Shown here: piece after piece, positions 1-64,000 of the stretch | Numbering within the stretch: the first letter of the stretch is position 1 | Layout of the letters: each line of letters begins with the position of its first letter | From: Gemmata palustris | Lineage (GTDB): Bacteria; Planctomycetota; Planctomycetia; Gemmatales; Gemmataceae | Assembly: GCF_017939745.1 (NCBI RefSeq) | Contig: NZ_JAGKQQ010000001.1 | Coordinates: forward strand, 8,199,299-8,263,298 | Direction: 5' to 3' | Length of the DNA stretch: 64,000 nt | Position numbers and translations under genes: made by a program | The notes under the pieces: model-generated | What the model saw: only the letters and a program-made list of their open reading frames with translations | Told to the model about the DNA's origin: nothing | Databases searched by the model: none

Positions 1-585
1 GGCTTCTCGAATCAGGAGTTCTACGACGGAAACTTGATCGCGCACGAGAGCGTCGCGGGACACCGTTTGTGTGATTTGCCGAACGTGACCGCCGATCCGC
101 TCACCGAAACGCCGGTGCAATTCATCGACACGGCCGGTGCGAGTTACGACGAGGAACTCGAAGAGGATACCGGCAGTCGGCGCAACGTACAGGAAGCCGC
201 CCTCGCGGTAAAAAAGGTCCGGGCGCTGCTCGCCGCGGGGGTAGAAGCGTCCCAAATCGGTGTGATTACACCGTATCGGGCACAAGTTCGATTATTGCGC
301 GAACGTATCGGCGACGTGCCGGGTCTGGAGATCGATAGCGTGGACGGCTTCCAGGGGCGCGAGAAGGAAGCGATCGTCGTTTCGCTCGTGCGGTCCAACA
401 ACGAGGGCGAAATCGGCTTCCTGGCGGACACGCGGCGCACGAACGTCGCTCTCACTCGCGCGCGGCGCAAGTTACTCGTCATCGGCGACAGCGCGACCCT
501 CGCGAACGACCCGTTCTACCAGCGAATGCTGACGTACTTTGAAGAGATCGGTGCATCGAGCAGCGTGTGGGAAGAGATGGATTGA
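1..585 (+). CDS. SF1 helicase C-terminal fragment (Upf1/IGHMBP2-like)
   Basis: The frame is open from the first base, so the gene starts upstream of the window and only about 194 C-terminal residues are seen. The segment contains SF1 helicase motifs of the Upf1/SMUBP-2 type: an IGVITPYRAQ stretch, the motif V-like VDGFQGREKE, and the motif VI-like NVALTRARRKLLVIGD with its arginine finger. Enzymes of this family unwind nucleic acid with ATP. The substrate cannot be judged because the N-terminal half is missing. The next gene begins 38 bases after the stop on the same strand. Confidence 0.85.
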   Translation, partial: GFSNQEFYDGNLIAHESVAGHRLCDLPNVTADPLTETPVQFIDTAGASYDEELEEDTGSRRNVQEAALAVKKVRALLAAGVEASQIGVITPYRAQVRLLRERIGDVPGLEIDSVDGFQGREKEAIVVSLVRSNNEGEIGFLADTRRTNVALTRARRKLLVIGDSATLANDPFYQRMLTYFEEIGASSSVWEEMD

Positions 586-623
586 CGCTCCTCACCGCGC
601 CGAAAAAACAAACGGACAACGAC

Positions 624-1406
624 ATGCCGCAGCCAATGGACCGGGACATCGCACACACGGCTCTGTGTCTCGCCGAACCGCCCTACCTGAAACACTTCGC
701 GCAGGGGCGGTTCCGCGAGTGGAACGGTGTCTCGTTCGTGGCGAGTGTGCTACCCGGTCCCGGATTCAACTTTGCCTCTGTGTTGCACCGCGCCGCGCCG
801 GCGCTGGACGAACTCCTCCTGGTTGCACGCGAATTCTTTACGGGCTGCGAACAGGGGTGGGGGATTCTCGTCGAGGGTGATGCCGGGCACCCGATGGAAG
901 CCGAGTTACTCGCACGCGGATGGGCCGTGGCCGAAGACGAACCCGCCTACGTGCTGAAGGAAATTGACGCGGGTGCCGGCGGGGGGCCGGAGTTGGTCGT
1001 TCGCCTCGCTCAGGCCGAGGTTGACGCCACGGCGTACAAAACGATCACCTCCGCCGCATTCCAGGCGCCGCCCGAGATGGCGGACCTCATGGTCCCGTCA
1101 CTCGAATTCGCGCTCGATCCGGACATCGCGCTGTTCATCGGTTCGGTTGATGGTGTCGATGTGACCGCGGCCGGCTACTCGCGGATCGGGACAACGGCAG
1201 TATTATGGGGCGTCGCGACGCTGGAAGAGTACCGCGGTCGGCGCTACGGCGAAGCGGTGTCGCGTGCAGCTCTCGTTCACGCCGCCACACGGGGATGTAC
1301 GAACGCGACGCTACGATCCGGTCCGAAGAGCATCCCGGTTTACGAGCGCATCGGCTTCCGGTACGTTTGCCAGCACCGCACTTATGCCGCACCCGCGGAA
1401 GCGTGA
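624..1406 (+). CDS. GNAT-family N-acetyltransferase
   Basis: A 260-residue protein. The C-terminal half (about residues 115-255) has the GNAT pattern: a strand ending in the acetyl-CoA pyrophosphate loop (EEYRGRRYGEAVSRA, a variant of R/Q-x-x-G-x-G/A), followed by a helix and a strand ending in PVYERIGFRYVCQH, the typical 'x-x-YExxGF' end of the fold. The N-terminal half is divergent. I chose ATG 624 because an earlier in-frame ATG at 567 overlaps the preceding gene. The acceptor substrate is unknown. Confidence 0.75.
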   Translation: MPQPMDRDIAHTALCLAEPPYLKHFAQGRFREWNGVSFVASVLPGPGFNFASVLHRAAPALDELLLVAREFFTGCEQGWGILVEGDAGHPMEAELLARGWAVAEDEPAYVLKEIDAGAGGGPELVVRLAQAEVDATAYKTITSAAFQAPPEMADLMVPSLEFALDPDIALFIGSVDGVDVTAAGYSRIGTTAVLWGVATLEEYRGRRYGEAVSRAALVHAATRGCTNATLRSGPKSIPVYERIGFRYVCQHRTYAAPAEA

Positions 1407-1426
1407 CGCATCGAAGTGAGTCCGCA

Positions 1427-2179
1427 ATGCACCCCGAAGCCGATGCGTTCCTCGACGCGATCTTCGACCACCCCGACGACGATACGCCGCGCCTGGTGTA
1501 CGCGGACTGGCTTCAAGAGCACGGCCAAGCGAATTACGCTCAGTTCATCCGGTTACAGTGCGCTGCGGCTCGCGAGAAACTGTGGAGCGACGAGGCAAAT
1601 CGGCTGTGGGAAGAGATCGGCCGCGTGTGGAACCGGCTGGATGAGGAATGGTGGCCCGCGACGCGAGAGGCTTTTCCCGGTAAGGGGTGGTGGCATCGGA
1701 CACTTGATGCGATTCACTATCGCCGGGGATTTTTGAGTGAAGATTCTTACCTTACGTACAGTCAACTGACCCGCTACTCGGACTCTTGTTGGCCTTGGCT
1801 GCCGTTACCATTCACAACAATTTATCCCGATTACGAAGCCGAGCGCGAGATTCTTCTGTTACCTCGCCTAAATCGAATTCGGCACCTTCGTTTTGCGGGC
1901 TGGTACGACGACCATATGATTTGGCCGCTAATCGAGTCGCCGCAGCTAGTGAACCTCGAATCACTGGACTTGTCTGCGGGAGTGCTTTCAGTTGGTGAGG
2001 TTGAGGGGATGTTGAATCCGGGACTTTTCCCCCAACTTCGTGAGCTTCGTGTGCGAGTAATAGACGAAAGTTGGTACACTCAAGAGGTTGCTGGTGGCTC
2101 ACCATCAACTGAATTGGACCAGCTCAGACAGCGGGTTGAAGCCCGCTTTAAGAAAGTCGTGTGGCAATTGACAAATTGA
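1427..2179 (+). CDS. TIGR02996 domain protein with LRR-like C-terminus
   Basis: A 250-residue protein. Residues 1-45 (FLDAIFDHPDDDTPRLVYAD followed by WLQEHG) match the TIGR02996 'repeat-companion' domain, which in Gemmata-like planctomycetes usually precedes leucine-rich repeats. The C-terminal third has leucine-rich-repeat-like strands (NRIRHLRFAGW, LVNLESLDLSAG, FPQLRELRVRV). The function is unknown; such proteins occur in large paralogous families. From about 1730 the DNA is visibly AT-richer than the neighbouring genes, so the 3' half may have a different history. It converges with the next gene, leaving 12 bases between stops. Confidence 0.85.
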   Translation: MHPEADAFLDAIFDHPDDDTPRLVYADWLQEHGQANYAQFIRLQCAAAREKLWSDEANRLWEEIGRVWNRLDEEWWPATREAFPGKGWWHRTLDAIHYRRGFLSEDSYLTYSQLTRYSDSCWPWLPLPFTTIYPDYEAEREILLLPRLNRIRHLRFAGWYDDHMIWPLIESPQLVNLESLDLSAGVLSVGEVEGMLNPGLFPQLRELRVRVIDESWYTQEVAGGSPSTELDQLRQRVEARFKKVVWQLTN

Positions 2180-2191
2180 CTCTGCTCGTTC

Positions 2192-2995
2192 TCACTTCGC
2201 CAGTTGCTCGCGCAGCCAGCCCGGTTTGTCCGTCGTGATGCTCTCCGCGCCCACTTCGATCATCTTTTTCGCCAGGTCCGCGTCGTTCACGGTCCACACG
2301 TAGAGCTTCAGGCCCGCGGACTTGATCTTCGCGGCGAACGCCTTGTCCAGCACCGCGGGTGTCGCGGAGAGGTCGAGCCCGTCGGCCTTGATCTCCTTCG
2401 CCTTCGCGATCAGTTCGTCCGCGGTGCGTGGCTTGCCCTTCGTGTTCAGGCTCACGAGCCACAGCGCTTGCAGGTCCGGGCGGGCCTTCTTGGTGGCCGC
2501 GATCACGTCCGCGTTGAAGCTGATGACGCACGTTTGTTCAGACTTCAGCTTACTCGCTTTGATGACGCGGGACATTTCCGGCACTGCTTCGGGACCGCAC
2601 TTCACCTCAATGAACGCCCGCTTGCCGGCCGGTACGGTGGCGAGCATCTCATCCAACGTCGGCAGCTTCTCGCCCGCGAACTTCGCGCCCTTCCACTTGC
2701 CCGCGTCGAGCGTCCGCAATTCTTCGAGCGTCGAATCGGCGACCTTCTTGTCCTCGCCCGCGGTGCGCTTGGTGGTCGCGTCGTGGATCACGACGAGTTT
2801 GCCGTCTTTCGTGAGGTAAATGTCGAACTCGGAGGCGTCCGCTTTCTGCTCCCACGCGAGCTTGATCGCGGCCACCGTGTTCTCCGGCGCATCAAACGAC
2901 GCCCCGCGGTGCCCTACGATTTCCACCTTCGGTTCGGCGGCGTTAACAAATCCGGCGGCGAGTAGAGTCATGAGTGCGGCGAGCGTGCGGGTCAT
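2192..2995 (-). CDS. Glycerophosphodiester phosphodiesterase
   Basis: A 267-residue secreted protein with a signal peptide (MTRTLAALMTLLAAGFVNAA). The GDPD TIM-barrel signature is clear: VEIVGHRGASFDAPENT (HR and E-N-T), SEFDIYLTKDGKLVVIHDAT (the metal ligands E-x-D and catalytic H-D), AFIEVK, and a C-terminal VWTVND followed by ESITTDKPG. The enzyme hydrolyses glycerophosphodiesters to glycerol 3-phosphate and an alcohol, here presumably in the periplasm. ATG 2995 is chosen because it places the signal peptide at the N-terminus. It is divergent from the NtrC-type regulator at 3122, so the 126 bases between them should hold both promoters. Confidence 0.93.
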   Translation of the reverse strand: MTRTLAALMTLLAAGFVNAAEPKVEIVGHRGASFDAPENTVAAIKLAWEQKADASEFDIYLTKDGKLVVIHDATTKRTAGEDKKVADSTLEELRTLDAGKWKGAKFAGEKLPTLDEMLATVPAGKRAFIEVKCGPEAVPEMSRVIKASKLKSEQTCVISFNADVIAATKKARPDLQALWLVSLNTKGKPRTADELIAKAKEIKADGLDLSATPAVLDKAFAAKIKSAGLKLYVWTVNDADLAKKMIEVGAESITTDKPGWLREQLAK

Positions 2996-3121
2996 GGCGG
3001 CTCCGTTAGGTTCTGGTGCTGTCGGTCGTTGTACTAATGGCCGGGTGGTAGAGCGGCACCCGGAGTTTCGTGTAAGATTGAAGAAAGCTACGGCCTCAAC
3101 ACCGAATCGCAGCGGACCCCC

Positions 3122-4555
3122 ATGCCTCATTCCGTACTCATCATCGACGACGAGGAACCGATCGCGTGGACGCTACGGCGGGCGTTCGAGCGCGAAAAGC
3201 ACCGCGTTTCGGTCGCGGCCACCGCGGAAGACGGGCTGATGAAGGCGCGCCAGATCGCGCCCGATGTGGTCTTCCTCGACGTTCGGCTGCCTGGCATGGA
3301 CGGCCTCACCGCGCTCGGTGAAATCAAGAAAGTGGCCCCGAGCGCGGCGGTCGTGGTCATCACCGCGCACGGGAACCTGAACACCGCGGTGAAGGCCGTC
3401 GAGGGCGGCGCGTTCGACTACCTCGCGAAACCGTTCGAGTTGGCCCAGGCGCTCGACGCCGCGAGACGGGCATTGGTCAACCGGGATACCCCCGACGACT
3501 CGGGGATCTTGCGCTCTGCGCTCGCTGAAGTGGATTCCAGTCCCGATGCGATCATCGGCCGCAGCCCCGTGATGCAGACCGTGTTCAAGCGGATCGCCCT
3601 GGTCGCCCCGGCCGCCGCGTGCGTGCTCATCACCGGGGAGAGCGGGACCGGTAAGGAACTCGTGGCCCGTGCGATCCACGCGAACAGTCCGCGCCGGCAC
3701 AACCCGTTGCTCGCGGCACACGTTGCGGCGTACAACCCGAACCTCGTCGAGAGCGAGTTATTCGGCCACATCAAAGGAGCGTTTACAGGTGCGGAGCGGT
3801 CACGCGACGGGTTGCTGAAGCTTGCCGACGGCGGTACGGTGTTCCTCGACGAACTCGCGGACATTCCCCTGCCGGTTCAGGCCAAGCTGCTCCGCGTGCT
3901 GGAGCGCCAGGAGGTGCAGCCCGTCGGCGGGAGCGAGTCGCAACTCGTGGACGTGCGCATCGTCTCGGCCACGCACGCGGACCTGTCCGCGGCCGTGCGC
4001 GAGGGGAAGTTTCGGCACGACCTCTTTTTCCGGCTGAACGTGTACCCGATTCACCTCCCGCCGCTGCGGGACCGCGTGGACGACATTCCGCTGCTCGCGG
4101 AGCACTTCCTCCGCAAATTCGGGGTGCCGAACCCCGGGAGTGCGGTGCCCGCGGAGACGCTCGCGTTCCTGAAGTCGCGCCCCTGGCCGGGCAACGTGCG
4201 CGAACTCCGCAACGCGCTCGAGCACGCCGCGATCGAATCGCGCGGCGCTGCGCTGCGGCCGGAACACTTCCCCGAACCGAGTACCGCGGCCGGGCCGACA
4301 TCGACCGCCGAGCGCCTGCGGTCGCTCGTCACCGAGTGGGTGCGCGAACGGGTCCAGGCGCTCGAGGGGCGCGAACCGGCCGACCTGCACCAGACGCTGA
4401 TCGACGCCATCGAGCCGGCGGTGCTCGACGAGGTGCTGCGCCAGGTGGACGGTAACCGTCTCGTGGCCGCGCGCTGGCTCGGCTTGGCCCGCGCGACCGT
4501 GCGCAAGCTCATCCGCAAGTACCACCCGGACACTGCCGAACCGGACGAAGATTGA
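3122..4555 (+). CDS. NtrC-family sigma-54 response regulator
   Basis: A 477-residue regulator with the full three-domain layout. The receiver domain (residues 4-120) has acidic pocket IIDDEE and phospho-acceptor D53 in VVFLDVRLPGMDG. The AAA+ sigma-54 interaction domain (about 140-375) has Walker A GESGTGKE, the sigma-54 contact loop GAFTGA in ELFGHIKGAFTGAE, Walker B GGTVFLDELAD and the R-finger region FRLNVYPIHLPPLRDR. A Fis-type helix-turn-helix closes the protein (VAARWLGLARATVRKLIRKY). It activates sigma-54 promoters after phosphorylation. No partner histidine kinase gene is adjacent, so it is an orphan here. The stop is followed 63 bases later by the S9 peptidase gene on the same strand. 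Confidence 0.96.
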   Translation: MPHSVLIIDDEEPIAWTLRRAFEREKHRVSVAATAEDGLMKARQIAPDVVFLDVRLPGMDGLTALGEIKKVAPSAAVVVITAHGNLNTAVKAVEGGAFDYLAKPFELAQALDAARRALVNRDTPDDSGILRSALAEVDSSPDAIIGRSPVMQTVFKRIALVAPAAACVLITGESGTGKELVARAIHANSPRRHNPLLAAHVAAYNPNLVESELFGHIKGAFTGAERSRDGLLKLADGGTVFLDELADIPLPVQAKLLRVLERQEVQPVGGSESQLVDVRIVSATHADLSAAVREGKFRHDLFFRLNVYPIHLPPLRDRVDDIPLLAEHFLRKFGVPNPGSAVPAETLAFLKSRPWPGNVRELRNALEHAAIESRGAALRPEHFPEPSTAAGPTSTAERLRSLVTEWVRERVQALEGREPADLHQTLIDAIEPAVLDEVLRQVDGNRLVAARWLGLARATVRKLIRKYHPDTAEPDED

Positions 4556-4618
4556 GTGTCGCGGGCGCGGGTACCCTGCCGCTATACTGGTTCCGTTAAT
4601 CCCCTCACGGAGCCGCTC

Positions 4619-6670
4619 ATGCGCCGACTCATTCCCCTCGTCGTGTTGTTCGTCGTCGTCGGGCGGCTGGCCGCCGCGCCGCCCGAAAGAACACACGACA
4701 TCGTCCCCGCCGACTACGCGACCGTAAACACTATCAACGAAATCGCGCTCTCGCCCGACGGCAAGCAAGTCGCTTACGCCCTCGCGACGTGGGACAAGAA
4801 GAGCGACCGGCGCGCCTCGGAACTGTGGGTCGTGAGCACCGACGGTAAGGGGAAGCCGACGCAACTCACGAGCGACCGCGCCAATGACCGCCACCTGAAA
4901 TGGGCCGGCGACGGCAAATCGATCTACGTCGTGTCCAATCGCGGCAAAGAAGCCAAAGCGCAAGTGTGGAGGGTGCCGCTCGACGGCAAGCCCGAAGCGG
5001 TCACGAACGTGAAGGCGGGGATCATCAATTTCGACTACGCCCCGAAGACCGACACTGTGTACTTCACCACGGACGCGACCGCGACCGACAAGGACGACTT
5101 CAGTGCGCTCCGCGAGAAGTTCGGGAAGATCGAGTACGGGCACGGCACGCGCACGGTGAGCGAACTGTTCTCCGTGAAGAAGCCGGGCAGCGAACCGGAG
5201 AAGGTGCTGGCCGATAACCGCTACATCCGCGAGTTCGCGGTCACGGAAGACGGCAAGCGGATCGCGATGGTGAGTGCGATCGACGACACGGTGGTGAAGT
5301 CCGAGGGCGAGTCGCGCGTGGACGTGTGGGCGGCCGGCAAGATCACCACTCCGCCGACGGACGTGTACCGCGCGAAGGCATCGAGCCCCTACGCTTGGCT
5401 CGAAGGGCTGGCCTGGAACCCGGACGGTACGCGGTACGCCTTTTGCGCGATTCACGATGCGTACCCGACCGAGATCATTATCGGCGAAGAGAAGGACGGT
5501 AAATGGGCGACGACGCGGATGAACCGCAACCAGGTCGCTGCACCTTCGGTGCGAGAGCAGCAGTTTCACGTGCGCGGGTACGGCAGCCCGCTGCAGTGGC
5601 TCGATAACGAATCGTTCTCGTACCTCCACGAATTCGGGGGGTACAACACGGCGCGCACTTACGCGCTGAAGGACGAAGCGACCCACGCCCCGGACGCGGA
5701 GTTCCGGGAGCGCCACGTCGTGTACGCTGCGCATTTTCAGCCCGGCCCGCACGCGCGAATCGAGTTGGTCGGTGACGCGAGCGGCTTCCCCGTTCTGAAG
5801 TTTCGTTCCAAAGAAACCGGCGAAATCGTGACGCTCGTCGACCCGAACCCGCACACCGCGGACTGGAAGCTCCCGAGCATCGAGCACGTCACCTGGAAGG
5901 CGCCGGACGGCGCGAGCGTCGGCGGACCGCTCGAACTGCCTTTCGGCTACAAGAAGGGCGACAAGCCGCTGCCGCTGGTGGTCGCGATCCACGGCGGACC
6001 GACCACATCGAGCTGCAACGACCAGCGCTTCGACGCCCACAACGGCCGGCTGTACTTCGCCGCGAAGGGTTACGCGGTGCTGTGTCCGAACTACCGCGGC
6101 TCCACCGGCTACGGCGACAAGTTCTTGACGGACCTCATCGGCAACGAGAACGACGTCGACGTGAAGGACATCGTTGCGGGAATTCAGCACCTCATCAAAG
6201 AGGGCATCGCGGACCCGGAACGCATTGCGGTGATGGGCTGGAGCAACGGCGGGTACCTCACGAACTGCCTCATCACGCTGAAGAACCCGCCGGTGAAGAT
6301 CAAAGCCGCGTCGAGCGGCGCGGGCATTTTGGATACGGTCGCGGAGTGGGGCTTCAACGACGAGCCGGCGTACCCCATCGTGTTCAAGAAGGGGCTGCCG
6401 TGGGAGCAACCGGACCTCTACAAGAAGACCTCGCCGACCTACGGCATCGGCAACGTGACGACCCCCACACTGATCCACGTCGGCGGGAACGACGACCGGT
6501 GCCCGCCGGGACACAGCCGCATGCTGTACCGCGCGCTGAAGGAGTACAAGAAGGTGCCGGTCGAACTGAACGTGTATCCGGGTCAACCGCACGGGCTGGG
6601 CACGCTCTCGTTCCGCACCGCGAAGATGGAATGGGATCTCGCGTGGTTCGAGAAGTACCTGAAGAAGTGA
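4619..6670 (+). CDS. S9 family prolyl oligopeptidase, secreted
   Basis: A 683-residue protein with a signal peptide (RLIPLVVLFVVVGRLAAA). The first two thirds form a WD40/TolB-like propeller (ISPDGK-type motif IALSPDGKQVAYAL and similar strands). The C-terminal alpha/beta hydrolase domain carries the S9 triad: nucleophile in GWSNGG, an acid in GGNDDRCPP, and histidine in GQPHGL. The oxyanion region VVAIHGGPTTSS is also present. It probably cleaves peptides in the periplasm. ATG 4619 is preferred over the in-frame ATG at 4556 because it gives a clean signal peptide. It ends in a convergent arrangement with the next gene, with a hairpin terminator between. Confidence 0.93.
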   Translation: MRRLIPLVVLFVVVGRLAAAPPERTHDIVPADYATVNTINEIALSPDGKQVAYALATWDKKSDRRASELWVVSTDGKGKPTQLTSDRANDRHLKWAGDGKSIYVVSNRGKEAKAQVWRVPLDGKPEAVTNVKAGIINFDYAPKTDTVYFTTDATATDKDDFSALREKFGKIEYGHGTRTVSELFSVKKPGSEPEKVLADNRYIREFAVTEDGKRIAMVSAIDDTVVKSEGESRVDVWAAGKITTPPTDVYRAKASSPYAWLEGLAWNPDGTRYAFCAIHDAYPTEIIIGEEKDGKWATTRMNRNQVAAPSVREQQFHVRGYGSPLQWLDNESFSYLHEFGGYNTARTYALKDEATHAPDAEFRERHVVYAAHFQPGPHARIELVGDASGFPVLKFRSKETGEIVTLVDPNPHTADWKLPSIEHVTWKAPDGASVGGPLELPFGYKKGDKPLPLVVAIHGGPTTSSCNDQRFDAHNGRLYFAAKGYAVLCPNYRGSTGYGDKFLTDLIGNENDVDVKDIVAGIQHLIKEGIADPERIAVMGWSNGGYLTNCLITLKNPPVKIKAASSGAGILDTVAEWGFNDEPAYPIVFKKGLPWEQPDLYKKTSPTYGIGNVTTPTLIHVGGNDDRCPPGHSRMLYRALKEYKKVPVELNVYPGQPHGLGTLSFRTAKMEWDLAWFEKYLKK

Positions 6671-6723
6671 AAATGGGTGCCGGGACGTAACCCCGGCTCA
6701 CGGGTGAGCCGCTTTTGAATGTA

Positions 6724-6745
6724 GCACAGGGCGGAAGCCCTGTGC
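6724..6745. terminator. Hairpin between convergent genes
   Basis: A perfect 9-bp stem (GCACAGGGC / GCCCTGTGC) with a GGAA loop lies between the stops of the S9 peptidase and the PEP-hydrolase-like gene. T-rich bases lie just to the right (CTCTTTG) and a CTTTTG lies to the left, so it could serve both strands. This is judged only from base pairing. Confidence 0.55.
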
Positions 6746-6755
6746 GCTCTTTGCC

Positions 6756-7583
6756 TCACGCCAGTTTCAGCGACTTGAACTGCTTCACGCACCCCGTGAT
6801 CGCGATTTCCGTCGGCAGGCGCTCGATGCTCGAGGCGCCGAAGAAGCCGACGATGCCCGTGGTGTGGTCGAGGACGTAGCGCACGTCGTCGGGTTCGGAG
6901 ATCGGTCCTCCGTGACACAGCACTAAAATGTCCGGGTTCACGGCTTTCGCGGCAGTAGCGAGCTCCTGCACCCGCTTCGTGGCCTCTTCGAGCGAGAGCG
7001 CCGTCTTCGCGCCGATCGCGCCCTTTGTGGTGAGCCCCATGTGGGGGATGAGGACATCGGCCCCGGCGCGCGCCATCTGCTCTGCTTCCTCGGGCGTGAA
7101 AACATACGGGCAGGTGAGCAGGTCGAGATCACGCGCGGCCTTAATCATGTCCACTTCGAGCGCGTAGCCCATGCCGGTTTCTTCCAGCCCGACGCGGAGG
7201 GTGCCGTCGAACAGTCCGACCGTGGGGAAGTTCTGCACGCCGCTGAACCCGGCATCTTTTACGTCGAGGAGGAACCGCTTCATCACGCGGAACGGGTCGG
7301 TGCCGCACACCCCCGCGAGGACCGGCGTGCGCTCCACGATCGGCAGCACCTCGCGGGCCATGTCCATGACGATCTGGTTCGCGTCGCCGTAGGGGAGCAG
7401 CCCCGCGAGCGACCCCCGCCCCGCCATGCGGAACCGGCCCGAGTTGTAAATGATGATGAGATCGATCCCGCCCATCTCCGCGCACTTGGCCGAGAGGCCG
7501 GTGCCGGCCCCGCCGCCGACGATGGGAACACCGGCCGCGACCTGGGCGCGGAACCGCGCGAGAATATCGGAACGCGATTGCAT
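6756..7583 (-). CDS. Phosphoenolpyruvate hydrolase-family TIM-barrel protein
   Basis: A 275-residue protein matching the PEP_hydrolase-like family (PF09370): an N-terminal [26 protein letters not shown] split over two conserved blocks, [19 protein letters not shown], a central [25 protein letters not shown] and a late [12 protein letters not shown]. It is cytoplasmic, with no signal peptide. In other bacteria this family is found next to, or fused with, Tm-1-like (UPF0261) proteins; here the Tm-1-like gene lies divergently 700 bp away. The exact reaction is not established for most members. The call is firm at family level. Confidence 0.88.
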
Positions 7584-7748
7584 TGAGGAGTGTGGGTTGA
7601 GGAAGAGGGGTGTAGAAAGACAGGATACGGACGAGGTGAGACGGGGACGATTGCAAAGGCGCGCCAGGGGGTTGCGCTAGCGCTTCACTCCTGGCTACGA
7701 TCGGTCGCCCCGTCCGGGGCTACAAAAAACAAAGTCCGATGTCGGTTC

Positions 7749-7785
7749 TCTGTCTTGATCCGCGTGATCTGCGTTTATCCGTGGC
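7749..7785. repeat. Dispersed 37-bp repeat, copy 1
   Basis: Read on the minus strand this is the element beginning GCCACGGATAAACGCAGATC. A second copy at 35506-35542 differs at three positions. The element contributes the stop codon of the gene at 7775-8206 and is followed, upstream in that gene, by a GACAGAG/CAGAAGAC-rich stretch like those at 19581-19696 and 35580-35620. A shorter relative lies at 9554-9584. Confidence 0.8.
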
Positions 7786-8206
7786 TCTGCTCTTTGTTTT
7801 CTGCTCTTTGCCCGCTGTCCTCTGTCTTCTGCTCTCTGTCTCCTGCTTTCTGGCTCTCCGCTTCCAGCGCCATCTTCGCTTCCGCCTGGGCGAGTAGTTC
7901 GTTGAGGAGCTTTTCGGCGTCGTCCGACGGGGCTTCGGTTGATTTCGTTGCGGGCGGGCGGGTGCCGCGGACGCGCCAGGCGACGAGTTCGCACACCGCC
8001 ACGAACCCGAACCCCCAGAGCGCCATTGTGAGCGGAACGCGGGACCGGAGAGACGAACCGACTTGTTCGTCCGCGTCGGTGCTGCTGCGGGTCGCACTAC
8101 CGGTTAGCCACAGGCCGGCGAGTTCTGCGAACAGCACCCCGATGAGCGCGAGAACGGCCGCGGTCAGGCCGCCGTGCAACAGGATGCGCTTCAGTACCGG
8201 GTGCAT
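7775..8206 (-). CDS. Small two-helix membrane protein with repeat-derived tail
   Basis: A 143-residue protein with two hydrophobic segments (about residues 11-35, GLTAAVLALIGVLFAELAGL, and 58-78, PLTMALWGFGFVAVCELVAW). A polar segment and an acidic/alanine-rich helix (EKLLNELLAQAEAKMALEAE) follow. I do not recognise a family. The last about 30 residues (from roughly residue 112) are encoded by low-complexity DNA of the dispersed GACAGAG/GAAGACAG type, giving repeated R/Q/E/T/D residues, and the stop codon lies inside a dispersed 37-bp repeat. The original stop codon was therefore probably lost when the repeat inserted. The gene lies between the PEP-hydrolase-like and Tm-1-like genes and is divergent from the latter. 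Confidence 0.65.
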   Translation of the reverse strand: MHPVLKRILLHGGLTAAVLALIGVLFAELAGLWLTGSATRSSTDADEQVGSSLRSRVPLTMALWGFGFVAVCELVAWRVRGTRPPATKSTEAPSDDAEKLLNELLAQAEAKMALEAESQKAGDREQKTEDSGQRAENKEQSHG

Positions 8207-8299
8207 TTCGCCGCCCTCGTCGTCGAAAACTCGTTACCAGTAACATATCACGCGATTTTCTCTTAACTTGTCATACGCGGAATCACGGGAGGGCGCTGC

Positions 8300-9553
8300 A
8301 TGTCTGTACTGCTCGTCGGCACTCTGGATACCAAAGGGGCCGAGTTCGCATATGTTCGCGATCGACTCCAAAGGGCCGGCGTTTCCGTGCTCGTAGCGGA
8401 TGCCGGCGTACTGGCCCCGCCTGCATTCGTGCCGGATATTTCGCGCGAAGCTGTTTTTACCGCGGCCGGAACGAACCACGCGCAGGTTAAAACGGCCGCA
8501 GACCGGGGAAGGGCGGTCGAACTCGCCGCAAAGGGCGTTGCGAAACTCGCCGCGGACCTGCACAAGCGGGGGGAGCTTTCCGGCGTGCTGGGGCTGGGCG
8601 GGTCCGCGGGCACGACGATCGCCACCGCCGCGATGCGGGCGCTTCCGGTGGGGGTACCGAAGCTGATGGTCAGCACGCTCGCGAGCGGGCAGGTGCAGCA
8701 CTACGTCGGCACGCGCGATGTGATGATGATGTACTCCGTCGTGGACATCGCCGGGCTGAACCGCATTAGTCGCGCGGTGCTCGACAACGCGGCCGACGCG
8801 ATGGCAGGGATGGTTCGGGGGAAACCTACCCCGCCGTCCCCCTTCCCTTCAGGGAGGGGGGACGGCGGGGTAGGTTCTTCTTCCCTCGACAAACCGGTCA
8901 TTGCGGCCACGATGTTCGGTGTCACGACGCCGTGCGTGGAGGCGGCGCGGAAGGTACTCGAATCGGCGGGCTACGAGGTGCTCGTGTTCCACGCGACCGG
9001 TACCGGCGGGCGCACGATGGAGGGGTTGATCCGCGACGGCCTCATCGCGGGCGTACTCGACATCACCACCACGGAACTCGCGGACGAACTGGCGGGCGGC
9101 GTGCTTTCCGTGGGACCGGATCGCCTGACGGCCGCCGCAATCATGGGCGTTCCGCAAGTCGTCTCACTCGGTGCGCTGGACATGGTGAACTTCGGCCCAC
9201 GCGACACGGTACCCGAGCGCTACAAGCAGCGGTTATTCTACCAACACAACCCGACCGTCACGCTGATGCGCACCACGCCCGAAGAAATGGACCGATTGGG
9301 CAAGGACATCGCGGAGCGGACGAGTGCGGCGAGCGGACCGACGTGCGTGCTGGTCCCACTCAGGGGGGTGTCCGCGATCGATGCCGAGGGCAAGCCGTTC
9401 TGGTGGCCCGAAGCGGACGCGGCCCTCTTCCAGAGCGTGCGGAACTGGATCGCACCCTACGTGGAGTTGGTGGAACTCGATCAGCACATCAACGACCCGG
9501 CCTTCGCGGAAGCCTGCGCGCGGAAGCTGTTGGAACTCATACAGAAGAATTAG
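8300..9553 (+). CDS. Tm-1-like ATP-binding protein (UPF0261)
   Basis: A 417-residue protein of the UPF0261/Tm-1-like family: the N-terminal domain starts SVLLVGTLDTKGAEFAYVRD, continues with a nucleotide-binding LSGVLGLGGSAGTTIATAAMR and GVPKLMVSTLASG, and the C-terminal domain has EVLVFHATGTGGRTMEGLI and GVLDITTTELADEL. In plant Tm-1 this fold binds ATP and inhibits viral replication; in bacteria the role is unclear but linked to PEP-hydrolase-like partners. A palindromic repeat at 8823-8876 is inserted in frame between the two domains and lengthens the linker by roughly 18 residues. Confidence 0.9.
   Translation: MSVLLVGTLDTKGAEFAYVRDRLQRAGVSVLVADAGVLAPPAFVPDISREAVFTAAGTNHAQVKTAADRGRAVELAAKGVAKLAADLHKRGELSGVLGLGGSAGTTIATAAMRALPVGVPKLMVSTLASGQVQHYVGTRDVMMMYSVVDIAGLNRISRAVLDNAADAMAGMVRGKPTPPSPFPSGRGDGGVGSSSLDKPVIAATMFGVTTPCVEAARKVLESAGYEVLVFHATGTGGRTMEGLIRDGLIAGVLDITTTELADELAGGVLSVGPDRLTAAAIMGVPQVVSLGALDMVNFGPRDTVPERYKQRLFYQHNPTVTLMRTTPEEMDRLGKDIAERTSAASGPTCVLVPLRGVSAIDAEGKPFWWPEADAALFQSVRNWIAPYVELVELDQHINDPAFAEACARKLLELIQKN
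8823..8876. repeat. Palindrome inserted in frame in the Tm-1-like gene
   Basis: Two 26-base arms (8823-8848 and 8851-8876) pair with a single mismatch (a G-T pair in RNA) around a 2-base centre. The DNA is translated as a Pro/Gly/Ser-rich linker (GKPTPPSPFPSGRGDGGVGS) between the N- and C-terminal domains. It looks like a mobile palindromic element tolerated in a domain linker. Confidence 0.85.
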
Positions 9554-9693
9554 CCGCAGATAAACGCCGATAAAAGGCACGATCCGAACCGCAAGAATAT
9601 CAATCGAGAGTGATTTTGGTTGGCTTGCGAGATCACGTTGTTTGGTCAAGTTGCTGTTGTTTGATCGTGCCTTTTATCGGCGTTTACCTGCGG
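9554..9693. repeat. 31-bp inverted repeat around a 78-bp core
   Basis: Arms 9554-9584 and 9663-9693 are reverse complements with one mismatch in 31. The left arm starts immediately after the stop codon of the Tm-1-like gene, and the right arm ends just beyond the stop of the convergent gene at 9704. The arms resemble the dispersed GGATAAACGCAGAT element at 7749 and 35506. A transcript through it would form a long hairpin, possibly acting as a bidirectional 3' end. Confidence 0.8.
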
Positions 9694-9703
9694 CTGCTTT
9701 CCC

Positions 9704-10129
9704 TCACTCGCTCGGCAGCGCCTTGCCCTGGAAGCTCTTGATCCCGTTACGATTGAGCGACACGACCTTGAACCGGAACCCGGGATTCATTTCTTTGTCG
9801 CCGACCAGTTCGGTCGTCAGATCACCGTCCTTGACATCTGAGAGAAACTTGAACGAACTCCCTCGCCACGTTCCAACGAGAAGCAGTTCTTTTGTGAAGT
9901 CGACTTTGGGTGGGTCTTTGATGCCCCACGCGGCGGCGAGGCGCTCCCATTCTTTCTGGGAGAGGATCACGCTGGTGCCGGGTATCACTTTGAGCTGATC
10001 GATGTCAGCGACTGAACTCGAGAGGTCGACAGTGGGAGTCGGCTTCGGCTCCTCCGCGCACCCGGGGGTGCTCGGAAAGGACGAAACAACGAGTGCCGCG
10101 AACGCGGCGAACGTGAGCAGGCGGTTCAT
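9704..10129 (-). CDS. Small secreted protein, probable lipoprotein
   Basis: A 141-residue protein with a signal peptide (MNRLLTFAAFAALVVSSFPS) followed by TPGC, a weak lipobox with a possible lipidated cysteine near residue 24. The mature part has a conserved-looking block (VIPGTSVILSQKEWERLAAA, VDFTKELLLVGTW) reminiscent of secreted planctomycete proteins of unknown function. ATG 10129 is chosen because it yields the signal peptide; the frame stays open upstream to 10222 without a plausible leader. No function can be assigned. Confidence 0.7.
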   Translation of the reverse strand: MNRLLTFAAFAALVVSSFPSTPGCAEEPKPTPTVDLSSSVADIDQLKVIPGTSVILSQKEWERLAAAWGIKDPPKVDFTKELLLVGTWRGSSFKFLSDVKDGDLTTELVGDKEMNPGFRFKVVSLNRNGIKSFQGKALPSE

Positions 10130-10896
10130 TCGGTGCCCCTCGTGGTGTGCGGGCGACAACGCGGCCGAAGAACAGGCCGCATTTTTCGCGCCAACTTCCG
10201 CATTCACGAGAGAACGTCTCATCGAGAGGGAGACACAAACAGCGGGTCAGGGACCAGTGGGGAGCCGGAGCTGGCGGAACGTGTCTTCGTAAGTCGTTTC
10301 GAGGGGTAGCGGAATACACGGGCCGTGTAGGAGCCACAAGGGTGCGGTCGGGAGTGGGGCACCGAGGGTTTGACCCTCCCGCCAAACGGTGAGTTGCGCG
10401 CTACCGTTCTTGCCCGTGGGTCGGTAGGCCGTTACGTACAATCGTTCGCCCCACGTCGTGACACCGGGACTAATTCGGGCCATCAGATCGTCGTGGAGAT
10501 TGGCGGTTCGCGCCGTCACGACGTCCACAATGACCACCCCGACGCCGCTCTGAAGGTACGTTTCGCACTTCGCAACGAAGGCGTCGCGCGCCTCCGGTCG
10601 GTCCTTGTTCCCTTCGCTCACCAGTTCAATTGCGGCCGCGAGGTAGCGCCCGTCACGGGAACCGTAGACCAGCACCTCGGTCGCGTGTTCGCTCAGCTCG
10701 AACGGTACGGTTGTCGTTCCTCCAGACGGTTGCCACTCCGCGGCTTGTGCGTGCGCCGGTGCCGCGTGGCGCGCGTTCCCGAACGTGGTGATATCAATTT
10801 CGATCGTCGTTTGTACATTCGGTAAGGCTCGAAACCCTTCGGGAAGGAGTGGGTTCAGAGCGAAGGCAATGGCAGTTGCCCAGGCACTGTGAAAAG

Positions 10897-12628
10897 GAGG
10901 TCAGTTCACGGTTTGTTGGGGGCTAGCAGTGTTTCGAGGGCGGGATAGGAAATCCCCAACCCGTCGTCGACGCAACCTCAAGGCAGGACGAGCCATGCCG
11001 ACGCCCCGCTTCACGCCCGAGGAACTCCGCCAACTCCACGACCTCGCCCGGCAGTGGGCCAAGATCGTCTCCAAGCGGGCCTTCGGCGACGACGGCCCCG
11101 GACTCGACGTGGACTTCCGAGCCATGGAGCAGATCGCCACCGCCGCGGCCCGGGGACTCACCGAGGGCACACTCGAACTGCTGCTCCAACAGCAGGCCGA
11201 CAAGCTCTCCACCGAACAGCCGTGTCCGGCGTGCGGCACGCTCTGTCCCACGACGCCGCACACCCGACCGCTCACCGCGGACGGAGCCGAGGTCGAGCAG
11301 ACGGAACGCAAGGCCCACTGTCCCGACTGCCGCCGGGACTTTTTCCCCCCTGCGGACGGCTCTGGGCCTGGATGAGCACGGGTACAGTTCCTCCGTCCTC
11401 GAGCGTATCGTCACCGCCGCCGCCCGGTTCGCGTCGTTCCGCGATGCCACCTTCGCCGTGCAGATGTCGCGGGTCGGCATCAGCGAGAGCCAGGTCCGCC
11501 GGCTGGCCCACAAGGTCGGGGCGGAACTGGTCGCCGAACGGGACCGGAAGGCGGTCGAGCACCGCCGCCGGCAACTGGCCTCGCGGACGGGGGTGGTTCC
11601 CGAGGTCGTCGTGGTGGAGGTCGATGGGGGGCGCATCCGTACCCGCGCGGCGGGGGCGGCCCCTGGTGTCCACGAAGCCCAGAACAAGGAGGACAAGATC
11701 GCCGGTCTGGCCACGTTGAAGGGTCCGACGTTCGCCGCCGACCCGTGCCCCGAACCGCCGGAGTCGTTCCTCTGCCCCCGCCGGGTGCAACGTCTGGTGA
11801 GCCAGATGAAGGGGCACTCGGGTCGGGACGATACCCAAGAAACCCCGGACGAATCGACCACGGCCGGAGTCGAGCCGATCGCGACCGGGTCGGCCGGGCG
11901 GTGGTCACCGGAGAAGTTGGTGCGGACGTGTGTGGCGAGCCTGGGATCGAGTTGTTCGTTCGGCCCGTTGGTGGCGGCGGAGGCCCAAGAGCGGCACTTC
12001 TACGAGGCGAGGCGCCGGGCGTTCGTGGCCGACGGGGCGGCGTACAACTGGTCGATCCACGAGGGGTACTTCCGGGACTTCGAGCCGGTCGTGGACCTGT
12101 TGCACGTGCTGTGCTACGTGTACTCGTCGGCGCGTGCGGTGGGCGGGGACGAGTCGGGCGGGTGGCGACAGTACGAGGCGTGGATGCGTTCGTGTTGGAA
12201 GGGCCGGGTCGCCGAGGTGCTGGTGGAGTTGGACGGGTGGCACGAACGCCTGGGAGAGTCGCCGGCGGGTGAGGCAAGGACGGCGGAGGACCGCCGTGAC
12301 CCACGTCGGTTGGTGGCCGAGGCGAGGTGCTACCTGAGGAACAACGAGAAGCGGATGGACTACCCGAGATACCGGCGTGAGGGGTTGCCGACGACGAGCA
12401 GCCTGGTGGAGTCGCTGGTGGGTGAGTTCAGCGCTCGTGTGAAAGGGAAGCAGAAGCACTGGAACCGCCCGGACGGGGCCGAATCCATCCTGCAACTCCG
12501 GGCGGCCGTTCTGAGCGAGGACGATCGCTTGAGTCGGTACTTCACTGACCGATCCGGAAGCCCGTTCCGGAAACGGCAGCCAGTGGAGAAAGACGACACC
12601 CCAAACACGCAAACCGCGGCGTGACCTC
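10897..12628 (+). mobile_element. ISKra4-like insertion sequence, 1732 bp
   Basis: The terminal inverted repeats begin GAGGTCA and share CGGTTTG, matching at 15 of the first 19 positions. The flanking direct repeat is TGTGAAAAG (10888-10896 and 12629-12637), a 9-bp target duplication. The interrupted gene reads through perfectly once the element and one duplicate are removed, which fixes the boundaries. The transposase stop codon lies only 4 bases inside the right end, within the inverted repeat. The family call is from the transposase sequence. Confidence 0.88.
10995..12624 (+). CDS. ISKra4-family transposase in two frames (+1 shift)
   Basis: The first frame, from ATG 10995, gives about 126 residues with a zinc-ribbon-like CPACG...CPDC pair and ends at the TGA at 11373-11375. 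The second frame is open from just before this stop to 12624 and carries the catalytic core (VVVEVDGGRIRTR, FVADGAAYNW and a C-terminal KGKQKHWN...AESILQLRAAVLS block typical of ISKra4 transposases). The frames join sensibly by a +1 shift at the T5C6 run at 11340-11350, reading DFFPLRTALGLDEHGYSS. This could be programmed frameshifting or an inactivating one-base change. The conserved joining sequence and otherwise intact frames make either plausible. Confidence 0.8.
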
Positions 12629-12813
12629 TGTGAAAAGGGTGCCATTGTAATTCTTGGTGCAACCAGCCGTGGAAGTGGTCGCGCAGGGGCATTGGCGTTC
12701 CTCCAAGTTCGGGCCGTCTTCCAGTATACCGCGGAGCGGTTTTTCCGCTCGCCCGTTGCCGCGACGCTCACGCTGCCGGACAATGCCGCAAACCTTTCCC
12801 AACGGAGATTCAC

Positions 12814-13674
12814 ATGAAACTCGGGATGAACCTGCTCCTCTGGACCGGCCAAGTGACCGCCGAGCACTTCCCGCTGCTCGCCAAACTCAAGGCCGCCGGG
12901 TTCGACGGCGTTGAACTGCCGGTGTTCGGGGGCACCCCGGGCGACTACAAGCCCGTTCGCGCCGAACTCGACAAGCTCGGACTGAAGTGTACCACCGTCA
13001 CCATTCTGACGAAGGAAACGAACGCCATCAGTCCCGACGCGGCCACGCGGCAGAAGGCCGTGGAGTGGCTGAAGACCGTGGTCGAGATCAACCACGTTCT
13101 CGGAGCGGAAACGGTGTGCGGGCCGTACCACTCGGCCATCGGCGAGTTCTCCGGAACCGGGCCGACCGGGGACGAGAAGAAGCGCTCCGCTGATGTACTC
13201 CGGCAGGTCGCGGAGTTCGCGAAGCAGGCGAACCTGATGATGGCGGTCGAGTACCTCAACCGCTTCGAGTGTTATCTCATCACCACCGCGGCGCAGGCCG
13301 TCGAGTTGGTGAAGATGGTGGACCACCCGAACCTCCGCACGATGTACGACAGTTTCCACGCCCACATCGAGGAAAAAGACCCGGCCGCGGCGATCCGCAC
13401 GATCGCGCCGGTACTGGCCCACGTTCACATCAGCGAGAACGACCGCGGGACGCCCGGCAGCGGGCAGGTGAACTGGGACGACACGTTCGGCACGCTCGCC
13501 GATATCAAGTACGACGGTTGGATGACGATCGAATCGTTCGGCCGCGCGCTGCCGGACCTCGCCGCCGCGACAAAGGTGTGGCGCGACCTGTTCCCGTCCG
13601 CCGAGGACGTTTACACGAAGGGCATCAAGTTCATCAAGGAACAGTTGAGCGGTTCGGGCACGTGCTGCGGGTAG
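12814..13674 (+). CDS. Sugar isomerase/epimerase, D-tagatose 3-epimerase-like
   Basis: A 286-residue TIM barrel of the AP-endonuclease-2/xylose-isomerase-like family. The four metal-ligand regions are visible: E in LMMAVEYLNRFE, D and H in TMYDSFHAHIEE, H in HVHISENDRGTPG, and E in MTIESFGR. Length and motif spacing match D-psicose/D-tagatose 3-epimerases (about 290 residues), which interconvert ketohexoses at C3; hydroxypyruvate isomerase and other epimerases share the fold, so the substrate is uncertain. It is cytoplasmic, with start ATG 12814 preceded by a GGAG. It is divergent from the IS-split gene. Confidence 0.85.
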   Translation: MKLGMNLLLWTGQVTAEHFPLLAKLKAAGFDGVELPVFGGTPGDYKPVRAELDKLGLKCTTVTILTKETNAISPDAATRQKAVEWLKTVVEINHVLGAETVCGPYHSAIGEFSGTGPTGDEKKRSADVLRQVAEFAKQANLMMAVEYLNRFECYLITTAAQAVELVKMVDHPNLRTMYDSFHAHIEEKDPAAAIRTIAPVLAHVHISENDRGTPGSGQVNWDDTFGTLADIKYDGWMTIESFGRALPDLAAATKVWRDLFPSAEDVYTKGIKFIKEQLSGSGTCCG

Positions 13675-13837
13675 GGCCGCGTGTAGCGGCCGTAGCGAAC
13701 TCATCAGATGTCCAACACGAGAGCCCGCGCGGTAACCCGCGCGGGCTCCGTTCGTTACCAGCGCGCCCCCCTTGCCCGCCGATGTAGGATGGGGCTGATC
13801 GCCCCCGCGGTGATCGGTGCTCACGGGAGGTTCGCGA

Positions 13838-14941
13838 ATGAAACGAGTTTTGCGCTCGATAGCGATTTCGGCGATTGGGCTGAGTTTGACGACTGTAACG
13901 CTTGCCGCGCCACCAGCTTCGCCCGCTCCGGTCGCGCCGCCAGCGACGGCACAACCGAGCGCGCCGACCGCGCCGTGGGCAAACAAGTTCTTCTTGCCCG
14001 ATATCGCGACCAACCGCGAACAGACCGCGCCCGCGATCATCACGCACAGCTTCGGTGAAGTGCCGCACGGGACGCTCTGCATTCACAAGTTCACGATCAC
14101 GAACATTTACGACGTCCCGATGCAAATCACGGACGTGCGCAAGAGCTGCTCGTGTCTCGATTACGTGCCGATGGCGAAGGTGCTGGAGCCGAACGAGACG
14201 GCCGAGTTCACGGTCACGATGAACACGGCCAAGTTCGTCGGTCAGAACGCCCAGACCTTCTTCGTCACCTTCGGCCCCAAATTCGTGTCCACGGCCGCGA
14301 TCCGCGTGTCCGCAACGAGCCGCACGGACGTGAGCGTCAACCCCGGCGCGGTGAGTTTCGGTACCGTTCCGCAGGGCACGCGGTTGAACCAGTCCGTGCA
14401 GGTGAAATACTCCGGGCGCACGCGCGATTGGAAAGTCACCGAAGTGGTACAGGGGAACTGGCCGTTCGAGGTGAAACTGTCCGAGGTGGCGCGCGGGGGG
14501 CCGCTCCGCGGGGGCGCGGAGTACCAAGTGGACGTGACGCTCAGCGGGAACACGGTGCCCGGGCCGATTTCCGAGCAGATCACGCTGAAGACGAACGATC
14601 CGACGAATCCGCTCATTCAAATCGGTGTAGGCGGGACCGTTGTCGCGCCGCTGGAGCTCGCGCCGGGTAAGGTGCGGCTCGAAGTGAAGGTGGGGGAATC
14701 CGCGACGCAGAAGATTCTGGTGCGGGCCGCGAAGCCGTTCAAGATCGTGGGCGTGGACGGCGCGGGCGACGGGGTCACGGTCGAACTACCCGCAGCGCCC
14801 GCGGCACTTCCGGTTCAGGTGATCGTGGTGAAGTTCGCGCCGAAGGAAGCGGGCGCGATCGCGCGGCAACTGCGCATCCGCACCGACCAGCCGGGAGAAG
14901 GTGCGGCTCTGCTCCCCGTTGAGGCCGAAGGCACGAAGTGA
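13838..14941 (+). CDS. DUF1573 family secreted protein
   Basis: A 367-residue protein with a signal peptide (residues 1-24) and a Pro/Ala-rich spacer. It then has a DUF1573 domain (about 65-165) including the signature HSFGEVPHGT, FTITN and KSCSCLDY, whose paired cysteines are a hallmark of the family. Immunoglobulin-like strands follow (VSFGTVPQGTRLNQSVQVKY; TLKTNDPTNPLIQIGVGG). Such proteins are abundant in Planctomycetes and Bacteroidetes and are thought to be exported; the role is unknown. The ribosome-binding site GGGAGG sits 8 bases before ATG 13838. It converges with phosphoketolase across a nested inverted repeat. Confidence 0.9.
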   Translation: MKRVLRSIAISAIGLSLTTVTLAAPPASPAPVAPPATAQPSAPTAPWANKFFLPDIATNREQTAPAIITHSFGEVPHGTLCIHKFTITNIYDVPMQITDVRKSCSCLDYVPMAKVLEPNETAEFTVTMNTAKFVGQNAQTFFVTFGPKFVSTAAIRVSATSRTDVSVNPGAVSFGTVPQGTRLNQSVQVKYSGRTRDWKVTEVVQGNWPFEVKLSEVARGGPLRGGAEYQVDVTLSGNTVPGPISEQITLKTNDPTNPLIQIGVGGTVVAPLELAPGKVRLEVKVGESATQKILVRAAKPFKIVGVDGAGDGVTVELPAAPAALPVQVIVVKFAPKEAGAIARQLRIRTDQPGEGAALLPVEAEGTK

Positions 14942-14955
14942 GATCGCCTAGCTTT

Positions 14956-15168
14956 AGGCGAACGGCCGGTGTCAGCCGGCCGGTGGTTGGGTACCGTGCG
15001 TGAACCGTCCTGCTGAATTGGACAGTAAAGAAGATTTTTGACAGGATCGACAGGATTCAAAATCAGGCGCCGAATGCTTTTCTTTTCTAAATCCTGTCGA
15101 TCCTGTTAATCCTGTCAAAATCTTCTCTCTCTTTCTCTGACCGGCCGGCTGACACCGGCCGTTCGCCT
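14956..15168. repeat. Nested inverted repeat between convergent genes
   Basis: The outer arms 14956-14984 and 15140-15168 are perfect 29-bp reverse complements of an element containing GAACGGCCGGTGT. Inside lies a second inverted pair built from GACAGGATCGACAGGATT (about 15037-15062) and AATCCTGTCGATCCTGTTAA (about 15093-15120). Each outer arm is itself a hairpin (CGGCCGG/CCGGCCG). The right arm directly abuts the phosphoketolase stop codon at 15169. Copies of the same element lie at 37528-37638 and 63754-63782. Confidence 0.9.
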
Positions 15169-17574
15169 TTACGCATTGTCCGCTGCGGTGTCGGTCGAGC
15201 CGCTCGGAACGTGCCCGCGATGGCCCCACTCCCACCCGCTTATTTCCGGCATATCGGTTCCGTGTTCGTTCACGTAGCGCCGGTGCTCGGCGTGTTTCGC
15301 TTCCATCGCCGCTTTCACGTCGGCCGCGCGAACAGACAGCCCCGGCGTGCGCTCGATCACATCGGTCACCAGTTTGAACCGGTCGATTTCGTTCAGCACG
15401 CACATATCGAACGGCGTGGTGGTGGTGCCCTCTTCCTTGTACCCGCGGACGTGCAAGTTCCGGTGGTTCGTCCGCCGGTAGGTGAGCCGGTGAATGAGCC
15501 ACGGGTAGCCGTGGAAGTTGAAGATGACCGGTTTGTCCTTCGTGAACAGCGCATCAAACTCCGGGTCCGACAACCCGTGCGGGTGCTCCTTCGTGGGCTG
15601 GAGTTTCATGAGGTTCACGACGTTCACCACGCGAACCTTCAGGTCAGGAAGGTAGTGCCTCAGTAGGTCCGCGGTGGCGAGCACTTCCAGTGTTGGCACG
15701 TCGCCACAGCACGCGAGTACCACGTCCGGCTCGCCGGTCCCCGCGGTCGACGCCCACTCCCAGATCCCCACGCCCGCGTCGCAGTGCTTGATGGCCTCGT
15801 CCATCGTAAGCCACTGCGGACTCGGTTGCTTGCCGGCCACGACGACGTTTACATAGTTCCGGCTGCGTAGGCAGTGATTGGTGACGCTCAGGAGGCAGTT
15901 CGCGTCCGGCGGAAGGTACACGCGAATCACTTCCGCCTTCTTGTTCACCACGTGGTCAATGAAGCCGGGATCTTGGTGGCTGAAGCCGTTGTGATCCTGC
16001 CTCCACACGTGTGAACTGAGCAGGTAGTTGAGACTCGCGACCGGCGCGCGCCAGGGGATGTGTCGGCACACCTTGAGCCACTTCGCGTGCTGGTTGAACA
16101 TTGAATCGACGATATGAATGAACGCCTCGTAGCAACTGAAGAACCCATGCCGCCCGGTGAGCAGGTAGCCCTCGAGCCACCCCTGGCACTGGTGTTCGCT
16201 GAGCACCTCCATGACGCGGCCGTCGGGCGCGAGGTGGTCGTCGCCGGGGACGATTTCGGCCGTGTAGCAGCGGTTCGTTACGTCCAGCACGTCTTGCCAT
16301 CGGTTGGACGCGAGTTCGTCCGGCGCGAACAGGCGGAAGTTCTTCGCGTCGAGATTCAGTTTCATGACGTCGCGCAGGTACTTGCCCTGCGCGCGGGTCG
16401 ATTCCGCGGTGGCCGCGCCGGGGCTCGGTACTTCAACTGCGTAGCTGCGGAAATCCGGTAGCGCCAAGTCGCGAAGGAGCTTGCCGCCGTTGGCGTGCGG
16501 GTTCGCGCCCATCCGCTTCGCGCCTTTCGGGGCGAGTTCCGCAAACTCCGCCTTGAAGCACCCGTTCGCATCAAACAGTTCCTCGGGTCGGTACGATTTC
16601 ATCCATCCTTCGAGCACGCGCAAGTGACTCTCCGTGCCGGCCTCGCTCATCGGCACCTGGTGGCTGCGCCACGAGCCTTCGCACACCTTCCCGTCGATTT
16701 CCTTTGGGCACGTCCACCCCTTCGGGGTGCGCAGCACGATCATGGGCCATTGCGGGCGCGCGCGGAACCCGTTGGTGCGGGCCTCGGTTTGGATGCGCTG
16801 GATCTCGGTCACGCACGCATCGAGCGCTGCTGCCATCTGTTTGTGAACCGGTATCGGGTCGTGCCCGGTGACGAAGTGTGGCGCGTAGCCGTAGCCCTCG
16901 AGCAACTTGCGGAGTTCGTCTTCCGGGATGCGCGCGAGGAAGCACGGGTTGGCGATCTTGTAGCCGTTCAGGTGCAGGATGGGCAGCACCGCGCCGTCTC
17001 GAACGGGGTCGAGGAACTTGTTCGAGTGCCAACTGGTCGCGAGTGGTCCGGTTTCCGCTTCGCCGTCCCCCACCACGCAGGCGGCGATGAGGTCGGGATT
17101 GTCGAACACTGCGCCGAAGGCGTGCGAGAGCGAGTAACCGAGTTCGCCGCCCTCGTGGATGCTGCCCGGCGTTTCTGGCGCGACGTGGCTCGGAATCCCG
17201 CCGGGGAAGCTGAACTGTTTGAACAGGTGCTTCATTCCGGCGACGTCCTGGGAGATTTGCGGGTACACCTCGCTGTACGTCCCTTCGAGATAAACGTTCG
17301 CCACGATCCCCGGGCCGCCGTGACCGGGGCCGCACACGTACAGCACGTTCAGGTCGCGTTCCTGGATGACGCGGTTCAGGTGGACGTAGATGAAATTCAG
17401 CCCGGGCGTGGTGCCCCAGTGCCCGAGCAGCCGGGCTTTGACGTGCTCCTTTCGGAGCGGTTCGCGCAACAGAGGGTTATCGAGGAGGTAAATCTGGCCC
17501 ACGGAGAGATAGTTCGCGGCCCGCCAGTACCCGTCCATCTTCTGAAGCAGCGCGTCCGAGATCGGCTCAGCCAT
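15169..17574 (-). CDS. xfp: Xylulose-5-phosphate/fructose-6-phosphate phosphoketolase
   Basis: An 801-residue protein, full length for the family. It shows the phosphoketolase N-terminus ([20 protein letters not shown]), [18 protein letters not shown], the thiamine diphosphate region ([49 protein letters not shown]), and the C-terminal [17 protein letters not shown] and [17 protein letters not shown]. It splits ketose phosphates with phosphate into acetyl phosphate and an aldose phosphate in the cytoplasm. ackA lies 99 bases upstream on the same strand and would use the acetyl phosphate. ATG 17574 (MAEPISD) fits the family start; the open frame extends to 17631. Confidence 0.97.
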
Positions 17575-17673
17575 TAGCGGGTTCCTTGGTGGTGGGCGGC
17601 ACGGCGGGGACTTGGACTGTTTTCGCGGCACAGATGCGAGGCGCGTGCCGCGGTGCGGAAAATACAGCGCGAA

Positions 17674-18792
17674 CTAACGGGCGAGGAGCCGTACTACAGT
17701 TCGCGCGATCATGGCTTCCTCGTTCGTGCGGATGACTCGCACCGTGGCCGAGGAACCATCCGGGGAGATGACGGGGGCGCTTGCGGTGTTGCGGGCCGGG
17801 ACGAGGCTCACTCCGAGGAACGCTAAACTCTCGCAAATGCGGGCGCGAATTTCGGGCGCGTTCTCACCGATGCCGCCCGAAAACACGAGCGTATCCAGCC
17901 CCCCGAGCGCGGCGGCCATCGCGCCGATCCACTTCCGCGTTTGGTAGCAGAACACGGCAATCGCTTCGGCGGCGCGCGGATCGGTGGCCTCGCACGCGAG
18001 CAGTTCGCGCGTATCGGCGCTCGTCTCGGAGATACCGAGTAAGCCGGACTCGCGGTTCACGAGCTTATCGAGCTGGTCCGCGCTCAGGTTCTCGGCGCGC
18101 GAAAGATGGAGCAGCACGCCGGGGTCGAGATCGCCGGTCCGCGTGCCCATCACGAGGCCACCGGTGGGGGTAAATCCCATCGTGGTGTCGACGCACTTGC
18201 CGTTGTGAACGGCGGCGAGGCTCGCGCCGGAGCCGAGGTGTGCGAATACGATGCGCCCGTGCGCCGCATCCGCCCCCGCGACGCGCGCGAGCTCCTCCAT
18301 CAAATATTCGTAAGAGATGCCGTGGAAACCGTAGCGCCTGATGCCTTGCGCTTGGTACCGTCGCGGAACGGGTAGCGTTCGCGCAACCGCGGGCAGGTCG
18401 CGGTGGAACGCGGTATCGAAGCACGCCACTTGCGGGACGCCGGGGAAGCGCTCCGCGCAGGCCGCGATCAGTTCGAGTTCCGCGGGCAGGTGTGTGGGGT
18501 CGAGTGGCTGGAGCTGTTTTAGATCGCGGAGTAACTCGGGGGTGACCAGCTCCGAGGCCACACGGTCCGGCCCGCCGTGAACGAGCCGGTGCCCGATTCC
18601 CGCGAGTTGCGTCGTCGCGCCGCGCGCTTCGAGTTCGTCGAGGACGGCGCTCGCGCTGTCGAGGCGCTCGAGTTTCCCGCGCAAGACTTCTTGGGGAGCG
18701 TCGCCCGCGGTGAACGCCGCGAACTTGGTGCTCGACGAGCCGGCGTTGACGACGAGAACGCGGCCCGCGTTGTTGCCGGGTGGGTGCGCCAT
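17674..18792 (-). CDS. ackA: Acetate kinase
   Basis: A 372-residue ASKHA-fold kinase with the acetokinase signatures VLVVNAGSSSTKFAAF and RIVFAHLGSGASLAA, substrate-site GHRLVHGG, MGFTPTGGLVMGTRTGDLDP, and a late VFSGGIGENAPEIR and RTNEEAMIA. It converts acetyl phosphate and ADP to acetate and ATP. It is slightly shorter than the typical 400 residues but complete. It sits between the metallophosphoesterase gene (16 bases upstream) and xfp (99 bases downstream), forming a phosphoketolase-acetate pathway operon. Confidence 0.97.
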   Translation of the reverse strand: MAHPPGNNAGRVLVVNAGSSSTKFAAFTAGDAPQEVLRGKLERLDSASAVLDELEARGATTQLAGIGHRLVHGGPDRVASELVTPELLRDLKQLQPLDPTHLPAELELIAACAERFPGVPQVACFDTAFHRDLPAVARTLPVPRRYQAQGIRRYGFHGISYEYLMEELARVAGADAAHGRIVFAHLGSGASLAAVHNGKCVDTTMGFTPTGGLVMGTRTGDLDPGVLLHLSRAENLSADQLDKLVNRESGLLGISETSADTRELLACEATDPRAAEAIAVFCYQTRKWIGAMAAALGGLDTLVFSGGIGENAPEIRARICESLAFLGVSLVPARNTASAPVISPDGSSATVRVIRTNEEAMIARTVVRLLAR

Positions 18793-18808
18793 TCGGGAGC
18801 CACCTTTC

Positions 18809-19555
18809 TTACCGCCCCTCGCGCAACCGGTCGCCGAGGAAGTCGTTCAGTTCGGGTACCGCGTAGATCTTCGCCACGGTCGCGTCCACGTCATATTGTA
18901 CGCGCCGGAAAACCAGATCGAGGCCGTCGAGGGTGACGTAACATGCGCGCCAGTTCGCGTCGCGTGGTTGGCCCACCGAGCCGACGTTCACGATTGTCTT
19001 GCGCTCGTCGAGGCGCCAGGCAAAGTCGATTTCTTCGGGAGACAGGAACTGCCACTGGGCGCCCGGTTCCGGCTCGATGAACACCCCGGGGACGTGCGTG
19101 TGCCCCGCGAAGCAGTAGCGCTCGATGTGCTCGCCGATTTTCGTCATTTTCGTGACGTTGTACACGTCTTCGGGGAACACGTACTCGTTGGTCGGGCTGC
19201 GCGCGGACCCGTGGACGAAGAGGAACGCGCCGTCGCGGGACTGCTTCGGGCGCTCGGAGAGGAACGCCCACATGTCGTCGCGCCGGGCGCTCTCCAGAAC
19301 CGCGCGGGTCCAGATCGCGGCCTTTTCCGCGGTCTGGCTGAACCCAATCGGGTCGAACAGGACCGCGTGGTCGTGGTTCCCCAGGATGCTGAGGTCCCAG
19401 GTCATCGCGCGCGTGACGCACTCGATCGGGTTCGGGCCGTAGCCCACGATGTCGCCCAAACTCGTGACGGACGTCACCGGGAGCCGCGCGATGTCGGCGA
19501 GGACCGCGTCGAGCGCCTCAATGTTGCCGTGAACGTCACTCAGAATCGCCCGCAT
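18809..19555 (-). CDS. Calcineurin-like metallophosphoesterase
   Basis: A 248-residue protein with the classic metal-binding motifs: ILSDVHGN (D-x-H), TSLGDIVGYGPNP (G-D-x-x-x), ILGNHDHAV (G-N-H-D/E), the GAFLFVHGS strand and CFAGHTHVPGVF (G-H-T-H). It belongs to the bacterial YfcE/phosphodiesterase-like group; the substrate is unknown. It is the first gene of a tight run with ackA and xfp. A 116-bp tandem heptamer repeat begins 26 bases upstream of its ATG at 19555, so the promoter lies within or beyond that repeat. Confidence 0.93.
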   Translation of the reverse strand: MRAILSDVHGNIEALDAVLADIARLPVTSVTSLGDIVGYGPNPIECVTRAMTWDLSILGNHDHAVLFDPIGFSQTAEKAAIWTRAVLESARRDDMWAFLSERPKQSRDGAFLFVHGSARSPTNEYVFPEDVYNVTKMTKIGEHIERYCFAGHTHVPGVFIEPEPGAQWQFLSPEEIDFAWRLDERKTIVNVGSVGQPRDANWRACYVTLDGLDLVFRRVQYDVDATVAKIYAVPELNDFLGDRLREGR

Positions 19556-19580
19556 GAGGCACCAGTGTGAGGCGCAGATC

Positions 19581-19696
19581 AGAGGACAGAGGACAGAGAT
19601 CAGAGGACAGAGGACAGAGGACAGAGGACAGAGGACAGAGGACAGAGGACAGAGGACAGAGGACAGAGGACAGAGGACAGAGGACAGAGGACAGAG
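19581..19696. repeat. Tandem 7-bp repeat, about 16.5 copies
   Basis: The unit is AGAGGAC, repeated without interruption except the third unit, which reads AGAGATC. The array lies 26-141 bp upstream of the metallophosphoesterase start codon. Because 7 is not a multiple of 3, the array reads the same in all frames and encodes an R-G-Q-R-T-E-D heptapeptide in the forward direction. Similar but imperfect sequence occurs around 7790-7850 and 35580-35620. Confidence 0.95.
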
Positions 19697-19834
19697 TTAT
19701 CTAGAGACCAGCGACGGGGTAGCACAAGGTTCCAACGGAATAAGATCAGAAGACAGAACCAGGGTACCCGTTCGGTTGCTATTTCTGCATTTACCCTTCA
19801 TGTTCTCTGTTCTCTGTCGTTTTCGGTCGTCCGG

Positions 19835-20773
19835 CTAAGTCAATCGCTTCTCCAACATCGGGAAGCGACCGTGTTCCTTGAAGTAGCGCGCGTAGAACCC
19901 GATCAGGTGCGGGGCGTCGGACGGGCACTGCCCCGCCAGTGCGGTCACGGTGCCCTCGGTCATCTCCTGCGACGCCTCGGAGAGCAGCGCCAGGCCCGCC
20001 GTCAGCGCGCGGCCCGGGTCCGCCACCATGAAACTGAACAGCCCGTTGACGCGCTTCGTGTTCAGCCCCTCGGTCCCGAAGGCCCCGAGTCGGAAACACG
20101 GCGCCAGCGGGTCCACTTTCTTGACGTCCGCGTAGGTGGGGCTCTCCAGACCGATGCCGACGGCGACCGGCTCTTCGTCCGCGCCGCGGAGGACGAGGAC
20201 CGCTTCTGCAGGGAAGTACGGGTTGGCGAAGAAATAACTTTCGAGTTTATCGGCCGGAAGGCGCACCAGCCCCTGTCCCATTGCGGCCACCGCGGGGAGG
20301 TCGGCTTTGCGCAACCGGTCGATCGGGAGCTTGCTCCGGTTCACGAGCGTGGGCAGATCGACGGGGTCGGCCCAGTAGTTCACGACCTCGCGCGCCACCG
20401 TAAATCCGCGGTCCGTGAGGAACGTCAGTACGGATTCCCAGTCGCGCCGATAGGCCGCGAACACCGTTGAAAGCCCGCGGGCACGCGCCGCGTCCAGGGC
20501 GGCATCGAACAGCGGCCCGGCGGCGGATTCGTGCCCCTTGCGGCACCACGGTACGCTCACGCGGCCCTGTTCCGGTTCGAGCACGCAGTATCCGACGACC
20601 TGCCCGCCCTCTTCCGCATAGAACCGAGCGCCGGGATCGAATCCGCGGGCGCGGGTGCGCTTCTTTACGTCCTCCGCGGTGGCGGCCTTGAACCCGGGCA
20701 GCGCGAACGCGGCGACGTTGAACAGCGCCGCTTGCGTGACTTCGTCGCCGGGTTGGAAGGTGCGAATGTTCAC
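19835..20773 (-). CDS. GNAT-family acetyltransferase, two-domain
   Basis: A 312-residue protein starting at GTG 20773 (NIRTFQPGDE follows), the usual start of a GNAT domain. The first domain (about 1-130) has RFYAEEGGQVVGYCVLE, VPWCRKGHESAAGPLFDAAL (a diverged acetyl-CoA loop) and LTFLTDRGFTVAREV. The second half (140-312) resembles a second degenerate GNAT domain (LRKADLPAVAAMG; FSFMVADPGRALTAGLALL), as in mycothiol-synthase-like tandem GNATs. The substrate is unknown. Confidence 0.75.
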   Translation of the reverse strand: MNIRTFQPGDEVTQAALFNVAAFALPGFKAATAEDVKKRTRARGFDPGARFYAEEGGQVVGYCVLEPEQGRVSVPWCRKGHESAAGPLFDAALDAARARGLSTVFAAYRRDWESVLTFLTDRGFTVAREVVNYWADPVDLPTLVNRSKLPIDRLRKADLPAVAAMGQGLVRLPADKLESYFFANPYFPAEAVLVLRGADEEPVAVGIGLESPTYADVKKVDPLAPCFRLGAFGTEGLNTKRVNGLFSFMVADPGRALTAGLALLSEASQEMTEGTVTALAGQCPSDAPHLIGFYARYFKEHGRFPMLEKRLT

Positions 20774-20940
20774 GGCGGGCCGGAGTCCTGAAAAGGGCGG
20801 GTGTGGTGATGCTACCCGGTTGGTGCGCTGCGGACAACGGTACGGGTGTCGGTATTTCCCGCAGTTCGGGTCACGATGTTGGGGTTGCGATGCGACGGGT
20901 CGGCGGACTACCTTGCCTCGCCCGACACGAGGTCGCATCC

Positions 20941-22503
20941 GTGGAAATAACCAAAAACGTACCAATCACGAACCGAATTCAGCCAACCGTGAAGCTGGTC
21001 ACGGTCGTTGAAACCGGCCCCGTGCCGGCGAAAACCGCTGCACCGCGTGTAGCGGCCGCGCTGGTCGCCCTCGTCCTTCTGGGCGGCGGGTTGCGGACCG
21101 CCGCGTTCCTCACGGACCGGTGCTTGTGGATCGACGAGGCGATGCTCGCGCTCAACCTCGTGGACCGTTCGCCTGCCCAGCTTTTCGACAAACTTGACTA
21201 CAACCAGGGGGCGCCGGTCGCGTTCCTCCTGGCCGCGAAAGCGAGCATCAGTGCGTTCGGGTCGAGTGCCTGGGCGCTACGCCTGGTGCCGTTCCTGGCG
21301 TCGCTCGCGGGGATGGTCGCGTTCACCGTGGTGGCCCGCCGCCTGCTCCCCCCTGGAGCGGCCGTGTTCGCGACCGCATTATTCGCGGTGTCCCCGCACA
21401 TCGTGAGCTACGCGGGCGAGTGCAAACAGTATCAGAGCGACGCGACACTGGCGATCGGGCTGTTCGCGGTGTCGCTGGGGCTACTCGAAGGAAGGGGAGG
21501 CTTTTGGCGGTGGGGTTCGCTGGCCGTTGCGGGTGCAGCGGCGGTGTGGTGCTCGCACCCGTCCGTTTTCGTGCTCGGCGGGATCGGCACCGCGCTGCTG
21601 GTGTGGGGCGCGGTCGAGCGCGACCGGGCGCGGTTCATGTCGGCGAGTGCGACGGTGGCGACGTGGCTGGTGAGCTTCGGCGCCTGTTACCTGATCTGCT
21701 TGAAGCAACTGGGCGGGAACAAGTACCTGACCGACTACTGGGCCGGGCACTTTTTGCCGCTCCCGCCGAAGGGCATCGGCGACCTCGCGTGGCTCGTGGA
21801 CCACGTGGTCGCGTTCTTCGTGGTGCCGGGCGGGTTCGGCGGGCTGATGGTGCCGCTCGGCGGGTTCGCGGCCGTGCTCGCGCTCATCGGGCTGCGCGAA
21901 TTCGCCCGCGAGCGCTGGCCCGTGGCCGTTGCGCTCACGGTGCCGGCCGTTTTGGTGCTCCTCGCGTCCGGTCTGCACAAGTACCCGATCGGCGGCCGGT
22001 TGATGCTGTTTATGGTCCCGATCGCGGGGTTGCTCGTCGCACGCGGTTCGTGGGCGGTGTTCGAGGCGCTGAACGAGAAGAACCGGTTCGCGGCGGTCGC
22101 GCTCCTCGGGTTGCTGGTCACGGCCAGTGCGTGGCAGACGTGGGACGTGCTTCAACGGCCGCTCCGCGACGAACAACTGAACCCCGTACTCGAACGGGTG
22201 CGGAGCGAGTTCCAACCAGGTGATCGCGTGTACGTGTACTACGGTGCCGGTCCCGGGTTCGCGTTCTACACTCGCACCCAGCCGTTCCCCGCGGACGCCG
22301 TAACGCTCGGCGAGGAGCACCGGGACGATCCGGCCGGGTACCTCGCCGAAGTGGAGAAACTGCACGGGCGCGTGTGGGTCGTGTTTAGCCACCCGCACAA
22401 CTACGAAGAAACGGTCATTCGGACCGCGCTCGATTGTCACGGAAAATGCGAGCGCGAAGTGAAGAAGCCCGGCGCGGGAGCTTACCTTTACCGTTTAGAG
22501 TGA
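20941..22503 (+). CDS. GT39-like multi-spanning membrane glycosyltransferase
   Basis: About 520 residues, mostly hydrophobic, with around ten membrane segments. The first luminal loop carries the GT39/ArnT-type acidic motif (CLWIDEAMLALNL), followed by LDYNQGAPVAFLLAAK and GECKQYQSD, matching Glyco_transf_39/PMT_2-type proteins (DUF-like planctomycete branch). A soluble C-terminal domain (about 400-520) follows. Such enzymes move sugars from polyprenyl phosphate onto lipids or proteins. The start is uncertain: I give GTG 20941, but in-frame ATG 20890 is also possible. It is divergent from the GNAT gene at 20773. Confidence 0.75.
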   Translation: MEITKNVPITNRIQPTVKLVTVVETGPVPAKTAAPRVAAALVALVLLGGGLRTAAFLTDRCLWIDEAMLALNLVDRSPAQLFDKLDYNQGAPVAFLLAAKASISAFGSSAWALRLVPFLASLAGMVAFTVVARRLLPPGAAVFATALFAVSPHIVSYAGECKQYQSDATLAIGLFAVSLGLLEGRGGFWRWGSLAVAGAAAVWCSHPSVFVLGGIGTALLVWGAVERDRARFMSASATVATWLVSFGACYLICLKQLGGNKYLTDYWAGHFLPLPPKGIGDLAWLVDHVVAFFVVPGGFGGLMVPLGGFAAVLALIGLREFARERWPVAVALTVPAVLVLLASGLHKYPIGGRLMLFMVPIAGLLVARGSWAVFEALNEKNRFAAVALLGLLVTASAWQTWDVLQRPLRDEQLNPVLERVRSEFQPGDRVYVYYGAGPGFAFYTRTQPFPADAVTLGEEHRDDPAGYLAEVEKLHGRVWVVFSHPHNYEETVIRTALDCHGKCEREVKKPGAGAYLYRLE

Positions 22504-22754
22504 ATCGCGGACCAGAAGTTGATCTTTCGGGGCGTCGCGGCATCACCGCGACGCCTCACTTTTTTGAAAGAGCCCCGGCACAATCGGCATTAAGAGACGG
22601 AACGGCTCTTCCCTCAACTGTTTGGGAGAAGGTTCGTTCCGTCTGTGCGCTCCGCCGAATCACGAACCTGTCCGAAGTCTTGCGGGTCCGGTTGATCCGT
22701 TCGCCCCCGGCGGTTATGGTCAACTTCGGCACCTCTCGCCACTCGGGGGACATT

Positions 22755-23603
22755 ATGTCGTTTCACACGCGGCTCGATCGGCGAGCGTTCCTGGGCGCGG
22801 CACTCGCTTCTGCTGTGGGCGGGCCGGGCGTCGCACTCGCACAACAGAACCTGGGCGAAAAGAAAATCGTCCCGCTCGATCTGCCACTCGACAATGCGGA
22901 CGTGTGGACGCTGCACTTCCGCTACAAGCCGCCGCGGATCGTCACCCTCGACGGGTTCGACAAGGACGGCAAGCGGGCGAAGCAAGTCGTTTGGTACATG
23001 TGGTACCAGGTGTACAACGCGCCGCGCAAGCCGCGCGAAGCGGAACCGGGGAAGCCCGAGGCGATCCCGGTGGCCGAACCGGTGACGTTCATGCCGGAAT
23101 TCGAGCTGGTCACCAAAGACCTGAACACTTCGCACCTGGACGAGCCGCAACCGCACATCTTCGAGCAGGTGCGCAAGCTCGAAGACACGACCGTCGGGAA
23201 GGACTTCCCCGAAGGTATTCTGAAGCTCCAGTCCACGATCTCGATCTCGAAGCGCCCGATCCCACCGAGCCTGCCCGACGCGATTCCGCGCGTCGTGTCC
23301 GGCGTCGCGATCTGGACCGACATGGCCGAGGTCGCGCCGAAGACCAACAAGTTCAGCATATACATCACGGGATTGTCGAACGGGTTGGCGAAGGAAGAAC
23401 TGCGCACGGGCGAGATTCTGATTAAGCGGAAGACGCTCCAAATTAACTTCGTTCGGCCGACCGACGACCGCAAACCGGTGATTACCGACGTGCGCCCGGA
23501 CGATTCGAGTGGGCCGGCCGAACAGTGGATCTATCGAACGAGTTCCGTCGCGAAGACTGTTGGTCAGCCGAAGCCGAAGCTCCCGCCTCCTCCGCCGATG
23601 TAA
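22755..23603 (+). CDS. Exported hypothetical protein with twin-arginine-like signal
   Basis: A 282-residue protein beginning MSFHTRLDRRAFLGAALASA, with a twin-arginine-like DRRAFLG motif and a cleavage site near ALAQ, so export by Tat or Sec is likely. The mature part is hydrophilic with no recognised enzyme motif. It ends in a lysine/proline-rich tail (PKPKLPPPPPM). Proteins of this pattern are common secreted planctomycete hypotheticals. A strong intrinsic terminator follows 15 bases after the stop. Confidence 0.75.
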   Translation: MSFHTRLDRRAFLGAALASAVGGPGVALAQQNLGEKKIVPLDLPLDNADVWTLHFRYKPPRIVTLDGFDKDGKRAKQVVWYMWYQVYNAPRKPREAEPGKPEAIPVAEPVTFMPEFELVTKDLNTSHLDEPQPHIFEQVRKLEDTTVGKDFPEGILKLQSTISISKRPIPPSLPDAIPRVVSGVAIWTDMAEVAPKTNKFSIYITGLSNGLAKEELRTGEILIKRKTLQINFVRPTDDRKPVITDVRPDDSSGPAEQWIYRTSSVAKTVGQPKPKLPPPPPM

Positions 23604-23617
23604 CTGCATTCGCGACC

Positions 23618-23653
23618 GGGACGCACAGACTGTGCGTCCCGTTTTTATTTTTT
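23618..23653 (+). terminator. Rho-independent terminator
   Basis: A perfect stem made of GGGACGCACA and TGTGCGTCCC around a 3-base loop is followed by GTTTTTATTTTTT. It lies 15 bases after the stop of the exported protein gene at 22755-23603 and has the classic form for intrinsic termination on the plus strand. Confidence 0.9.
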
Positions 23654-23753
23654 GAGGGATCAGGTTCCTACGTTATGGTGTGACGCCTTCCACGCTTACC
23701 AGTCGGAACTGGTTGGTGCAAGAGTCACTCCACCGATCGCAGTTTGGCCCGCC

Positions 23754-24974
23754 ATGTCGTCGACCGTCGCCGCTCTCGTTCCGCTCGTCGTTGCTTATCT
23801 CGTTGGTGCGCTCCCGTTCGGCTACCTCGTTGGCCGCGCACGCGGAGTCAACCTCTTCCACGCCGGGAGCGGGAACATCGGCGCCACGAACGCGGCCCGC
23901 GTACTCGGCCGCTCGTTCGGTGCGCTCGTGTTCGCGCTCGATTTCCTGAAGGGTGTGATTCCCGTTGCGGCCGCGGTGCCGATGGCGAACGCGCTCGCCG
24001 CGGGCGGCGCGAGTGCGTTCGGCTCGCCGGACGTCCTGCGCGTCGGGGCCGCTGCGCTCGCGTTCCTCGGACACATGTTCCCGGTGTATTTGGGGTTCCG
24101 CGGGGGGAAGGGCGTCGCGACCGGGGCCGGGACCGTGTTCGTACTGGTGCCGATCCCGGCCGCGCTCTCGATACTAACGTGGGTGGTCGTACTGTTCGCG
24201 TCGCGCTTCGTGTCGCTCGCGTCGCTCGCAGCAGCTACGGTTCTGGTCGCCGCACACCTCGTTGGCGCACCAGCGCCCTTTTGTGAAAGTGCGCTGCCGG
24301 TCACCCTTTATCTTGTAATTGGTACTGCGCTGGTGTTCGTGAAGCACCGGGCCAATGTCAAGCGGTTGCTCGCGGGAACCGAGAACGCGGTAGGGGAGTT
24401 TTCGATGCGTCAGCCCGTTTTGCGAAGCATTCACGTCCTCGCGCTCGGACTCTGGTTCGGCGGGGCTGCATTCTTCAACTTCGGGACCGCAACGGCTATT
24501 TTCGCGTCGTTCAAGGACGTGGTGAACGCGGGGCCGTCGGACCGCACCGCGCACGAAGTCATCATTCCGGCCGATGCTCCGCAAACGCGGAAGGACGCGC
24601 TCGCGAGCGCCCTGGCCGGCTCTGCCGTCGGGCCGGTGTTTCCGCGCTACTTCGCCATGCAAGCCGTGTGCAGCGTGATCGCACTACTCACCGCACTGAG
24701 TTGGTGGAAGCTCGGTGGTGTACACCGCTGGCGCGTGCTCGTGATTGCGTTCGCGCTCGCAACCGTCGCGGTGGCGTGGCCGATTTCGGACGAAGTGACC
24801 CGGTTGCGGCTATTGCGATTCAACCCCGACAGTACGATCGCCGACACCGCGAAGGCCGGCTTCGCGTCGTGGCACTTGGTGAGTCTGGGACTAAGTTTTG
24901 TGACGGTGAGTACCGCGGGTGTTGCGCTCGCGCTCGCGGGTCGGCTACCGGCAGACACGAAATCCGCCGTATGA
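23754..24974 (+). CDS. plsY: PlsY acyltransferase fused to DUF4149-like membrane domain
   Basis: A 406-residue membrane protein. Residues 1-205 are glycerol-3-phosphate acyltransferase PlsY, with all three motifs: GSGNIGATNAARVLG, the K-G-x-x-P region LDFLKGVIPVA, and GHMFPVYLGFRGGKGVATG. PlsY transfers acyl from acyl phosphate to glycerol 3-phosphate at the first step of phospholipid synthesis. Residues about 220-405 add four more membrane helices starting SMRQPVLRSIHVLALGLWFG, matching the DUF4149/TMEM205-like type (WFGGAAFF near the start; AVCSVIALLTAL; DEVTRLRLLRFN). There is no frame break, so the two halves are one chain. ATG 23754 is chosen because it matches the PlsY N-terminus. Confidence 0.9.
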   Translation: MSSTVAALVPLVVAYLVGALPFGYLVGRARGVNLFHAGSGNIGATNAARVLGRSFGALVFALDFLKGVIPVAAAVPMANALAAGGASAFGSPDVLRVGAAALAFLGHMFPVYLGFRGGKGVATGAGTVFVLVPIPAALSILTWVVVLFASRFVSLASLAAATVLVAAHLVGAPAPFCESALPVTLYLVIGTALVFVKHRANVKRLLAGTENAVGEFSMRQPVLRSIHVLALGLWFGGAAFFNFGTATAIFASFKDVVNAGPSDRTAHEVIIPADAPQTRKDALASALAGSAVGPVFPRYFAMQAVCSVIALLTALSWWKLGGVHRWRVLVIAFALATVAVAWPISDEVTRLRLLRFNPDSTIADTAKAGFASWHLVSLGLSFVTVSTAGVALALAGRLPADTKSAV

Positions 24975-24975
24975 G

Positions 24976-25347
24976 GTGCGAACCTTGAACTACGACGTGG
25001 CGATACTCACATGCGTGACCGCCGTGGTCGCCGTAGCGTGCGTTGTCAATCGACTACGACCGGGGCAAAAGCTGGTGGTGCTGGTTGGCACGGTAGCCTT
25101 GGCAGTTCAGACCTTTTGTCCGCCCTGCGTCTTCCCGGATGGTACGACCGCACGACGGTGGATGCCGGCGGACCTCACGTACTTACCGGGCTCGGTTTCC
25201 CCCTGGGTTGATGCTGGTTGGCAAACGATCTGGTTGACGGTTACCGTCGCTGCGACGGTGGCCGCGTGTGTGGGGCTTGAGTGGCGTTACAAGAGCAAGC
25301 CAGCCGGCGACCAACAGGCGAGAAACCAAGGTGGTGCTGAAGGGTAG
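24976..25347 (+). CDS. Small two-helix membrane protein
   Basis: About 123 residues starting at GTG 24976, one base after the PlsY-fusion stop; TTG 24985 is an alternative. It has two hydrophobic segments (YDVAILTCVTAVVAVACVV and a later TIWLTVTVAATVAACVGL), with a cysteine pair (FCPPCVFP) in the loop between them. I recognise no family. The tight spacing suggests translational coupling with the plsY fusion. Confidence 0.6.
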   Translation: MRTLNYDVAILTCVTAVVAVACVVNRLRPGQKLVVLVGTVALAVQTFCPPCVFPDGTTARRWMPADLTYLPGSVSPWVDAGWQTIWLTVTVAATVAACVGLEWRYKSKPAGDQQARNQGGAEG

Positions 25348-25432
25348 CTCTCCTGACCATCTCAAAATGTGGCGTCGACGGCGATCTCGCCCGGAACGAG
25401 TATGGCGCGCACTGCGTCGTGGGGGCCTTCGG

Positions 25433-26491
25433 TTAGGGGCGGCATAGCGCTTTGAGCACGTTCACTTCGGGATCGATTGTGCCTTCACCACACAGGTGCG
25501 AGGCGAGTTGATCGGCGAAGAACGGCGCGAGGAGCGAACCCTTCGAGCCGAGGCCGTTGAAGTACGCCAGTTGTGGATGCTCCGGGTGCCGGCCCAGTAC
25601 GGGGAAGCCCGCGTCGATTACGGGACGCACCGCGGCATTGTGGTCGAGCACTTCAAATGGCAAGCGCAAGAACGCGCGCAACCGGGACTCGATCTCCGCG
25701 CGCCCCTCGGTAGTGGGGGCCGAATCGAGGGGTTCCCATGTGTACGTTGCGCCGACGCGGAACACTTCGTTGCCGATCGGCGCGAGCCAGATCCCGCGGT
25801 GAATTACCCGGTCTTCTGTAAGTCCGGGAACGCGCACGGTGAGGATTTCGCCCTTCGCCGCGTTAAACTTGATGGACCCGAACCACGGGTCCGTGCCCGC
25901 ATCGAACCCGCGACAGAAGATCACCGTTCGTGCTTCGACGGAGAGGGACGATACCCGCACGCCGGTCGTTGTAAGTTCGACGTCGCGCGGCACGACCTCC
26001 GCTGTGCGGTACGCGCCGCGTGCGCGGAAGTGCGCGCGGGATGTGTTGAGGTAGCATGATACATCGAGACGCGCGGCGGCGGGCATCGAGAACCCGCCGA
26101 ACGGAGCGTCGAACCACTCCGGGTTGATGTCCGTCGTCGATTCGACCAGGCCGTGCAGGAGGCCACCGGCGCGCCGCTGGTACTCCTCGCACTCGCGGGC
26201 GTCGATGAAGAATCGCAGCGCGGGGCGCTGGCGAAAGAAGGTGTCGCCGAGTTCGGCTTCGCGCGAACGATAGAACGCGACCGCTGCAGGAAACAGCTCC
26301 GCCCACCGCCACGATTTCGCGATCCGCTTGCCGGTCGCGGGGGTGACTAGCCCTGCGGCGAGGCGCGACGCCGAGTTGCCGCTCTCGCGGTCCACAACGA
26401 GTACGCTTCGCCCGCGCTGGAGGAGGCACCACGAGAGCGCGGTACCGGCCAGCCCCTGCCCGACAATGAGGAAATCGACTTGCGCAGACAT
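25433..26491 (-). CDS. FAD-dependent oxidoreductase (DAO family)
   Basis: A 352-residue protein. The N-terminal dinucleotide-binding motif VDFLIVGQGLAGTALSWCLL ends in the acidic strand SVLVVDRE. The DAO-type ISRLAAGLV-like segment (SASRLAAGLVTPATG), a central AKGEILTVRVPG and a C-terminal AAVRPVIDAGFPVLGRHP plus NGLGSKGSLLAPFFA complete the family pattern (similar to the oxidase domain of MnmC and glycine oxidase). It oxidises an amine or amino acid; the substrate is unknown. It is last in a tight minus-strand run after rnc and a small Cys-rich protein, 3 bases from its neighbour. Confidence 0.9.
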   Translation of the reverse strand: MSAQVDFLIVGQGLAGTALSWCLLQRGRSVLVVDRESGNSASRLAAGLVTPATGKRIAKSWRWAELFPAAVAFYRSREAELGDTFFRQRPALRFFIDARECEEYQRRAGGLLHGLVESTTDINPEWFDAPFGGFSMPAAARLDVSCYLNTSRAHFRARGAYRTAEVVPRDVELTTTGVRVSSLSVEARTVIFCRGFDAGTDPWFGSIKFNAAKGEILTVRVPGLTEDRVIHRGIWLAPIGNEVFRVGATYTWEPLDSAPTTEGRAEIESRLRAFLRLPFEVLDHNAAVRPVIDAGFPVLGRHPEHPQLAYFNGLGSKGSLLAPFFADQLASHLCGEGTIDPEVNVLKALCRP

Positions 26492-26494
26492 GAG

Positions 26495-26791
26495 TTACGC
26501 GCGGCGGGCTTCCGTTTCGAGGTCGGCCCGTCGAGTAAGTGCGCGGTCGCGCCCGCCGCGGTTGAGTTCATAGACGCCGGGCGCATCGAGCGTTTCGCCC
26601 GCCGCGAGCCGGCACGCGGCGCGCTTCGCCGTTGCGAGCGCGAGCTGGGCGCCCAGGCAGTCGGTGCAGACCAAGCCGTAGGTTTTCAGCTCGTTCGTGG
26701 TGCCGTCGCTCCACTTCGCGGCGATCTTGTATACCGCCGGGACATTACACCCCGGCGCGTAGCACAACACCGGATACGGCGACATTGGCAT
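26495..26791 (-). CDS. Small cysteine-containing conserved protein
   Basis: A 98-residue soluble protein with two cysteine pairs (LCYAPGC near residue 12 and GLVCTDCLG near residue 43) that could bind zinc, then a helical Ala-rich stretch and basic tail. It is not a member of a family I can name, but its position between rnc (10 bases upstream) and the FAD oxidoreductase (3 bases downstream) supports it as a real gene in the same operon. Confidence 0.75.
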   Translation of the reverse strand: MPMSPYPVLCYAPGCNVPAVYKIAAKWSDGTTNELKTYGLVCTDCLGAQLALATAKRAACRLAAGETLDAPGVYELNRGGRDRALTRRADLETEARRA

Positions 26792-26801
26792 GGGAAAGGG
26801 C

Positions 26802-27536
26802 TCAGGCCGACGGGAACGGGAGTTGTTCGCCGTGGATGTGGGCCAGGGCGTTCATCGCGGCCCGCAGTTCGGCTTCCTTCTTGGTGCTGCCCCACGCGGC
26901 CGGGAACCGCTCGTCGTTGACCTGCGCCGCGACCTTGAAGCACTTGTTGTTGTCCGGCCCCTGTTCGTCGAGCAGGAAGTAACGCGGGGTGTCGCCGAAC
27001 TCGCGCTGTGTCACAGTTTGTAATTGCGACTTCGCGTTCGCGGAGATCGCGTCGCGGGCCACGCGCTCGATTTCGGGCGTGATGAACCGCAGGATGAACT
27101 CCCGCGCGGCTCCCCATCCGCCATCGAGGAAAATGGCCGCGATCAGGGACTCGAATACGTTGGCCAGAATGTTCAGCGGCATCTCGCCGTTGGTGTGAAC
27201 ACCCCGGCCGAGAAAGAGGAAATCACCCAGGCCGATTTCCTGGCTGAACCGCGCGCACGTTTTGCGGCTCACGACGGCCGACTTCACCTTCGTGAGGTCG
27301 CCCTCTTGGTATTCCGGGAACCGCTGGAAGAGCTGCTCGCAGGTGACCAACCCCAGCACGCTGTCCCCGAGGAACTCGAGCCGCTCGTTGGACGCGGCGC
27401 GCGTGTTCGCGCTGGACGTGTGCGTGAGGGCCGACCGGAGCAGTTCCGGCTTCAAAAATCGGTAGCCGATCGCTTCCTGGCAGTCCCCAAGGATCGCGCG
27501 TTCCCGATTGCCAGTGAGTGTGTCCGAAGGAGGCAT
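26802..27536 (-). CDS. rnc: Ribonuclease III
   Basis: A 244-residue protein with the RNase III signature NERLEFLGDSVLG, the second acidic cluster NVFESLIAAIFLDGGW (D/E metal ligands) and a C-terminal double-stranded RNA-binding domain (SQLQTVTQREFGDTPRY ... KKEAELRAAMNAL). It cuts double-stranded RNA in rRNA and mRNA processing. ATG 27536 is chosen; upstream in-frame residues to 27614 lack family similarity. It heads the run with the small Cys protein and the FAD oxidoreductase. Confidence 0.96.
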   Translation of the reverse strand: MPPSDTLTGNRERAILGDCQEAIGYRFLKPELLRSALTHTSSANTRAASNERLEFLGDSVLGLVTCEQLFQRFPEYQEGDLTKVKSAVVSRKTCARFSQEIGLGDFLFLGRGVHTNGEMPLNILANVFESLIAAIFLDGGWGAAREFILRFITPEIERVARDAISANAKSQLQTVTQREFGDTPRYFLLDEQGPDNNKCFKVAAQVNDERFPAAWGSTKKEAELRAAMNALAHIHGEQLPFPSA

Positions 27537-27786
27537 GATAACGGGTACATAAATACGGGCGGGCAAAGAAAGATCGATGTCAGACAGCCTATCAGCGCGT
27601 CCCCGGCGAGTCAACGCGGGCGTCGCCCAAGTTGTAACATTCTTGATTTCGTATGCGTGTTAATTTCGTACCCGTGCGCGAAGGGAGCTGGCGCGGCGGT
27701 CCGTGCCGCGGGTCGGGCGAACTACCAACATTGTGGCGGACCCACGGAGCAGTACCTTCGGCTTCTCCCGTACCGCGAGCCGCACA

Positions 27787-28338
27787 ATGCCCATTGTCAT
27801 TGAAAACCGCCGAAAGAAATCCACCACGCTCATAAAGCTGTGGCCCGATGCGCTCGTTGTTGACGTCACATCAAAGGGGCCGGAACCGTGGGTGCGGTTC
27901 AGCCCGTTCTTCCCACATGGCGGAATCCCGATTCCGAACACGCCCGAACGGACTGCGGCCTCGGTGGAGGGGTTGTGGCAGGGATTGAAGGTGTTCGAGA
28001 AAGAGGACATCGATCCGGCGAAGTGGGCGATCACTTCCATGCGAAACATCAAGCGGGCCGGGAGGAGCCGCGGGGTGGTGCGGGGGCACCGGTTCGGTAT
28101 AAGTGGCGATGAGTTAATTGGTTATCGCGAGGCGCGATGCCGCATTTACCTGCCCGCATACCGATGGATACTGGAAAACCGATTGAAGCAGGAACTGGAG
28201 CAACTCCGCGCGGCGGCCGACCGTGGGACCGTTGTGTTGCTCGACTACGAGACGAACGCGGACGTCGAAGACCTGTCGAGTCCGCTGTCCCACGCCGCGC
28301 TCGTGAAGCACTACCTCGAAGACACTTGGCCCGCATAA
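27787..28338 (+). CDS. Hypothetical protein
   Basis: A 183-residue soluble protein beginning MPIVIENRRKKSTTLIKLWP. A proline/phenylalanine-rich central segment (WVRFSPFFPHGGIPIPNT) and a helix-rich second half (YLPAYRWILENRLKQELEQL) follow, with DYETNADVEDLSSPLSHA near the C-terminus. It resembles small proteins of unknown function found in actinobacteria and planctomycetes that make predictions about queue-like domains difficult; I cannot assign a role. It converges with the next gene (4 bases between ends). Confidence 0.7.
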   Translation: MPIVIENRRKKSTTLIKLWPDALVVDVTSKGPEPWVRFSPFFPHGGIPIPNTPERTAASVEGLWQGLKVFEKEDIDPAKWAITSMRNIKRAGRSRGVVRGHRFGISGDELIGYREARCRIYLPAYRWILENRLKQELEQLRAAADRGTVVLLDYETNADVEDLSSPLSHAALVKHYLEDTWPA

Positions 28339-28342
28339 GCGA

Positions 28343-28678
28343 CTATTGTGTGTCCCGGCCCGCGTAGTAGCTCTTGCACAGAAACAGGAACGCGGCAAAT
28401 GCCGGCCAGGTCGGTTGGGCCGGGAAGTCCGCATCGGCACCCGGGAAGTCGGTGCCCCCCGATCCGAGGTGTTCCACCCAGTCCGCGCCGGAGTCCAAAA
28501 AAGTGCCGAGATCGAGGTTTTCCCAGAGACCGGAGTATGGGCTCGGGTGGTCGGAACACGCCATTCGCCCGTTCGGGGCGCAGCGGCGATAGTCTGCGGC
28601 CAGTGCCCGCACAAATTGCAGGAACGAGACCCGGTCGTGAACCGTCGCCGGATCGAGTGGGTCCGTGGCGTCTGACAT
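28343..28678 (-). CDS. Small acidic protein, DUF7660-like
   Basis: A 111-residue acidic protein. The pattern VSFLQFVRALAADY, then WENLDLGTFLDSGADWVEHL, then WPAFAAFLFLCKSYYAGRD resembles the DUF7660 family, small proteins often scattered as accessory or immunity-like genes. No toxin-like partner is visible next to it. The start is ATG 28678. Confidence 0.7.
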   Translation of the reverse strand: MSDATDPLDPATVHDRVSFLQFVRALAADYRRCAPNGRMACSDHPSPYSGLWENLDLGTFLDSGADWVEHLGSGGTDFPGADADFPAQPTWPAFAAFLFLCKSYYAGRDTQ

Positions 28679-28750
28679 GCACGCCAGTTTACTGGTCGGT
28701 CGACATGGCCGCTACCACTTCCGCGTTTAAGCGGCCATCACTTTCAGCGA

Positions 28751-29299
28751 TCAGGAAAGTGGTCGGGTCATGCGCACGAGTGGGAGCACTTCGCCATCGG
28801 GCAGTTTCTGGGCGCTCCGCTCGACGGGCGCGAACCCCAGCGCGAGATACAGCGGCTCGCCCGGCAGCGTGGCCATGAGTTCCAGAGTGCGGAAGCCGGC
28901 CCGGGTCGCATCGGCCGCACAGCGCTCGAATAGCTGCCGGGCCAGTCCGCGGCGCGCCCATGAGGGGTGTACGAAGAACGCCCGGACGCGGGCCGGTTCG
29001 GTCGCCGGGTCCAAAAGCGGGTCGTCGGCACCTTTCATCTGGTCGCCGCCGTAGAGCGTTCGGCGTTGGCTCCATCCGCCCGCGGCAATCAGTTCCCCGC
29101 CCTCGCTTTCGATGACGAAATAGGTCCGATCCGCGATCAATTGCGTATCCGGCCCGAAGACGTAGCGGAGCGCGCTCTCGATTTGTGCCGGAGTGTAGTA
29201 GTTCGCGCCGAGCGCCCGCACGGATTGGTCGATGAGCTCGCACAATCGCAGCAGATCTGCGGTCGTCGCGAGCCTCAATGGAAGTGCGATGTTCTCCAC
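28751..29299 (-). CDS. GNAT-family N-acetyltransferase
   Basis: A 182-residue single-domain GNAT. Residues 8-170 show LRLATTADLLRLCELIDQSV, YFVIESEGGELIAAGGWS, RAFFVHPSWARRGLARQLFE (the acetyl-CoA loop R-x-x-G-L-A/G) and PLYLALGFAPVER. It probably starts at GTG 29299. The acceptor is unknown. A hairpin at 29442-29471 separates it from the TolC-like gene upstream. Confidence 0.88.
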   Translation of the reverse strand: MENIALPLRLATTADLLRLCELIDQSVRALGANYYTPAQIESALRYVFGPDTQLIADRTYFVIESEGGELIAAGGWSQRRTLYGGDQMKGADDPLLDPATEPARVRAFFVHPSWARRGLARQLFERCAADATRAGFRTLELMATLPGEPLYLALGFAPVERSAQKLPDGEVLPLVRMTRPLS

Positions 29300-29441
29300 A
29301 GTGTTTCCCCACCGATTTCCGTCCGACGTGCGGACGTCTCACTCTACTGCGTCCCGTTATCTATTTTACTCGCGCATGCCCTTCCTGCTTTTGGAGCAGG
29401 TTCCGTGATCGGCGGTCACCAAAAGTCTGGCCCACAAATGC

Positions 29442-29471
29442 GAACGAGGCGCCCAAAAGGGCGCCTCGTTC
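29442..29471 (-). terminator. Strong hairpin after the TolC-like gene
   Basis: A perfect 13-bp stem (GAACGAGGCGCCC / GGGCGCCTCGTTC) with a 4-base loop lies 31 bases beyond the stop of the gene at 29503-32001. The run of T after the stem on the minus strand is weak (GCATTTGTG), so it is only a probable terminator or mRNA-stabilising stem. Confidence 0.65.
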
Positions 29472-29502
29472 TAACTCCACGCTTCTTCGATCAGATCCAC
29501 AC

Positions 29503-32001
29503 TTACTGCCCGCCCGGGAGTGCCGGGAGTGTCGGCGGGATCGCGGGCAGCGGCGGACCGGACTGGCTTGCTCCACCGATCGGCTTGCTCGCGTCCGGTA
29601 GGGGCGGGAGCGTGACGCGCTCGCCGGGCTTGAAGTAGTCTTCCGAACCCGGGTTAGCACTGGCCCCGGGCGGGATGGTTGGGGTTGCGGGTGCTCCCGT
29701 ACCATTTACTGCAGGGCGGTACGGCGTCGGCTCGGGGATCGTCGCACGCCCGGTGGCGCGGAAGTAGTCCCCGCCCGAGTTGCTGCCCGTGCCGGTCACG
29801 GGCGGCGTGTTGCTACTGATCGGGCGCCCGCTCGGCAGCGGCGGGAGCTGGACCCGGCCGCCCGGTTGGAAGTATTCCGGCGCCGGGTTCGTGGTGCTGG
29901 TTCCGGTCGGCCCGAGCCGCAGTGCCCCCGGCGTGCTCGGGGCTTTGGGCTCCGGCATCGCCGGGAGCTCTTCCGGTACCGCATCGCGCTTCTCGGCGAA
30001 CGGCGGCAGTTGGATCAGCGACGCGGTACCGCCCGCTTGCGAGATCGGGTGCCCACCGGCCGCGACCCCTCCGGCCGGGAGCGGTTGCTCGCGCAACTTG
30101 ATGGCCGCTTCGGTCCGCTCGCGGATGTGGTCCTTGGCCCGCTTGGAAACCCATGGCGGTAGTTGCCCGTCGCCGACGGACACATTATTGTACGGCTGAA
30201 TCGTGCCCTTTGCCCACTCGAACTGAGCTAAGGCAATGTTGTAGTCGGCCACGGCCCTCGTCTCGGCCGCGATCGCCGCCGCCAACTGCTGCTGCACGGT
30301 CAGGTTGCTGAGGAAGTCCTCGGCACGCGGCCCCTCAATCAGCAGGGCCGCCTTGATCCGCGCGACGTACCGTTGGAGGGACTCGCGCTCGGCCCGGGCC
30401 GGGGCAATTTCCGTGTGCGTCTGGATCACGCGCCGGTACTGGAGGATCAGGAATTCGATGGACTTCAGTTCGAGGTCCCGGAGCTGGATGTAGCTCTTGG
30501 ACATGTTCAACTGTGCCTGGCGCACCAGCGCGTTGGCGTCGCGGAACCCCAGCGGCATGTCGAGCCGCAGCCCGAGGGTCCAACTGTTGAACCGGTTATC
30601 GATGAAGTTGCCGAACGCATTCCCGGGGCTGGTATTGCCGTTGGCGCCGAAGTCCTCTGCGCGCCCGTCGAGCCGCGTACCGAGGCCGGCCATGTCGTAT
30701 TGGGCGAAGGACCGCAGGTCGGGCCGGCGCAGGTTCTTTTGGAGCAACAAATCGAGTTGCCGGAACTTCACGTCCTGGCGAGCGAGTAGCAGGTCGGGGC
30801 GGTACGCGATGGCGTCATTAGCCGACTCCTGGAAGTCCGGCTTGTAGGGCGCGAGGTTCGGCTCGTCGATGGGAACGAGTCGGACGCCGTCGTCGCTCCG
30901 CAGCCCGATGTGGCCGCGCAACTGGCGCTCGCTCTCGAGCACCTGCCCGCGGGCCTGATACACCTGGCGCCGGAACCGCTCGAACTGGGCCTGGATCTGG
31001 TCCAGGTTCTGCGGGCGCAGCGCCCCGGCCTCGACGCGAAGGTACGTGTACCGGTAGCCCTCGAACGCTTGTCGGAGGCCCTCTTCCTGGGCGTACAGGT
31101 TGTAGTACGCCGCGTAGAGGTTCCAGTACGCCGCTTCGACGTTCAGGAGCATGTAGTTGACTAAGATGTCGAAGTTGGCCCGCGTCTGGTCGAGCCGCAG
31201 GCGCGTGAGCAGGATGCCCTCGGTCCCGACCCCGGTCGACTGGACGCCCTGGAGCAGCAGGCTCCCGGGGTGCGAGGGGGAGAGTTGGTTCATCTCCACC
31301 CCGAACAGCCGCAACAGCGGCTGTTCAACCGTGAGCTGCACGCGCGGCGTGTAGTTCGGGTTGACCAGGCTCGTCTGGTTCGCGGAGCTCTGCGAGAACT
31401 TCGAGTAGTCGGTGCTGAACGTGATACCGGCCACGCCGCCCGTGGGCAGCGGCTTCGCGAGCGTGCTGCTGAACGTGGCCGCGTCGCGGGACTGCTGGAA
31501 CGAGAGGAACTGGGCCGCGACCGGTTGGTCGATCTTCTGCCACTGCATCGAGGTGATCCAGCGCGCGTCGAACTTGCTCACCGAGCGCTCGATTTCCGCG
31601 GTGGCGATGGCCGGGTCGATGGCGAACGCGCGGATCGAGTCCGTGCCGCTGACGTTGCGCCCGGCGAACGACTCGGCCTGCTCGTTCTTGAACCCGGGGT
31701 TGCTCGGCGCCTGGCTGCCCACGTTGCCCTGCTCGAGCGCGAGCGCGGCGCACTCGCGGAGCGTCATGTGGCGCGGCGGGCGCACGAAATCGATGACCGT
31801 AGTCGTCGACCCGCTCAGCTTGTCGACCTGCCCCGGGGCGATCGCGCCGTGCGGGTTCGCCTCCAGCGACGCCGGCAGCTTCAGCGAGGCCGCGTCTTTG
31901 TAGTCCGCGGGCTCCATAAACAGTTGCTGCTTACACCCACCGGCGGCGGAAACAGTTAGTGCCCCGGCGAGCGCCCGCTTGAACCATCGGCTCCGGCTCA
32001 T
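29503..32001 (-). CDS. TolC-family outer-membrane protein with repetitive tail
   Basis: An 832-residue protein with a lipoprotein signal (WFKRALAGALTVSAAGGC, Cys near residue 23). The core to about residue 620 is TolC-like: paired long helices and strands (TLRECAALALEQG; VEAAYWNLYAAYYNL; RPDLLLARQDVKFRQLDLLL; SWTLGLRLDMPLGFRDANAL). It would form an outer-membrane channel. Unlike typical 450-500-residue TolC proteins it has a C-terminal Pro/Gly-rich extension with three imperfect repeats: EYFQPGGRVQLPPLP, DYFRATGRATIPEP and DYFKPGERVTLPPLP (about residues 707, 744 and 787). No inner-membrane pump or adaptor gene is adjacent. Confidence 0.88.
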   Translation of the reverse strand: MSRSRWFKRALAGALTVSAAGGCKQQLFMEPADYKDAASLKLPASLEANPHGAIAPGQVDKLSGSTTTVIDFVRPPRHMTLRECAALALEQGNVGSQAPSNPGFKNEQAESFAGRNVSGTDSIRAFAIDPAIATAEIERSVSKFDARWITSMQWQKIDQPVAAQFLSFQQSRDAATFSSTLAKPLPTGGVAGITFSTDYSKFSQSSANQTSLVNPNYTPRVQLTVEQPLLRLFGVEMNQLSPSHPGSLLLQGVQSTGVGTEGILLTRLRLDQTRANFDILVNYMLLNVEAAYWNLYAAYYNLYAQEEGLRQAFEGYRYTYLRVEAGALRPQNLDQIQAQFERFRRQVYQARGQVLESERQLRGHIGLRSDDGVRLVPIDEPNLAPYKPDFQESANDAIAYRPDLLLARQDVKFRQLDLLLQKNLRRPDLRSFAQYDMAGLGTRLDGRAEDFGANGNTSPGNAFGNFIDNRFNSWTLGLRLDMPLGFRDANALVRQAQLNMSKSYIQLRDLELKSIEFLILQYRRVIQTHTEIAPARAERESLQRYVARIKAALLIEGPRAEDFLSNLTVQQQLAAAIAAETRAVADYNIALAQFEWAKGTIQPYNNVSVGDGQLPPWVSKRAKDHIRERTEAAIKLREQPLPAGGVAAGGHPISQAGGTASLIQLPPFAEKRDAVPEELPAMPEPKAPSTPGALRLGPTGTSTTNPAPEYFQPGGRVQLPPLPSGRPISSNTPPVTGTGSNSGGDYFRATGRATIPEPTPYRPAVNGTGAPATPTIPPGASANPGSEDYFKPGERVTLPPLPDASKPIGGASQSGPPLPAIPPTLPALPGGQ

Positions 32002-32344
32002 GTGTGTTCCCCGCTCCACCCCTGGACCCGCGACAACCCGATCGAACCGTTCGCCCGCGTTTGCGAGCGGCCCCAGTCAATTCGGACGGGCATCCTCACC
32101 ATCCCATCGACGGTACAGGCGGAAGTATTTAGCTAGTCTGCCAGTCGAACCGGAGATTTTTTTGGTTCCGCGTTAAGTTCCGGGCGATGCCGCGAGATGG
32201 CGAGGATTCGCGTTCGAGGAAAGTGGGGCGGGGCGGCTCACACGGGGCGGTCTGGGCGCCCGCGCTTGAGATGTTCTGCCCTTTGAGTTAGGCTTGAGGT
32301 GAGCCGGTCCGTCACATCACGCAACGTTTAAAGGAGCCGCACCA
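32002..32344. other. Intergenic region, divergent promoters
   Basis: 343 bases between the divergently transcribed TolC-like gene and the small gene at 32345. I see no gene, repeat or convincing hairpin. It should carry both promoters. A ribosome-binding site (AAAGGAG) precedes the small gene at its right end. Confidence 0.6.
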
Positions 32345-32560
32345 ATGGAGCAGCCCGCCAGCAACGAATTGAAGCAGAGCCGGATGACCGAGTTCATGAA
32401 ACTGCTGCCGCTCACGATGGAACTGGCCGGGTTGCCGAAGGCGGACCCCGCCCGCCCGTTCACATCCGACCAGATCGAGGGCCGGGTTATGAGCGTCCGT
32501 ACAGCGTTCAAGGCCGCCCGTGCGCTGCTGAAAGAAGTGGGGGAGACGGGGGCACTGTAG
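32345..32560 (+). CDS. Small conserved hypothetical protein
   Basis: A 71-residue soluble, helix-rich protein (FMKLLPLTMELAGLPKADPA; FTSDQIEGRVMSVRTAFKAA). A clear ribosome-binding site (AAAGGAG, 8 bases before ATG) and isolated position support a real gene. I know no function. It converges with acpS 17 bases later. Confidence 0.75.
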   Translation: MEQPASNELKQSRMTEFMKLLPLTMELAGLPKADPARPFTSDQIEGRVMSVRTAFKAARALLKEVGETGAL

Positions 32561-32577
32561 CGCGCCCCTTGGCGCCG

Positions 32578-33000
32578 TTAGTCATCCAGGGCCGTGTCTT
32601 CTGGCACTAGCGGGCCGGCGGCGCGGCTCGCGATGGCGGTCGCGGTGGCGAAGGTACGGCAGAACGCCATCGTGAGCAGAACGTGGTTCACGCCGCGGGC
32701 CGTCATCAGCTCGCGGGTCGCCCCGCTGACCACCGCGTGCGGCGGGGTCCCCGTGTCGCAGAAAACTTCCACATCCGTCCAATTCGTCCCGCGTTTCCAG
32801 GTCGTGCCGAGCGCGCGGAACACGGCTTCTTTCGCGGCCCAGAGCGCCGTGTATTGTTCAGTGGTTTGCCGTTTCGTATTGCAAAACCGCACTTCCCGGT
32901 CGGTATAGACCTGTTTCAAGAAGGCGTCGGCGTGTTCGTCGAGCAACTGACGCACCCGCGCGCACTCCATGACTTGAGTGCCGAGGCCGAGTATTTCCAT
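32578..33000 (-). CDS. acpS: Holo-[acyl-carrier-protein] synthase
   Basis: A 140-residue protein of the AcpS type: GLGTQVMECARVRQLLDEH (normally G-x-D; here Q replaces the usual D in the magnesium-binding GxD), the helix TDREVRFCN, and the core WAAKEAVFRALGT. The enzyme transfers 4'-phosphopantetheine from CoA to acyl carrier protein. The Gln at the first acidic position (GTQ instead of GTD) is notable. ATG 33000 is used because the family starts there; the open frame extends to 33243. Confidence 0.88.
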   Translation of the reverse strand: MEILGLGTQVMECARVRQLLDEHADAFLKQVYTDREVRFCNTKRQTTEQYTALWAAKEAVFRALGTTWKRGTNWTDVEVFCDTGTPPHAVVSGATRELMTARGVNHVLLTMAFCRTFATATAIASRAAGPLVPEDTALDD

Positions 33001-33230
33001 CGTCCCTCCGGCGAATTCTGATGCGGGGAAGGCGCCGGTTCTGGCTGACCTTCGCACGCCCGGTGCGAGCCGGTAGAATTCGCAGTTGAAGAACCCTTCC
33101 CCAGCCCCTTCCAAAAGAGGAGGGCCGAAACCGCTCTCGGGTTTTCTTCTCTTTCCTTTTTGTAGGAAGGAGAGCCGGGGGACGGGTTTTCTGTCATTGT
33201 TGTGCGGAAGAAATTCAGGAAGGACTCGCC

Positions 33231-35489
33231 ATGTCCGCTTCAAACGACGACCTGCTCGCCGACCTCACCGACGACCAGCGGGCGGCGGCGACACACGGCG
33301 AAGGTCCGCTCCTGATCCTCGCGGGCGCGGGCAGCGGTAAAACGCGCGTGATTACGCGCCGGGTCGCGTACCTGCTCCGGTCCGGCGTGCGCGCGAGCAG
33401 CATTCTAGCGATCACGTTTACGAACAAGGCCGCCAGCGAGATGAAGAACCGCGTCGAGAAATTGGCGCCGGGGAACCGGGTGTGGGTGAGCACGTTCCAC
33501 AGCCTCGGCGCGCGCCTCTTGCGCCAGTACGCGGACCGTCTCGGGTTCGACCGTAATTTCACCATTTACGACGTGGACGACCGCAACAAGTTGGTGAAGG
33601 ACGCGCTCGAAGCGAGCGGCATGGACAACGTGAAGTTCAGCCCGGAGCGCGTCGGCGGCGCGATCAGCAAGGCGAAGAACCAGCTCCTCACCCCGCCGCA
33701 GTACGAGCGCACCGCGACGGACTTCTTCCAGCAGGTCGTGGGGAAGGTGTACCACGGGTACGAGAAGCGGCTCCGCAACGCCAACGCGATGGACTTCGAC
33801 GACCTGCTCTACCTCCCCGCGATGGCGCTCAAGACGAATGAAGAGTTGCGGGCCGAACTCGATGCGCGCTTCAAGTACGTGCTCATCGACGAGTACCAGG
33901 ACACCAACTCCGCGCAGTACCAGATCGTCAAGCAACTCAGCCTGAACTACCCGAACATCTGCGTGGTCGGCGACCCTGATCAATCGATTTACAAGTGGCG
34001 CGGGTCGGACATCAAGATCATCCTGGATTTTGAACGCGACTTCCCGAACTCGCGCACCATCACCCTGGCGCAGAACTACCGCAGCACGAAGTCGATCATT
34101 CACGCGGCCAGCGTGCTCATCGATCACAACAAGCAGCGGAAGAAGAAAGACCTCGTCACCGACAACCCGCAGGGCGAACCGGTCAAAGTGATTACGTTCG
34201 ACAACGGTCTCGACGAGGCCGAGGGCGTCGTTCTGCGCATCAAAGAGGCCGCGAAGAGCGGCACGTTCAAGTACCGCGACCACGCGATTTTCATGCGCAT
34301 CAACGCGCTCACCCGGTCGCTCGAAAGTGCCTTCGTTAAGCACGGCGTCCCGTTCCAGATCGTGAAGGGGCTGGCGTTCTTCGAGCGCAAAGAGAACCGC
34401 GACGTGCTCGCGTACCTGCGCCTGCTCGCGAACCCGCAGGACACTGTGAGCTTTCTCCGCGTTGTGAACGAGCCCGGGCGCGGGATCGGCAAAGTGTCGC
34501 TGGAGAAGCTCCAGTCGTTCGCGGCGGATCAGGAGATCGGGCTGCTCGCCGCGGCCGGACAGGTGGCGAAGATCACGGAGATTCGGGGCAAGGCCGTGAG
34601 CGGCCTGCGGGACTTCCACCGGATGATGTCGGACCTGCGATCCCGGCTCGCCCTCCCGCCGCACGAACTCGTTCAGCTCGTGCTGGAGAAGTCGGGGTAC
34701 GAGGCCATGTTGCGCGATTCGACCGACGAAGACGACGCAGAGCGGCTCGCGAACGTGGGCGAACTCGTCACCGCCGCGAAGCAGTTCTGGGACGAGGACA
34801 ACACCCGTACCATCACGGACTTCCTCGAACAGATCACGCTCGCGTCGGACCTGGACGGCTGGGACGAACAGGCCGACCACGTCTCTGTGATGACGCTGCA
34901 CGCATCGAAGGGGCTGGAGTTCCCGGTCGTGTATGTCCTCGCTGTGGAAGAGGGCTTGTTGCCGCACGAGCGGAGCATGGGCCGCGACGACGAAATCGAA
35001 GAAGAGCGCCGACTGTGCTTCGTGGGCATGACGCGCGCGATGAAAGAACTGTACTTGTGCCACGCCCGGATGCGGGAGTTCCGCGGGCAGTTGAACTACT
35101 GCATCCCGTCCGGGTTCCTGCAGGAACTGCCCCGCGACGTGCAGTTCATCGACCCGTCGATGGCCCGCAACGCCGCGCGCACCGCGGCCGACGAATGGCG
35201 CTTGAAGGCGAGTTCGGCCGCGAAGGACTGGGCCGATACCGGCGCGCGGCCGTTCATCCCGTCAAAGAAGCCGAACTCGGACCTGAAGCCTTCCATCCCC
35301 GACGCGCCGGATACGGGACTCGCGGTGGGGGTACTGGTACAGCACGAGGAGTTCGGCCTGGGTAACGTGACGGATGTAAGTGGCTACGGCGCCCTGCGCC
35401 GCGTGAAGATCCGCTTCCCCGCACACGGCGAGAAGATCTTCGCGGGCGACAAGATCCGGCTCAAGGTGGTCGGTCGCAAGAAGGCGTAG
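33231..35489 (+). CDS. pcrA: UvrD/PcrA-type ATP-dependent DNA helicase
   Basis: A 752-residue SF1A helicase with motif Q (LTDDQRAAATHGEGPLLI), Walker A AGAGSGKT, Ia AITFTNKAASEMKNRV, Walker B YVLIDEYQDTN, motif III VVGDPDQSIYKWRGSD, IV LAQNYRSTKSI, V VMTLHASKGLEFPVVYV and VI EERRLCFVGMTRAMKELY. A C-terminal Tudor-like segment (VGVLVQHEEFGLGNVTDVSG) is typical of PcrA/UvrD. It unwinds DNA in repair and replication. ATG 33231 follows AGGAAGGA. Confidence 0.95.
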   Translation: MSASNDDLLADLTDDQRAAATHGEGPLLILAGAGSGKTRVITRRVAYLLRSGVRASSILAITFTNKAASEMKNRVEKLAPGNRVWVSTFHSLGARLLRQYADRLGFDRNFTIYDVDDRNKLVKDALEASGMDNVKFSPERVGGAISKAKNQLLTPPQYERTATDFFQQVVGKVYHGYEKRLRNANAMDFDDLLYLPAMALKTNEELRAELDARFKYVLIDEYQDTNSAQYQIVKQLSLNYPNICVVGDPDQSIYKWRGSDIKIILDFERDFPNSRTITLAQNYRSTKSIIHAASVLIDHNKQRKKKDLVTDNPQGEPVKVITFDNGLDEAEGVVLRIKEAAKSGTFKYRDHAIFMRINALTRSLESAFVKHGVPFQIVKGLAFFERKENRDVLAYLRLLANPQDTVSFLRVVNEPGRGIGKVSLEKLQSFAADQEIGLLAAAGQVAKITEIRGKAVSGLRDFHRMMSDLRSRLALPPHELVQLVLEKSGYEAMLRDSTDEDDAERLANVGELVTAAKQFWDEDNTRTITDFLEQITLASDLDGWDEQADHVSVMTLHASKGLEFPVVYVLAVEEGLLPHERSMGRDDEIEEERRLCFVGMTRAMKELYLCHARMREFRGQLNYCIPSGFLQELPRDVQFIDPSMARNAARTAADEWRLKASSAAKDWADTGARPFIPSKKPNSDLKPSIPDAPDTGLAVGVLVQHEEFGLGNVTDVSGYGALRRVKIRFPAHGEKIFAGDKIRLKVVGRKKA

Positions 35490-35505
35490 CGAAAGGCCGA
35501 AATCC

Positions 35506-35542
35506 GCCGCGGATAAACGCAGATAACACGGATCAAGACAGA
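35506..35542. repeat. Dispersed 37-bp repeat, copy 2
   Basis: Begins GCCGCGGATAAACGCAGATA and ends GATCAAGACAGA. It matches the copy at 7749-7785 (on the other strand) except for three positions. It starts 16 bases after the helicase stop codon. Confidence 0.8.
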
Positions 35543-35551
35543 AGACAGATT

Positions 35552-35719
35552 GGCCACAAAAAGGCACAAAGGGCACAAAAGAAGAGAGCAGAGGACAGAG
35601 TTCAGAAGATAGAGAACAGCTTTGGGGTTTAGCCCCTATCGGGGCTGAATCAAAGTGTGCGATCTTGGCCTTCTGATATATGCCTTCTTCTTTTGTGCCC
35701 TTTGTGCCTTTTTGTGGCC
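35552..35719. repeat. 34-bp perfect inverted repeat, gene-free region
   Basis: Arms 35552-35585 and 35686-35719 are exact reverse complements (GGCCACAAAAAGGCACAAAG and onward). The 100-bp interior begins with GAGCAGAGGACAGAG-type low-complexity sequence and includes GGGGTTTAGCCCCTATCGGG. The whole 35490-35946 stretch has no plausible gene and is made of the same kinds of dispersed sequences seen at 7749 and 19581. The interior and AT content suggest a mobile palindromic unit. Confidence 0.85.
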
Positions 35720-35946
35720 GTTCTGCCTTTGTTGACCTCTGTCTTCTGCCCTCGGATTTCTGTTCCTCTGTTCTCTGTCTTATCCCACTATCCTAGTTTC
35801 CGATGTGAAATTCTGTTGTAAGCCCGCGCCCCTCGCTCGGTAGCTGAGTACACTTCCCACGACCGCGCACGTCACTGCGGTCGTGAGTCGCCGGTTACTC
35901 GGACCGGCGGATCGGTTCCCGTCTCTTCAACGCGGAGAAGTTGACC

Positions 35947-36489
35947 ATGCCCCGGATTCTGATCGCGCTCAGCCTCGTCGCCGCCCTTGCGATCCCCGCG
36001 AGCGCCGCGGACACGAAGTACGCCCTCACCGGCGACAACACGAAGGTCACGTTCGTCGGGAAGAAGCCCGACGGCAAGCACACCGGCGGGTTCGGCAAGC
36101 TCACCGGGTCCGCGACCATCGCTGGCGGTGACCCCACGAAGCTCGAGGTCACGGTGGACATCGAAACGGAGTCGATCTTCTCTGACGACGCGAAACTCAC
36201 CGGGCACCTCAAGAACGCGGACTTCTTCGACGTCAAGAACCAGCCGAAGGCCACGTTCAAATCGACGAAGGTGGAGAAGGGTACGGCGGGCTACACCGTC
36301 ACCGGCGACCTGACGCTCCTCGGCAAGACCAAGTCGGTCAGCTTCCCCGCGACCATCACCGAGAAGGACGGGAAGCTCGAAGTCGCCGCGACGTTCGCCA
36401 TCGACCGCACGCAGTGGGGCATGAAGTACGGCCAGGGCAAGATCGACGACAAGGTCGATCTGGGCATCAAGGTCGAAGCGAAGAAGTAA
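35947..36489 (+). CDS. YceI-family periplasmic protein
   Basis: A 180-residue protein with a signal peptide (PRILIALSLVAALAIPASAA). It shows the YceI lipocalin-like pattern: FVGKKPDGKHTGGFGKLTGSA, VTVDIETESIFSDDAKLTGHL, FFDVKNQPKATFKST, GDLTLLGKTKSVSFP and IDRTQWGMKYG. Family members bind isoprenoid-type lipids such as polyprenyl quinones in the periplasm. ATG 35947 is used; a TTG six bases upstream is less likely. It is followed 21 bases later by a membrane protein gene. Confidence 0.93.
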   Translation: MPRILIALSLVAALAIPASAADTKYALTGDNTKVTFVGKKPDGKHTGGFGKLTGSATIAGGDPTKLEVTVDIETESIFSDDAKLTGHLKNADFFDVKNQPKATFKSTKVEKGTAGYTVTGDLTLLGKTKSVSFPATITEKDGKLEVAATFAIDRTQWGMKYGQGKIDDKVDLGIKVEAKK

Positions 36490-36510
36490 GCAACTGAGGA
36501 GTTCGTTCCG

Positions 36511-37509
36511 ATGCCCCCGCCACCCCCACTCAAAGACGTACTCGAAGCCCTGTATCACGCGGTACTCCCGAGCGCGGGCGCGGCCGCGCTCGTCCTGGGC
36601 GCGTTCCTGGCAGTGGGGCGGTGGCGGGCGGCGGCGCTCGGGTCCGCGGTGGCAGTTGTGGTCGCGTTCATGTGCGGCAACTTCGCGCTGCCGAAACTGT
36701 CACTGGAAGACCCGGCGCCGACGTGGGAGAACACGTACCGCGTGCTCCTGTGGGAGCCGCTTGAAACATCCCCGTGCGAGCAATGGTTGCCGCGTGTGGC
36801 GCTCGTGCTGGTCGCGGTCGGGTTGTTGACGCGCTGGCTCGGTTTGGCCGTGAGTCGGGCGGTACCCGAGCGGGCGTGGTGGACCGCGAACCTACTCGTG
36901 TGGCTCCCGCGCATCGCGGCCGTTTATTACGTCAGTGCGTGGCTCGTTATGGGGAACGCGGCGGCCGATCCCAAGTGGGCGCCCCTGCGGTGGGAACTGG
37001 TCGCATCGATGGTGTTCGTTTGGCTCGTTCTCGACGGCCTCGCGCGGGGCGGAGCGAGCGCGGAAATCTCTCTCTACCTGACCGCGATCTTCTACGCCGG
37101 AGCCGGGGTGCTCCTCTACTCGGAAAACGCGCAGTTCATGGAGGTCGCGGTGATAATCGGGTCCGCGATGTTCGGAATCGCGGTCGTTACCCTCATTGTG
37201 CCCGCGCGCGAAGACGGCGCGAGGGCGATCGTGAGCGGCGCGATTCCGGCCGCGGTCGCGTTCCTGCCCGGGTTGCTCCTCGGTACGCGGCCCTCGCACA
37301 ACGAAACCAAAGTCCCCGTACTCTCGTTCTGGCTCGTGGCGCTCGCGCCGCTGATCCTTTCACCGTTCCTCGTTCCGCGGGTGAGCCGTCAGAACCGGTG
37401 GCTCCAACTCGCGCTCCGTGTGGCCCTAATCCTGGTGCCGATTCTGGTCGCGGTGCTCCTCGCCGGACAGCACGAGAAGCTCCCGTATGAGAAAGAGGCG
37501 GAGTGGTAG
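36511..37509 (+). CDS. Multi-spanning membrane protein of unknown function
   Basis: A 332-residue protein with about nine to ten hydrophobic segments, starting with a proline-rich N-terminus (MPPPPPLKDVLEALYHAV). No transporter or enzyme motif is recognisable. ATG 36511 follows GAGGAG. It probably shares a transcript with the YceI gene just upstream. Confidence 0.75.
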   Translation: MPPPPPLKDVLEALYHAVLPSAGAAALVLGAFLAVGRWRAAALGSAVAVVVAFMCGNFALPKLSLEDPAPTWENTYRVLLWEPLETSPCEQWLPRVALVLVAVGLLTRWLGLAVSRAVPERAWWTANLLVWLPRIAAVYYVSAWLVMGNAAADPKWAPLRWELVASMVFVWLVLDGLARGGASAEISLYLTAIFYAGAGVLLYSENAQFMEVAVIIGSAMFGIAVVTLIVPAREDGARAIVSGAIPAAVAFLPGLLLGTRPSHNETKVPVLSFWLVALAPLILSPFLVPRVSRQNRWLQLALRVALILVPILVAVLLAGQHEKLPYEKEAEW

Positions 37510-37527
37510 GGCATTCTGGGAAGTTCG

Positions 37528-37638
37528 GGCGAACGGCCGGTGTAAGCCGGCCGGTGGCGCTATCCTGAGTGAGCTTGCGCTGTGCTGGCGAGCCGCCGGT
37601 ACCTAGAAGCACCAGCCGGCTCACACCGGCCGTTCGCC
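37528..37638. repeat. Inverted repeat of the dispersed 3' hairpin family
   Basis: Arms 37528-37555 and 37611-37638 pair with two mismatches in 28. They belong to the same element as at 14956-15168 and 63754-63782 (core GAACGGCCGGTGT). It begins 18 bases after the stop of the membrane protein, and the right arm is followed by a TTAATCCTGTCAAAAA segment also found in the 14956 element. Confidence 0.85.
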
Positions 37639-37744
37639 TTTGTCTTGTTAATCCTGTCAAAAACGGCTCCGTGGTCCCACCAGCCGTTCGCCCGGGCCTT
37701 CTCATACACTACCGGCACCAACCAACCCGTTTCGGTGCTGATCC

Positions 37745-38602
37745 ATGTTTACTTTGTCCGCATTCGCCGATGAGATCTCGCCCGACCCGCGCGAACAGGT
37801 CGCGGTTCTGAAGGCGAGCCGCGTCCGGTTCATCGAGTTCCGGTCGATCCACAAGACCAACGTGCTGAGCCTCACCGACGACCAGATTAGGGAGTTCAAG
37901 GCGCTCATCGACGGCGAGGGCATCGGCCTTTCCGCGATCGGTTCGCCTATCGGTAAGGTCGCAGTGGACGCCCCGTTCGAGCCGCACCTCGATAAGTTTA
38001 AACGCGCCATCGAACTGTGCGGCGTGCTCGGCACACGCGGCGTCCGCGTCTTCAGTTACTACCCGCCCGGCAACGACCCGAACTTCGACCCGGCGAACTG
38101 GCCCGCCCACCGCGCGGAAGTGATTCGGCGCATGGGTGTGATGGCCGAGATCGCAGCGCAGAACAACGTCGTGCTGTTTCACGAGAACGAGCACCGCATC
38201 TACGGCGATTCACCGGACCGCGTCGCGGACATTCTCGGCACCGTCAACAGCCCGGCACTCCGTGCGGCTTACGACGCGGCCAACTACACTTACGGCAACT
38301 TCGACCCGGTCGAAGGATGGGAGAAGACGAAAGCGTACACGTCGCACTTTCACATCAAGGATTGGAAGCGCGGCGGTCACGCGGCCGGTCACGAGTACGG
38401 TGTGATCGCGGGTACCGGCGACGGGAACGTTGCGCACAGTATCCGCGGCGCGGTCGCAATGGGCTATAAGGGGTTTGCTGTGATGGAACCGCACCTGCGC
38501 GGCGGCGGGCCGACGGGGGGAATTACGGGACCGGACCTGTTCCCGTATGCGACCGACGCCTTCCGCGCCGTTCTCCGCGATTGCGGTGGTGCCGAGGGGT
38601 GA
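37745..38602 (+). CDS. Sugar phosphate isomerase/epimerase-like TIM barrel
   Basis: A 285-residue protein of the AP-endonuclease-2-like family. It has SAFADEISPDPREQVAVL at the start, VLFHENEHRIYGDSP (first Glu), AAYDAANYTYGNFDP (Asp), FHIKDWKRG (His and Lys), and FAVMEPHLRGGG (last Glu). It is related to inositol/hydroxypyruvate-type epimerases; the substrate is unknown. It is cytoplasmic. Confidence 0.85.
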   Translation: MFTLSAFADEISPDPREQVAVLKASRVRFIEFRSIHKTNVLSLTDDQIREFKALIDGEGIGLSAIGSPIGKVAVDAPFEPHLDKFKRAIELCGVLGTRGVRVFSYYPPGNDPNFDPANWPAHRAEVIRRMGVMAEIAAQNNVVLFHENEHRIYGDSPDRVADILGTVNSPALRAAYDAANYTYGNFDPVEGWEKTKAYTSHFHIKDWKRGGHAAGHEYGVIAGTGDGNVAHSIRGAVAMGYKGFAVMEPHLRGGGPTGGITGPDLFPYATDAFRAVLRDCGGAEG

Positions 38603-38651
38603 GCGCTTCACGCGGTGCCAATCGTGGCACCGCGTCGGATCACACAGTTGT

Positions 38652-40715
38652 TTACGACCCGGTGGGAACCACATCACGGGGCGCTTTCACGCGCGTGGTG
38701 GTGGACGGGCTCGGTTCGTTGGTGGGTGTCGGGAGCGTGACGCGGAACGTGGTCCCGACGCCCGGTTCGCTTTCCACTTCGATCGAGCCGTTCAGTCGCG
38801 CCACGTACTCCTTCACGATGGCGAGCCCCAACCCGGCGTGAACCCCGGTGGCGTGGCGCGACGAGTCCGCACGGTAGAACCGCTCGAAGATGCGCTCCCG
38901 CACGTCGGGCGCCATGCCGATGCCGGTGTCGCGCACCTCGAGCACGGCGGTTTCGCCCGCGCGCCGCACGGTCAGTTCGATCGTGCCGTCCGGGTTATTG
39001 TACTCGATCGCGTTGTGGAGCAGGTTCATCAACACTTCGCGGAGTTTGCCGGGATCGGTGTCGATCGCCACTTCGTCGGTGTTGACCGCGACCGAGAGGT
39101 TGTTCGCGGCCGCGAGCGGGCGGATCACCGCGGCGCACCCGACCGCGAGTTCGCCCGCGTCGGTGCGCGCGATGTGCGTGTGGTCGTTGCCCGCGTCGAG
39201 CGAGGCCAGCGTCATGATCCGTTCAACTAACTGCCCCAGTTGTTTCGAGATCAACCGGCACTCTTCGAGGGTGGTCCGGTACTGCTCGGGCGTGCGCGGC
39301 TTGCGGAGGGCGACGTCGATGGTGGCGAGGAGGGACGCGATGGGCGTGCGGAGCTCGTGCGAAATATCGGCCACTGCCTGTTTCTCCCGTTCAAAAGCCC
39401 GCTGGAGGAGGGTGAGGGTCTGCGTGATGCGGGCGTGGATGGGGGCCAGTTCGCGGCCCAGCTCGTTCGCGACAACGGGCAGGCGAAAATCTTTTTCGGA
39501 AACCTGGCTGACGGCCTCAGAAAGCACCCGGAGCGGGGCCAGCCCGCGGGCGACGAAGAACCACCCGCCGAGCACCAGCGCGGCGAACGTGCCGGCGCCG
39601 ATCAACATGAGGCGCCCGCGGAACTGCGCGAGTTCCATGCGCGTCTCGGTCCGCACGCGCTCCAGTTGCTCGTCCCGTGCGTGCTGATCGGCCGCGAGGC
39701 GCGCGTCGAGATCTGAGTACGGGCGTATCGTTTGAACGACCGCGCGCAACGCCATGTCCGCGCCGCCGCGCCACGGCGGGTACGGCGAGAACCGGGCGAG
39801 TACGGCAGGAGCGGGCGGGGACGGCAAGAGCACCCAAAAACCGATCGGGCGCCCGCCCGCCAATGTGCCCGTGACGACGCGCCGGCACTCGCCCAATCTG
39901 GGCAGGGTGTCGTCCACCAACTTGGGTTCCAATTCCTCGGTCGGTTCCAGGAACGCGGCGTCCAGGGAGAGGTCGCCGTGAATCCCTTCCGATCGGATGA
40001 CCGCGATGTTCCGCCCGGGGCGATTCGGGTACGTGGCTACCAGCGTGATCTGGAACTGGTACGGGAACGGGTGGTCGTCGTCGGTGAACGCCTTCCGGAA
40101 CGCTTCTTGAACCCGAACTACGAGCCGCGGGCCGTCGAACTCCACCCAGTTCGGGTACGGGTAGAGCCGTCGGGTGTCACCGCCCCCGCCCCGGAGGATT
40201 GGTTCAGTTGCCGCCGCTGGTGCGAGATACGACCAGAGGGTTGGGCCGGGAACGTTCCTCAATAACCCGAGGCGCAAACTGTACTGGCGGGCCTCGTCTT
40301 CGGACGCTTTCAGCGGTGGTTGTGGCTCCGCACGCGGCCCGGGGCCACCCGGCCCGCCCCCGGGCGGGCGGCGCGATTCCACATTGTGGCCGAGAACCGC
40401 GCCCCCAATTTGGACCGCGACCTGCTCCGTCGGTGTGAGCCGGCGCAGCGGCTCCGTTTGGCCCAGGAGCGGCCCGAGTTTGTAAAAGACTTCCTTCGCG
40501 AGTGCCTTCGATTCGGCCATCAGGTCCGCATCGAATTTCGCCTTCGCTTCTTGGTGGCGCACTTTAAAAGCGTGCTCGATGTTGTCCGACTCGGATTTTT
40601 CTCTCGCGCGGATCGCGTCGACCGCGAACCGGTCGACGAGTACGCCCACCGCGCCCAGTGCCAGTGCGAGCAGTACCAGCAGGTAACCCAGCAGCGAGCG
40701 CCGGATCGAGCGCAT
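38652..40715 (-). CDS. Membrane sensor histidine kinase
   Basis: A 687-residue kinase. There is a membrane segment at about 7-30 (LLGYLLVLLALALGAVGVLV), a large periplasmic domain to about 345, and a second membrane segment about 350-375. HAMP-like and HisKA domains follow, with phospho-acceptor in DISHELRTPIASLL (about residue 450), and the HATPase region has the N box LLHNAIEYNN, G1 RDTGIGMAP and G2 GLGLAIVKEY. The response regulator gene lies 85 bases upstream on the same strand and is the probable partner. The ligand is unknown. Confidence 0.93.
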   Translation of the reverse strand: MRSIRRSLLGYLLVLLALALGAVGVLVDRFAVDAIRAREKSESDNIEHAFKVRHQEAKAKFDADLMAESKALAKEVFYKLGPLLGQTEPLRRLTPTEQVAVQIGGAVLGHNVESRRPPGGGPGGPGPRAEPQPPLKASEDEARQYSLRLGLLRNVPGPTLWSYLAPAAATEPILRGGGGDTRRLYPYPNWVEFDGPRLVVRVQEAFRKAFTDDDHPFPYQFQITLVATYPNRPGRNIAVIRSEGIHGDLSLDAAFLEPTEELEPKLVDDTLPRLGECRRVVTGTLAGGRPIGFWVLLPSPPAPAVLARFSPYPPWRGGADMALRAVVQTIRPYSDLDARLAADQHARDEQLERVRTETRMELAQFRGRLMLIGAGTFAALVLGGWFFVARGLAPLRVLSEAVSQVSEKDFRLPVVANELGRELAPIHARITQTLTLLQRAFEREKQAVADISHELRTPIASLLATIDVALRKPRTPEQYRTTLEECRLISKQLGQLVERIMTLASLDAGNDHTHIARTDAGELAVGCAAVIRPLAAANNLSVAVNTDEVAIDTDPGKLREVLMNLLHNAIEYNNPDGTIELTVRRAGETAVLEVRDTGIGMAPDVRERIFERFYRADSSRHATGVHAGLGLAIVKEYVARLNGSIEVESEPGVGTTFRVTLPTPTNEPSPSTTTRVKAPRDVVPTGS

Positions 40716-40800
40716 GGGACACCAGAGGGAGAGCGATGGGAATGAAGCGAGGCACTGCGGTCGGTCCGGCCGCAGCGCTACCGATCACCCTTTGTCATTT

Positions 40801-41547
40801 TCAGACTTTCAGTGGGGGCGGATCGTCGTCGCCGCGGAGCATGTACCCCTCACCCCAGCGGGTCAGGATTAGTGGTGGATCGAACCCCTTATCGACTTTG
40901 TTCCGCAGGTACCGAATGTACACGTCCACGACGTTCGACGTGTTCTCGTCGTACTCGTCGTAGAGGTGCTCCCAGATCATGCTCCGGGTCACCACCTTGC
41001 CGCGGTGGAACGCGAGGAACTCCAACAGGGCGTACTCGCGCGGCGTGAGTTGGACGGACCGCCCGGACCGGCGCACCGCGCGCGCCGCGGTGTCGATCTC
41101 CAGGTCGTAGCACCGCAGCACGGGGTCTTTTTGCTGGTGCCCGCGCCGGATCAGTGCCCGCAACCGGGCGAACAGTTCGTCCATCTCGAACGGTTTGGGG
41201 AGGTAATCATCGGCCCCCGCGTCCAGCCCGGTCACCTTGTCGTTGGTTGTGGTTTTTGCGGTCAGCATCAGGACGTGTGTGTTAATACCGGAGCCGCGCC
41301 ACCTCTTTAACAGAGTTAATCCGTCGACCTTTGGCAGCATCACGTCGAGCACGACCACGTCGTAGGACGTGCTCCGGCACTTCACGTCCGCCTCTTCGCC
41401 ATCGGTCGCGACGTCGACGGCGAACCCTTCCTCTTCCAGCCCTTGTCGTAAGGCTTTGACGAGGGGCTGGTGATCTTCAACGAGCAGCACGCGCACGGGT
41501 TCACCCTCCGGCAGGAATACCCCACCTGGATATTTGAGTTTACTCAC
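40801..41547 (-). CDS. OmpR-family response regulator
   Basis: A 248-residue regulator. The receiver has the acidic pair LLVEDHQ, phospho-acceptor Asp in VVVLDVMLPKVDGL and switch Lys in DDYLPKPFEMDEL. The winged-helix C-terminal domain contains VQLTPREYALLEFLAFHRGK, TSNVVDVYIRYLRNKVD and LTRWGEGYML. It is encoded immediately upstream of the histidine kinase, on the same strand, so the two form a two-component system. Confidence 0.95.
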   Translation of the reverse strand: MSKLKYPGGVFLPEGEPVRVLLVEDHQPLVKALRQGLEEEGFAVDVATDGEEADVKCRSTSYDVVVLDVMLPKVDGLTLLKRWRGSGINTHVLMLTAKTTTNDKVTGLDAGADDYLPKPFEMDELFARLRALIRRGHQQKDPVLRCYDLEIDTAARAVRRSGRSVQLTPREYALLEFLAFHRGKVVTRSMIWEHLYDEYDENTSNVVDVYIRYLRNKVDKGFDPPLILTRWGEGYMLRGDDDPPPLKV

Positions 41548-41726
41548 TCCCGATGAAGTGGGTATGAGAAATGAAACGTGAAACGCGCGCAGAACTCACC
41601 ACGAAAAACGTTATGAGAGCTTGTCCGGCTTCTTCAGAACCTGCCGGATACGCGGGCCACGATGGTGCCCATAAGCTCGGCCAAAACGGTCCGCAATGAG
41701 TCGCGTAAAAGAACCCGGGAACCGCC

Positions 41727-42281
41727 CTATTCGGACGCGGGAGGCGCGGGCGGGTCTTTCGCCCAGTCGGGCGCGACACTCTCCGGCCACATGGGGCCGA
41801 ACACGTCCGGCGGTATCACTGTGTCATCGGTCCATTTGTTTTGCTTCGCGAGCAACTTCAGCCGGTCGAGGTCGCGCCGGATGCAGAGCAGTTGGCGCCG
41901 GATCGGTGTCGCGGTGGTTGCGGCAGCGAGTATCAGTGCCGCGGCCGCTTCCGGCGCCGCAGCCCCCGCGCGCAGTCGGGCCACACGAGCGGCACAGCGC
42001 GCGGCGAATGCTTCGCGCGCGGTTCGAGGCAGCGATGCCACTTCTTCGGATGCGGGCACCAGTGGCCGGTTTTCGGAAGAAGTAACAGCGCCTTGTTCTA
42101 CAGGTGTCAACTCGGCGCCCGGCTCGAGTAACGTCCATTCGGGGCGCGGAATGAGCTGCCCACGGCTCTTCGCCGGCGGCATCGGGTAGGAGTAAATGAG
42201 TGGACCGGCTTCGCCCTCGTGGAACGACTCAGCGCCGGATTGCGGAACGACGCGCTGGTTTTTCCTGTTCCGCCGCTTCAT
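41727..42281 (-). CDS. Hydrophilic protein, second gene of a cassette
   Basis: A 184-residue hydrophilic protein with a basic N-terminus (MKRRNRKNQRVVPQSG), a central Ala/Arg-rich helix (ARCAARVARLRAGAAAPEAA) and an acidic, proline-rich C-terminus. I do not recognise it. The ATG overlaps the stop of the gene at 42278-42733 by 4 bases (ATGA), a sign of translational coupling. A similar two-gene arrangement occurs at 47051-47802. Confidence 0.7.
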   Translation of the reverse strand: MKRRNRKNQRVVPQSGAESFHEGEAGPLIYSYPMPPAKSRGQLIPRPEWTLLEPGAELTPVEQGAVTSSENRPLVPASEEVASLPRTAREAFAARCAARVARLRAGAAAPEAAAALILAAATTATPIRRQLLCIRRDLDRLKLLAKQNKWTDDTVIPPDVFGPMWPESVAPDWAKDPPAPPASE

Positions 42282-42733
42282 GGCTGCCTCTCGATGCGGA
42301 TGAACTCGCTTCGGACCGGGCGGCTCTCGCGGCCCCAAGGCCGATTCAGTTCGACCAGCAGTTGAAACTCGTACTGCCCGGTGCCCGGAAATATCAACGG
42401 TCGGACGGGCCACGCGGAACTGATGACGGGGTGCCGGTCCGAGAAGCGGACCGACCCGAGTGATCGGCCCCCGATCCGCCTCACGCCTTCGGGCGCATCG
42501 TGCCAGTACACGTCGAGCGAAAAAGTTCGGAAGCCGTTGATTGAACCGACGAGATAGAACCGCGCGTACACCCAAAATTCGAGATTCTCGAACGGGAACT
42601 CCGTATCCGGCGGAACCGAGTACCAGTAACCGACCCGTTCGAGGGTTCGTAGCGTTTGTAGCCCCGGTGCGCCGTCCCACGCGGCATTCAGGCACGCGAT
42701 AAAGTGCTGCACGTGGATCTTCGGCCGGGCCAT
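42278..42733 (-). CDS. Ig-like small protein, lead gene of cassette A
   Basis: A 151-residue soluble protein. The pattern HFIACLNAAW, FPFENLEFWVYARFYLVG, FSLDVYWHDAPEGVR and a late IFPGTGQYEFQLLVEL looks like a beta-sandwich. It is clearly paralogous to the protein at 47051-47467 (FIPCMGISCDT; YPFTAEKLWVLCQFSDATG; FHLDLSFDLDTRVR; FRRPGIYELVLRYGG). It overlaps the downstream gene by ATGA. The function is unknown; a DUF6941-like fold is possible. Confidence 0.7.
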   Translation of the reverse strand: MARPKIHVQHFIACLNAAWDGAPGLQTLRTLERVGYWYSVPPDTEFPFENLEFWVYARFYLVGSINGFRTFSLDVYWHDAPEGVRRIGGRSLGSVRFSDRHPVISSAWPVRPLIFPGTGQYEFQLLVELNRPWGRESRPVRSEFIRIERQP

Positions 42734-42783
42734 CGGGCGACCTCCGACACTTCAGTTTACACGACCGCACCGGCGCCCGGAAG

Positions 42784-43974
42784 TCACGCGGTCACGACCG
42801 GCAGTTTGCGCCGGCCGATGCCCTCCGCGTCGGTGGTCTTCGGGATGCGGTGCTGGTTCTCGGTTTCCCAGCGGGCCAACTCTTCCATGAGGGCGTCCAC
42901 GATCTCCGCTTCCGCGACGCGGCGAACCATTTCGCCGTTACGGAAGATCATGCCCTGCCCGTTGCCCGCGGCGATACCGATGTCGGCCTCGCGCGCTTCG
43001 CCCGGCCCGTTCACAACGCACCCGAGCACGCTGATCTTCACGGGCAGGCGCTTGCCGCTTAGCCGACCTTCGAGTTCCGCGATGATTTTTTCCAGGTCGA
43101 TCGCGAGGCGCCCGCAGGTGGGGCACGCGATCAGTTCCGGCCGGCGCACGCGGCGCTGGGTGGCCTGCAGTATGTCGAACGCGGCAGCGATTTCCGGGAC
43201 CGGGTTACCCAACAGCGAAATGCGAATGGTGTCACCGATGCCGTCGAGCAGGATCGGCGCGAGACCCGCAGCGGATTTCGTGACCGCGTAGGGCGGCTTG
43301 CCCGCTTCCGTGATGCCGATGTGGGTGGGGTAGTCGCACATTTTGGCGAACAGGCGGTACGCTTCGACCGCAACCAGCACGTCGCTCGACTTCAGTGACA
43401 CGATGATGTCGCGGAACCCCTCGCTCTCGGCCGTTTCGATGTGGCGCAGCGCGCTCTCGACCATCGCGGGCGGGCAGGGGAACTCGTACTTCTCGCACAG
43501 GTCGCGCTCGAGGCTCCCCGCGTTCACCCCGATCCGCATCGGGATGCCTTTATCTTTCGCCTTCCGCACGACCTGGCGGAAGCGCTCTTCCGTTCCGATG
43601 TTGCCCGGGTTGATGCGGATCTTGTCGATGGGGTGATCGAGCGCGGAGAGCGCCATCTTGTAGTCGAAGTGGATGTCGCAGATGAGCGGGATGCCGATCT
43701 TCTGTTTGATCTGCGTGAGCGCCCCCGCGTCTTCCGGTTTCGGCACGGTCACGCGGACGAGTTCGCACCCGGCCTCTTCCAGTGCGTGAATCTGCTTGAT
43801 CGTGCCTTCCACGTCGAACGTGTCGGTGGTCGTCATCGACTGCACTGCGACCGGGTTCGATCCGCCGATGACGACGGAACCGACCTTCACCTCGCGAGTT
43901 TTGTGGCGCGGTTTGCCCGGAACCTTCTGGGCCGTTTCGAGCACGCTCAGGTCGAAGCGCGAGCCGGTGGTCAT
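42784..43974 (-). CDS. ispG: 4-hydroxy-3-methylbut-2-enyl diphosphate synthase
   Basis: A 396-residue GcpE/IspG protein: VGSVVIGGSNPVAVQSMTTT, ELVRVTVPKPEDAGAL, PLICDIHFDYKMAL, KIRINPGNIG, IPMRIGVNAGSLERDL, GIGDTIRISLLG and the iron-sulfur segment with ACPTCGR, LGCVVNGPGEAREADIGIA, supplying the three cluster cysteines. It converts MEcPP to HMBPP in the methylerythritol phosphate pathway. ATG 43974 fits the family start. It is encoded alone, divergent from the beta-propeller-like gene at 44122. Confidence 0.97.
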   Translation of the reverse strand: MTTGSRFDLSVLETAQKVPGKPRHKTREVKVGSVVIGGSNPVAVQSMTTTDTFDVEGTIKQIHALEEAGCELVRVTVPKPEDAGALTQIKQKIGIPLICDIHFDYKMALSALDHPIDKIRINPGNIGTEERFRQVVRKAKDKGIPMRIGVNAGSLERDLCEKYEFPCPPAMVESALRHIETAESEGFRDIIVSLKSSDVLVAVEAYRLFAKMCDYPTHIGITEAGKPPYAVTKSAAGLAPILLDGIGDTIRISLLGNPVPEIAAAFDILQATQRRVRRPELIACPTCGRLAIDLEKIIAELEGRLSGKRLPVKISVLGCVVNGPGEAREADIGIAAGNGQGMIFRNGEMVRRVAEAEIVDALMEELARWETENQHRIPKTTDAEGIGRRKLPVVTA

Positions 43975-44121
43975 CGGTAATCCTCTACGTCCTGGGAAGT
44001 TACTCCTCATGCTAATTGAGTAACCGCAAATGCGGCAACGCCAACACCGGGCTTGGCCTTTACGCCCGCGGCCCGCGGTGACCATAATTCGCGCTGGAAT
44101 ATAGATCCCGGAGGGCGAACG

Positions 44122-45732
44122 ATGAGTGCGTTCAGGCGTTGGCGCGTGCCCGGTATCGTGTGTGTTGGTCTGCTATCTGTGTTGGCGCTGAGTAGCGGGG
44201 GCACGTTACCTCAACCGACCGCACCAGTGCCCCCGGCGCGGGTCGCTACCGTTCCGCGTGCGGAGCGCAAACTCAACGTGCCCGAGCCTTCAGTGGCGGT
44301 GAGCGTGCTTCCCATTGCTACCAGTGCCCAGCAGCAACCGCTGACGCCCACAACATCCGGGGCGGCATTGCCTTCGATTCCGTCGTCAGTATTCCCTCCC
44401 CCTCAGTTCGGCCCCACCACTCCTCCCGCGGTTATCCCCGCCCCAATGGGTGTATTGCCACCCGGACTGCCGGGTCCAACGGTGATTCCGTTAGCCGCGG
44501 GGGCAGTGAGCCCCCCAATGCCGTCGGCCGGGGGGCTTCCTGATTTTTCCGTACCCGCGCACCCATCCGGTCCAACTCCACCCGCGAAGCCGCCCGAACT
44601 AGCGGAACCCGGGATCACTGAACCCGTTGTGACGGTTCACCGCTTCGATGGAAAGTATCTCTGTTGTGACCGCGAGCGCGCCTTGGTCTACGTGCAAGTC
44701 GGTCAAGATAAAGCGGAGATCCAGAGTCGCCCGTTCGCGAACGCGATCCCGGCGGCCGACGTCAACGCGAAGAGCGACGTGAAGCGGGTCGAAGTGCCGG
44801 CCGGCGATACAGTTTCGCACAACGGGAAAGTGTTCCTCAGCACGGCGCGCGAGCTTCTCGTGATCGACACTGAGTGCCGCATCGACTGGCGGTTCGTGTT
44901 GCCCGGCAAAGCGGACAACGGCGAGCAGTTACTCGGTGCCGTGGGGTTTCACGACGGGAAGGTGTACCTCGCGAGCCGAAACGAATCGAAGGGCAGCACA
45001 GCAGAGAAGACCGGTCGCGTGTACATGCTAGATGTGGCAACCGGCCGGCAAACCGGGTTTGACATCGTGCGCGGCGGGTTCGGCGATCAGCCCAAGTTCT
45101 CTTCGAGAGCGGGCGTCGTTTACGCGATCAGCGCGACGGGCGTGATTCGCTACAACGCGGTCGAACAGCGGCAATCTTGGACGACCAAACTCACCTCGAC
45201 GGAACCGCACCCGGCGGCCGACGTCGATTACCTCTTCGCGACGCTGGCCAACGGGTTCGGCGCGGTTCACGGTGCGAGGGAAACTGTGTTACTGGGTTCT
45301 TCTCAGGCGACCGCGCCCGCGACCCCGTTTGGCACCGTTCGCGCGCACGGTCTGCTCGCTCCGACGCGCAATGCCGCGAATGTATGCTCCTTGGTGCTGT
45401 TCAAATACGATGTGCTGGAGAACCGGTCCCAGGTCTGGCGGCTCCCGGTGAAGGACGCGATTACCACCGCGCCCGTGATTCACGGAGACAGCGTGTACTT
45501 TGTTTCGGGTGCCGTGGTGTACCGCGTGAGTGCCGCGACGGGCGCCGTGTGCTGGAAGCAAACTGTTTCGTTGAACGCCAACGAGTCCCTCACGGACCTC
45601 GCACTCGTGGACGGCGAATTGCGCGCGTCCGGCGGCGGAGTTCTGGTGCGAGTCGCGGACCGAGTCGACCCGAAACCGCAACAGATCTTCAATTTCGGTG
45701 GAGGGTTCGGCACCCTGTGGGGCTCCAAGTGA
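44122..45732 (+). CDS. Secreted PQQ-propeller-like protein, Pro-rich N-terminus
   Basis: A 536-residue protein with a membrane or signal segment (about residues 8-27) and a Pro/Ala-rich low-complexity region to about 170. The C-terminal part has propeller-like blades (GKVFLSTARELLVIDTECRI, GFHDGKVYLASRN, YFVSGAVVYRVSAATGAVCW). PQQ-binding residues are not obvious, so it is a structural or binding propeller rather than a proven dehydrogenase. ATG 44122 follows GGAGG. Confidence 0.78.
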   Translation: MSAFRRWRVPGIVCVGLLSVLALSSGGTLPQPTAPVPPARVATVPRAERKLNVPEPSVAVSVLPIATSAQQQPLTPTTSGAALPSIPSSVFPPPQFGPTTPPAVIPAPMGVLPPGLPGPTVIPLAAGAVSPPMPSAGGLPDFSVPAHPSGPTPPAKPPELAEPGITEPVVTVHRFDGKYLCCDRERALVYVQVGQDKAEIQSRPFANAIPAADVNAKSDVKRVEVPAGDTVSHNGKVFLSTARELLVIDTECRIDWRFVLPGKADNGEQLLGAVGFHDGKVYLASRNESKGSTAEKTGRVYMLDVATGRQTGFDIVRGGFGDQPKFSSRAGVVYAISATGVIRYNAVEQRQSWTTKLTSTEPHPAADVDYLFATLANGFGAVHGARETVLLGSSQATAPATPFGTVRAHGLLAPTRNAANVCSLVLFKYDVLENRSQVWRLPVKDAITTAPVIHGDSVYFVSGAVVYRVSAATGAVCWKQTVSLNANESLTDLALVDGELRASGGGVLVRVADRVDPKPQQIFNFGGGFGTLWGSK

Positions 45733-45820
45733 CGGTTTCGCGGATTCGCCCGCCGCGAACCCGTGTGTAGAATGAGGTGTCGTTGACACCCCCCCTACAC
45801 GCCGGGCCGCCCACAACCGC

Positions 45821-46978
45821 ATGACACTCGAACAATACACCGCGAACCACCGGTACGTCCTCGACGCGGTGGCGAAGGCCACCGGGATCACGGACCCGGT
45901 GGCCTTCGTCCCCAGTGGTCTCTACTACCCACTGCTCCAGAACGCGATCCGCGGACCGCTCCTCCCGCTCGACGGCGTGCTCACACGCGACTGGATCGGC
46001 GTGAGCCGCAAGTATTGGCCCGGGATGCAGTTCGGCATCCGGCAGTACAGCATCGAGGGGATCACCTTCGCGCGCTGCGTGGCCCCGTTCGGGGCGTCCG
46101 GGAGCTACGACTTCTTCGTCGTCGCGAAGGGCGATTACCTCAAACTGTTCCGGCAGGCAATCAAGTCGCACCGCACGAAAGAACCCGAGGGTGAAGCACC
46201 GGTCCTCCTGAGCGAGCAACTCGAAACGCTCAAACAGAACACACTCGGCTTCCTCGACCGCAAGAACCTCCAACGCATCAAGGAACTGGGCGGGCGCGCG
46301 AAACGCGGTATCCTGCTCACCGGCCCGCCCGGTAACGGCAAAACGAGTGCGTGCCGGTGGTTGTGGCGCGAGTGCCTTCGGCTCGGCTATGAGTACCGAC
46401 TCGTCACGCCCGACACGTACCGGTCGGCACGCGGCTCGGCCGATCCGGTCGAAGCGGTGAAGGAACTGTTCTCGGTCGGGCGCCGCGGGGTGATCTTCTT
46501 CGACGACATGGACATTGCCCTGCGCGACCGCAACACCGTCGGCGAGACCGAAGACCAGGCAGTGTTCCTCAGCGCGCTCGACGGCATTGAGGTGAACGAG
46601 GGCATCGCCTACGTGTTCACGACCAACTGCTCGATGTCGCTCATCGACCCGGCGTTCAAGCGCCCGGGGCGCATCGACGTGGTGCTGCACCTCGAACCAC
46701 CGGACGCACCCCTCCGGCGCGAACTCGTCGGCCGCTGGCACGCGGACGTGCAGGCGGGCGTGGCCACAGAGCACGTCGTTTCTCAGACCGCAGGGTTCAG
46801 CTTCGCGGAAATCGAAGAGGTGAAGAACCTGCTCATCCTGCTGTTCCTCAACGACGGCAAGTGGGACTGGGACCGGGCGATGGACCAGTTCCGCGAGAAC
46901 CGCCAGGAACTCGCCGCGCGGAAGTCACGCTCCGTCGGCTTCGGCCCCACGGCCACTGCCAACGGCAGTGGGCACTGA
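45821..46978 (+). CDS. AAA+ ATPase
   Basis: A 385-residue protein. An N-terminal domain (about 1-145) has no known match. A classic AAA module follows: Walker A LLTGPPGNGKTSAC, Walker B GVIFFDDMDIA, sensor 1 FTTNC and a second region with arginine-containing SLIDPAFKRPGRIDVVL. The pore or lid helices are followed by a polar tail. Such ATPases remodel proteins or complexes. The ORFs at 47051, 47464 and 47820 follow on the same strand within 72 bases, so they may be one transcript. Confidence 0.88.
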   Translation: MTLEQYTANHRYVLDAVAKATGITDPVAFVPSGLYYPLLQNAIRGPLLPLDGVLTRDWIGVSRKYWPGMQFGIRQYSIEGITFARCVAPFGASGSYDFFVVAKGDYLKLFRQAIKSHRTKEPEGEAPVLLSEQLETLKQNTLGFLDRKNLQRIKELGGRAKRGILLTGPPGNGKTSACRWLWRECLRLGYEYRLVTPDTYRSARGSADPVEAVKELFSVGRRGVIFFDDMDIALRDRNTVGETEDQAVFLSALDGIEVNEGIAYVFTTNCSMSLIDPAFKRPGRIDVVLHLEPPDAPLRRELVGRWHADVQAGVATEHVVSQTAGFSFAEIEEVKNLLILLFLNDGKWDWDRAMDQFRENRQELAARKSRSVGFGPTATANGSGH

Positions 46979-47050
46979 TTTGTTTGTATTCAGGCCGCGT
47001 GTAAGGGATGATAAACGTACCGGTGCCGCGAGGTGCGGAGATTGGACGCG

Positions 47051-47467
47051 ATGAACCCGGTGAACATTTCGCCCATCGTTCGGCAGTTCATCCCGTGTAT
47101 GGGCATCAGTTGCGACACCAAGGTTACACCAAACAGGTACACGCTCGACGGCCCGTTCTTCGCGCTTCGCCCGCCGGTTGGTATGGGGTATCCGTTTACC
47201 GCAGAAAAATTGTGGGTGCTCTGTCAGTTTTCCGATGCGACCGGCACGCACATGTTTCATCTCGATCTGTCGTTCGATCTAGATACCCGCGTCCGCTCGT
47301 TGCGGTCTTTTCACGTGTACATGGGTGAAGACAAGTTGGCTGTGCGCCATTACGCGGTTCCGATTCAGCGGGTTCCGTTTCGTCGGCCCGGAATTTACGA
47401 ACTCGTTCTTCGCTACGGAGGCGAGGTCCTGGCGCGCGCAGCTATGCGGTTGGAGGATGTGACATGA
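47051..47467 (+). CDS. Ig-like small protein, lead gene of cassette B
   Basis: A 138-residue soluble protein paralogous to the one at 42278-42733: aligned blocks are FIPCMGISCDT, YPFTAEKLWVLCQFSDATG, FHLDLSFDLDTRVR and FRRPGIYELVLRYGG. ATG 47051 is preceded by GGAG at 10 bases; an earlier GTG at 47033 is in frame. The stop overlaps the next ATG (ATGA), as in cassette A. Confidence 0.7.
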   Translation: MNPVNISPIVRQFIPCMGISCDTKVTPNRYTLDGPFFALRPPVGMGYPFTAEKLWVLCQFSDATGTHMFHLDLSFDLDTRVRSLRSFHVYMGEDKLAVRHYAVPIQRVPFRRPGIYELVLRYGGEVLARAAMRLEDVT

Positions 47468-47802
47468 CTTCTGACGAGAAGTACCCAGCCGGAACGCCGA
47501 TTCCGCATATCGACTCGTTCGAGGTAGTAGAGGCTGATGGCCCCGAGTTGACCGATGAAGAGCGCGCTTGGCCCGTCGTCGCGCTCCAACCGCGGATCGA
47601 CTCGTTTGAAGTGATCGATCCCGTCGAATCGCAATTGGTGGAGGAACTGGAAGTTGTGATTCGCGTGCGGTGCGCGGCGTCTGCGACTCCGGCCGAAGTC
47701 ACTGCGTTCGTGGAGCAACTCCGTTCCGCTGTGGAGGGCGTGCGCACTTCCGCGGCGAGTTCGTTCCCGGTGCAAATCAGTTTGCCCACGTCGATAAGTT
47801 AG
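47464..47802 (+). CDS. Small acidic protein with tandem IDSFEV motif
   Basis: A 112-residue acidic protein. Two related segments, HIDSFEVVEADGPELTDEE near residue 14 and RIDSFEVIDPVESQLVEEL near 44, form an internal repeat, followed by a helix (TAFVEQLRSAVEGVR). It overlaps the preceding stop by ATGA. There is no recognised family. Confidence 0.65.
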   Translation: MTSDEKYPAGTPIPHIDSFEVVEADGPELTDEERAWPVVALQPRIDSFEVIDPVESQLVEELEVVIRVRCAASATPAEVTAFVEQLRSAVEGVRTSAASSFPVQISLPTSIS

Positions 47803-47819
47803 TTACCCGCGGTACGTTT

Positions 47820-48425
47820 ATGCAATTCAAGACGGTTCGCAGTAACCACACTGGCGAGTTTCGGACTCGCGTGAGTTGCGGCGGGCGCAGGATGTGGTTC
47901 GACCATTTTAATTACGAGGTTCAGTGCGATCCTACCACGGAAGGTGTCGGATGCTGGTGGAGTTCCGATCCGACGAGAGCGTGCTTCAGTTTTCTGCGCC
48001 CGGATATCGAAATCGGTGTGCAACACGGTCGTGCCGAAGCATTCGAGCACGGGGTTCGACTGTGTAGTGCGAGCTTCACTGTTCCGTTCGCGCAGTATCA
48101 CGACATCGATACGACATCTACTGCTATTCATTTGCGCGTGCGGGATTGCGTATTGGATCACATCCTCCCGTTGACAACGCTCACTACCCCACTTCGCGCC
48201 GAGTGGCTCACTTCGGATGTGATCGCGCTGGCGATGGGGATTCGCGCAGATGCGGCGACCGATCGCTACCTGGTTCTGTCGGACGCGCTTCGGGACGCAG
48301 GCTGTGAAGACCAACTGATCCACGACCACCTTCAGACGTGCCCGGATCACGGGTCGAGTTGTTGGGTGGTGGAAATGATCCTCGACCAAACGCGACCGGC
48401 CGGGACGAACCGGGCCGGTGACTGA
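47820..48425 (+). CDS. Hypothetical protein with planctomycete C-terminal module
   Basis: A 201-residue protein. The first 140 residues are beta-rich and unrecognised. The C-terminus reads LVLSDALRDAGCEDQLIHDH and ends CWVVEMILDQ, which fits a module often seen at the end of Gemmata proteins (a short helix hairpin with a Cys-Glu-Asp, then H...CWVVD-like strand). ATG 47820 is chosen from this frame; the 17-base spacing to the previous gene suggests the same transcript. Confidence 0.7.
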   Translation: MQFKTVRSNHTGEFRTRVSCGGRRMWFDHFNYEVQCDPTTEGVGCWWSSDPTRACFSFLRPDIEIGVQHGRAEAFEHGVRLCSASFTVPFAQYHDIDTTSTAIHLRVRDCVLDHILPLTTLTTPLRAEWLTSDVIALAMGIRADAATDRYLVLSDALRDAGCEDQLIHDHLQTCPDHGSSCWVVEMILDQTRPAGTNRAGD

Positions 48426-48442
48426 GGTGTTGCTCCGCGAAC

Positions 48443-48952
48443 TTACTTCTCGGGCTTGATGGTGTTCTTCATCATGATGCGGCACGCCTTCTCGCACTTT
48501 CGGCACTCGTCCATGCACTGTTTCATGATCGGGTCGTGATCGGCGTGCTTTTCGCACGCATCCCCACAGCGTTTGCACGCCTCGACGCACGCGGTACAGA
48601 TCAGGTCCGAGAACGGTCCGCTCTTGATGACGATCGCGGACGCGGAGGTGCAGATGCTCGCACAGTCCGTGCAGGTGCGCACGGTAGCGAGGTGCTCTTT
48701 TTGCCCGTCGACCGCCATTTTCGTGCAGTGAGCCGCGCACAGATTGCACACCCGTGCGCAGTCGTCGCACGCTTTCGCACAGTCCATGAACTGCGACATC
48801 TTGGGGTCAACGGCCCGGTCTTCCGCCGGAACGGGCACCGCTGCGGCGGGCGTTTCGACCGGAGGTTTCCCACCGATCGCGACCGCGGTACCCGCGACCG
48901 CGAACGAAACCGCCAACAGTCCCAACACCCCGAGCAACTTGGTGTGATTCAT
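48443..48952 (-). CDS. Exported cysteine-rich four-helix copper-binding protein
   Basis: A 169-residue protein with a signal peptide (KLLGVLGLLAVSFAVAGTAV). The mature part contains 18 cysteines in helical spacing (CAKACDDCARVCNLCAAHC, CTDCASIC, CTACVEACKRCGDACEK, CMDECRKCEKAC), matching the DUF326/Csp four-helix-bundle family, whose members store many Cu(I) ions inside the bundle. The signal points to a periplasmic Csp1-like store. It is preceded by a hairpin at 48979-49000 and shares no clear operon. Confidence 0.9.
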   Translation of the reverse strand: MNHTKLLGVLGLLAVSFAVAGTAVAIGGKPPVETPAAAVPVPAEDRAVDPKMSQFMDCAKACDDCARVCNLCAAHCTKMAVDGQKEHLATVRTCTDCASICTSASAIVIKSGPFSDLICTACVEACKRCGDACEKHADHDPIMKQCMDECRKCEKACRIMMKNTIKPEK

Positions 48953-48978
48953 GCGCCCCTCGCGTTGAAGACCTGAAT

Positions 48979-49000
48979 GCGCCGCGAGGGCTCGCGGCGC
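48979..49000. terminator. GC-rich hairpin between the RdgC-like and Csp-like genes
   Basis: A perfect 10-bp stem (GCGCCGCGAG / CTCGCGGCGC) with a 2-base centre lies 31 bases after the stop of the RdgC-like gene, transcribed leftwards. No T-run follows, so it may be a REP-like element rather than an intrinsic terminator. Confidence 0.5.
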
Positions 49001-49031
49001 TACGAGGGGACTATCTGCAAACGTCGCGCCG

Positions 49032-50201
49032 TTAGGCCGCGCGCCGGTCCTCGCGCTTCAGCCACTTTTGCATACCTTCCAATTCCCCGGCCCATTCGTT
49101 GCTGAACCGCTTTTGCCCGAAGGCGTCGTAAAGCAGGTCGAGTGTTTCGATGAGCGAGCGGAGCTGGGTCGCGCGGTCGTCGAGCTTACCGCGTGCGTCC
49201 GCGCCTTCATCGGGGGGCGGTAACTTCGCGCCGCCGACCCCGAGCGTTTCGGCGTGCAGCGTGAGTTCGTACTGCTCGCTGTGCCGCACGAGCGTGAGGC
49301 CCGCTTTGCGCGGGAGCTTGCCACTTTGAATGGCGCGCCGGGCTTCCGGCAAGCGCGACGGGCCTTCGTGCGAAATCGTCTCGTGCCCGGTCTGCCCGCG
49401 TGGGCACTCCAGGTTCAGCGTGCGCGCGATCATGAGCGTGACTTCGGAGTTGTCCGCGAGCGTGATCGTGTCGGAATGCACGTCCGTGTAATACCACAGC
49501 CACAGCAAAAACTCGTTACCGAGGAAGTCGCGGCTGCTCTCGTCGGCGATCCACGCGACGTCCGTGGGCGTGGTGCCCGGGATGAACAGGCTCGGCGCGG
49601 AATCGTCCACCATGCGCGTGCGCGTGTTGATTTCGGCGAGGTGGTACGCGCGCCGGCCGGCGGTCACGCAATCCAGTTCGACGCCGAACGTCTGCTCGAA
49701 CAGGCTGCATAGTCGGTCCACTTGTGTGAGCGACGTGGCCCCGAACAGTACCTCGTTGGTGAGCCGGTCCCACAGCACCGGGACGCACTTCCGCTTGCGG
49801 TAGCGCCCGTCCTTCGATTCCTGTTCAAGCCGGTCGCGCGCCATCTCTTTTGCTTCGCGCTTCTGGCGCGCGCTCGCGAACCCGCTGGGGTTGTCCTTCG
49901 AGAGCGCTTTTAGTTCCACGGCGATGTACGCGCGGAGCAGGTCCGCGGGGAGCTTGTCCGTATCGACACGGAGGTCGAACGTGAGCGTGTCGTTGATGAT
50001 GTTTTTGGCGAGGTCGAAGTCGGTGTCGAGGATGTGTTCGCCCGCGGCCCAGCCGGTTTCAACGCCGTCGGCGGACGCGATCCGCTGGCGCCCGGCTTGG
50101 TGGTCGATGAGCCGCGCGAGGTGTTCGTCGTCGAACTGGCGGGGCGCCGGGCCGTTCACCTTGAAACGGAGAAACGTGGCACGTCCGGTGAAGAAGCCCA
50201 T
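49032..50201 (-). CDS. RdgC-like recombination-associated protein
   Basis: A 389-residue protein with a strong ribosome-binding site (AAGGAGG) just before ATG 50201. The N-terminal MGFFTGRATFLRFKVNG, then GETG-like segment DGVETGWAAGEHILD, KRKCVPVLWDRLTNEVLFGA and a late QKWLKRE resemble RdgC, which forms DNA-binding rings and modulates RecA in proteobacteria. Sequence similarity is partial, so the call is tentative. A small gene lies upstream on the same strand. Confidence 0.65.
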   Translation of the reverse strand: MGFFTGRATFLRFKVNGPAPRQFDDEHLARLIDHQAGRQRIASADGVETGWAAGEHILDTDFDLAKNIINDTLTFDLRVDTDKLPADLLRAYIAVELKALSKDNPSGFASARQKREAKEMARDRLEQESKDGRYRKRKCVPVLWDRLTNEVLFGATSLTQVDRLCSLFEQTFGVELDCVTAGRRAYHLAEINTRTRMVDDSAPSLFIPGTTPTDVAWIADESSRDFLGNEFLLWLWYYTDVHSDTITLADNSEVTLMIARTLNLECPRGQTGHETISHEGPSRLPEARRAIQSGKLPRKAGLTLVRHSEQYELTLHAETLGVGGAKLPPPDEGADARGKLDDRATQLRSLIETLDLLYDAFGQKRFSNEWAGELEGMQKWLKREDRRAA

Positions 50202-50311
50202 CGCGCAACCTCCTTGTCGCTCGATCCCGGAACACCGCGCGAGCGCCCGCGCGGCGGCCCTAACCCGCAGCCGGTGCCGCGGGGCGCGTGTGCGGGCCTC
50301 CGGCCCACAGC

Positions 50312-50346
50312 ACAAAAAAGAAACCCACCCGAGCGCGTCGGGTGGG
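50312..50346 (-). terminator. Rho-independent terminator
   Basis: Read on the minus strand, a stem of CCCACCCGA and TCGGGTGGG around a 5-base loop is followed by TTTCTTTTTT. It lies 21 bases after the stop of the small gene at 50368-50541. Confidence 0.88.
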
Positions 50347-50367
50347 TCGGCGGAACGATTGGCGCGG

Positions 50368-50541
50368 TCACCCGACCAGCACGGCCTCGCTCACTTCCCC
50401 ATCCCGGCGGCGCATCTCTTCCAGAATGATCGGATGCCAAGCGGTGTCGCGCTCATCAGTGGGCACATAATTTTCGCGCGCCCAACGGCGGAGCCGCAGT
50501 TCCTCAATAAAGTCCACTTCGGAAAGTAAGGCACTGCCCAT
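50368..50541 (-). CDS. Small conserved planctomycete protein
   Basis: A 57-residue acidic protein: FIEELRLRRWARENYVPTDE, then WHPIILEEMRRRDGE. This pattern is typical of very small conserved planctomycete proteins. It is followed by a strong terminator. I chose ATG 50541; an in-frame start at 50763 would add an unlike leader. The function is unknown. Confidence 0.75.
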   Translation of the reverse strand: MGSALLSEVDFIEELRLRRWARENYVPTDERDTAWHPIILEEMRRRDGEVSEAVLVG

Positions 50542-50869
50542 GACTCGACCCTTTCGGTCCATTAGCCCGCATTCGGCGGGCCTCAACGCGCCGCGTTCGC
50601 CCCACACAGGCAACGCAGACCGCCGAGGAGAGGTTCTGCCGGTGGTCCGGCAGGGCAAGAGTATTCGCGCAGAAAGTATAGGAACCCCCAGAAGGTCGGC
50701 AACGCGCCCGGCGGAATTTATCCAGAAACCGGAACGAATGTTGTCGGGAGGCAAGATGGGCAACTTTTGCGAATCGCCTCACGCGCAAAAGACCGGACAC
50801 CGAATATCGAAGAATGGCTAAAGTGGCAGCGCTTCAAACGAGTCGGGCGGTTGTGAGCCGGAGGGGAAC

Positions 50870-51307
50870 GTGCGAGCGAGACTCTGGTTGTTGCTCCCGG
50901 CCGTGTGCCTATTCGCGGGCGATATTTCCATGACACTCATGGGCCAGCCCGATACCTATTGGGCCGGCGATTACTCCACCGCTGCGGAATACAACCCGAT
51001 CGCGTACCCGCTACTCGCGCGGCACCCGGCACTGTTCGTCGCGGGGATGCTCCTCTGGTTGGGGCTGTCCGCCGCGCTCGTGTTGTGGTGGCGGCACCCA
51101 ATCACGGTATGGCTCGCGATGGCGATTGCACTGGGCAGCGCACTCGGCGCGAGTACCTGGCTCGCGCGTCACGGCTCTATCGGGTGGCTCGGCGCGATTG
51201 CGTACCTGAGCGTTGCGGCGGTGATTTCACGGGCGTGCTGGCGCCGCGCGATTGTTGTCAACGCGGTACGACGGACGTGGAAAGCGAGACCGGTTGCGGG
51301 CGAATAA
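50870..51307 (+). CDS. Small membrane protein
   Basis: A 145-residue protein (GTG start at 50870) with four hydrophobic segments and an N-terminal leader-like helix (WLLLPAVCLFAGDISMTL). No family is recognised. The gene ends 68 bases before the DHFR-like gene on the same strand. Confidence 0.7.
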   Translation: MRARLWLLLPAVCLFAGDISMTLMGQPDTYWAGDYSTAAEYNPIAYPLLARHPALFVAGMLLWLGLSAALVLWWRHPITVWLAMAIALGSALGASTWLARHGSIGWLGAIAYLSVAAVISRACWRRAIVVNAVRRTWKARPVAGE

Positions 51308-51374
51308 CTCCTCGGGTACCGTGACGCGAGGGATTGAGAACTGCCGCCACTCAGCACCATGCGGGGAGGGGCCG

Positions 51375-51899
51375 ATGCGAAAGATCTGCTACTCGGTCGC
51401 GATGAGTTTGGACGGGTTCGTCGCGGGTCCGAACGGCGAAGCCGACTGGATCGTGATGGACCCCGAAATCGACTTCGGGTCCATATTCGCCCGGTTCGAT
51501 ACCGTGCTGATGGGCCGGCGAACGTTCGAGCTCACGCAGGCACAGGGGCACGGCAGTGTAATGCCTGGGGTTAAGTCGGTGGTCGTTTCGCGCACGCTGC
51601 GCCCGCAGAACCACCCCGGCGTCACGATCATCAGTGCCGACCTCGGCGGCGCACTGACACAATTGCGGTCCGCGCCGGGCAAAGACATCTGGCTGTTTGG
51701 AGGCGGGACACTGTTCCGCAGCGCGCTGGATTTGGGGCACGTGGACACGGTCGAAGTCGCCGTGATTCCCGTGCTCCTCGGCGGTGGCGTTCCGTTGCTA
51801 CCGCCCGGCGAGGGCCGAACGCGCTTGCGTTTGGTGAGCAGCCGAGCTTACAAAACAACCGGGACTGTTGCACTGGAATACGCCGTCGAACGCTCCTGA
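51375..51899 (+). CDS. DHFR/RibD-fold reductase family protein
   Basis: A 174-residue protein of the RibD/DHFR-like family: ICYSVAMSLDGFVAGPNGEADW, DTVLMGRRTFEL, VVVSRTL, DIWLFGGGTLFRSAL and VIPVLLGGGVPLL. Members reduce pterin-like or other substrates with NAD(P)H; the substrate is unknown. ATG 51375 is preceded by GGGGAGGGG. Confidence 0.92.
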   Translation: MRKICYSVAMSLDGFVAGPNGEADWIVMDPEIDFGSIFARFDTVLMGRRTFELTQAQGHGSVMPGVKSVVVSRTLRPQNHPGVTIISADLGGALTQLRSAPGKDIWLFGGGTLFRSALDLGHVDTVEVAVIPVLLGGGVPLLPPGEGRTRLRLVSSRAYKTTGTVALEYAVERS

Positions 51900-51938
51900 A
51901 TTGTGTTGCGCTTGTATTTTCTCCCGATACGGTGCGCC

Positions 51939-52292
51939 ATGCCGTTGATCGATTGCCCCGCGTGCGGCCATCGGATATCAAGTGAAGCGGTCGCGTGTCC
52001 CCAATGCGGGCACCCGAACCGTCCGGCTCAGTCGTCCCCCGCGCCGCAGACCGGGCCGACGTGTTGCCGGTGCTCAGCACTAGCAACGACGCGGTGCCAG
52101 GGGTGCAACATGTTCTGCTGCCCGCGCCACGTTCAGTCGATCTACGTCCAACATGGTCGAGGCGGGGCGAACGAACTGCGGTGTCCGAGTTGCTACGAAT
52201 CTGCAATGACCTTGACGATATTTGGTTTCGTATTTGCGGCGGTCGTCGTAGTTATCATGCTGATCGTCGTAACGGGAATGTCATCACGGTAA
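51939..52292 (+). CDS. Zinc-ribbon membrane protein
   Basis: A 117-residue protein. A double zinc ribbon at the N-terminus (DCPACGHRISSEAVACPQCG) is followed by a second cysteine-rich patch (CCRCSALATTRCQGCNMFCC; CPSCYES) and one C-terminal membrane helix (TIFGFVFAAVVVVIMLIVV). Such proteins are small membrane-anchored regulators or sensors of unknown role. Confidence 0.8.
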   Translation: MPLIDCPACGHRISSEAVACPQCGHPNRPAQSSPAPQTGPTCCRCSALATTRCQGCNMFCCPRHVQSIYVQHGRGGANELRCPSCYESAMTLTIFGFVFAAVVVVIMLIVVTGMSSR

Positions 52293-52340
52293 CCGCCACA
52301 CGGCGAGTCCTTCCCAAAATCGCTCACGGAGGAGCGGCAC

Positions 52341-53063
52341 GTGAATTTCTTCGTTGGCACCAGCGGCTACTCGTACAAGGAGTGGAAGGGGAGCTTCTAC
52401 CCCGACAAGCTCTCGGCCAACAAGATGCTCGGTTACTACGGCGAGCGGTTCCGCACGGTGGAAATCAACAACACGTTCTATCGCGCGCCCGCGGTGTCTG
52501 TTCTGGAAACGTGGGCGAGCCAGGTGCCCGTGAACTTCCGGTTCGTGCTGAAGGCGCCGCAAGAAATTACGCACGTGAAACGGCTCGCGAATTCGTGTGG
52601 GCTGGTGTCTTCACTGGTCGCAAGTGCGGGCGCTCTCGGCGAACGGCTGGGGCCGATCCTGTTTCAGTTGCCGCCAACGTTCCGCAAAGACACTGCGGCC
52701 CTCTCCGACTTCCTCGCGTACCTGCCGCCGTGTCGCGTGACGTTCGAGTTCCGTCACCAGTCGTGGTTCGACGACGAGGTATACGAGTTGCTCCGCGATC
52801 ATCAGGCGGCCATGTGCGTGGCCGACGCAGAGGACGATCTGGACGTTCCCTTCGTTTCGACGGCAGATTGGGGCTACCTCCGATTGCGCCGGCCCGATTA
52901 CGACGACACCGCGTTGCGGGAGTGGGCCGCGCGAATGGGGGGGCAAGGCTGGCGCGAGTGCTTCGTGTTCTTCAAACACGAAGACGCCGGGGCGGGACCG
53001 CGAATGGCGTCACGGCTCCTGGAACTGATCGCGGAAGGCGTGCCGCAGAAACGGGTCGCGTAG
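52341..53063 (+). CDS. DUF72 family protein (YecE-like)
   Basis: A 240-residue TIM-barrel-like protein with the DUF72 pattern: FFVGTSGYSYKEWKGSFYP, YYGERFRTVEINNTFYRAP, FRFVLKAPQEITHVKRL, ILFQLPPTFR, VTFEFRHQSWFDDEVYELL and a late LRLRRPDYDD. The function of the family is unsettled. GTG 52341 follows GGAGGAG. Confidence 0.94.
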   Translation: MNFFVGTSGYSYKEWKGSFYPDKLSANKMLGYYGERFRTVEINNTFYRAPAVSVLETWASQVPVNFRFVLKAPQEITHVKRLANSCGLVSSLVASAGALGERLGPILFQLPPTFRKDTAALSDFLAYLPPCRVTFEFRHQSWFDDEVYELLRDHQAAMCVADAEDDLDVPFVSTADWGYLRLRRPDYDDTALREWAARMGGQGWRECFVFFKHEDAGAGPRMASRLLELIAEGVPQKRVA

Positions 53064-53243
53064 GTGAGGCGAACCCGGCCGCCCATTTCGGGGACCAGGT
53101 TATTCTCGATGCTGAAACGCTGTAGCTGCCACCAGTTCCGCGAATCCGTGCATTTCGCAACGGCATAATGCGTAAAATAGGGTCCAAGCCGGCCACATAC
53201 TCAGACACTCTACCCACCTTCTTCGGCCGGCTTGGAGGCAACA

Positions 53244-55409
53244 ATGCCCGCTCCCGACTTCCTCTCTGGCGAATCGGCCGACCCCCCCAGTAGTCACTCC
53301 GAACCCCCATCTAGACCGGGGGAGCCGCCCGACGGATCTCCCCCACAACCCACCAACACTAACGCGGACCCTCCGGTCCCCGCGCCGGCCCCGTTCCGCG
53401 CCGCGTGGCCGTGGGTGCTGTGCGTCATCGGGTTGGACTACCTCAGTACACTCGCGTACCAGCCCTCGATCGCGTTCGGCGCGGCGGGCCGGCTGGCGCC
53501 GCTCGTGACGGTGCTGATTGCGCTCGTCACGCTCGGGTTCGCGCTCCCCGTTTACTGCTACATCGCGGGCCGGTCGCCCCACGGCGGCGGGTCCACCGCG
53601 CTCCTGGAGCGCGTCGTTCCGGGGTGGTTCGGGAAACTGCTTCTGCTCGTGCTGCTCGCGTTTGGTGCGGTGGACCTCGTGTTCACGCGCACGTTCTCTA
53701 CCGCGACCGCGGCCGAGCACCTCACGTTCAACCCGCACCCCCAATGGCAGCAGGCGCTCGACGACGCCACGCGCTGGGGCGATACCGCGCGCGCCGGGCT
53801 ACCCGATTGGGCCAAACGGCGGTCCGACGGGCTGTGGCACCGGCAAACGGTCGTGTCGCTCGTCATTCTTGTTTTGAGCACAGCGACGGGGCTGCTCTTC
53901 TTTCGCGGGTACACGCGGAACTTCATCCGGCTCGCCGCACTCACGGTTCTCGTTTACCTCGTGATGACGCTCGTCGTGGTCGGGAGCGGCGTCGCGTATT
54001 TGGTGGATCACCCGAAACTGATCGCGTCGTGGTGGGCCGATGTGTGGAGCGGGAACTGGCGCCCGGGTGCTGACGCGCCTTCCCCCGGTGGTTGGGGCGC
54101 GCTGCTCGGGGCGTGCATCCCACTAATCCCCGCGCTGTGCCTCGGGCTGAGCGGGTTCGAGCTAACGCTGATGGCGATGCCGCTCGTTCGCGGGCGGAAG
54201 GACGACGATCCGCAGAAACCCCGCGGTGTGATCCGCAACACGCGACTCCTTCTCACGCTCGCCGCGGTCACGATGTCCACGTACCTGCTCACGTCCACGC
54301 TCGTGACGACGGTGCTGATCCCGCCGGGTGCGCAGGAAGTAAACGGGCAAGCGAAGTACCGCTCGCTCGCGTACCTCGCGCACGGCGGGGCGCTCTCCGA
54401 CGGCCAATCCGCGATTGCGATGAATCCCGTGTTCGGGTTGGCGTTCGGTACGGTTTACGACGCCGCCACGGTCGCGATCCTCGCGCTCGCGGGGCTGAGC
54501 TTCGCGCTCACGCTCGCGTCGTGGATTCCGCCGTACCTGAACCGGCTCGGCATGGAGTTCAGTTGGTCGGTGAAACTCGGCGTGCTGGCGTACCTGTTCC
54601 TCGCGCTGAAGTTCGTGCTCATCGCGTACTACGCGACCGACATCGACGCCCACCGCGCCGCGTACCTCACGGCGGTGCTCGCGCTCTTCGCGTTCGCCGC
54701 GCTCGCCGCGACCGTGGACGTCTGGCAGCGCCGGACCGCGCGCGGGTGGCGCAAGGTGCTCCGCGTGCCGCCGGTGTTCCTGCTCGCGCTGGCCACGTTC
54801 GGCGCGTGTACGATCCTGGTCGCGTGGACGCGGCCCGTCGGTGCGGTGGTCGCGGGCGCGTTTGTTGCCCTGGTGCTGGTGCTGTCCGTTATCAGTCGGG
54901 CGTGGCGCAGCACCGAGTTCCGGTTCGAGGCGTTCGAGTTCGCGGACAAGGTGACCGAACACGAGTGGGAGCGCCTGATGGCGGCCGACTTGCCGATCCT
55001 GGTTCCGCTCCGACCGGGCAAACACGACCTCCGGGCGCGGGAGATCGAGGTCCGCACGCGGCACCGCATCCCCGGCACGCTGCCGATCATGTTCGTCCTG
55101 GCAGAAGTGGCCGACCCGAGCAACTTCAACCAGCACCCGTTGGTGCGGATCGCGCGCGACGAGGGGCGCGTGGTGATCCACATCACGCGCTGTTGCTCGG
55201 TGGCACACGCGGTGGCGGCGTGCGCACTCGAACTCGCGAAAACGGGCGGCGTACCGGAGGTCCACTTCGGCTGGTCGGTCGAGAACCCGGTAACGGCGAA
55301 CCTGCACTTCGTGCTGTTCGGGATCGGTAACGTGCCGTGGATGGTGTACACACTGATCCGCCGCGCCGATGTGCCGGACGACCGCAAGCCGCACGTCGTC
55401 GTGGCGTAG
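53244..55409 (+). CDS. APC-superfamily permease with cytosolic C-terminal domain
   Basis: A 721-residue protein. A Ser/Pro-rich cytoplasmic N-terminus is followed by about 12 membrane segments of APC type (YLSTLAYQPSIAFGAAG; GGGSTALLERVVPGWFGKL; ACIPLIPALCLGLSGFELT) and a soluble C-terminal domain of about 190 residues (EFRFEAFEFADKVTEHEWER onward). It probably moves amino acids or similar solutes. The substrate is unknown. ATG 53244 follows GGAGG. Confidence 0.85.
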   Translation: MPAPDFLSGESADPPSSHSEPPSRPGEPPDGSPPQPTNTNADPPVPAPAPFRAAWPWVLCVIGLDYLSTLAYQPSIAFGAAGRLAPLVTVLIALVTLGFALPVYCYIAGRSPHGGGSTALLERVVPGWFGKLLLLVLLAFGAVDLVFTRTFSTATAAEHLTFNPHPQWQQALDDATRWGDTARAGLPDWAKRRSDGLWHRQTVVSLVILVLSTATGLLFFRGYTRNFIRLAALTVLVYLVMTLVVVGSGVAYLVDHPKLIASWWADVWSGNWRPGADAPSPGGWGALLGACIPLIPALCLGLSGFELTLMAMPLVRGRKDDDPQKPRGVIRNTRLLLTLAAVTMSTYLLTSTLVTTVLIPPGAQEVNGQAKYRSLAYLAHGGALSDGQSAIAMNPVFGLAFGTVYDAATVAILALAGLSFALTLASWIPPYLNRLGMEFSWSVKLGVLAYLFLALKFVLIAYYATDIDAHRAAYLTAVLALFAFAALAATVDVWQRRTARGWRKVLRVPPVFLLALATFGACTILVAWTRPVGAVVAGAFVALVLVLSVISRAWRSTEFRFEAFEFADKVTEHEWERLMAADLPILVPLRPGKHDLRAREIEVRTRHRIPGTLPIMFVLAEVADPSNFNQHPLVRIARDEGRVVIHITRCCSVAHAVAACALELAKTGGVPEVHFGWSVENPVTANLHFVLFGIGNVPWMVYTLIRRADVPDDRKPHVVVA

Positions 55410-55425
55410 TGACAGCACCGCTGGC

Positions 55426-57018
55426 TCACGACAGAAACCGGCGGAGCACGTTCTCGGTGACGCGCGAAACGGCTTCGTCTACCGGCAGCGACGCGACGAA
55501 GTTGATTGAGCCGACGGAGAACACCTCGCCGCCCGAAGGCGTGGCGAACGTGAGCATGTCGGCCCCGCCGTTGTCGGGATTGAGTCCCCTCGCAATGACA
55601 TTCACGTTCTCCGGCGAACTCGGAGATACTTTGTCCGTTTCGTGCCCGGACGCACCGCCCGGGCAGCGCATGTGCAAGCACTTCTCGCCGAATGTGTCGC
55701 CGGTCTTCAGGTCCGTGCCCGCAAAGGCCCAGTGCGATGCGTCCATCACGCGGTACGGCGCGCCGGTCATGGCGCCCGCGGGCGTGAACACGCAGCCCAG
55801 GAGATTCGCTTCGGATTCGTGGCGCATCGCGTAGCGGCTCTCGTGACCGCCCAAACCTGCGATATCCAATCCCGCGATCTTTCCGTTGTGGTGAAGTACG
55901 GCCCCTGTAGGGAGCAACTCCACCGCACAGTTCAGCCCGTTCCCGCCGAGGTACACGAGCCGACCACCCTCCTCGAACCCCCATCGCTTCACGCGCTCGT
56001 ACATGCGGCGCGTCCAGTATTCGGGGTGAACCGCGATCACCAGCACGCGGTACTGCGACAAGTCGAGCGTGCCGTTGTCGAGCTGCGTTTCGGCGAAGTA
56101 GTCGTAAGCGAACCCCTGCCGTTCGAGCCAGCCGAGGAGCCGCCATTCGGCCGGCGCGAGGTGGCACGCTTGCCGGCCCTCGATCGGGTCCGTGATCTGC
56201 TCCGTGAAGTCGATGTGGTTGAACGGTTCGGGCCGGTCGAACGAGAGCGGTGGGTAGTGATCCGCGCCCCAAGTAAAGAACCCCGCGTCGGAGTAACGCT
56301 TCAGTTCCGCGCGGGCGTTGATTGTTGGCGTTGGGGGCAGGCCGTCGGCGTGGATGTAATTGCTGCGGCCCCCGAAGTTGTTGTAGGCGTTCCAGGTGAA
56401 GTTCGATGCGAGCACCGCCATCTTCGCGGTGGGGCGCGCCGGTGCGACGATCCACGGGAAGCTGAATTGTCGGCCGCTCGCGGTCGAGGCCCGAAAGTAG
56501 TACAGCCCGCTCCGTTCCGGCCCCGCGACGTGCTGCGAATGCACCGAGTTCGCATAGCCGACTTTGTTCCACTCCGCGCCGGTCTGCGTGTAGTCGCCGT
56601 CGGGTGTGATTTGCATCACAGCGCGCGGACCGTGTTCGTCGTGCCAGCCGAGCGCCCGCACGAACTCGGGTCGCCAACCGCACCGCCACAGTTCGAGCTT
56701 GTACGGCTCGACCGAGTGAACGCGGAACTCGGATGCTTCCCCGCTGCGTACCCATTTCGGCCATGCGTACCCGAGCAACCCGTCGGAGAGCAGCCGGAAA
56801 TGGTGCGGTGTGGAGCAGGGTAATGTGACTCGACTGAACTTCGCGCCGTACCCCGGCTTCTGAAGCACCACGCGGTACTCGCCGGGCGGCAAAGCAAGGT
56901 GAACCGCCCCGGATGCGCGCGACCGCACGTCCCACGATTCGCCCGATGTACTGATGAACTCCAGCACCACATCGGGCAGCGCAACGAACCGCTCGTCGCT
57001 GACGAAACCAACCAGCAT
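55426..57018 (-). CDS. N,N-dimethylformamidase beta-subunit-like protein
   Basis: A 530-residue protein. The N-terminal about 80 residues form a carboxypeptidase-regulatory-like sandwich (VHLALPPGEYRVVLQKPGYG). The rest matches the DMFA large-subunit family: SGLYYFRAST, VLASNFTWNAYNNFGGRSNY, DYFAETQLDNG, VLVIAVHPEYWTRRMYERV and LVYLGGNGLN. In known systems this chain pairs with a small alpha subunit, but no small-subunit gene is adjacent here. The enzyme could hydrolyse formamides or a related amide. Confidence 0.85.
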   Translation of the reverse strand: MLVGFVSDERFVALPDVVLEFISTSGESWDVRSRASGAVHLALPPGEYRVVLQKPGYGAKFSRVTLPCSTPHHFRLLSDGLLGYAWPKWVRSGEASEFRVHSVEPYKLELWRCGWRPEFVRALGWHDEHGPRAVMQITPDGDYTQTGAEWNKVGYANSVHSQHVAGPERSGLYYFRASTASGRQFSFPWIVAPARPTAKMAVLASNFTWNAYNNFGGRSNYIHADGLPPTPTINARAELKRYSDAGFFTWGADHYPPLSFDRPEPFNHIDFTEQITDPIEGRQACHLAPAEWRLLGWLERQGFAYDYFAETQLDNGTLDLSQYRVLVIAVHPEYWTRRMYERVKRWGFEEGGRLVYLGGNGLNCAVELLPTGAVLHHNGKIAGLDIAGLGGHESRYAMRHESEANLLGCVFTPAGAMTGAPYRVMDASHWAFAGTDLKTGDTFGEKCLHMRCPGGASGHETDKVSPSSPENVNVIARGLNPDNGGADMLTFATPSGGEVFSVGSINFVASLPVDEAVSRVTENVLRRFLS

Positions 57019-57168
57019 GGGCTTCTCCGAACGTGTCGCGACATTTCACCAGACCGCGACTCGGAACGCGAGCGCCGAGAACCGAAAGGGCGTTATTCGT
57101 CAGTGTGGGTAGTCGGGGCGTGGGGCAGAAGAGTGTGGAAGCTGTTGGAAAAGAATTGGCTGAATGGC

Positions 57169-57224
57169 TGTGGGGCGTGTTCGGTGAAGGAGTCTCGTAA
57201 CTCCTTCACCGAACACGCCCCACA
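57169..57224. repeat. Perfect 25-bp palindrome
   Basis: Arms 57169-57193 and 57200-57224 (TGTGGGGCGTGTTCGGTGAA and onward) are exact reverse complements around a 6-base loop. It lies 26 bases after the stop of the S41 fusion gene and about 150 bases before the start of the DMFA-like gene. There is no T-run, so it is a long hairpin at the 3' end or a palindromic mobile unit. Confidence 0.85.
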
Positions 57225-57249
57225 ACTGTGCGTTCGCACGGCAAGGCGG

Positions 57250-59901
57250 TTACTTCTTGTCCTTAATCAGCCCGCGCAGGTGCTCCACGGCCTTCGCCAG
57301 TTGCTTGTCCTTGGCGGGGTCAACGACCGGGACTTTCTTGCCCGCAGGCGGGATGATTTCGAGGTCGCGACTGTACTCGAACCAGTCGGTGAGTTCCTCG
57401 CGGGTCAACTTGATCTCGAACCCGGCGTCGGGCTTCACGCCCCACTCGTCCTTCGCCTTCAGTTCCGTGGACTGCTCCATCGCGACCTTGTCGATGTTCC
57501 GGCCGCTCGGCGGGTAGTATCGGGCCACGGTGTACTTGATCCGCCCCTCGGTCTGCTCGTAGGGCTCGACGTGTTGGACGCTGCCCTTGCCGTAAGTGCG
57601 TTCGCCAATGATAGTTGCGCGACTGTGATCCTGGAGACACGCGGCGAGGATTTCGCTGGCACTCGCGCTGTTACCGTTGATGAGCACCACAATCGGGAAG
57701 CTCTTGTCGCCCGCGGCGCGACCGGAGTAGGTGTTGACCGCGCCCGCGCCGCCGCGCTCCTTCGTGGTCACGATCGCCTCGCGGCCCACGAACAGTTCGC
57801 AGATGTCGATGACGCCCTTCAGCGACCCACCGGGGTTGTTGCGCACGTCGATGACCAGGCCGTTCAGCCCGGACCGCTTCATGCTCGCCAGCGCCCGCTT
57901 GATGTCGGCCGTCGTTCCCAGGTCGTCCGAGATGGAGATGAACTGGCTCAGGTGCAGGTAGCCGATCTTGCTCTTCTCGTCGATGTAGTACGACCAGTCG
58001 TTCTTGTCGTCGCGCTTCACGCCGTGAACGGTTTCCACCATCACGTAGTTGCGGGTGAGGCGGAACACCTTCGGTTCGCTCTCGCCCTCGCGCTGGACCA
58101 CGAGCGCGACCGGGGTGTCCGGCTTGCCGGTGATGAGGTTCACCGCGTCGTCGGTCTTCAGCCCCTTGGTGCTGTGGACCTTCTTCGCGTCGTCCGGCAG
58201 CACCTTGCCCTGCTTGTCCACTTCGAGGCGAATCTCGGTGATGAGGTCGCCGGCCTGGATGCCCGCGCGGAACGCCGGGCTGCCCTTGATGGGCGTCACG
58301 ACGAGCAAACCGTCGCGGACCGCTTCGCGGCGAATGATGATGCCGACGCCGGGGAACCGGCCGAACAGTTGGCCCTGCGTGCGGAGCCACTCTTCCTTGG
58401 TGAAGTACCCGGCGTAGGGGTCGTGGAGCGCCCCGATGAGGGCACGAATGGTCACGTCGGCGGCCTTTTCGCCGTCGAGGTCTTCGCGCTTGCCGAGCCG
58501 GAGCCGGGCCTCGACGAGCAGTTCCCTGCCGCGCTCGTCGCTGATGTCTTTGGGGGCCTTGAGCGCGTCGGCGATGTCGGCGGGGATCGCTTCATCGGCC
58601 TCGGTGAACACGCCGCGGATCGCCAGCGCGGTCAGTTCGCCGCGCGACAGCGGCTTGATGTACTCGGCCGACAGTTTGGAGATCGCCGGGGCGACTTTCT
58701 TGGCGAATTCGGTCGCGTCCTCGGTCGGCAGTTTCAGCCCTTCGAGGAGCTTCTTGCGCGCGCCTTCGAGGTCGGCCACGGTACCGCCATCGGCGAGCTT
58801 CTGGTACTCCTTGCGGAGCGCCTGCGACCACTTCAGCTTCGGCATCTGGAACAGGAGGGTGACCGCTTCTTTCGCGAGGTCCGGCGTGAGTTTGGTGTCC
58901 TTGGTCAGCGCCTCAACAGTTTCGATCCGCTTCTTGACGGTCGCGGTCTCGGCGGGGTTGCGCGTGACCCAGAACTTGCTGGCCCCGCGGCCGACGAAGA
59001 CCGGTTCGAGTTCCTTTTCCTTGTCGGTCTTGCCCGTCGCGCGGGCGGCGGTGGGGATCTCTTTTTCCAGGTACTTGAGCAGCTCGCGCGTGGTGACGAT
59101 GCCGTCCGATTCGTAGCCCTCGTTGTACGGGGCCTGGTCCGCTTTACCGCCGAGCCCGGCAGAGAGCACCGAGTAGAACAGCCCGTGATCGCCCTTCGTG
59201 AGCGCGTCCTGGAACGGCGGGTTGCCGAGGACCAGCACGCGGTTGGGCGGGAGCATGTTGTCGTCTTTTTCGTCGCCGAAGACGAGCTTCATGATCTCGC
59301 CCCAACTCGGCTCCACGATCTTCTCGGTCCCGGCGTCGATCCCGCCCCGGTACTGAATGTCCATCATCAGGAGCACGTTCTGGTTCTTCAGCTTCTTGAA
59401 CGCCGGTTCCAGATCGGTGATCTGGAGGGCGGTCTTGGCCCGCTCCTTCACGGTGCTGTCGGAAGTGAAGATGCACGGCTTGTCGCCGGCGGAGGTGCCG
59501 CGCCCGAAGAACGCGAGGATCACCGTGTCTTCCGGTCCGGTGGACGCGACCGCCGTTTCGACTGCCTTCACGACCGCTTCACGGGTGGCATCGGCCGAGA
59601 GGAGCAGTTTCGCGCGGTCCGCGGAAGCACCGAGGTACTTCTTGTCGGTGAGCATCGCGTGGAGCGCTTTGGCATCGGCGTCGGCCGTCGGGCGCGGGCT
59701 GATGGCCTTGTCCTTGAACTCGCCGACGCCGACGACGACGACGTAAGGGCCTTGCGCTTTGGTGGCGGCCTCGCGCCCCTCCGCGGCCGAAGCCCGCAGT
59801 TGCGGACCGACCGCCAGCGCTACCGCGGCGATTGCGCCCAGAATCCACACGCGCGCGTTCATCAAGTTATCCTCTCCTGTAGGCCTGGCACGGCCGGTCA
59901 C
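57250..59901 (-). CDS. Pseudo-caspase fused to CtpA-type S41 protease
   Basis: An 883-residue secreted protein with a signal peptide (about residues 1-27). Residues 38-305 have a caspase-like (C14) layout: YVVVVGVGEFKD, EDTVILAFFGRGTS, VLLMMDIQYRGG, GLFYSVLSAGLGGKADQAPY and DGIVTTRELLKYL. The catalytic His of SGHG is R121 (FGRG) and the Cys of DxCHS is Q170, so it is dead. Residues 500-810 are a CtpA/S41 protease with a PDZ segment (GSPAFRAGIQAGDLITEI) and catalytic motifs NSASASEIL (Ser, about 748) and YGKGSVQ (Lys, about 774). It cleaves proteins in the periplasm; the dead domain may bind substrates or regulate. Confidence 0.88.
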   Translation of the reverse strand: MTGRARPTGEDNLMNARVWILGAIAAVALAVGPQLRASAAEGREAATKAQGPYVVVVGVGEFKDKAISPRPTADADAKALHAMLTDKKYLGASADRAKLLLSADATREAVVKAVETAVASTGPEDTVILAFFGRGTSAGDKPCIFTSDSTVKERAKTALQITDLEPAFKKLKNQNVLLMMDIQYRGGIDAGTEKIVEPSWGEIMKLVFGDEKDDNMLPPNRVLVLGNPPFQDALTKGDHGLFYSVLSAGLGGKADQAPYNEGYESDGIVTTRELLKYLEKEIPTAARATGKTDKEKELEPVFVGRGASKFWVTRNPAETATVKKRIETVEALTKDTKLTPDLAKEAVTLLFQMPKLKWSQALRKEYQKLADGGTVADLEGARKKLLEGLKLPTEDATEFAKKVAPAISKLSAEYIKPLSRGELTALAIRGVFTEADEAIPADIADALKAPKDISDERGRELLVEARLRLGKREDLDGEKAADVTIRALIGALHDPYAGYFTKEEWLRTQGQLFGRFPGVGIIIRREAVRDGLLVVTPIKGSPAFRAGIQAGDLITEIRLEVDKQGKVLPDDAKKVHSTKGLKTDDAVNLITGKPDTPVALVVQREGESEPKVFRLTRNYVMVETVHGVKRDDKNDWSYYIDEKSKIGYLHLSQFISISDDLGTTADIKRALASMKRSGLNGLVIDVRNNPGGSLKGVIDICELFVGREAIVTTKERGGAGAVNTYSGRAAGDKSFPIVVLINGNSASASEILAACLQDHSRATIIGERTYGKGSVQHVEPYEQTEGRIKYTVARYYPPSGRNIDKVAMEQSTELKAKDEWGVKPDAGFEIKLTREELTDWFEYSRDLEIIPPAGKKVPVVDPAKDKQLAKAVEHLRGLIKDKK

Positions 59902-60321
59902 TAATTCTGGCCATTGTCACCATTGAGCCGAACCCGTCAATCGCATTTACACGGCGGTTACGCCGGAGGCGCGAGGCCCATCGGTGGGGTGGGATACAGG
60001 CGATTGCGGATGTTCTCACTGCGGAATCGGTGCTTTTGGCGTGCGCATTTGCCGCAAGTTTCGGGCCGATGAATCCAACGAAGATCGAGCCCGGATCGGT
60101 GTACCTCGCGGCTAACATTTGCTAACAATTCTGGCCCGGCTGATTTGTTAGCCGATTGCCGCAATTGCAAAGGCGGCAGCTAGTTATGGCAAAGAAATTC
60201 GGGTGGCCATTGTTAGCCGCTGGTTTCTCCTGGGACCGCGGGCATCTTGCCCGCCCTTCTGCTTATGGCAGCGAAGGCGATAAAGATGCCCGCGGTCCCA
60301 GGGTAACAGAGATACGACGCT
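59902..60321. other. Intergenic region with hairpin near its right end
   Basis: 420 bases between the S41 fusion start and the aminotransferase stop. No plausible gene is present. The left half should hold the promoter of the fusion gene. An inverted repeat at 60231-60300 is listed separately. Confidence 0.65.
60231..60300. repeat. 18-bp perfect inverted repeat
   Basis: Arms 60231-60248 (TGGGACCGCGGGCATCTT) and 60283-60300 are exact reverse complements around 34 bases that include a second GGGC-rich partial pairing. It lies 21 bases after the aminotransferase stop, so it may act as a 3' hairpin on that transcript. Confidence 0.85.
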
Positions 60322-61458
60322 TCACTTCCTCTTTGCCAACGTGCGAAGGATCTCGATACCGCGGTGAAGCGTTTCATCGGTGGCGGCGTAGGACACGCGG
60401 AAGTGCGTGTCGCGGCCGCTGAACACGTTGCCCGGGATCACGAGCAGGTTGTGTTTGACCGCTTCCGTGACGAATTCGGTCGCCGTTCCCCACGGCGCCT
60501 TCGGGTACAGGTAGAAGGCCCCGCCCGGCGCCACGAACTCGTACACCCCCCTCAACCCCTCCATCAACAAGTCGCGTTTGCGCTTGTAGTCCGCGACGAT
60601 CCCGGACACGTCAAAATCCAACGCGGCAATGCCGCCCCATTGTACGATGCTCGGTGCGCACACAAATGTACATTGCTGCAGTTTCGCCATTTCCTGGATC
60701 AATCGCTTCGGGCCGTGTGCCCAGCCCAGGCGCCAACCGGTGATGCCGTAGGTCTTCCCGAAGCCCTCGATCACCAGCACGTTCGGGTCGTAAGACGCGG
60801 GCGATTGCGGGGCGCCGTCGTAGTGAAATCCGCGGTAAATCTCGTCGCTGATGAGGAGGATACCGCGGTCGCGTGCGAGTTCGGCCAGTCCCTTTTGAGT
60901 GGCCGCATCGAGTACCGCACCCGTGGGGTTCGAGGGGGACGAGAGCACGATGGCTTTCGTCCGCGGGGTGATCGCGGCGGCGACTTTGTCAACATCGAGC
61001 CGGAAGTCCGGGTAAGTGTCCACTGTCACGAGCTTCCCGCCCGCGAGCGCGACCACGTTCGGGTACGCGACGAAGTACGGGTCCGCGGTGATGACCTCGT
61101 CGCCCGGATTCACGACCGCGAGCAGCGCGAGCACCAACCCGCCACTGGTGCCGCTCGTGACCAACACGTCGCGCTCGTAGCCTGGGGCCACCTGTGGCGG
61201 AGCGGGGAAGCGGGCTTGTGCGTCCGCGAGTAACCGCGAGCACAGTTCGGGGATGCCCTGCGTGACGGTGTAGCCGTTGCGGTTCCCGTCGATGGCCGCC
61301 TTCGCAGCGTTCTTGATGGAGTCGGGCACGTCGAAGTGCGGTTGCCCGATGCTGAGGTTGACCGGGTCTTTCAGCGACCGGGCCAACTCGAAGACCTTCC
61401 GCACGCCGGACACTTCGACCGCTCGCGTGCGGTCCGCTAGAAACGATTCGGGGAACAC
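60322..61458 (-). CDS. PLP-dependent class I/II aminotransferase
   Basis: A 378-residue enzyme with the fold-type I pattern: DPVNLSIGQPHFDVPDSI, NGYTVTQGIPEL, VTSGTSGGLVLALLAVVNPG, AIVLSSPSNPTGAVLD, ILLISDEIYRGF and the PLP-lysine motif EGFGKTYGITGWRLGW. It is probably an aspartate- or aromatic-type aminotransferase; the substrate is not fixed by sequence. GTG 61458 is chosen because AGGAG precedes it at 6 bases and the family starts there; ATG 61491 is the alternative. Confidence 0.9.
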   Translation of the reverse strand: MFPESFLADRTRAVEVSGVRKVFELARSLKDPVNLSIGQPHFDVPDSIKNAAKAAIDGNRNGYTVTQGIPELCSRLLADAQARFPAPPQVAPGYERDVLVTSGTSGGLVLALLAVVNPGDEVITADPYFVAYPNVVALAGGKLVTVDTYPDFRLDVDKVAAAITPRTKAIVLSSPSNPTGAVLDAATQKGLAELARDRGILLISDEIYRGFHYDGAPQSPASYDPNVLVIEGFGKTYGITGWRLGWAHGPKRLIQEMAKLQQCTFVCAPSIVQWGGIAALDFDVSGIVADYKRKRDLLMEGLRGVYEFVAPGGAFYLYPKAPWGTATEFVTEAVKHNLLVIPGNVFSGRDTHFRVSYAATDETLHRGIEILRTLAKRK

Positions 61459-61491
61459 GGCGACTCCTGGCGAACCCGCCCGCGAGGGCAA

Positions 61492-61646
61492 TGGTGAACC
61501 CCGCCCGCAAGGGCGGTGGGTAGTGGCGCGCCTACTAAGGGCGGCGAGTGGTTATCCTACGCACGATTGCCTTTGCGGGCGGGTGCGTGGAATTCGACCC
61601 ACCACTCGTGCGCGGCACCCGCTGCCCTTGCGGGCAGGGTTCACCA
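61492..61646. repeat. 30-bp inverted repeat upstream of the aminotransferase
   Basis: Arms 61492-61521 and 61617-61646 pair at 27 of 30 positions (TGGTGAACCC and GCCCGCAAGGGC core). The interior repeats related GGGC/GCCC motifs. It lies directly upstream of the aminotransferase start and in the 406-base gene-free stretch 61459-61864, which otherwise holds nothing I recognise. Confidence 0.75.
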
Positions 61647-62065
61647 GACTCGCCCGGTGCTCCGTTGGAATCAACCGATTCGACGGGAGCTTCCATCGGG
61701 TGCGATGCGGCGGCCCGAGACTTCGAGATTCCGGTTGGATCGTTTCAGTGGGCCGATTTGGTCACATATTTTTCGACATCAGTCGACAAGTACGAAAGGG
61801 GCGGCCGTCCTTCGCGTGCGCAGTTGGTTGGACCAACCTCCGTTCCCGGTGAAGAGGACACGCAATGAAACAATTGGTGTTTGCTGTGGCACTGCTCGGT
61901 TTGCTGCCCAGCATTGGAACTGCCGGCGATATTGTAATTCCGGAAGACAAGACTCCCTTCAATATCAATTTGGGCGATGTTGTTCGCATTCCGGTTAAGG
62001 CTGCCGCCGGTACACAAGTCAACGCCCGCGTATCGGCCTCGTCGCAAGTAACCGTTCAGACCGTT

Positions 62066-63547
62066 CTGTACTTTCCGCGAAGTTATAGGCGGTTGGCGTA
62101 AGTTGTGGGGCCGGGAGTAGACGAGTGCCGGCCCGTCCGGGAGGATGGCGTTACCACACGACCTCCCGACCCGAACGGACGCGGCCATGCCATCTTCGCA
62201 TACTCCGGCCCCTCGGTGCCACTGGTTTTCAACCCTGGCCAAGGCTCTGGACCCGCGGTCCGGGCGGCGGCTCGCGGTCCTGTTCCTCGGGATCATCCTG
62301 ACCCGCGGGCGCCGCACCCTCGCGGGTTGGATCCGGGCCGCCGGGCTGTCGCCCCAGTACCGCCGGTGCTACGCCACGGCCGCGGCCGTGGGGCGCCGCA
62401 CCGAGCGTATCGCCATGCGGTTGTTGGTCGAGGTTCTCAAGCCCATGGTGGCCGGTGCGCCTCGGGTGGTGCTGGCCCTCGACGACACCCCGACGGAGCG
62501 GTACGGGCCCAAGGTTCGAGGGGCCGGGGCGCACCACAACCCGACACCCGGGCCGGCCGGGGGCCCGTTCGTGTACGGGCACGTGTGGGTGGTCCTCGGG
62601 TTGTTGGTGGGACACCCCCTCGGGGGGATTGTGGCCCTCCCCCTGTTGGCCCGCCTGTACATCCGCCGCAAAGATCTCGGGGCCATCCCCGGGCCGGACC
62701 GGCCCGAGTTCGCAACCAAGTTGGTGATGGCCGTGGACCTGGTCCGGTGGGCCCACGGGTGGCTGAAGACGTGGGGCCGGGCCGTGTGGGTGGTGGCCGA
62801 CGGGGCGTACGCCAAGGCCCCGGTGCTCAAGGCCCTACTCGCGCTCCGGGTGACCATGGTGAGCCGGCTCCGCAAGGACGCGGCCCTGTGGACGGTGCCC
62901 CCGGCCCGCGATCCGAGCGCCCGCGGGCGGCCCCGCGTGTACGGGGAGCAGCGGGTGTCGCTCGCCAAGCGGGCCGGGCACAAGGGCGGGTGGACCACGG
63001 GCACGTTCACCCTGTATGGGAAGCCCGTGGAGAAGCGGTACAAGACGTTCGAGGCCACGTGGCGGCCGGCCGGGGGCACGATCCGGGTCGTCCTGGTGGA
63101 CGAACCCAAGGGGTGGGTCGCGTTCTTCTGCACGGACCCCACGGCCTCCGTGGCCGACATCCTGGGCCTGATCGCGGACCGGTTCTCGTTGGAAACCTGT
63201 TTTCGAGATCTCAAACAGGTCGCGGGCGCCGGTCACCAGCAGGTACGCGGGGTCGCGTCGAACGTGGGATGCTTCCACCTGTGTGCGTGGTCCCTCACGC
63301 TCACCGAGGTGTGGGCCTGGAACCAGAAGGCGGATGAACTGGTGGCCCATCGGGCGGCCTCCCCGTGGGACGATCCGAACCGGCGCCCGAGCCACGCGGA
63401 CAAGCGCCGGGCCTGGCAACGGGAGCTGCTGGCCGAGGAAATTCAGGCCGTTGTGGGCGAGCACCACGACCCCGCGAGAATCCGCGCCCTCGCGCACCGG
63501 TGCCTGGATCTGGCTGCTTAAACGCTATAAGTTCGCGGAAAGTACAG
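62066..63547 (+). mobile_element. IS701/IS4-like insertion sequence, 1482 bp
   Basis: The terminal inverted repeats (CTGTACTTTCCGCGAA at the left end) match at 22 of the first 23 positions. The target duplication is ACCGTT (62060-62065 and 63548-63553); CAG before both copies extends identity to 9 bp but overlaps the right end. The interrupted gene rejoins exactly without one duplicate. The family call comes from the transposase. Confidence 0.85.
62145..63521 (+). CDS. DDE transposase (IS701/DDE_5-like)
   Basis: A 458-residue transposase with the DDE superfamily pattern: VVLALDDTPTERYGPKVRGA (first Asp), WVVADGAYAKAPVLKALLA (second Asp) and SLETCFRDLKQVAGAGHQQV (Glu, in the C-terminal segment). 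It lies wholly inside the IS at 62066-63547. The frame is intact and full-length, so the element may still be active. ATG 62187 is a possible alternative start. Confidence 0.88.
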   Translation: MALPHDLPTRTDAAMPSSHTPAPRCHWFSTLAKALDPRSGRRLAVLFLGIILTRGRRTLAGWIRAAGLSPQYRRCYATAAAVGRRTERIAMRLLVEVLKPMVAGAPRVVLALDDTPTERYGPKVRGAGAHHNPTPGPAGGPFVYGHVWVVLGLLVGHPLGGIVALPLLARLYIRRKDLGAIPGPDRPEFATKLVMAVDLVRWAHGWLKTWGRAVWVVADGAYAKAPVLKALLALRVTMVSRLRKDAALWTVPPARDPSARGRPRVYGEQRVSLAKRAGHKGGWTTGTFTLYGKPVEKRYKTFEATWRPAGGTIRVVLVDEPKGWVAFFCTDPTASVADILGLIADRFSLETCFRDLKQVAGAGHQQVRGVASNVGCFHLCAWSLTLTEVWAWNQKADELVAHRAASPWDDPNRRPSHADKRRAWQRELLAEEIQAVVGEHHDPARIRALAHRCLDLAA

Positions 63548-63753
63548 ACCGTTACCAATCGGGTGAAGGGGAAGGCGCTTCCCGGAGCGGGCAGTCACGA
63601 GGTCGAGGTAAAACCGAAGGTTAAGGGCACGTTCAAGCTTTTTGTCACCACCTCTCTGCCAAACGGGAAAGACACGACTGATGTGTACGAGTTCGAGGTC
63701 AAGTGACATCTTTGGCGCCAACTGCCACGGTCCTGGCTGTACCTGAGCAGAGC

Positions 63754-63782
63754 ACCGGCCGGCTCACACCGGCCGTTCGCCT
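63754..63782. repeat. Dispersed 3' hairpin element, single copy
   Basis: A 29-bp element (ACCGGCCGGCTCACACCGGC and onward) nearly identical to the arms at 14956-14984 and 15140-15168. It directly abuts the stop codon of the minus-strand gene at 63783, as at 15168/15169. Confidence 0.85.
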
Positions 63783-64000
63783 TCACTCGCCCGGCAGAAG
63801 GTGAGGTGGGCCGTTGCGGGCGTAGCCGTCCCAGATCGCGTTGAGTTTCGCCTGTGCTTGGTCGATGGGAGCCGCGCAATAGCGGTGGTCGCACTTTCGG
63901 ACCAAGCCGCTGCGAATGAGCTTCCTGAGCGCGTCGATGATCTCGAAGTTCACTTCGGCCGGGAGCCGGATTCTCAAGTCTCGTTCGATGTAGAAGTCGA
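63783..64000 (-). CDS. Partial gene, C-terminal end of an unknown protein
   Basis: The frame is open to the window end, so only about 71 C-terminal residues are seen ([40 protein letters not shown]). The rest lies beyond the window. It may be a helix-rich regulator-like segment with a C-H-C cluster, but the family cannot be named. Confidence 0.65.

Follow-up and report, generated by a model that had tools for sequence, protein, structure and literature searches.

Orthocaspases are separated from metacaspases by the missing p10 domain. Inactive homologues account for 858 of 9,994 orthocaspases (PMC6426788), and among planctomycete caspase homologues only 64% are reported to keep the catalytic dyad (PMC3501461). 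These pseudo-orthocaspases, as described in PMC6426788 and for Synechocystis SyOC in PMC7889975, have a p20 fold without the His-Cys dyad, which was lost in several lineages. They keep the aspartates of the S1 pocket and can accommodate basic substrates (PMC6426788). According to the same source, alphaproteobacteria and cyanobacteria account for 90% of them, and the dyad positions are most often filled by Tyr-Ser; Planctomycetes, S41, and PDZ are not mentioned in its main text. Other inactive caspases, encoded in NTP-dependent multigene conflict systems of bacteria, have been proposed as dominant-negative regulators or peptide-binding domains (PMC7159879), and cFLIP, also an inactive caspase domain, has a regulatory role (PMC8195603). 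C-terminal-processing S41 proteases (CTPs; Prc, CtpA, CtpB; TIGR00225) combine a PDZ domain with an S41 core and a Ser-Lys-Gln site. In other bacteria, the separate lipoproteins NlpI and LbcA are described as CTP adaptors, which bring substrates to the protease or activate it (PMC5686067, PMC11021448).

The window analyzed here is a 64,000-nucleotide stretch of the Gemmata palustris genome (contig NZ_JAGKQQ010000001.1, positions 8,199,299 to 8,263,298). An open reading frame at 57250–59901 on its minus strand encodes what is almost certainly, judging from sequence and predicted fold, a caspase-like domain without catalytic residues joined to an intact S41 protease. The protein starts with a probable signal peptide; the C14 caspase domain, a helical link, a PDZ domain, and a Prc/CtpA-type S41 peptidase follow in this order (Table 1). 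It resembles pseudo-orthocaspases in its p20 fold, dyad loss, and kept S1 aspartates, and differs from them in its commonest residue pairs, Gln-Asn and Arg-Gln, and in having an S41 protease as partner. With CTPs it shares the PDZ domain, the S41 core, and the catalytic site with the same spacing, whereas the solved CTPs that were matched have no caspase domain. Unlike the conflict-system proteins, it is probably an exported fusion protein. cFLIP acts on a caspase in animals, while the partner here is an unrelated serine protease in the same chain.

The start of the gene is likely ATG at 59860–59862. GTG at 59901 was dropped as a start, because the Shine-Dalgarno-like AGGAGAGGA lies a short distance upstream of the ATG and close relatives have a start codon and NARxW at the matching position (their starts were picked by script near that of the query). 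The numbering of R121 and Q170 in the earlier note agrees with the resulting 870-aa protein. A hydrophobicity scan gave a mean of 1.69 for the 19-residue window at residue 1, and the query and 58 of the 86 aligned copies have an N-terminal hydrophobic stretch above the threshold. The fusion protein is probably exported to the cell envelope. A long open reading frame on the opposite strand (56899–59904) overlaps the fusion gene and was taken, on assumption, as a by-product of high-GC codon use.

Table 1. Features of the fusion gene and its flank, in positions of the 64,000-nucleotide window
Feature	Coordinates	Strand	Basis or remark
Fusion protein coding sequence	57250..59862	-	870 aa + stop; start from Shine-Dalgarno-like site and relatives
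Shine-Dalgarno-like AGGAGAGGA just 5' of ATG	59870..59878	-	sequence
Probable Sec signal peptide, residues 1-26 (cleavage between ASA and AE)	59785..59862	-	hydrophobic N-terminus; cleavage site by eye
Pseudo-caspase (C14) domain, residues 38-300	58963..59751	-	Pfam C14, hhalign, AlphaFold2 model, fold searches
Arg57, typical of Gemmatales fusion	59692..59694	-	R 89, K 7 of 97 copies
Asp63, counterpart of alpha-1 S1-pocket Asp of metacaspase/paracaspase	59674..59676	-	97/97 copies; rank 2 of 263
Arg121, catalytic His position	59500..59502	-	never His in 97 Gemmatales copies
Arg141, typical of Gemmatales fusion	59440..59442	-	R in 93/97 copies
Asp168, Asp of D-x-C, second S1-pocket Asp	59359..59361	-	96/97 copies; rank 6 of 263
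Gln170, catalytic Cys position	59353..59355	-	never Cys in 97 Gemmatales copies
EF-hand-like acidic loop, residues 242-260	59083..59139	-	D242, E251, D253, E260 each in at least 84/86 copies; metal binding putative
Helical link, residues 311-460	58483..58932	-	second half resembles N-terminal part of ordinary S41 paralogues
PDZ domain, residues about 506-589	58096..58347	-	Pfam
S41 peptidase core, residues 632-793	57484..57969	-	Pfam Peptidase_S41 E 6.1e-46; TIGR00225
Ser734, S41 nucleophile	57661..57663	-	84/84 aligned copies reaching site
Lys759, S41 general base	57586..57588	-	84/84 aligned copies reaching site
Gln763, third catalytic residue of CTPs	57574..57576	-	81/84
Perfect 25-bp inverted repeat, 6-nt loop, 25 nt beyond stop codon	57169..57224		possible terminator; no T-run by eye

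Pfam Peptidase_C14 matched residues 41–169 (E 4.5e-7; 30.2 bits vs. a cut-off of 21.4), and hhalign against a profile built from 33 of 36 intact-dyad planctomycete caspase domains gave a probability of 100 and E 2.6e-44. The caspase-like arrangement proposed in the earlier note was borne out by the predicted fold, which resembled metacaspase, MALT1, and caspase-7 with Z of 15–18; for metacaspase 4, Z was 18.0 and rmsd 3.1 over 203 residues. All 50 matches listed by Foldseek belong to MALT1, metacaspases, caspases, or GSU0716, a Geobacter protein that the caspase profile also matches. The AlphaFold2 domain model was confident in its first half, much of the second half had pLDDT < 50, and the Cys position sits where the model turns weak. 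This weak half and the 19 of 86 members lacking a Peptidase_C14 match at E 0.01 (67 have one) would speak for a different fold that resembles caspases by chance, an explanation which the hhalign E-value, the Foldseek matches, and the superposition on metacaspase 4 make negligible. The resemblance to caspases is far beyond chance and is kept across Gemmatales.

In the query, FFGRG replaces xxGHG, and DIQYRG replaces DxCHSG. The profile alignment placed R121 on the catalytic His and Q170 on the catalytic Cys, which confirmed that both catalytic residues are replaced. Both are replaced in all 97 Gemmatales copies (86 aligned and 11 more); none has either residue of the His-Cys dyad that marks active orthocaspases, in agreement with pseudo-orthocaspases, in whose p20 domain one or both of these residues are substituted. 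Of 42 domain rows from non-fused planctomycete relatives (47 rows minus five from fusions of the other order described below), 36 had H and C at the dyad columns; these non-fused loci were top matches only, with at least 170 filled columns, some of them from one genus, and were read together with flanks of 1.5 kb or a few kb. The check whether His and Cys are always lost gave a uniform result in the Gemmatales copies examined; in the three fusions of the other order, His was absent from all three and Cys from only two. Positions 121 and 170 are filled by 17 different residue pairs in the 86 rows, most commonly Gln-Asn (21) and Arg-Gln (17), a diversity that speaks against an enzyme with a relocated nucleophile. 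Such a nucleophile could be Cys130, typical of the fusion, which occurs in 66 of the 86 copies and, at that column, in none of the aligned intact-dyad relatives. His226, however, occurs in 51 copies and both residues in 41. With no general Cys-His pair among the 86 copies, a relocated Cys-His site was rejected, and we consider a caspase domain that is still an enzyme highly improbable.

The S41 part scored 253.2 with NCBIfam TIGR00225 (prc), vs. a cut-off of 218.6, and has the Ser-Lys(-Gln) site of C-terminal-processing peptidases. The Ser and Lys motifs had been read as intact and proved to be present in every aligned copy that reaches them. H. pylori CtpA is the nearest solved sequence match and has the same Ser-Lys spacing of 25 (S300/K325/Q329, PDB title). 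The full-length structure model had a mean pLDDT of 48.8, too poor for domain packing, and a fold search with it re-found CTPs alone among the 50 matches shown.

Homologues were found at 98 loci. The 86-row alignment was obtained by leaving out 12 of them: repeats of the same proteins (L001–L006), a partial (L007) and a truncated (L010) copy, two broken genes (L093, L094), and two S41 paralogues without the caspase part (L097, L098). Nine further copies, one of which is interrupted by the end of its contig, and the caspase portions of L093 and L094 were added to these 86 to give the 97 copies. L095 and L096, which belong to the 86 rows, do not extend to the S41 site, and S41 counts are therefore out of 84. 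Only the 86 rows entered the SDP comparison, the entropy ranks, and the S41 counts.

A search for the fusion in other planctomycetes, as the earlier note had suggested, found it throughout Gemmatales and in a second order of the class. The caspase domain was detected in 77 of 84 sampled Gemmatales genomes, and in 68 of the 70 with at least 90% completeness and at most 5% contamination. In 75 of the 77, a single open frame carries the match on through the S41 part. The exceptions are G096 (in-frame stop) and G006 (two frames); one G061 match was also listed with an in-frame stop. These broken copies look like isolated losses or sequencing errors. No caspase domain was found in the sampled Gemmatales genomes G002, G007, G017, G062, G064, G095, and G098. 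In the other order, three of three genomes have the fusion. Among the matches listed, the complete link (165 positions) occurred in Gemmatales and those three genomes only (297 genomes of the class), and among 294 genomes of the phylum, a sample without other Gemmatales, the complete link was listed for the window's own genome only. The plasmid scan gave 78 matching records, none covering 80% of the query. Outside the phylum, the search consisted of scans of genome contigs and plasmids, so that absence of the fusion there is weakly supported. A tree separated 29 of the 86 Gemmatales rows and three rows of the other order from 42 other rows with support of 99/97. Most simply, the fusion caspase domains would have one origin before Gemmatales and the other order diverged. 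The reading of the protein as a pseudo-caspase joined to an S41 protease thus gained support from fold, spread, dyad loss, and the kept S41 site alike.

A same-strand upstream neighbor clustering with class I/II aminotransferase was found at 10 of 21 loci, the window included; Pfam was applied to the copies of the window and L226, and the other loci were compared by blastp clusters. Beyond this neighbor, L226 has genes for a protein kinase and a DUF3754 protein as well as a divergent PutA-like gene, as do some other loci according to the clusters. Apart from the aminotransferase, neighbors at the 21 loci gave no functional hint, and the arrangement did not point to a function of the fusion. 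The inverted repeat behind the gene has no second place in the genome.

The caspase domain is under purifying selection, with dN/dS of 0.034–0.381 vs. 0.022–0.324 for PDZ-S41 in the same 11 pairs (measurable of 12 tried; some pairs share a sequence). Since these values are similar, a decaying domain was ruled out. Catalytic columns 121 and 170 rank only 141st and 188th of 263 in conservation. In contrast, both S1 aspartates, which pseudo-orthocaspases keep, are also kept in Gemmatales. Their counterparts in metacaspases bind basic residues at P1. The S1 pocket holds Asp95 and Asp211 in TbMCA2, and Asp365 and Asp462 in MALT1 (PMC4357240). Asp63 and Asp168 persist in active relatives and in 6/6 other inactive rows, and they may be kept for the fold. 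At position 57, 35 intact-dyad relatives have Leu in 31 and Arg in 3, and at position 141, 36 such relatives have Leu in 24 and Arg in 1. Arg57 lies six residues before Asp63, which we take to be the place where caspase-7 has Arg87; the pocket may thus be plugged, zwitterionic, or of other specificity. Of the other order's three fusions, Asp63 is kept in one, Asp168 in three, Arg57 is present in one, Gly122 in one, and Arg141 in none. Asp63, Gly122, Arg57, and Arg141, mostly missing there, are therefore Gemmatales traits and not essential to the architecture.

As proposed in the earlier note, the dead domain may control or target the S41 protease. Since the fusion is shared by nearly all relatives examined, this domain most likely guides substrates to the live enzyme or keeps hold of them for it. 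A plausible, although tentative, reading is that the pseudo-caspase is a built-in, non-catalytic peptide-binding adaptor of an envelope C-terminal-processing protease. A groove with both S1 aspartates and without catalytic residues would bind a peptide uncut, probably at a basic residue. The pseudo-caspase would keep a substrate or an activating partner beside the PDZ gate, and the S41 site would degrade or trim the held substrate from its C-terminus. Such an adaptor would share the job of NlpI and LbcA, which are separate lipoproteins, while being fused and of caspase fold. It is possible, if rather doubtful, that the protein reads and then cuts, the former caspase serving as a residue-specific peptide reader, i.e., a second sequence-specific recognition site in cis for a tail-specific envelope protease; the Gemmatales pocket may have gained new specificity via the Leu57-to-Arg change. 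If true, this would be, to our knowledge, the first pseudo-caspase acting as a substrate receptor of an unrelated serine protease.

Alternatively, the dead domain might only stabilize or oligomerize the protease, with the groove closed, perhaps by a salt bridge of Arg57 to Asp63/Asp168, and the aspartates required for folding. Arg57 and Arg141 in place of Leu in most Gemmatales copies suggest a new internal or interface contact, conservation of Asp63 and Asp168 does not distinguish active from other inactive relatives, and CTPs do assemble, H. pylori CtpA being described as a hexamer with adaptor-independent activation (PMC12749690). However, ordinary S41 paralogues in relatives match the query only from residue 357 or later, where the second half of the link matches their N-terminal part, so the caspase domain is not needed for their assembly. 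Near-universal retention is also less expected of a mere spacer, and we regard this explanation as fairly unlikely. More unlikely still, the domain could act on the S41 site as a clamp, inhibitory or allosteric, until a ligand, or calcium at the 242–260 loop, releases it. The nearly invariant acidic residues of the loop (Table 1), the DxNxDG...E consensus at the same place in non-fused relatives, and the stimulatory or inhibitory role described for the PDZ domain in CTPs (PMC6686036) are consistent with such a switch. On the other hand, the fusion copies invariably have Gly at the first position of the EF-hand, so that calcium binding may be lost; no Pfam EF-hand was found among the 86 members at E 0.01, and no interface was predicted.

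Pseudo-orthocaspases are already known, and their fusion to an S41 protease is apparently unreported: searches of the openly accessible literature found no paper on it. Inactive caspase homologues are common in bacteria. In the present case, a partner protease with measurable activity, conservation across nearly the whole order, and clear residues to mutate make the purpose of a pseudo-caspase directly testable. If the adaptor reading is true, the fusion would also exemplify a C-terminal-processing protease that brings an adaptor of its own.

The polypeptide joins an N-terminal C14 caspase-like domain through a helical link to a PDZ domain and an S41 peptidase. It scored above the cut-off of TIGR00225 (C-terminal processing peptidase, NCBIfam), and its closest solved structures by sequence were PDB entries titled 'Carboxyl-terminal protease', including H. 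pylori CtpA and Pseudomonas CtpA. The S41 Ser and Lys motifs, considered intact in the earlier note, were present in all aligned copies reaching them (Ser734 and Lys759, 84/84); Gln763 was present in 81/84.

Coordinates of the fusion gene, its domains and other features (window positions unless a genome or locus is named)
Feature	Location	Strand	Remarks
Fusion protein gene	57250-59862	minus	870 residues
Peptidase_C14	residues 41-169		Pfam, 30.2 bits vs cut-off 21.4
Cys130	59473-59475	minus
EF-hand-like loop	residues 242-260; 59083-59139	minus
PDZ	near residues 506-589		Pfam
Peptidase_S41	residues 632-793		Pfam
Perfect 25-bp inverted repeat, 6-nt loop	57169-57224		25 nt past fusion stop codon; one place in genome
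Class I/II aminotransferase gene	60322-61491	minus	upstream of fusion gene, same strand
DMFA2_C (N,N-dimethylformamidase beta-subunit-like domain) protein	55426-57018	minus	downstream of fusion gene
Transposase-like ORF (by eye)	62145-63521	plus	close to window end
Tandem caspase-WD40-like genes	L162 (genome G444), about 2900-7100
S41 proteins without caspase part (examples)	G012:C197, G016:C32, G029:C526, G399:C10, G401:C68

Searching the PDB with a profile built from 86 N-terminal domains gave metacaspases (best E 2.5e-5). Aligned against a second profile, made from 33 planctomycete caspase domains that keep the dyad, the first profile reached a probability of 100 and an E of 2.6e-44, with G-R-G over G-H-G and D-I-Q over D-A-C in the same columns. 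The AlphaFold2 model of the domain (283 residues, built from seven alignment rows; mean pLDDT 61.7, pTM 0.69) was confident over about the first 130 residues and largely weak in the remainder. A fold search with this model, as the earlier note had suggested, recovered MALT1 (Foldseek E 2.9e-8), metacaspases and caspases; realignment gave Z 18.0 and rmsd 3.1 over 203 residues with metacaspase 4, and Z 15.4 and rmsd 3.0 over 178 residues with caspase-7.

Arg121 and Gln170, the proposed replacements of the catalytic His and Cys, are correctly numbered from the ATG start. Among 97 Gemmatales copies (86 aligned rows and 11 further copies), position 121 held Q 38, R 37, E 9, N 7, S 5, A 1 and never His (0/97); position 170 held N 42, Q 17, H 16, A 9, D 7, S 4, T 1, Y 1 and never Cys (0/97). 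The three fusions of the second order of the class (family f96) carried the pairs S/C, S/S and R/H. Loss of both residues was thus invariable in these Gemmatales copies, and that of His extended to all second-order fusions, but Cys was kept in one of the three. In non-fused relatives, His and Cys were retained together in 36 of 42 domain rows, and two further C14 domains of the window's own genome have intact dyads. Cys130, close to the former active site, is typical of the fusion (66/86 copies); no general histidine partner for it was found among the 86 aligned copies. The tandem genes at locus L162, which rank among the best-scoring intact relatives, encode caspase domains that keep the dyad and, after them, repeats that look WD40-like by eye. 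In a single long protein at locus L164 (genome G452), three caspase-like stretches follow one another; the dyad is intact in the first, and the others are partly degenerate.

A whole-protein search, which does not require the caspase domain, gave some match in 102/102 genomes of the order. The caspase-domain profile matched strongly (E <= 4.1e-82) in 77 of the 84 sampled Gemmatales genomes, and in 68 of 70 with >=90% completeness and <=5% contamination (counted from listed rows). For 75 of these 77 genomes, the whole-protein match extended across the S41 part without leaving a single open frame; the gene was broken in G006 and G096. The fusion sought in other planctomycetes was therefore found in one frame in 75/84 sampled Gemmatales, and also in 3/3 second-order genomes. 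Elsewhere in the class and phylum samples, the loci read held only caspases without S41, and the complete helical link was absent among the matches listed. S41 proteins lacking the caspase part (examples have open frames of 441–630 aa) likewise match the second half of the link, so that the fusion looks, by sequence, like a C-terminal processing protease (CTP) to which a caspase domain has been added, together with a short spacer. In an unrooted tree, one branch (support 99/97) separated 42 other rows from a group made up of the three second-order rows and 29 of the 86 Gemmatales rows. An aminotransferase gene of the same blastp cluster lay upstream of the fusion in 10 of 21 loci, window included, with protein kinase, DUF3754 and divergent PutA-like genes farther out on that side in some. 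The inverted repeat is a possible terminator; no T-run was seen by eye.

The pseudo-caspase domain is kept. Nei-Gojobori dN/dS, from 12 pairs (one saturated, not all independent), was 0.034–0.381 for this domain, 0.022–0.324 for PDZ-S41 and, under looser constraint, 0.046–0.672 for the link. The columns best discriminating 86 Gemmatales rows from 36 intact rows were Arg57 (95% vs Leu 89%), Arg141 (95% vs Leu 67%) and Glu251 (98% vs Asn 56%); the columns of the dyad that was lost discriminated less well. Because Arg57 occurs in 1/3 and Arg141 in 0/3 second-order fusions, and Arg57 also in 3/35 intact relatives (one from the window's own genome), these arginines are Gemmatales traits rather than fusion marks. 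Arg57 sits six residues N-terminal of Asp63, a spacing that corresponds to S1 Arg87 of caspase-7, and for that reason a zwitterionic or a plugged S1 pocket is conceivable. Caspase relatives have an EF-hand-like loop (DxNxDG...E); that of the fusion is longer, always has Gly at the first ligand position, and carries four acidic residues that hardly vary.

By entropy, Asp63, Gly122 and Asp168 ranked 2nd, 3rd and 6th of 263 columns, and the former catalytic positions 121 and 170 ranked low (141st and 188th). PMC4357240 describes the S1-pocket residues of metacaspase and MALT1 as aspartates on alpha-1 and loop L4, and states that a glycine adjoining the catalytic His is shared by all families; from the alignments, we take Asp63, Asp168 and Gly122 to be their counterparts. 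Pseudo-orthocaspases, according to PMC6426788, show the same pattern of residues kept and lost. A strong reading of this retention is weakened because active relatives also hold the aspartates (Asp63, 34/35 rows with a letter; Asp168, 36/36), both remain in 6/6 other inactive rows, and Asp63 is gone in 2/3 second-order fusions.

Pseudo-orthocaspases and CTPs are each already known, and PMC3501461 noted low dyad conservation in Planctomycetes (64%) in 2012. In the literature searched, no report emerged of the order-wide S41 fusion or of its combination of lost, retained and newly acquired residues. CTPs commonly depend on adaptor or PDZ-mediated activation (PMC5686067, PMC11021448, PMC6686036, PMC12749690), with an adaptor-independent case (PMC12749690), and peptide-binding or dominant-negative roles are proposed for other inactive bacterial caspases (PMC7159879). 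From anatomy to function we infer throughout. That the dead domain is a pure scaffold seems rather unlikely, and that it is a switch quite improbable. A built-in adaptor of the CTP is our tentative proposal, to which we give slightly less than an even chance. Being in the same chain as the CTP, the dead caspase groove is well placed for that role, in which it would bind substrate without cutting it and then pass it to the S41 protease.
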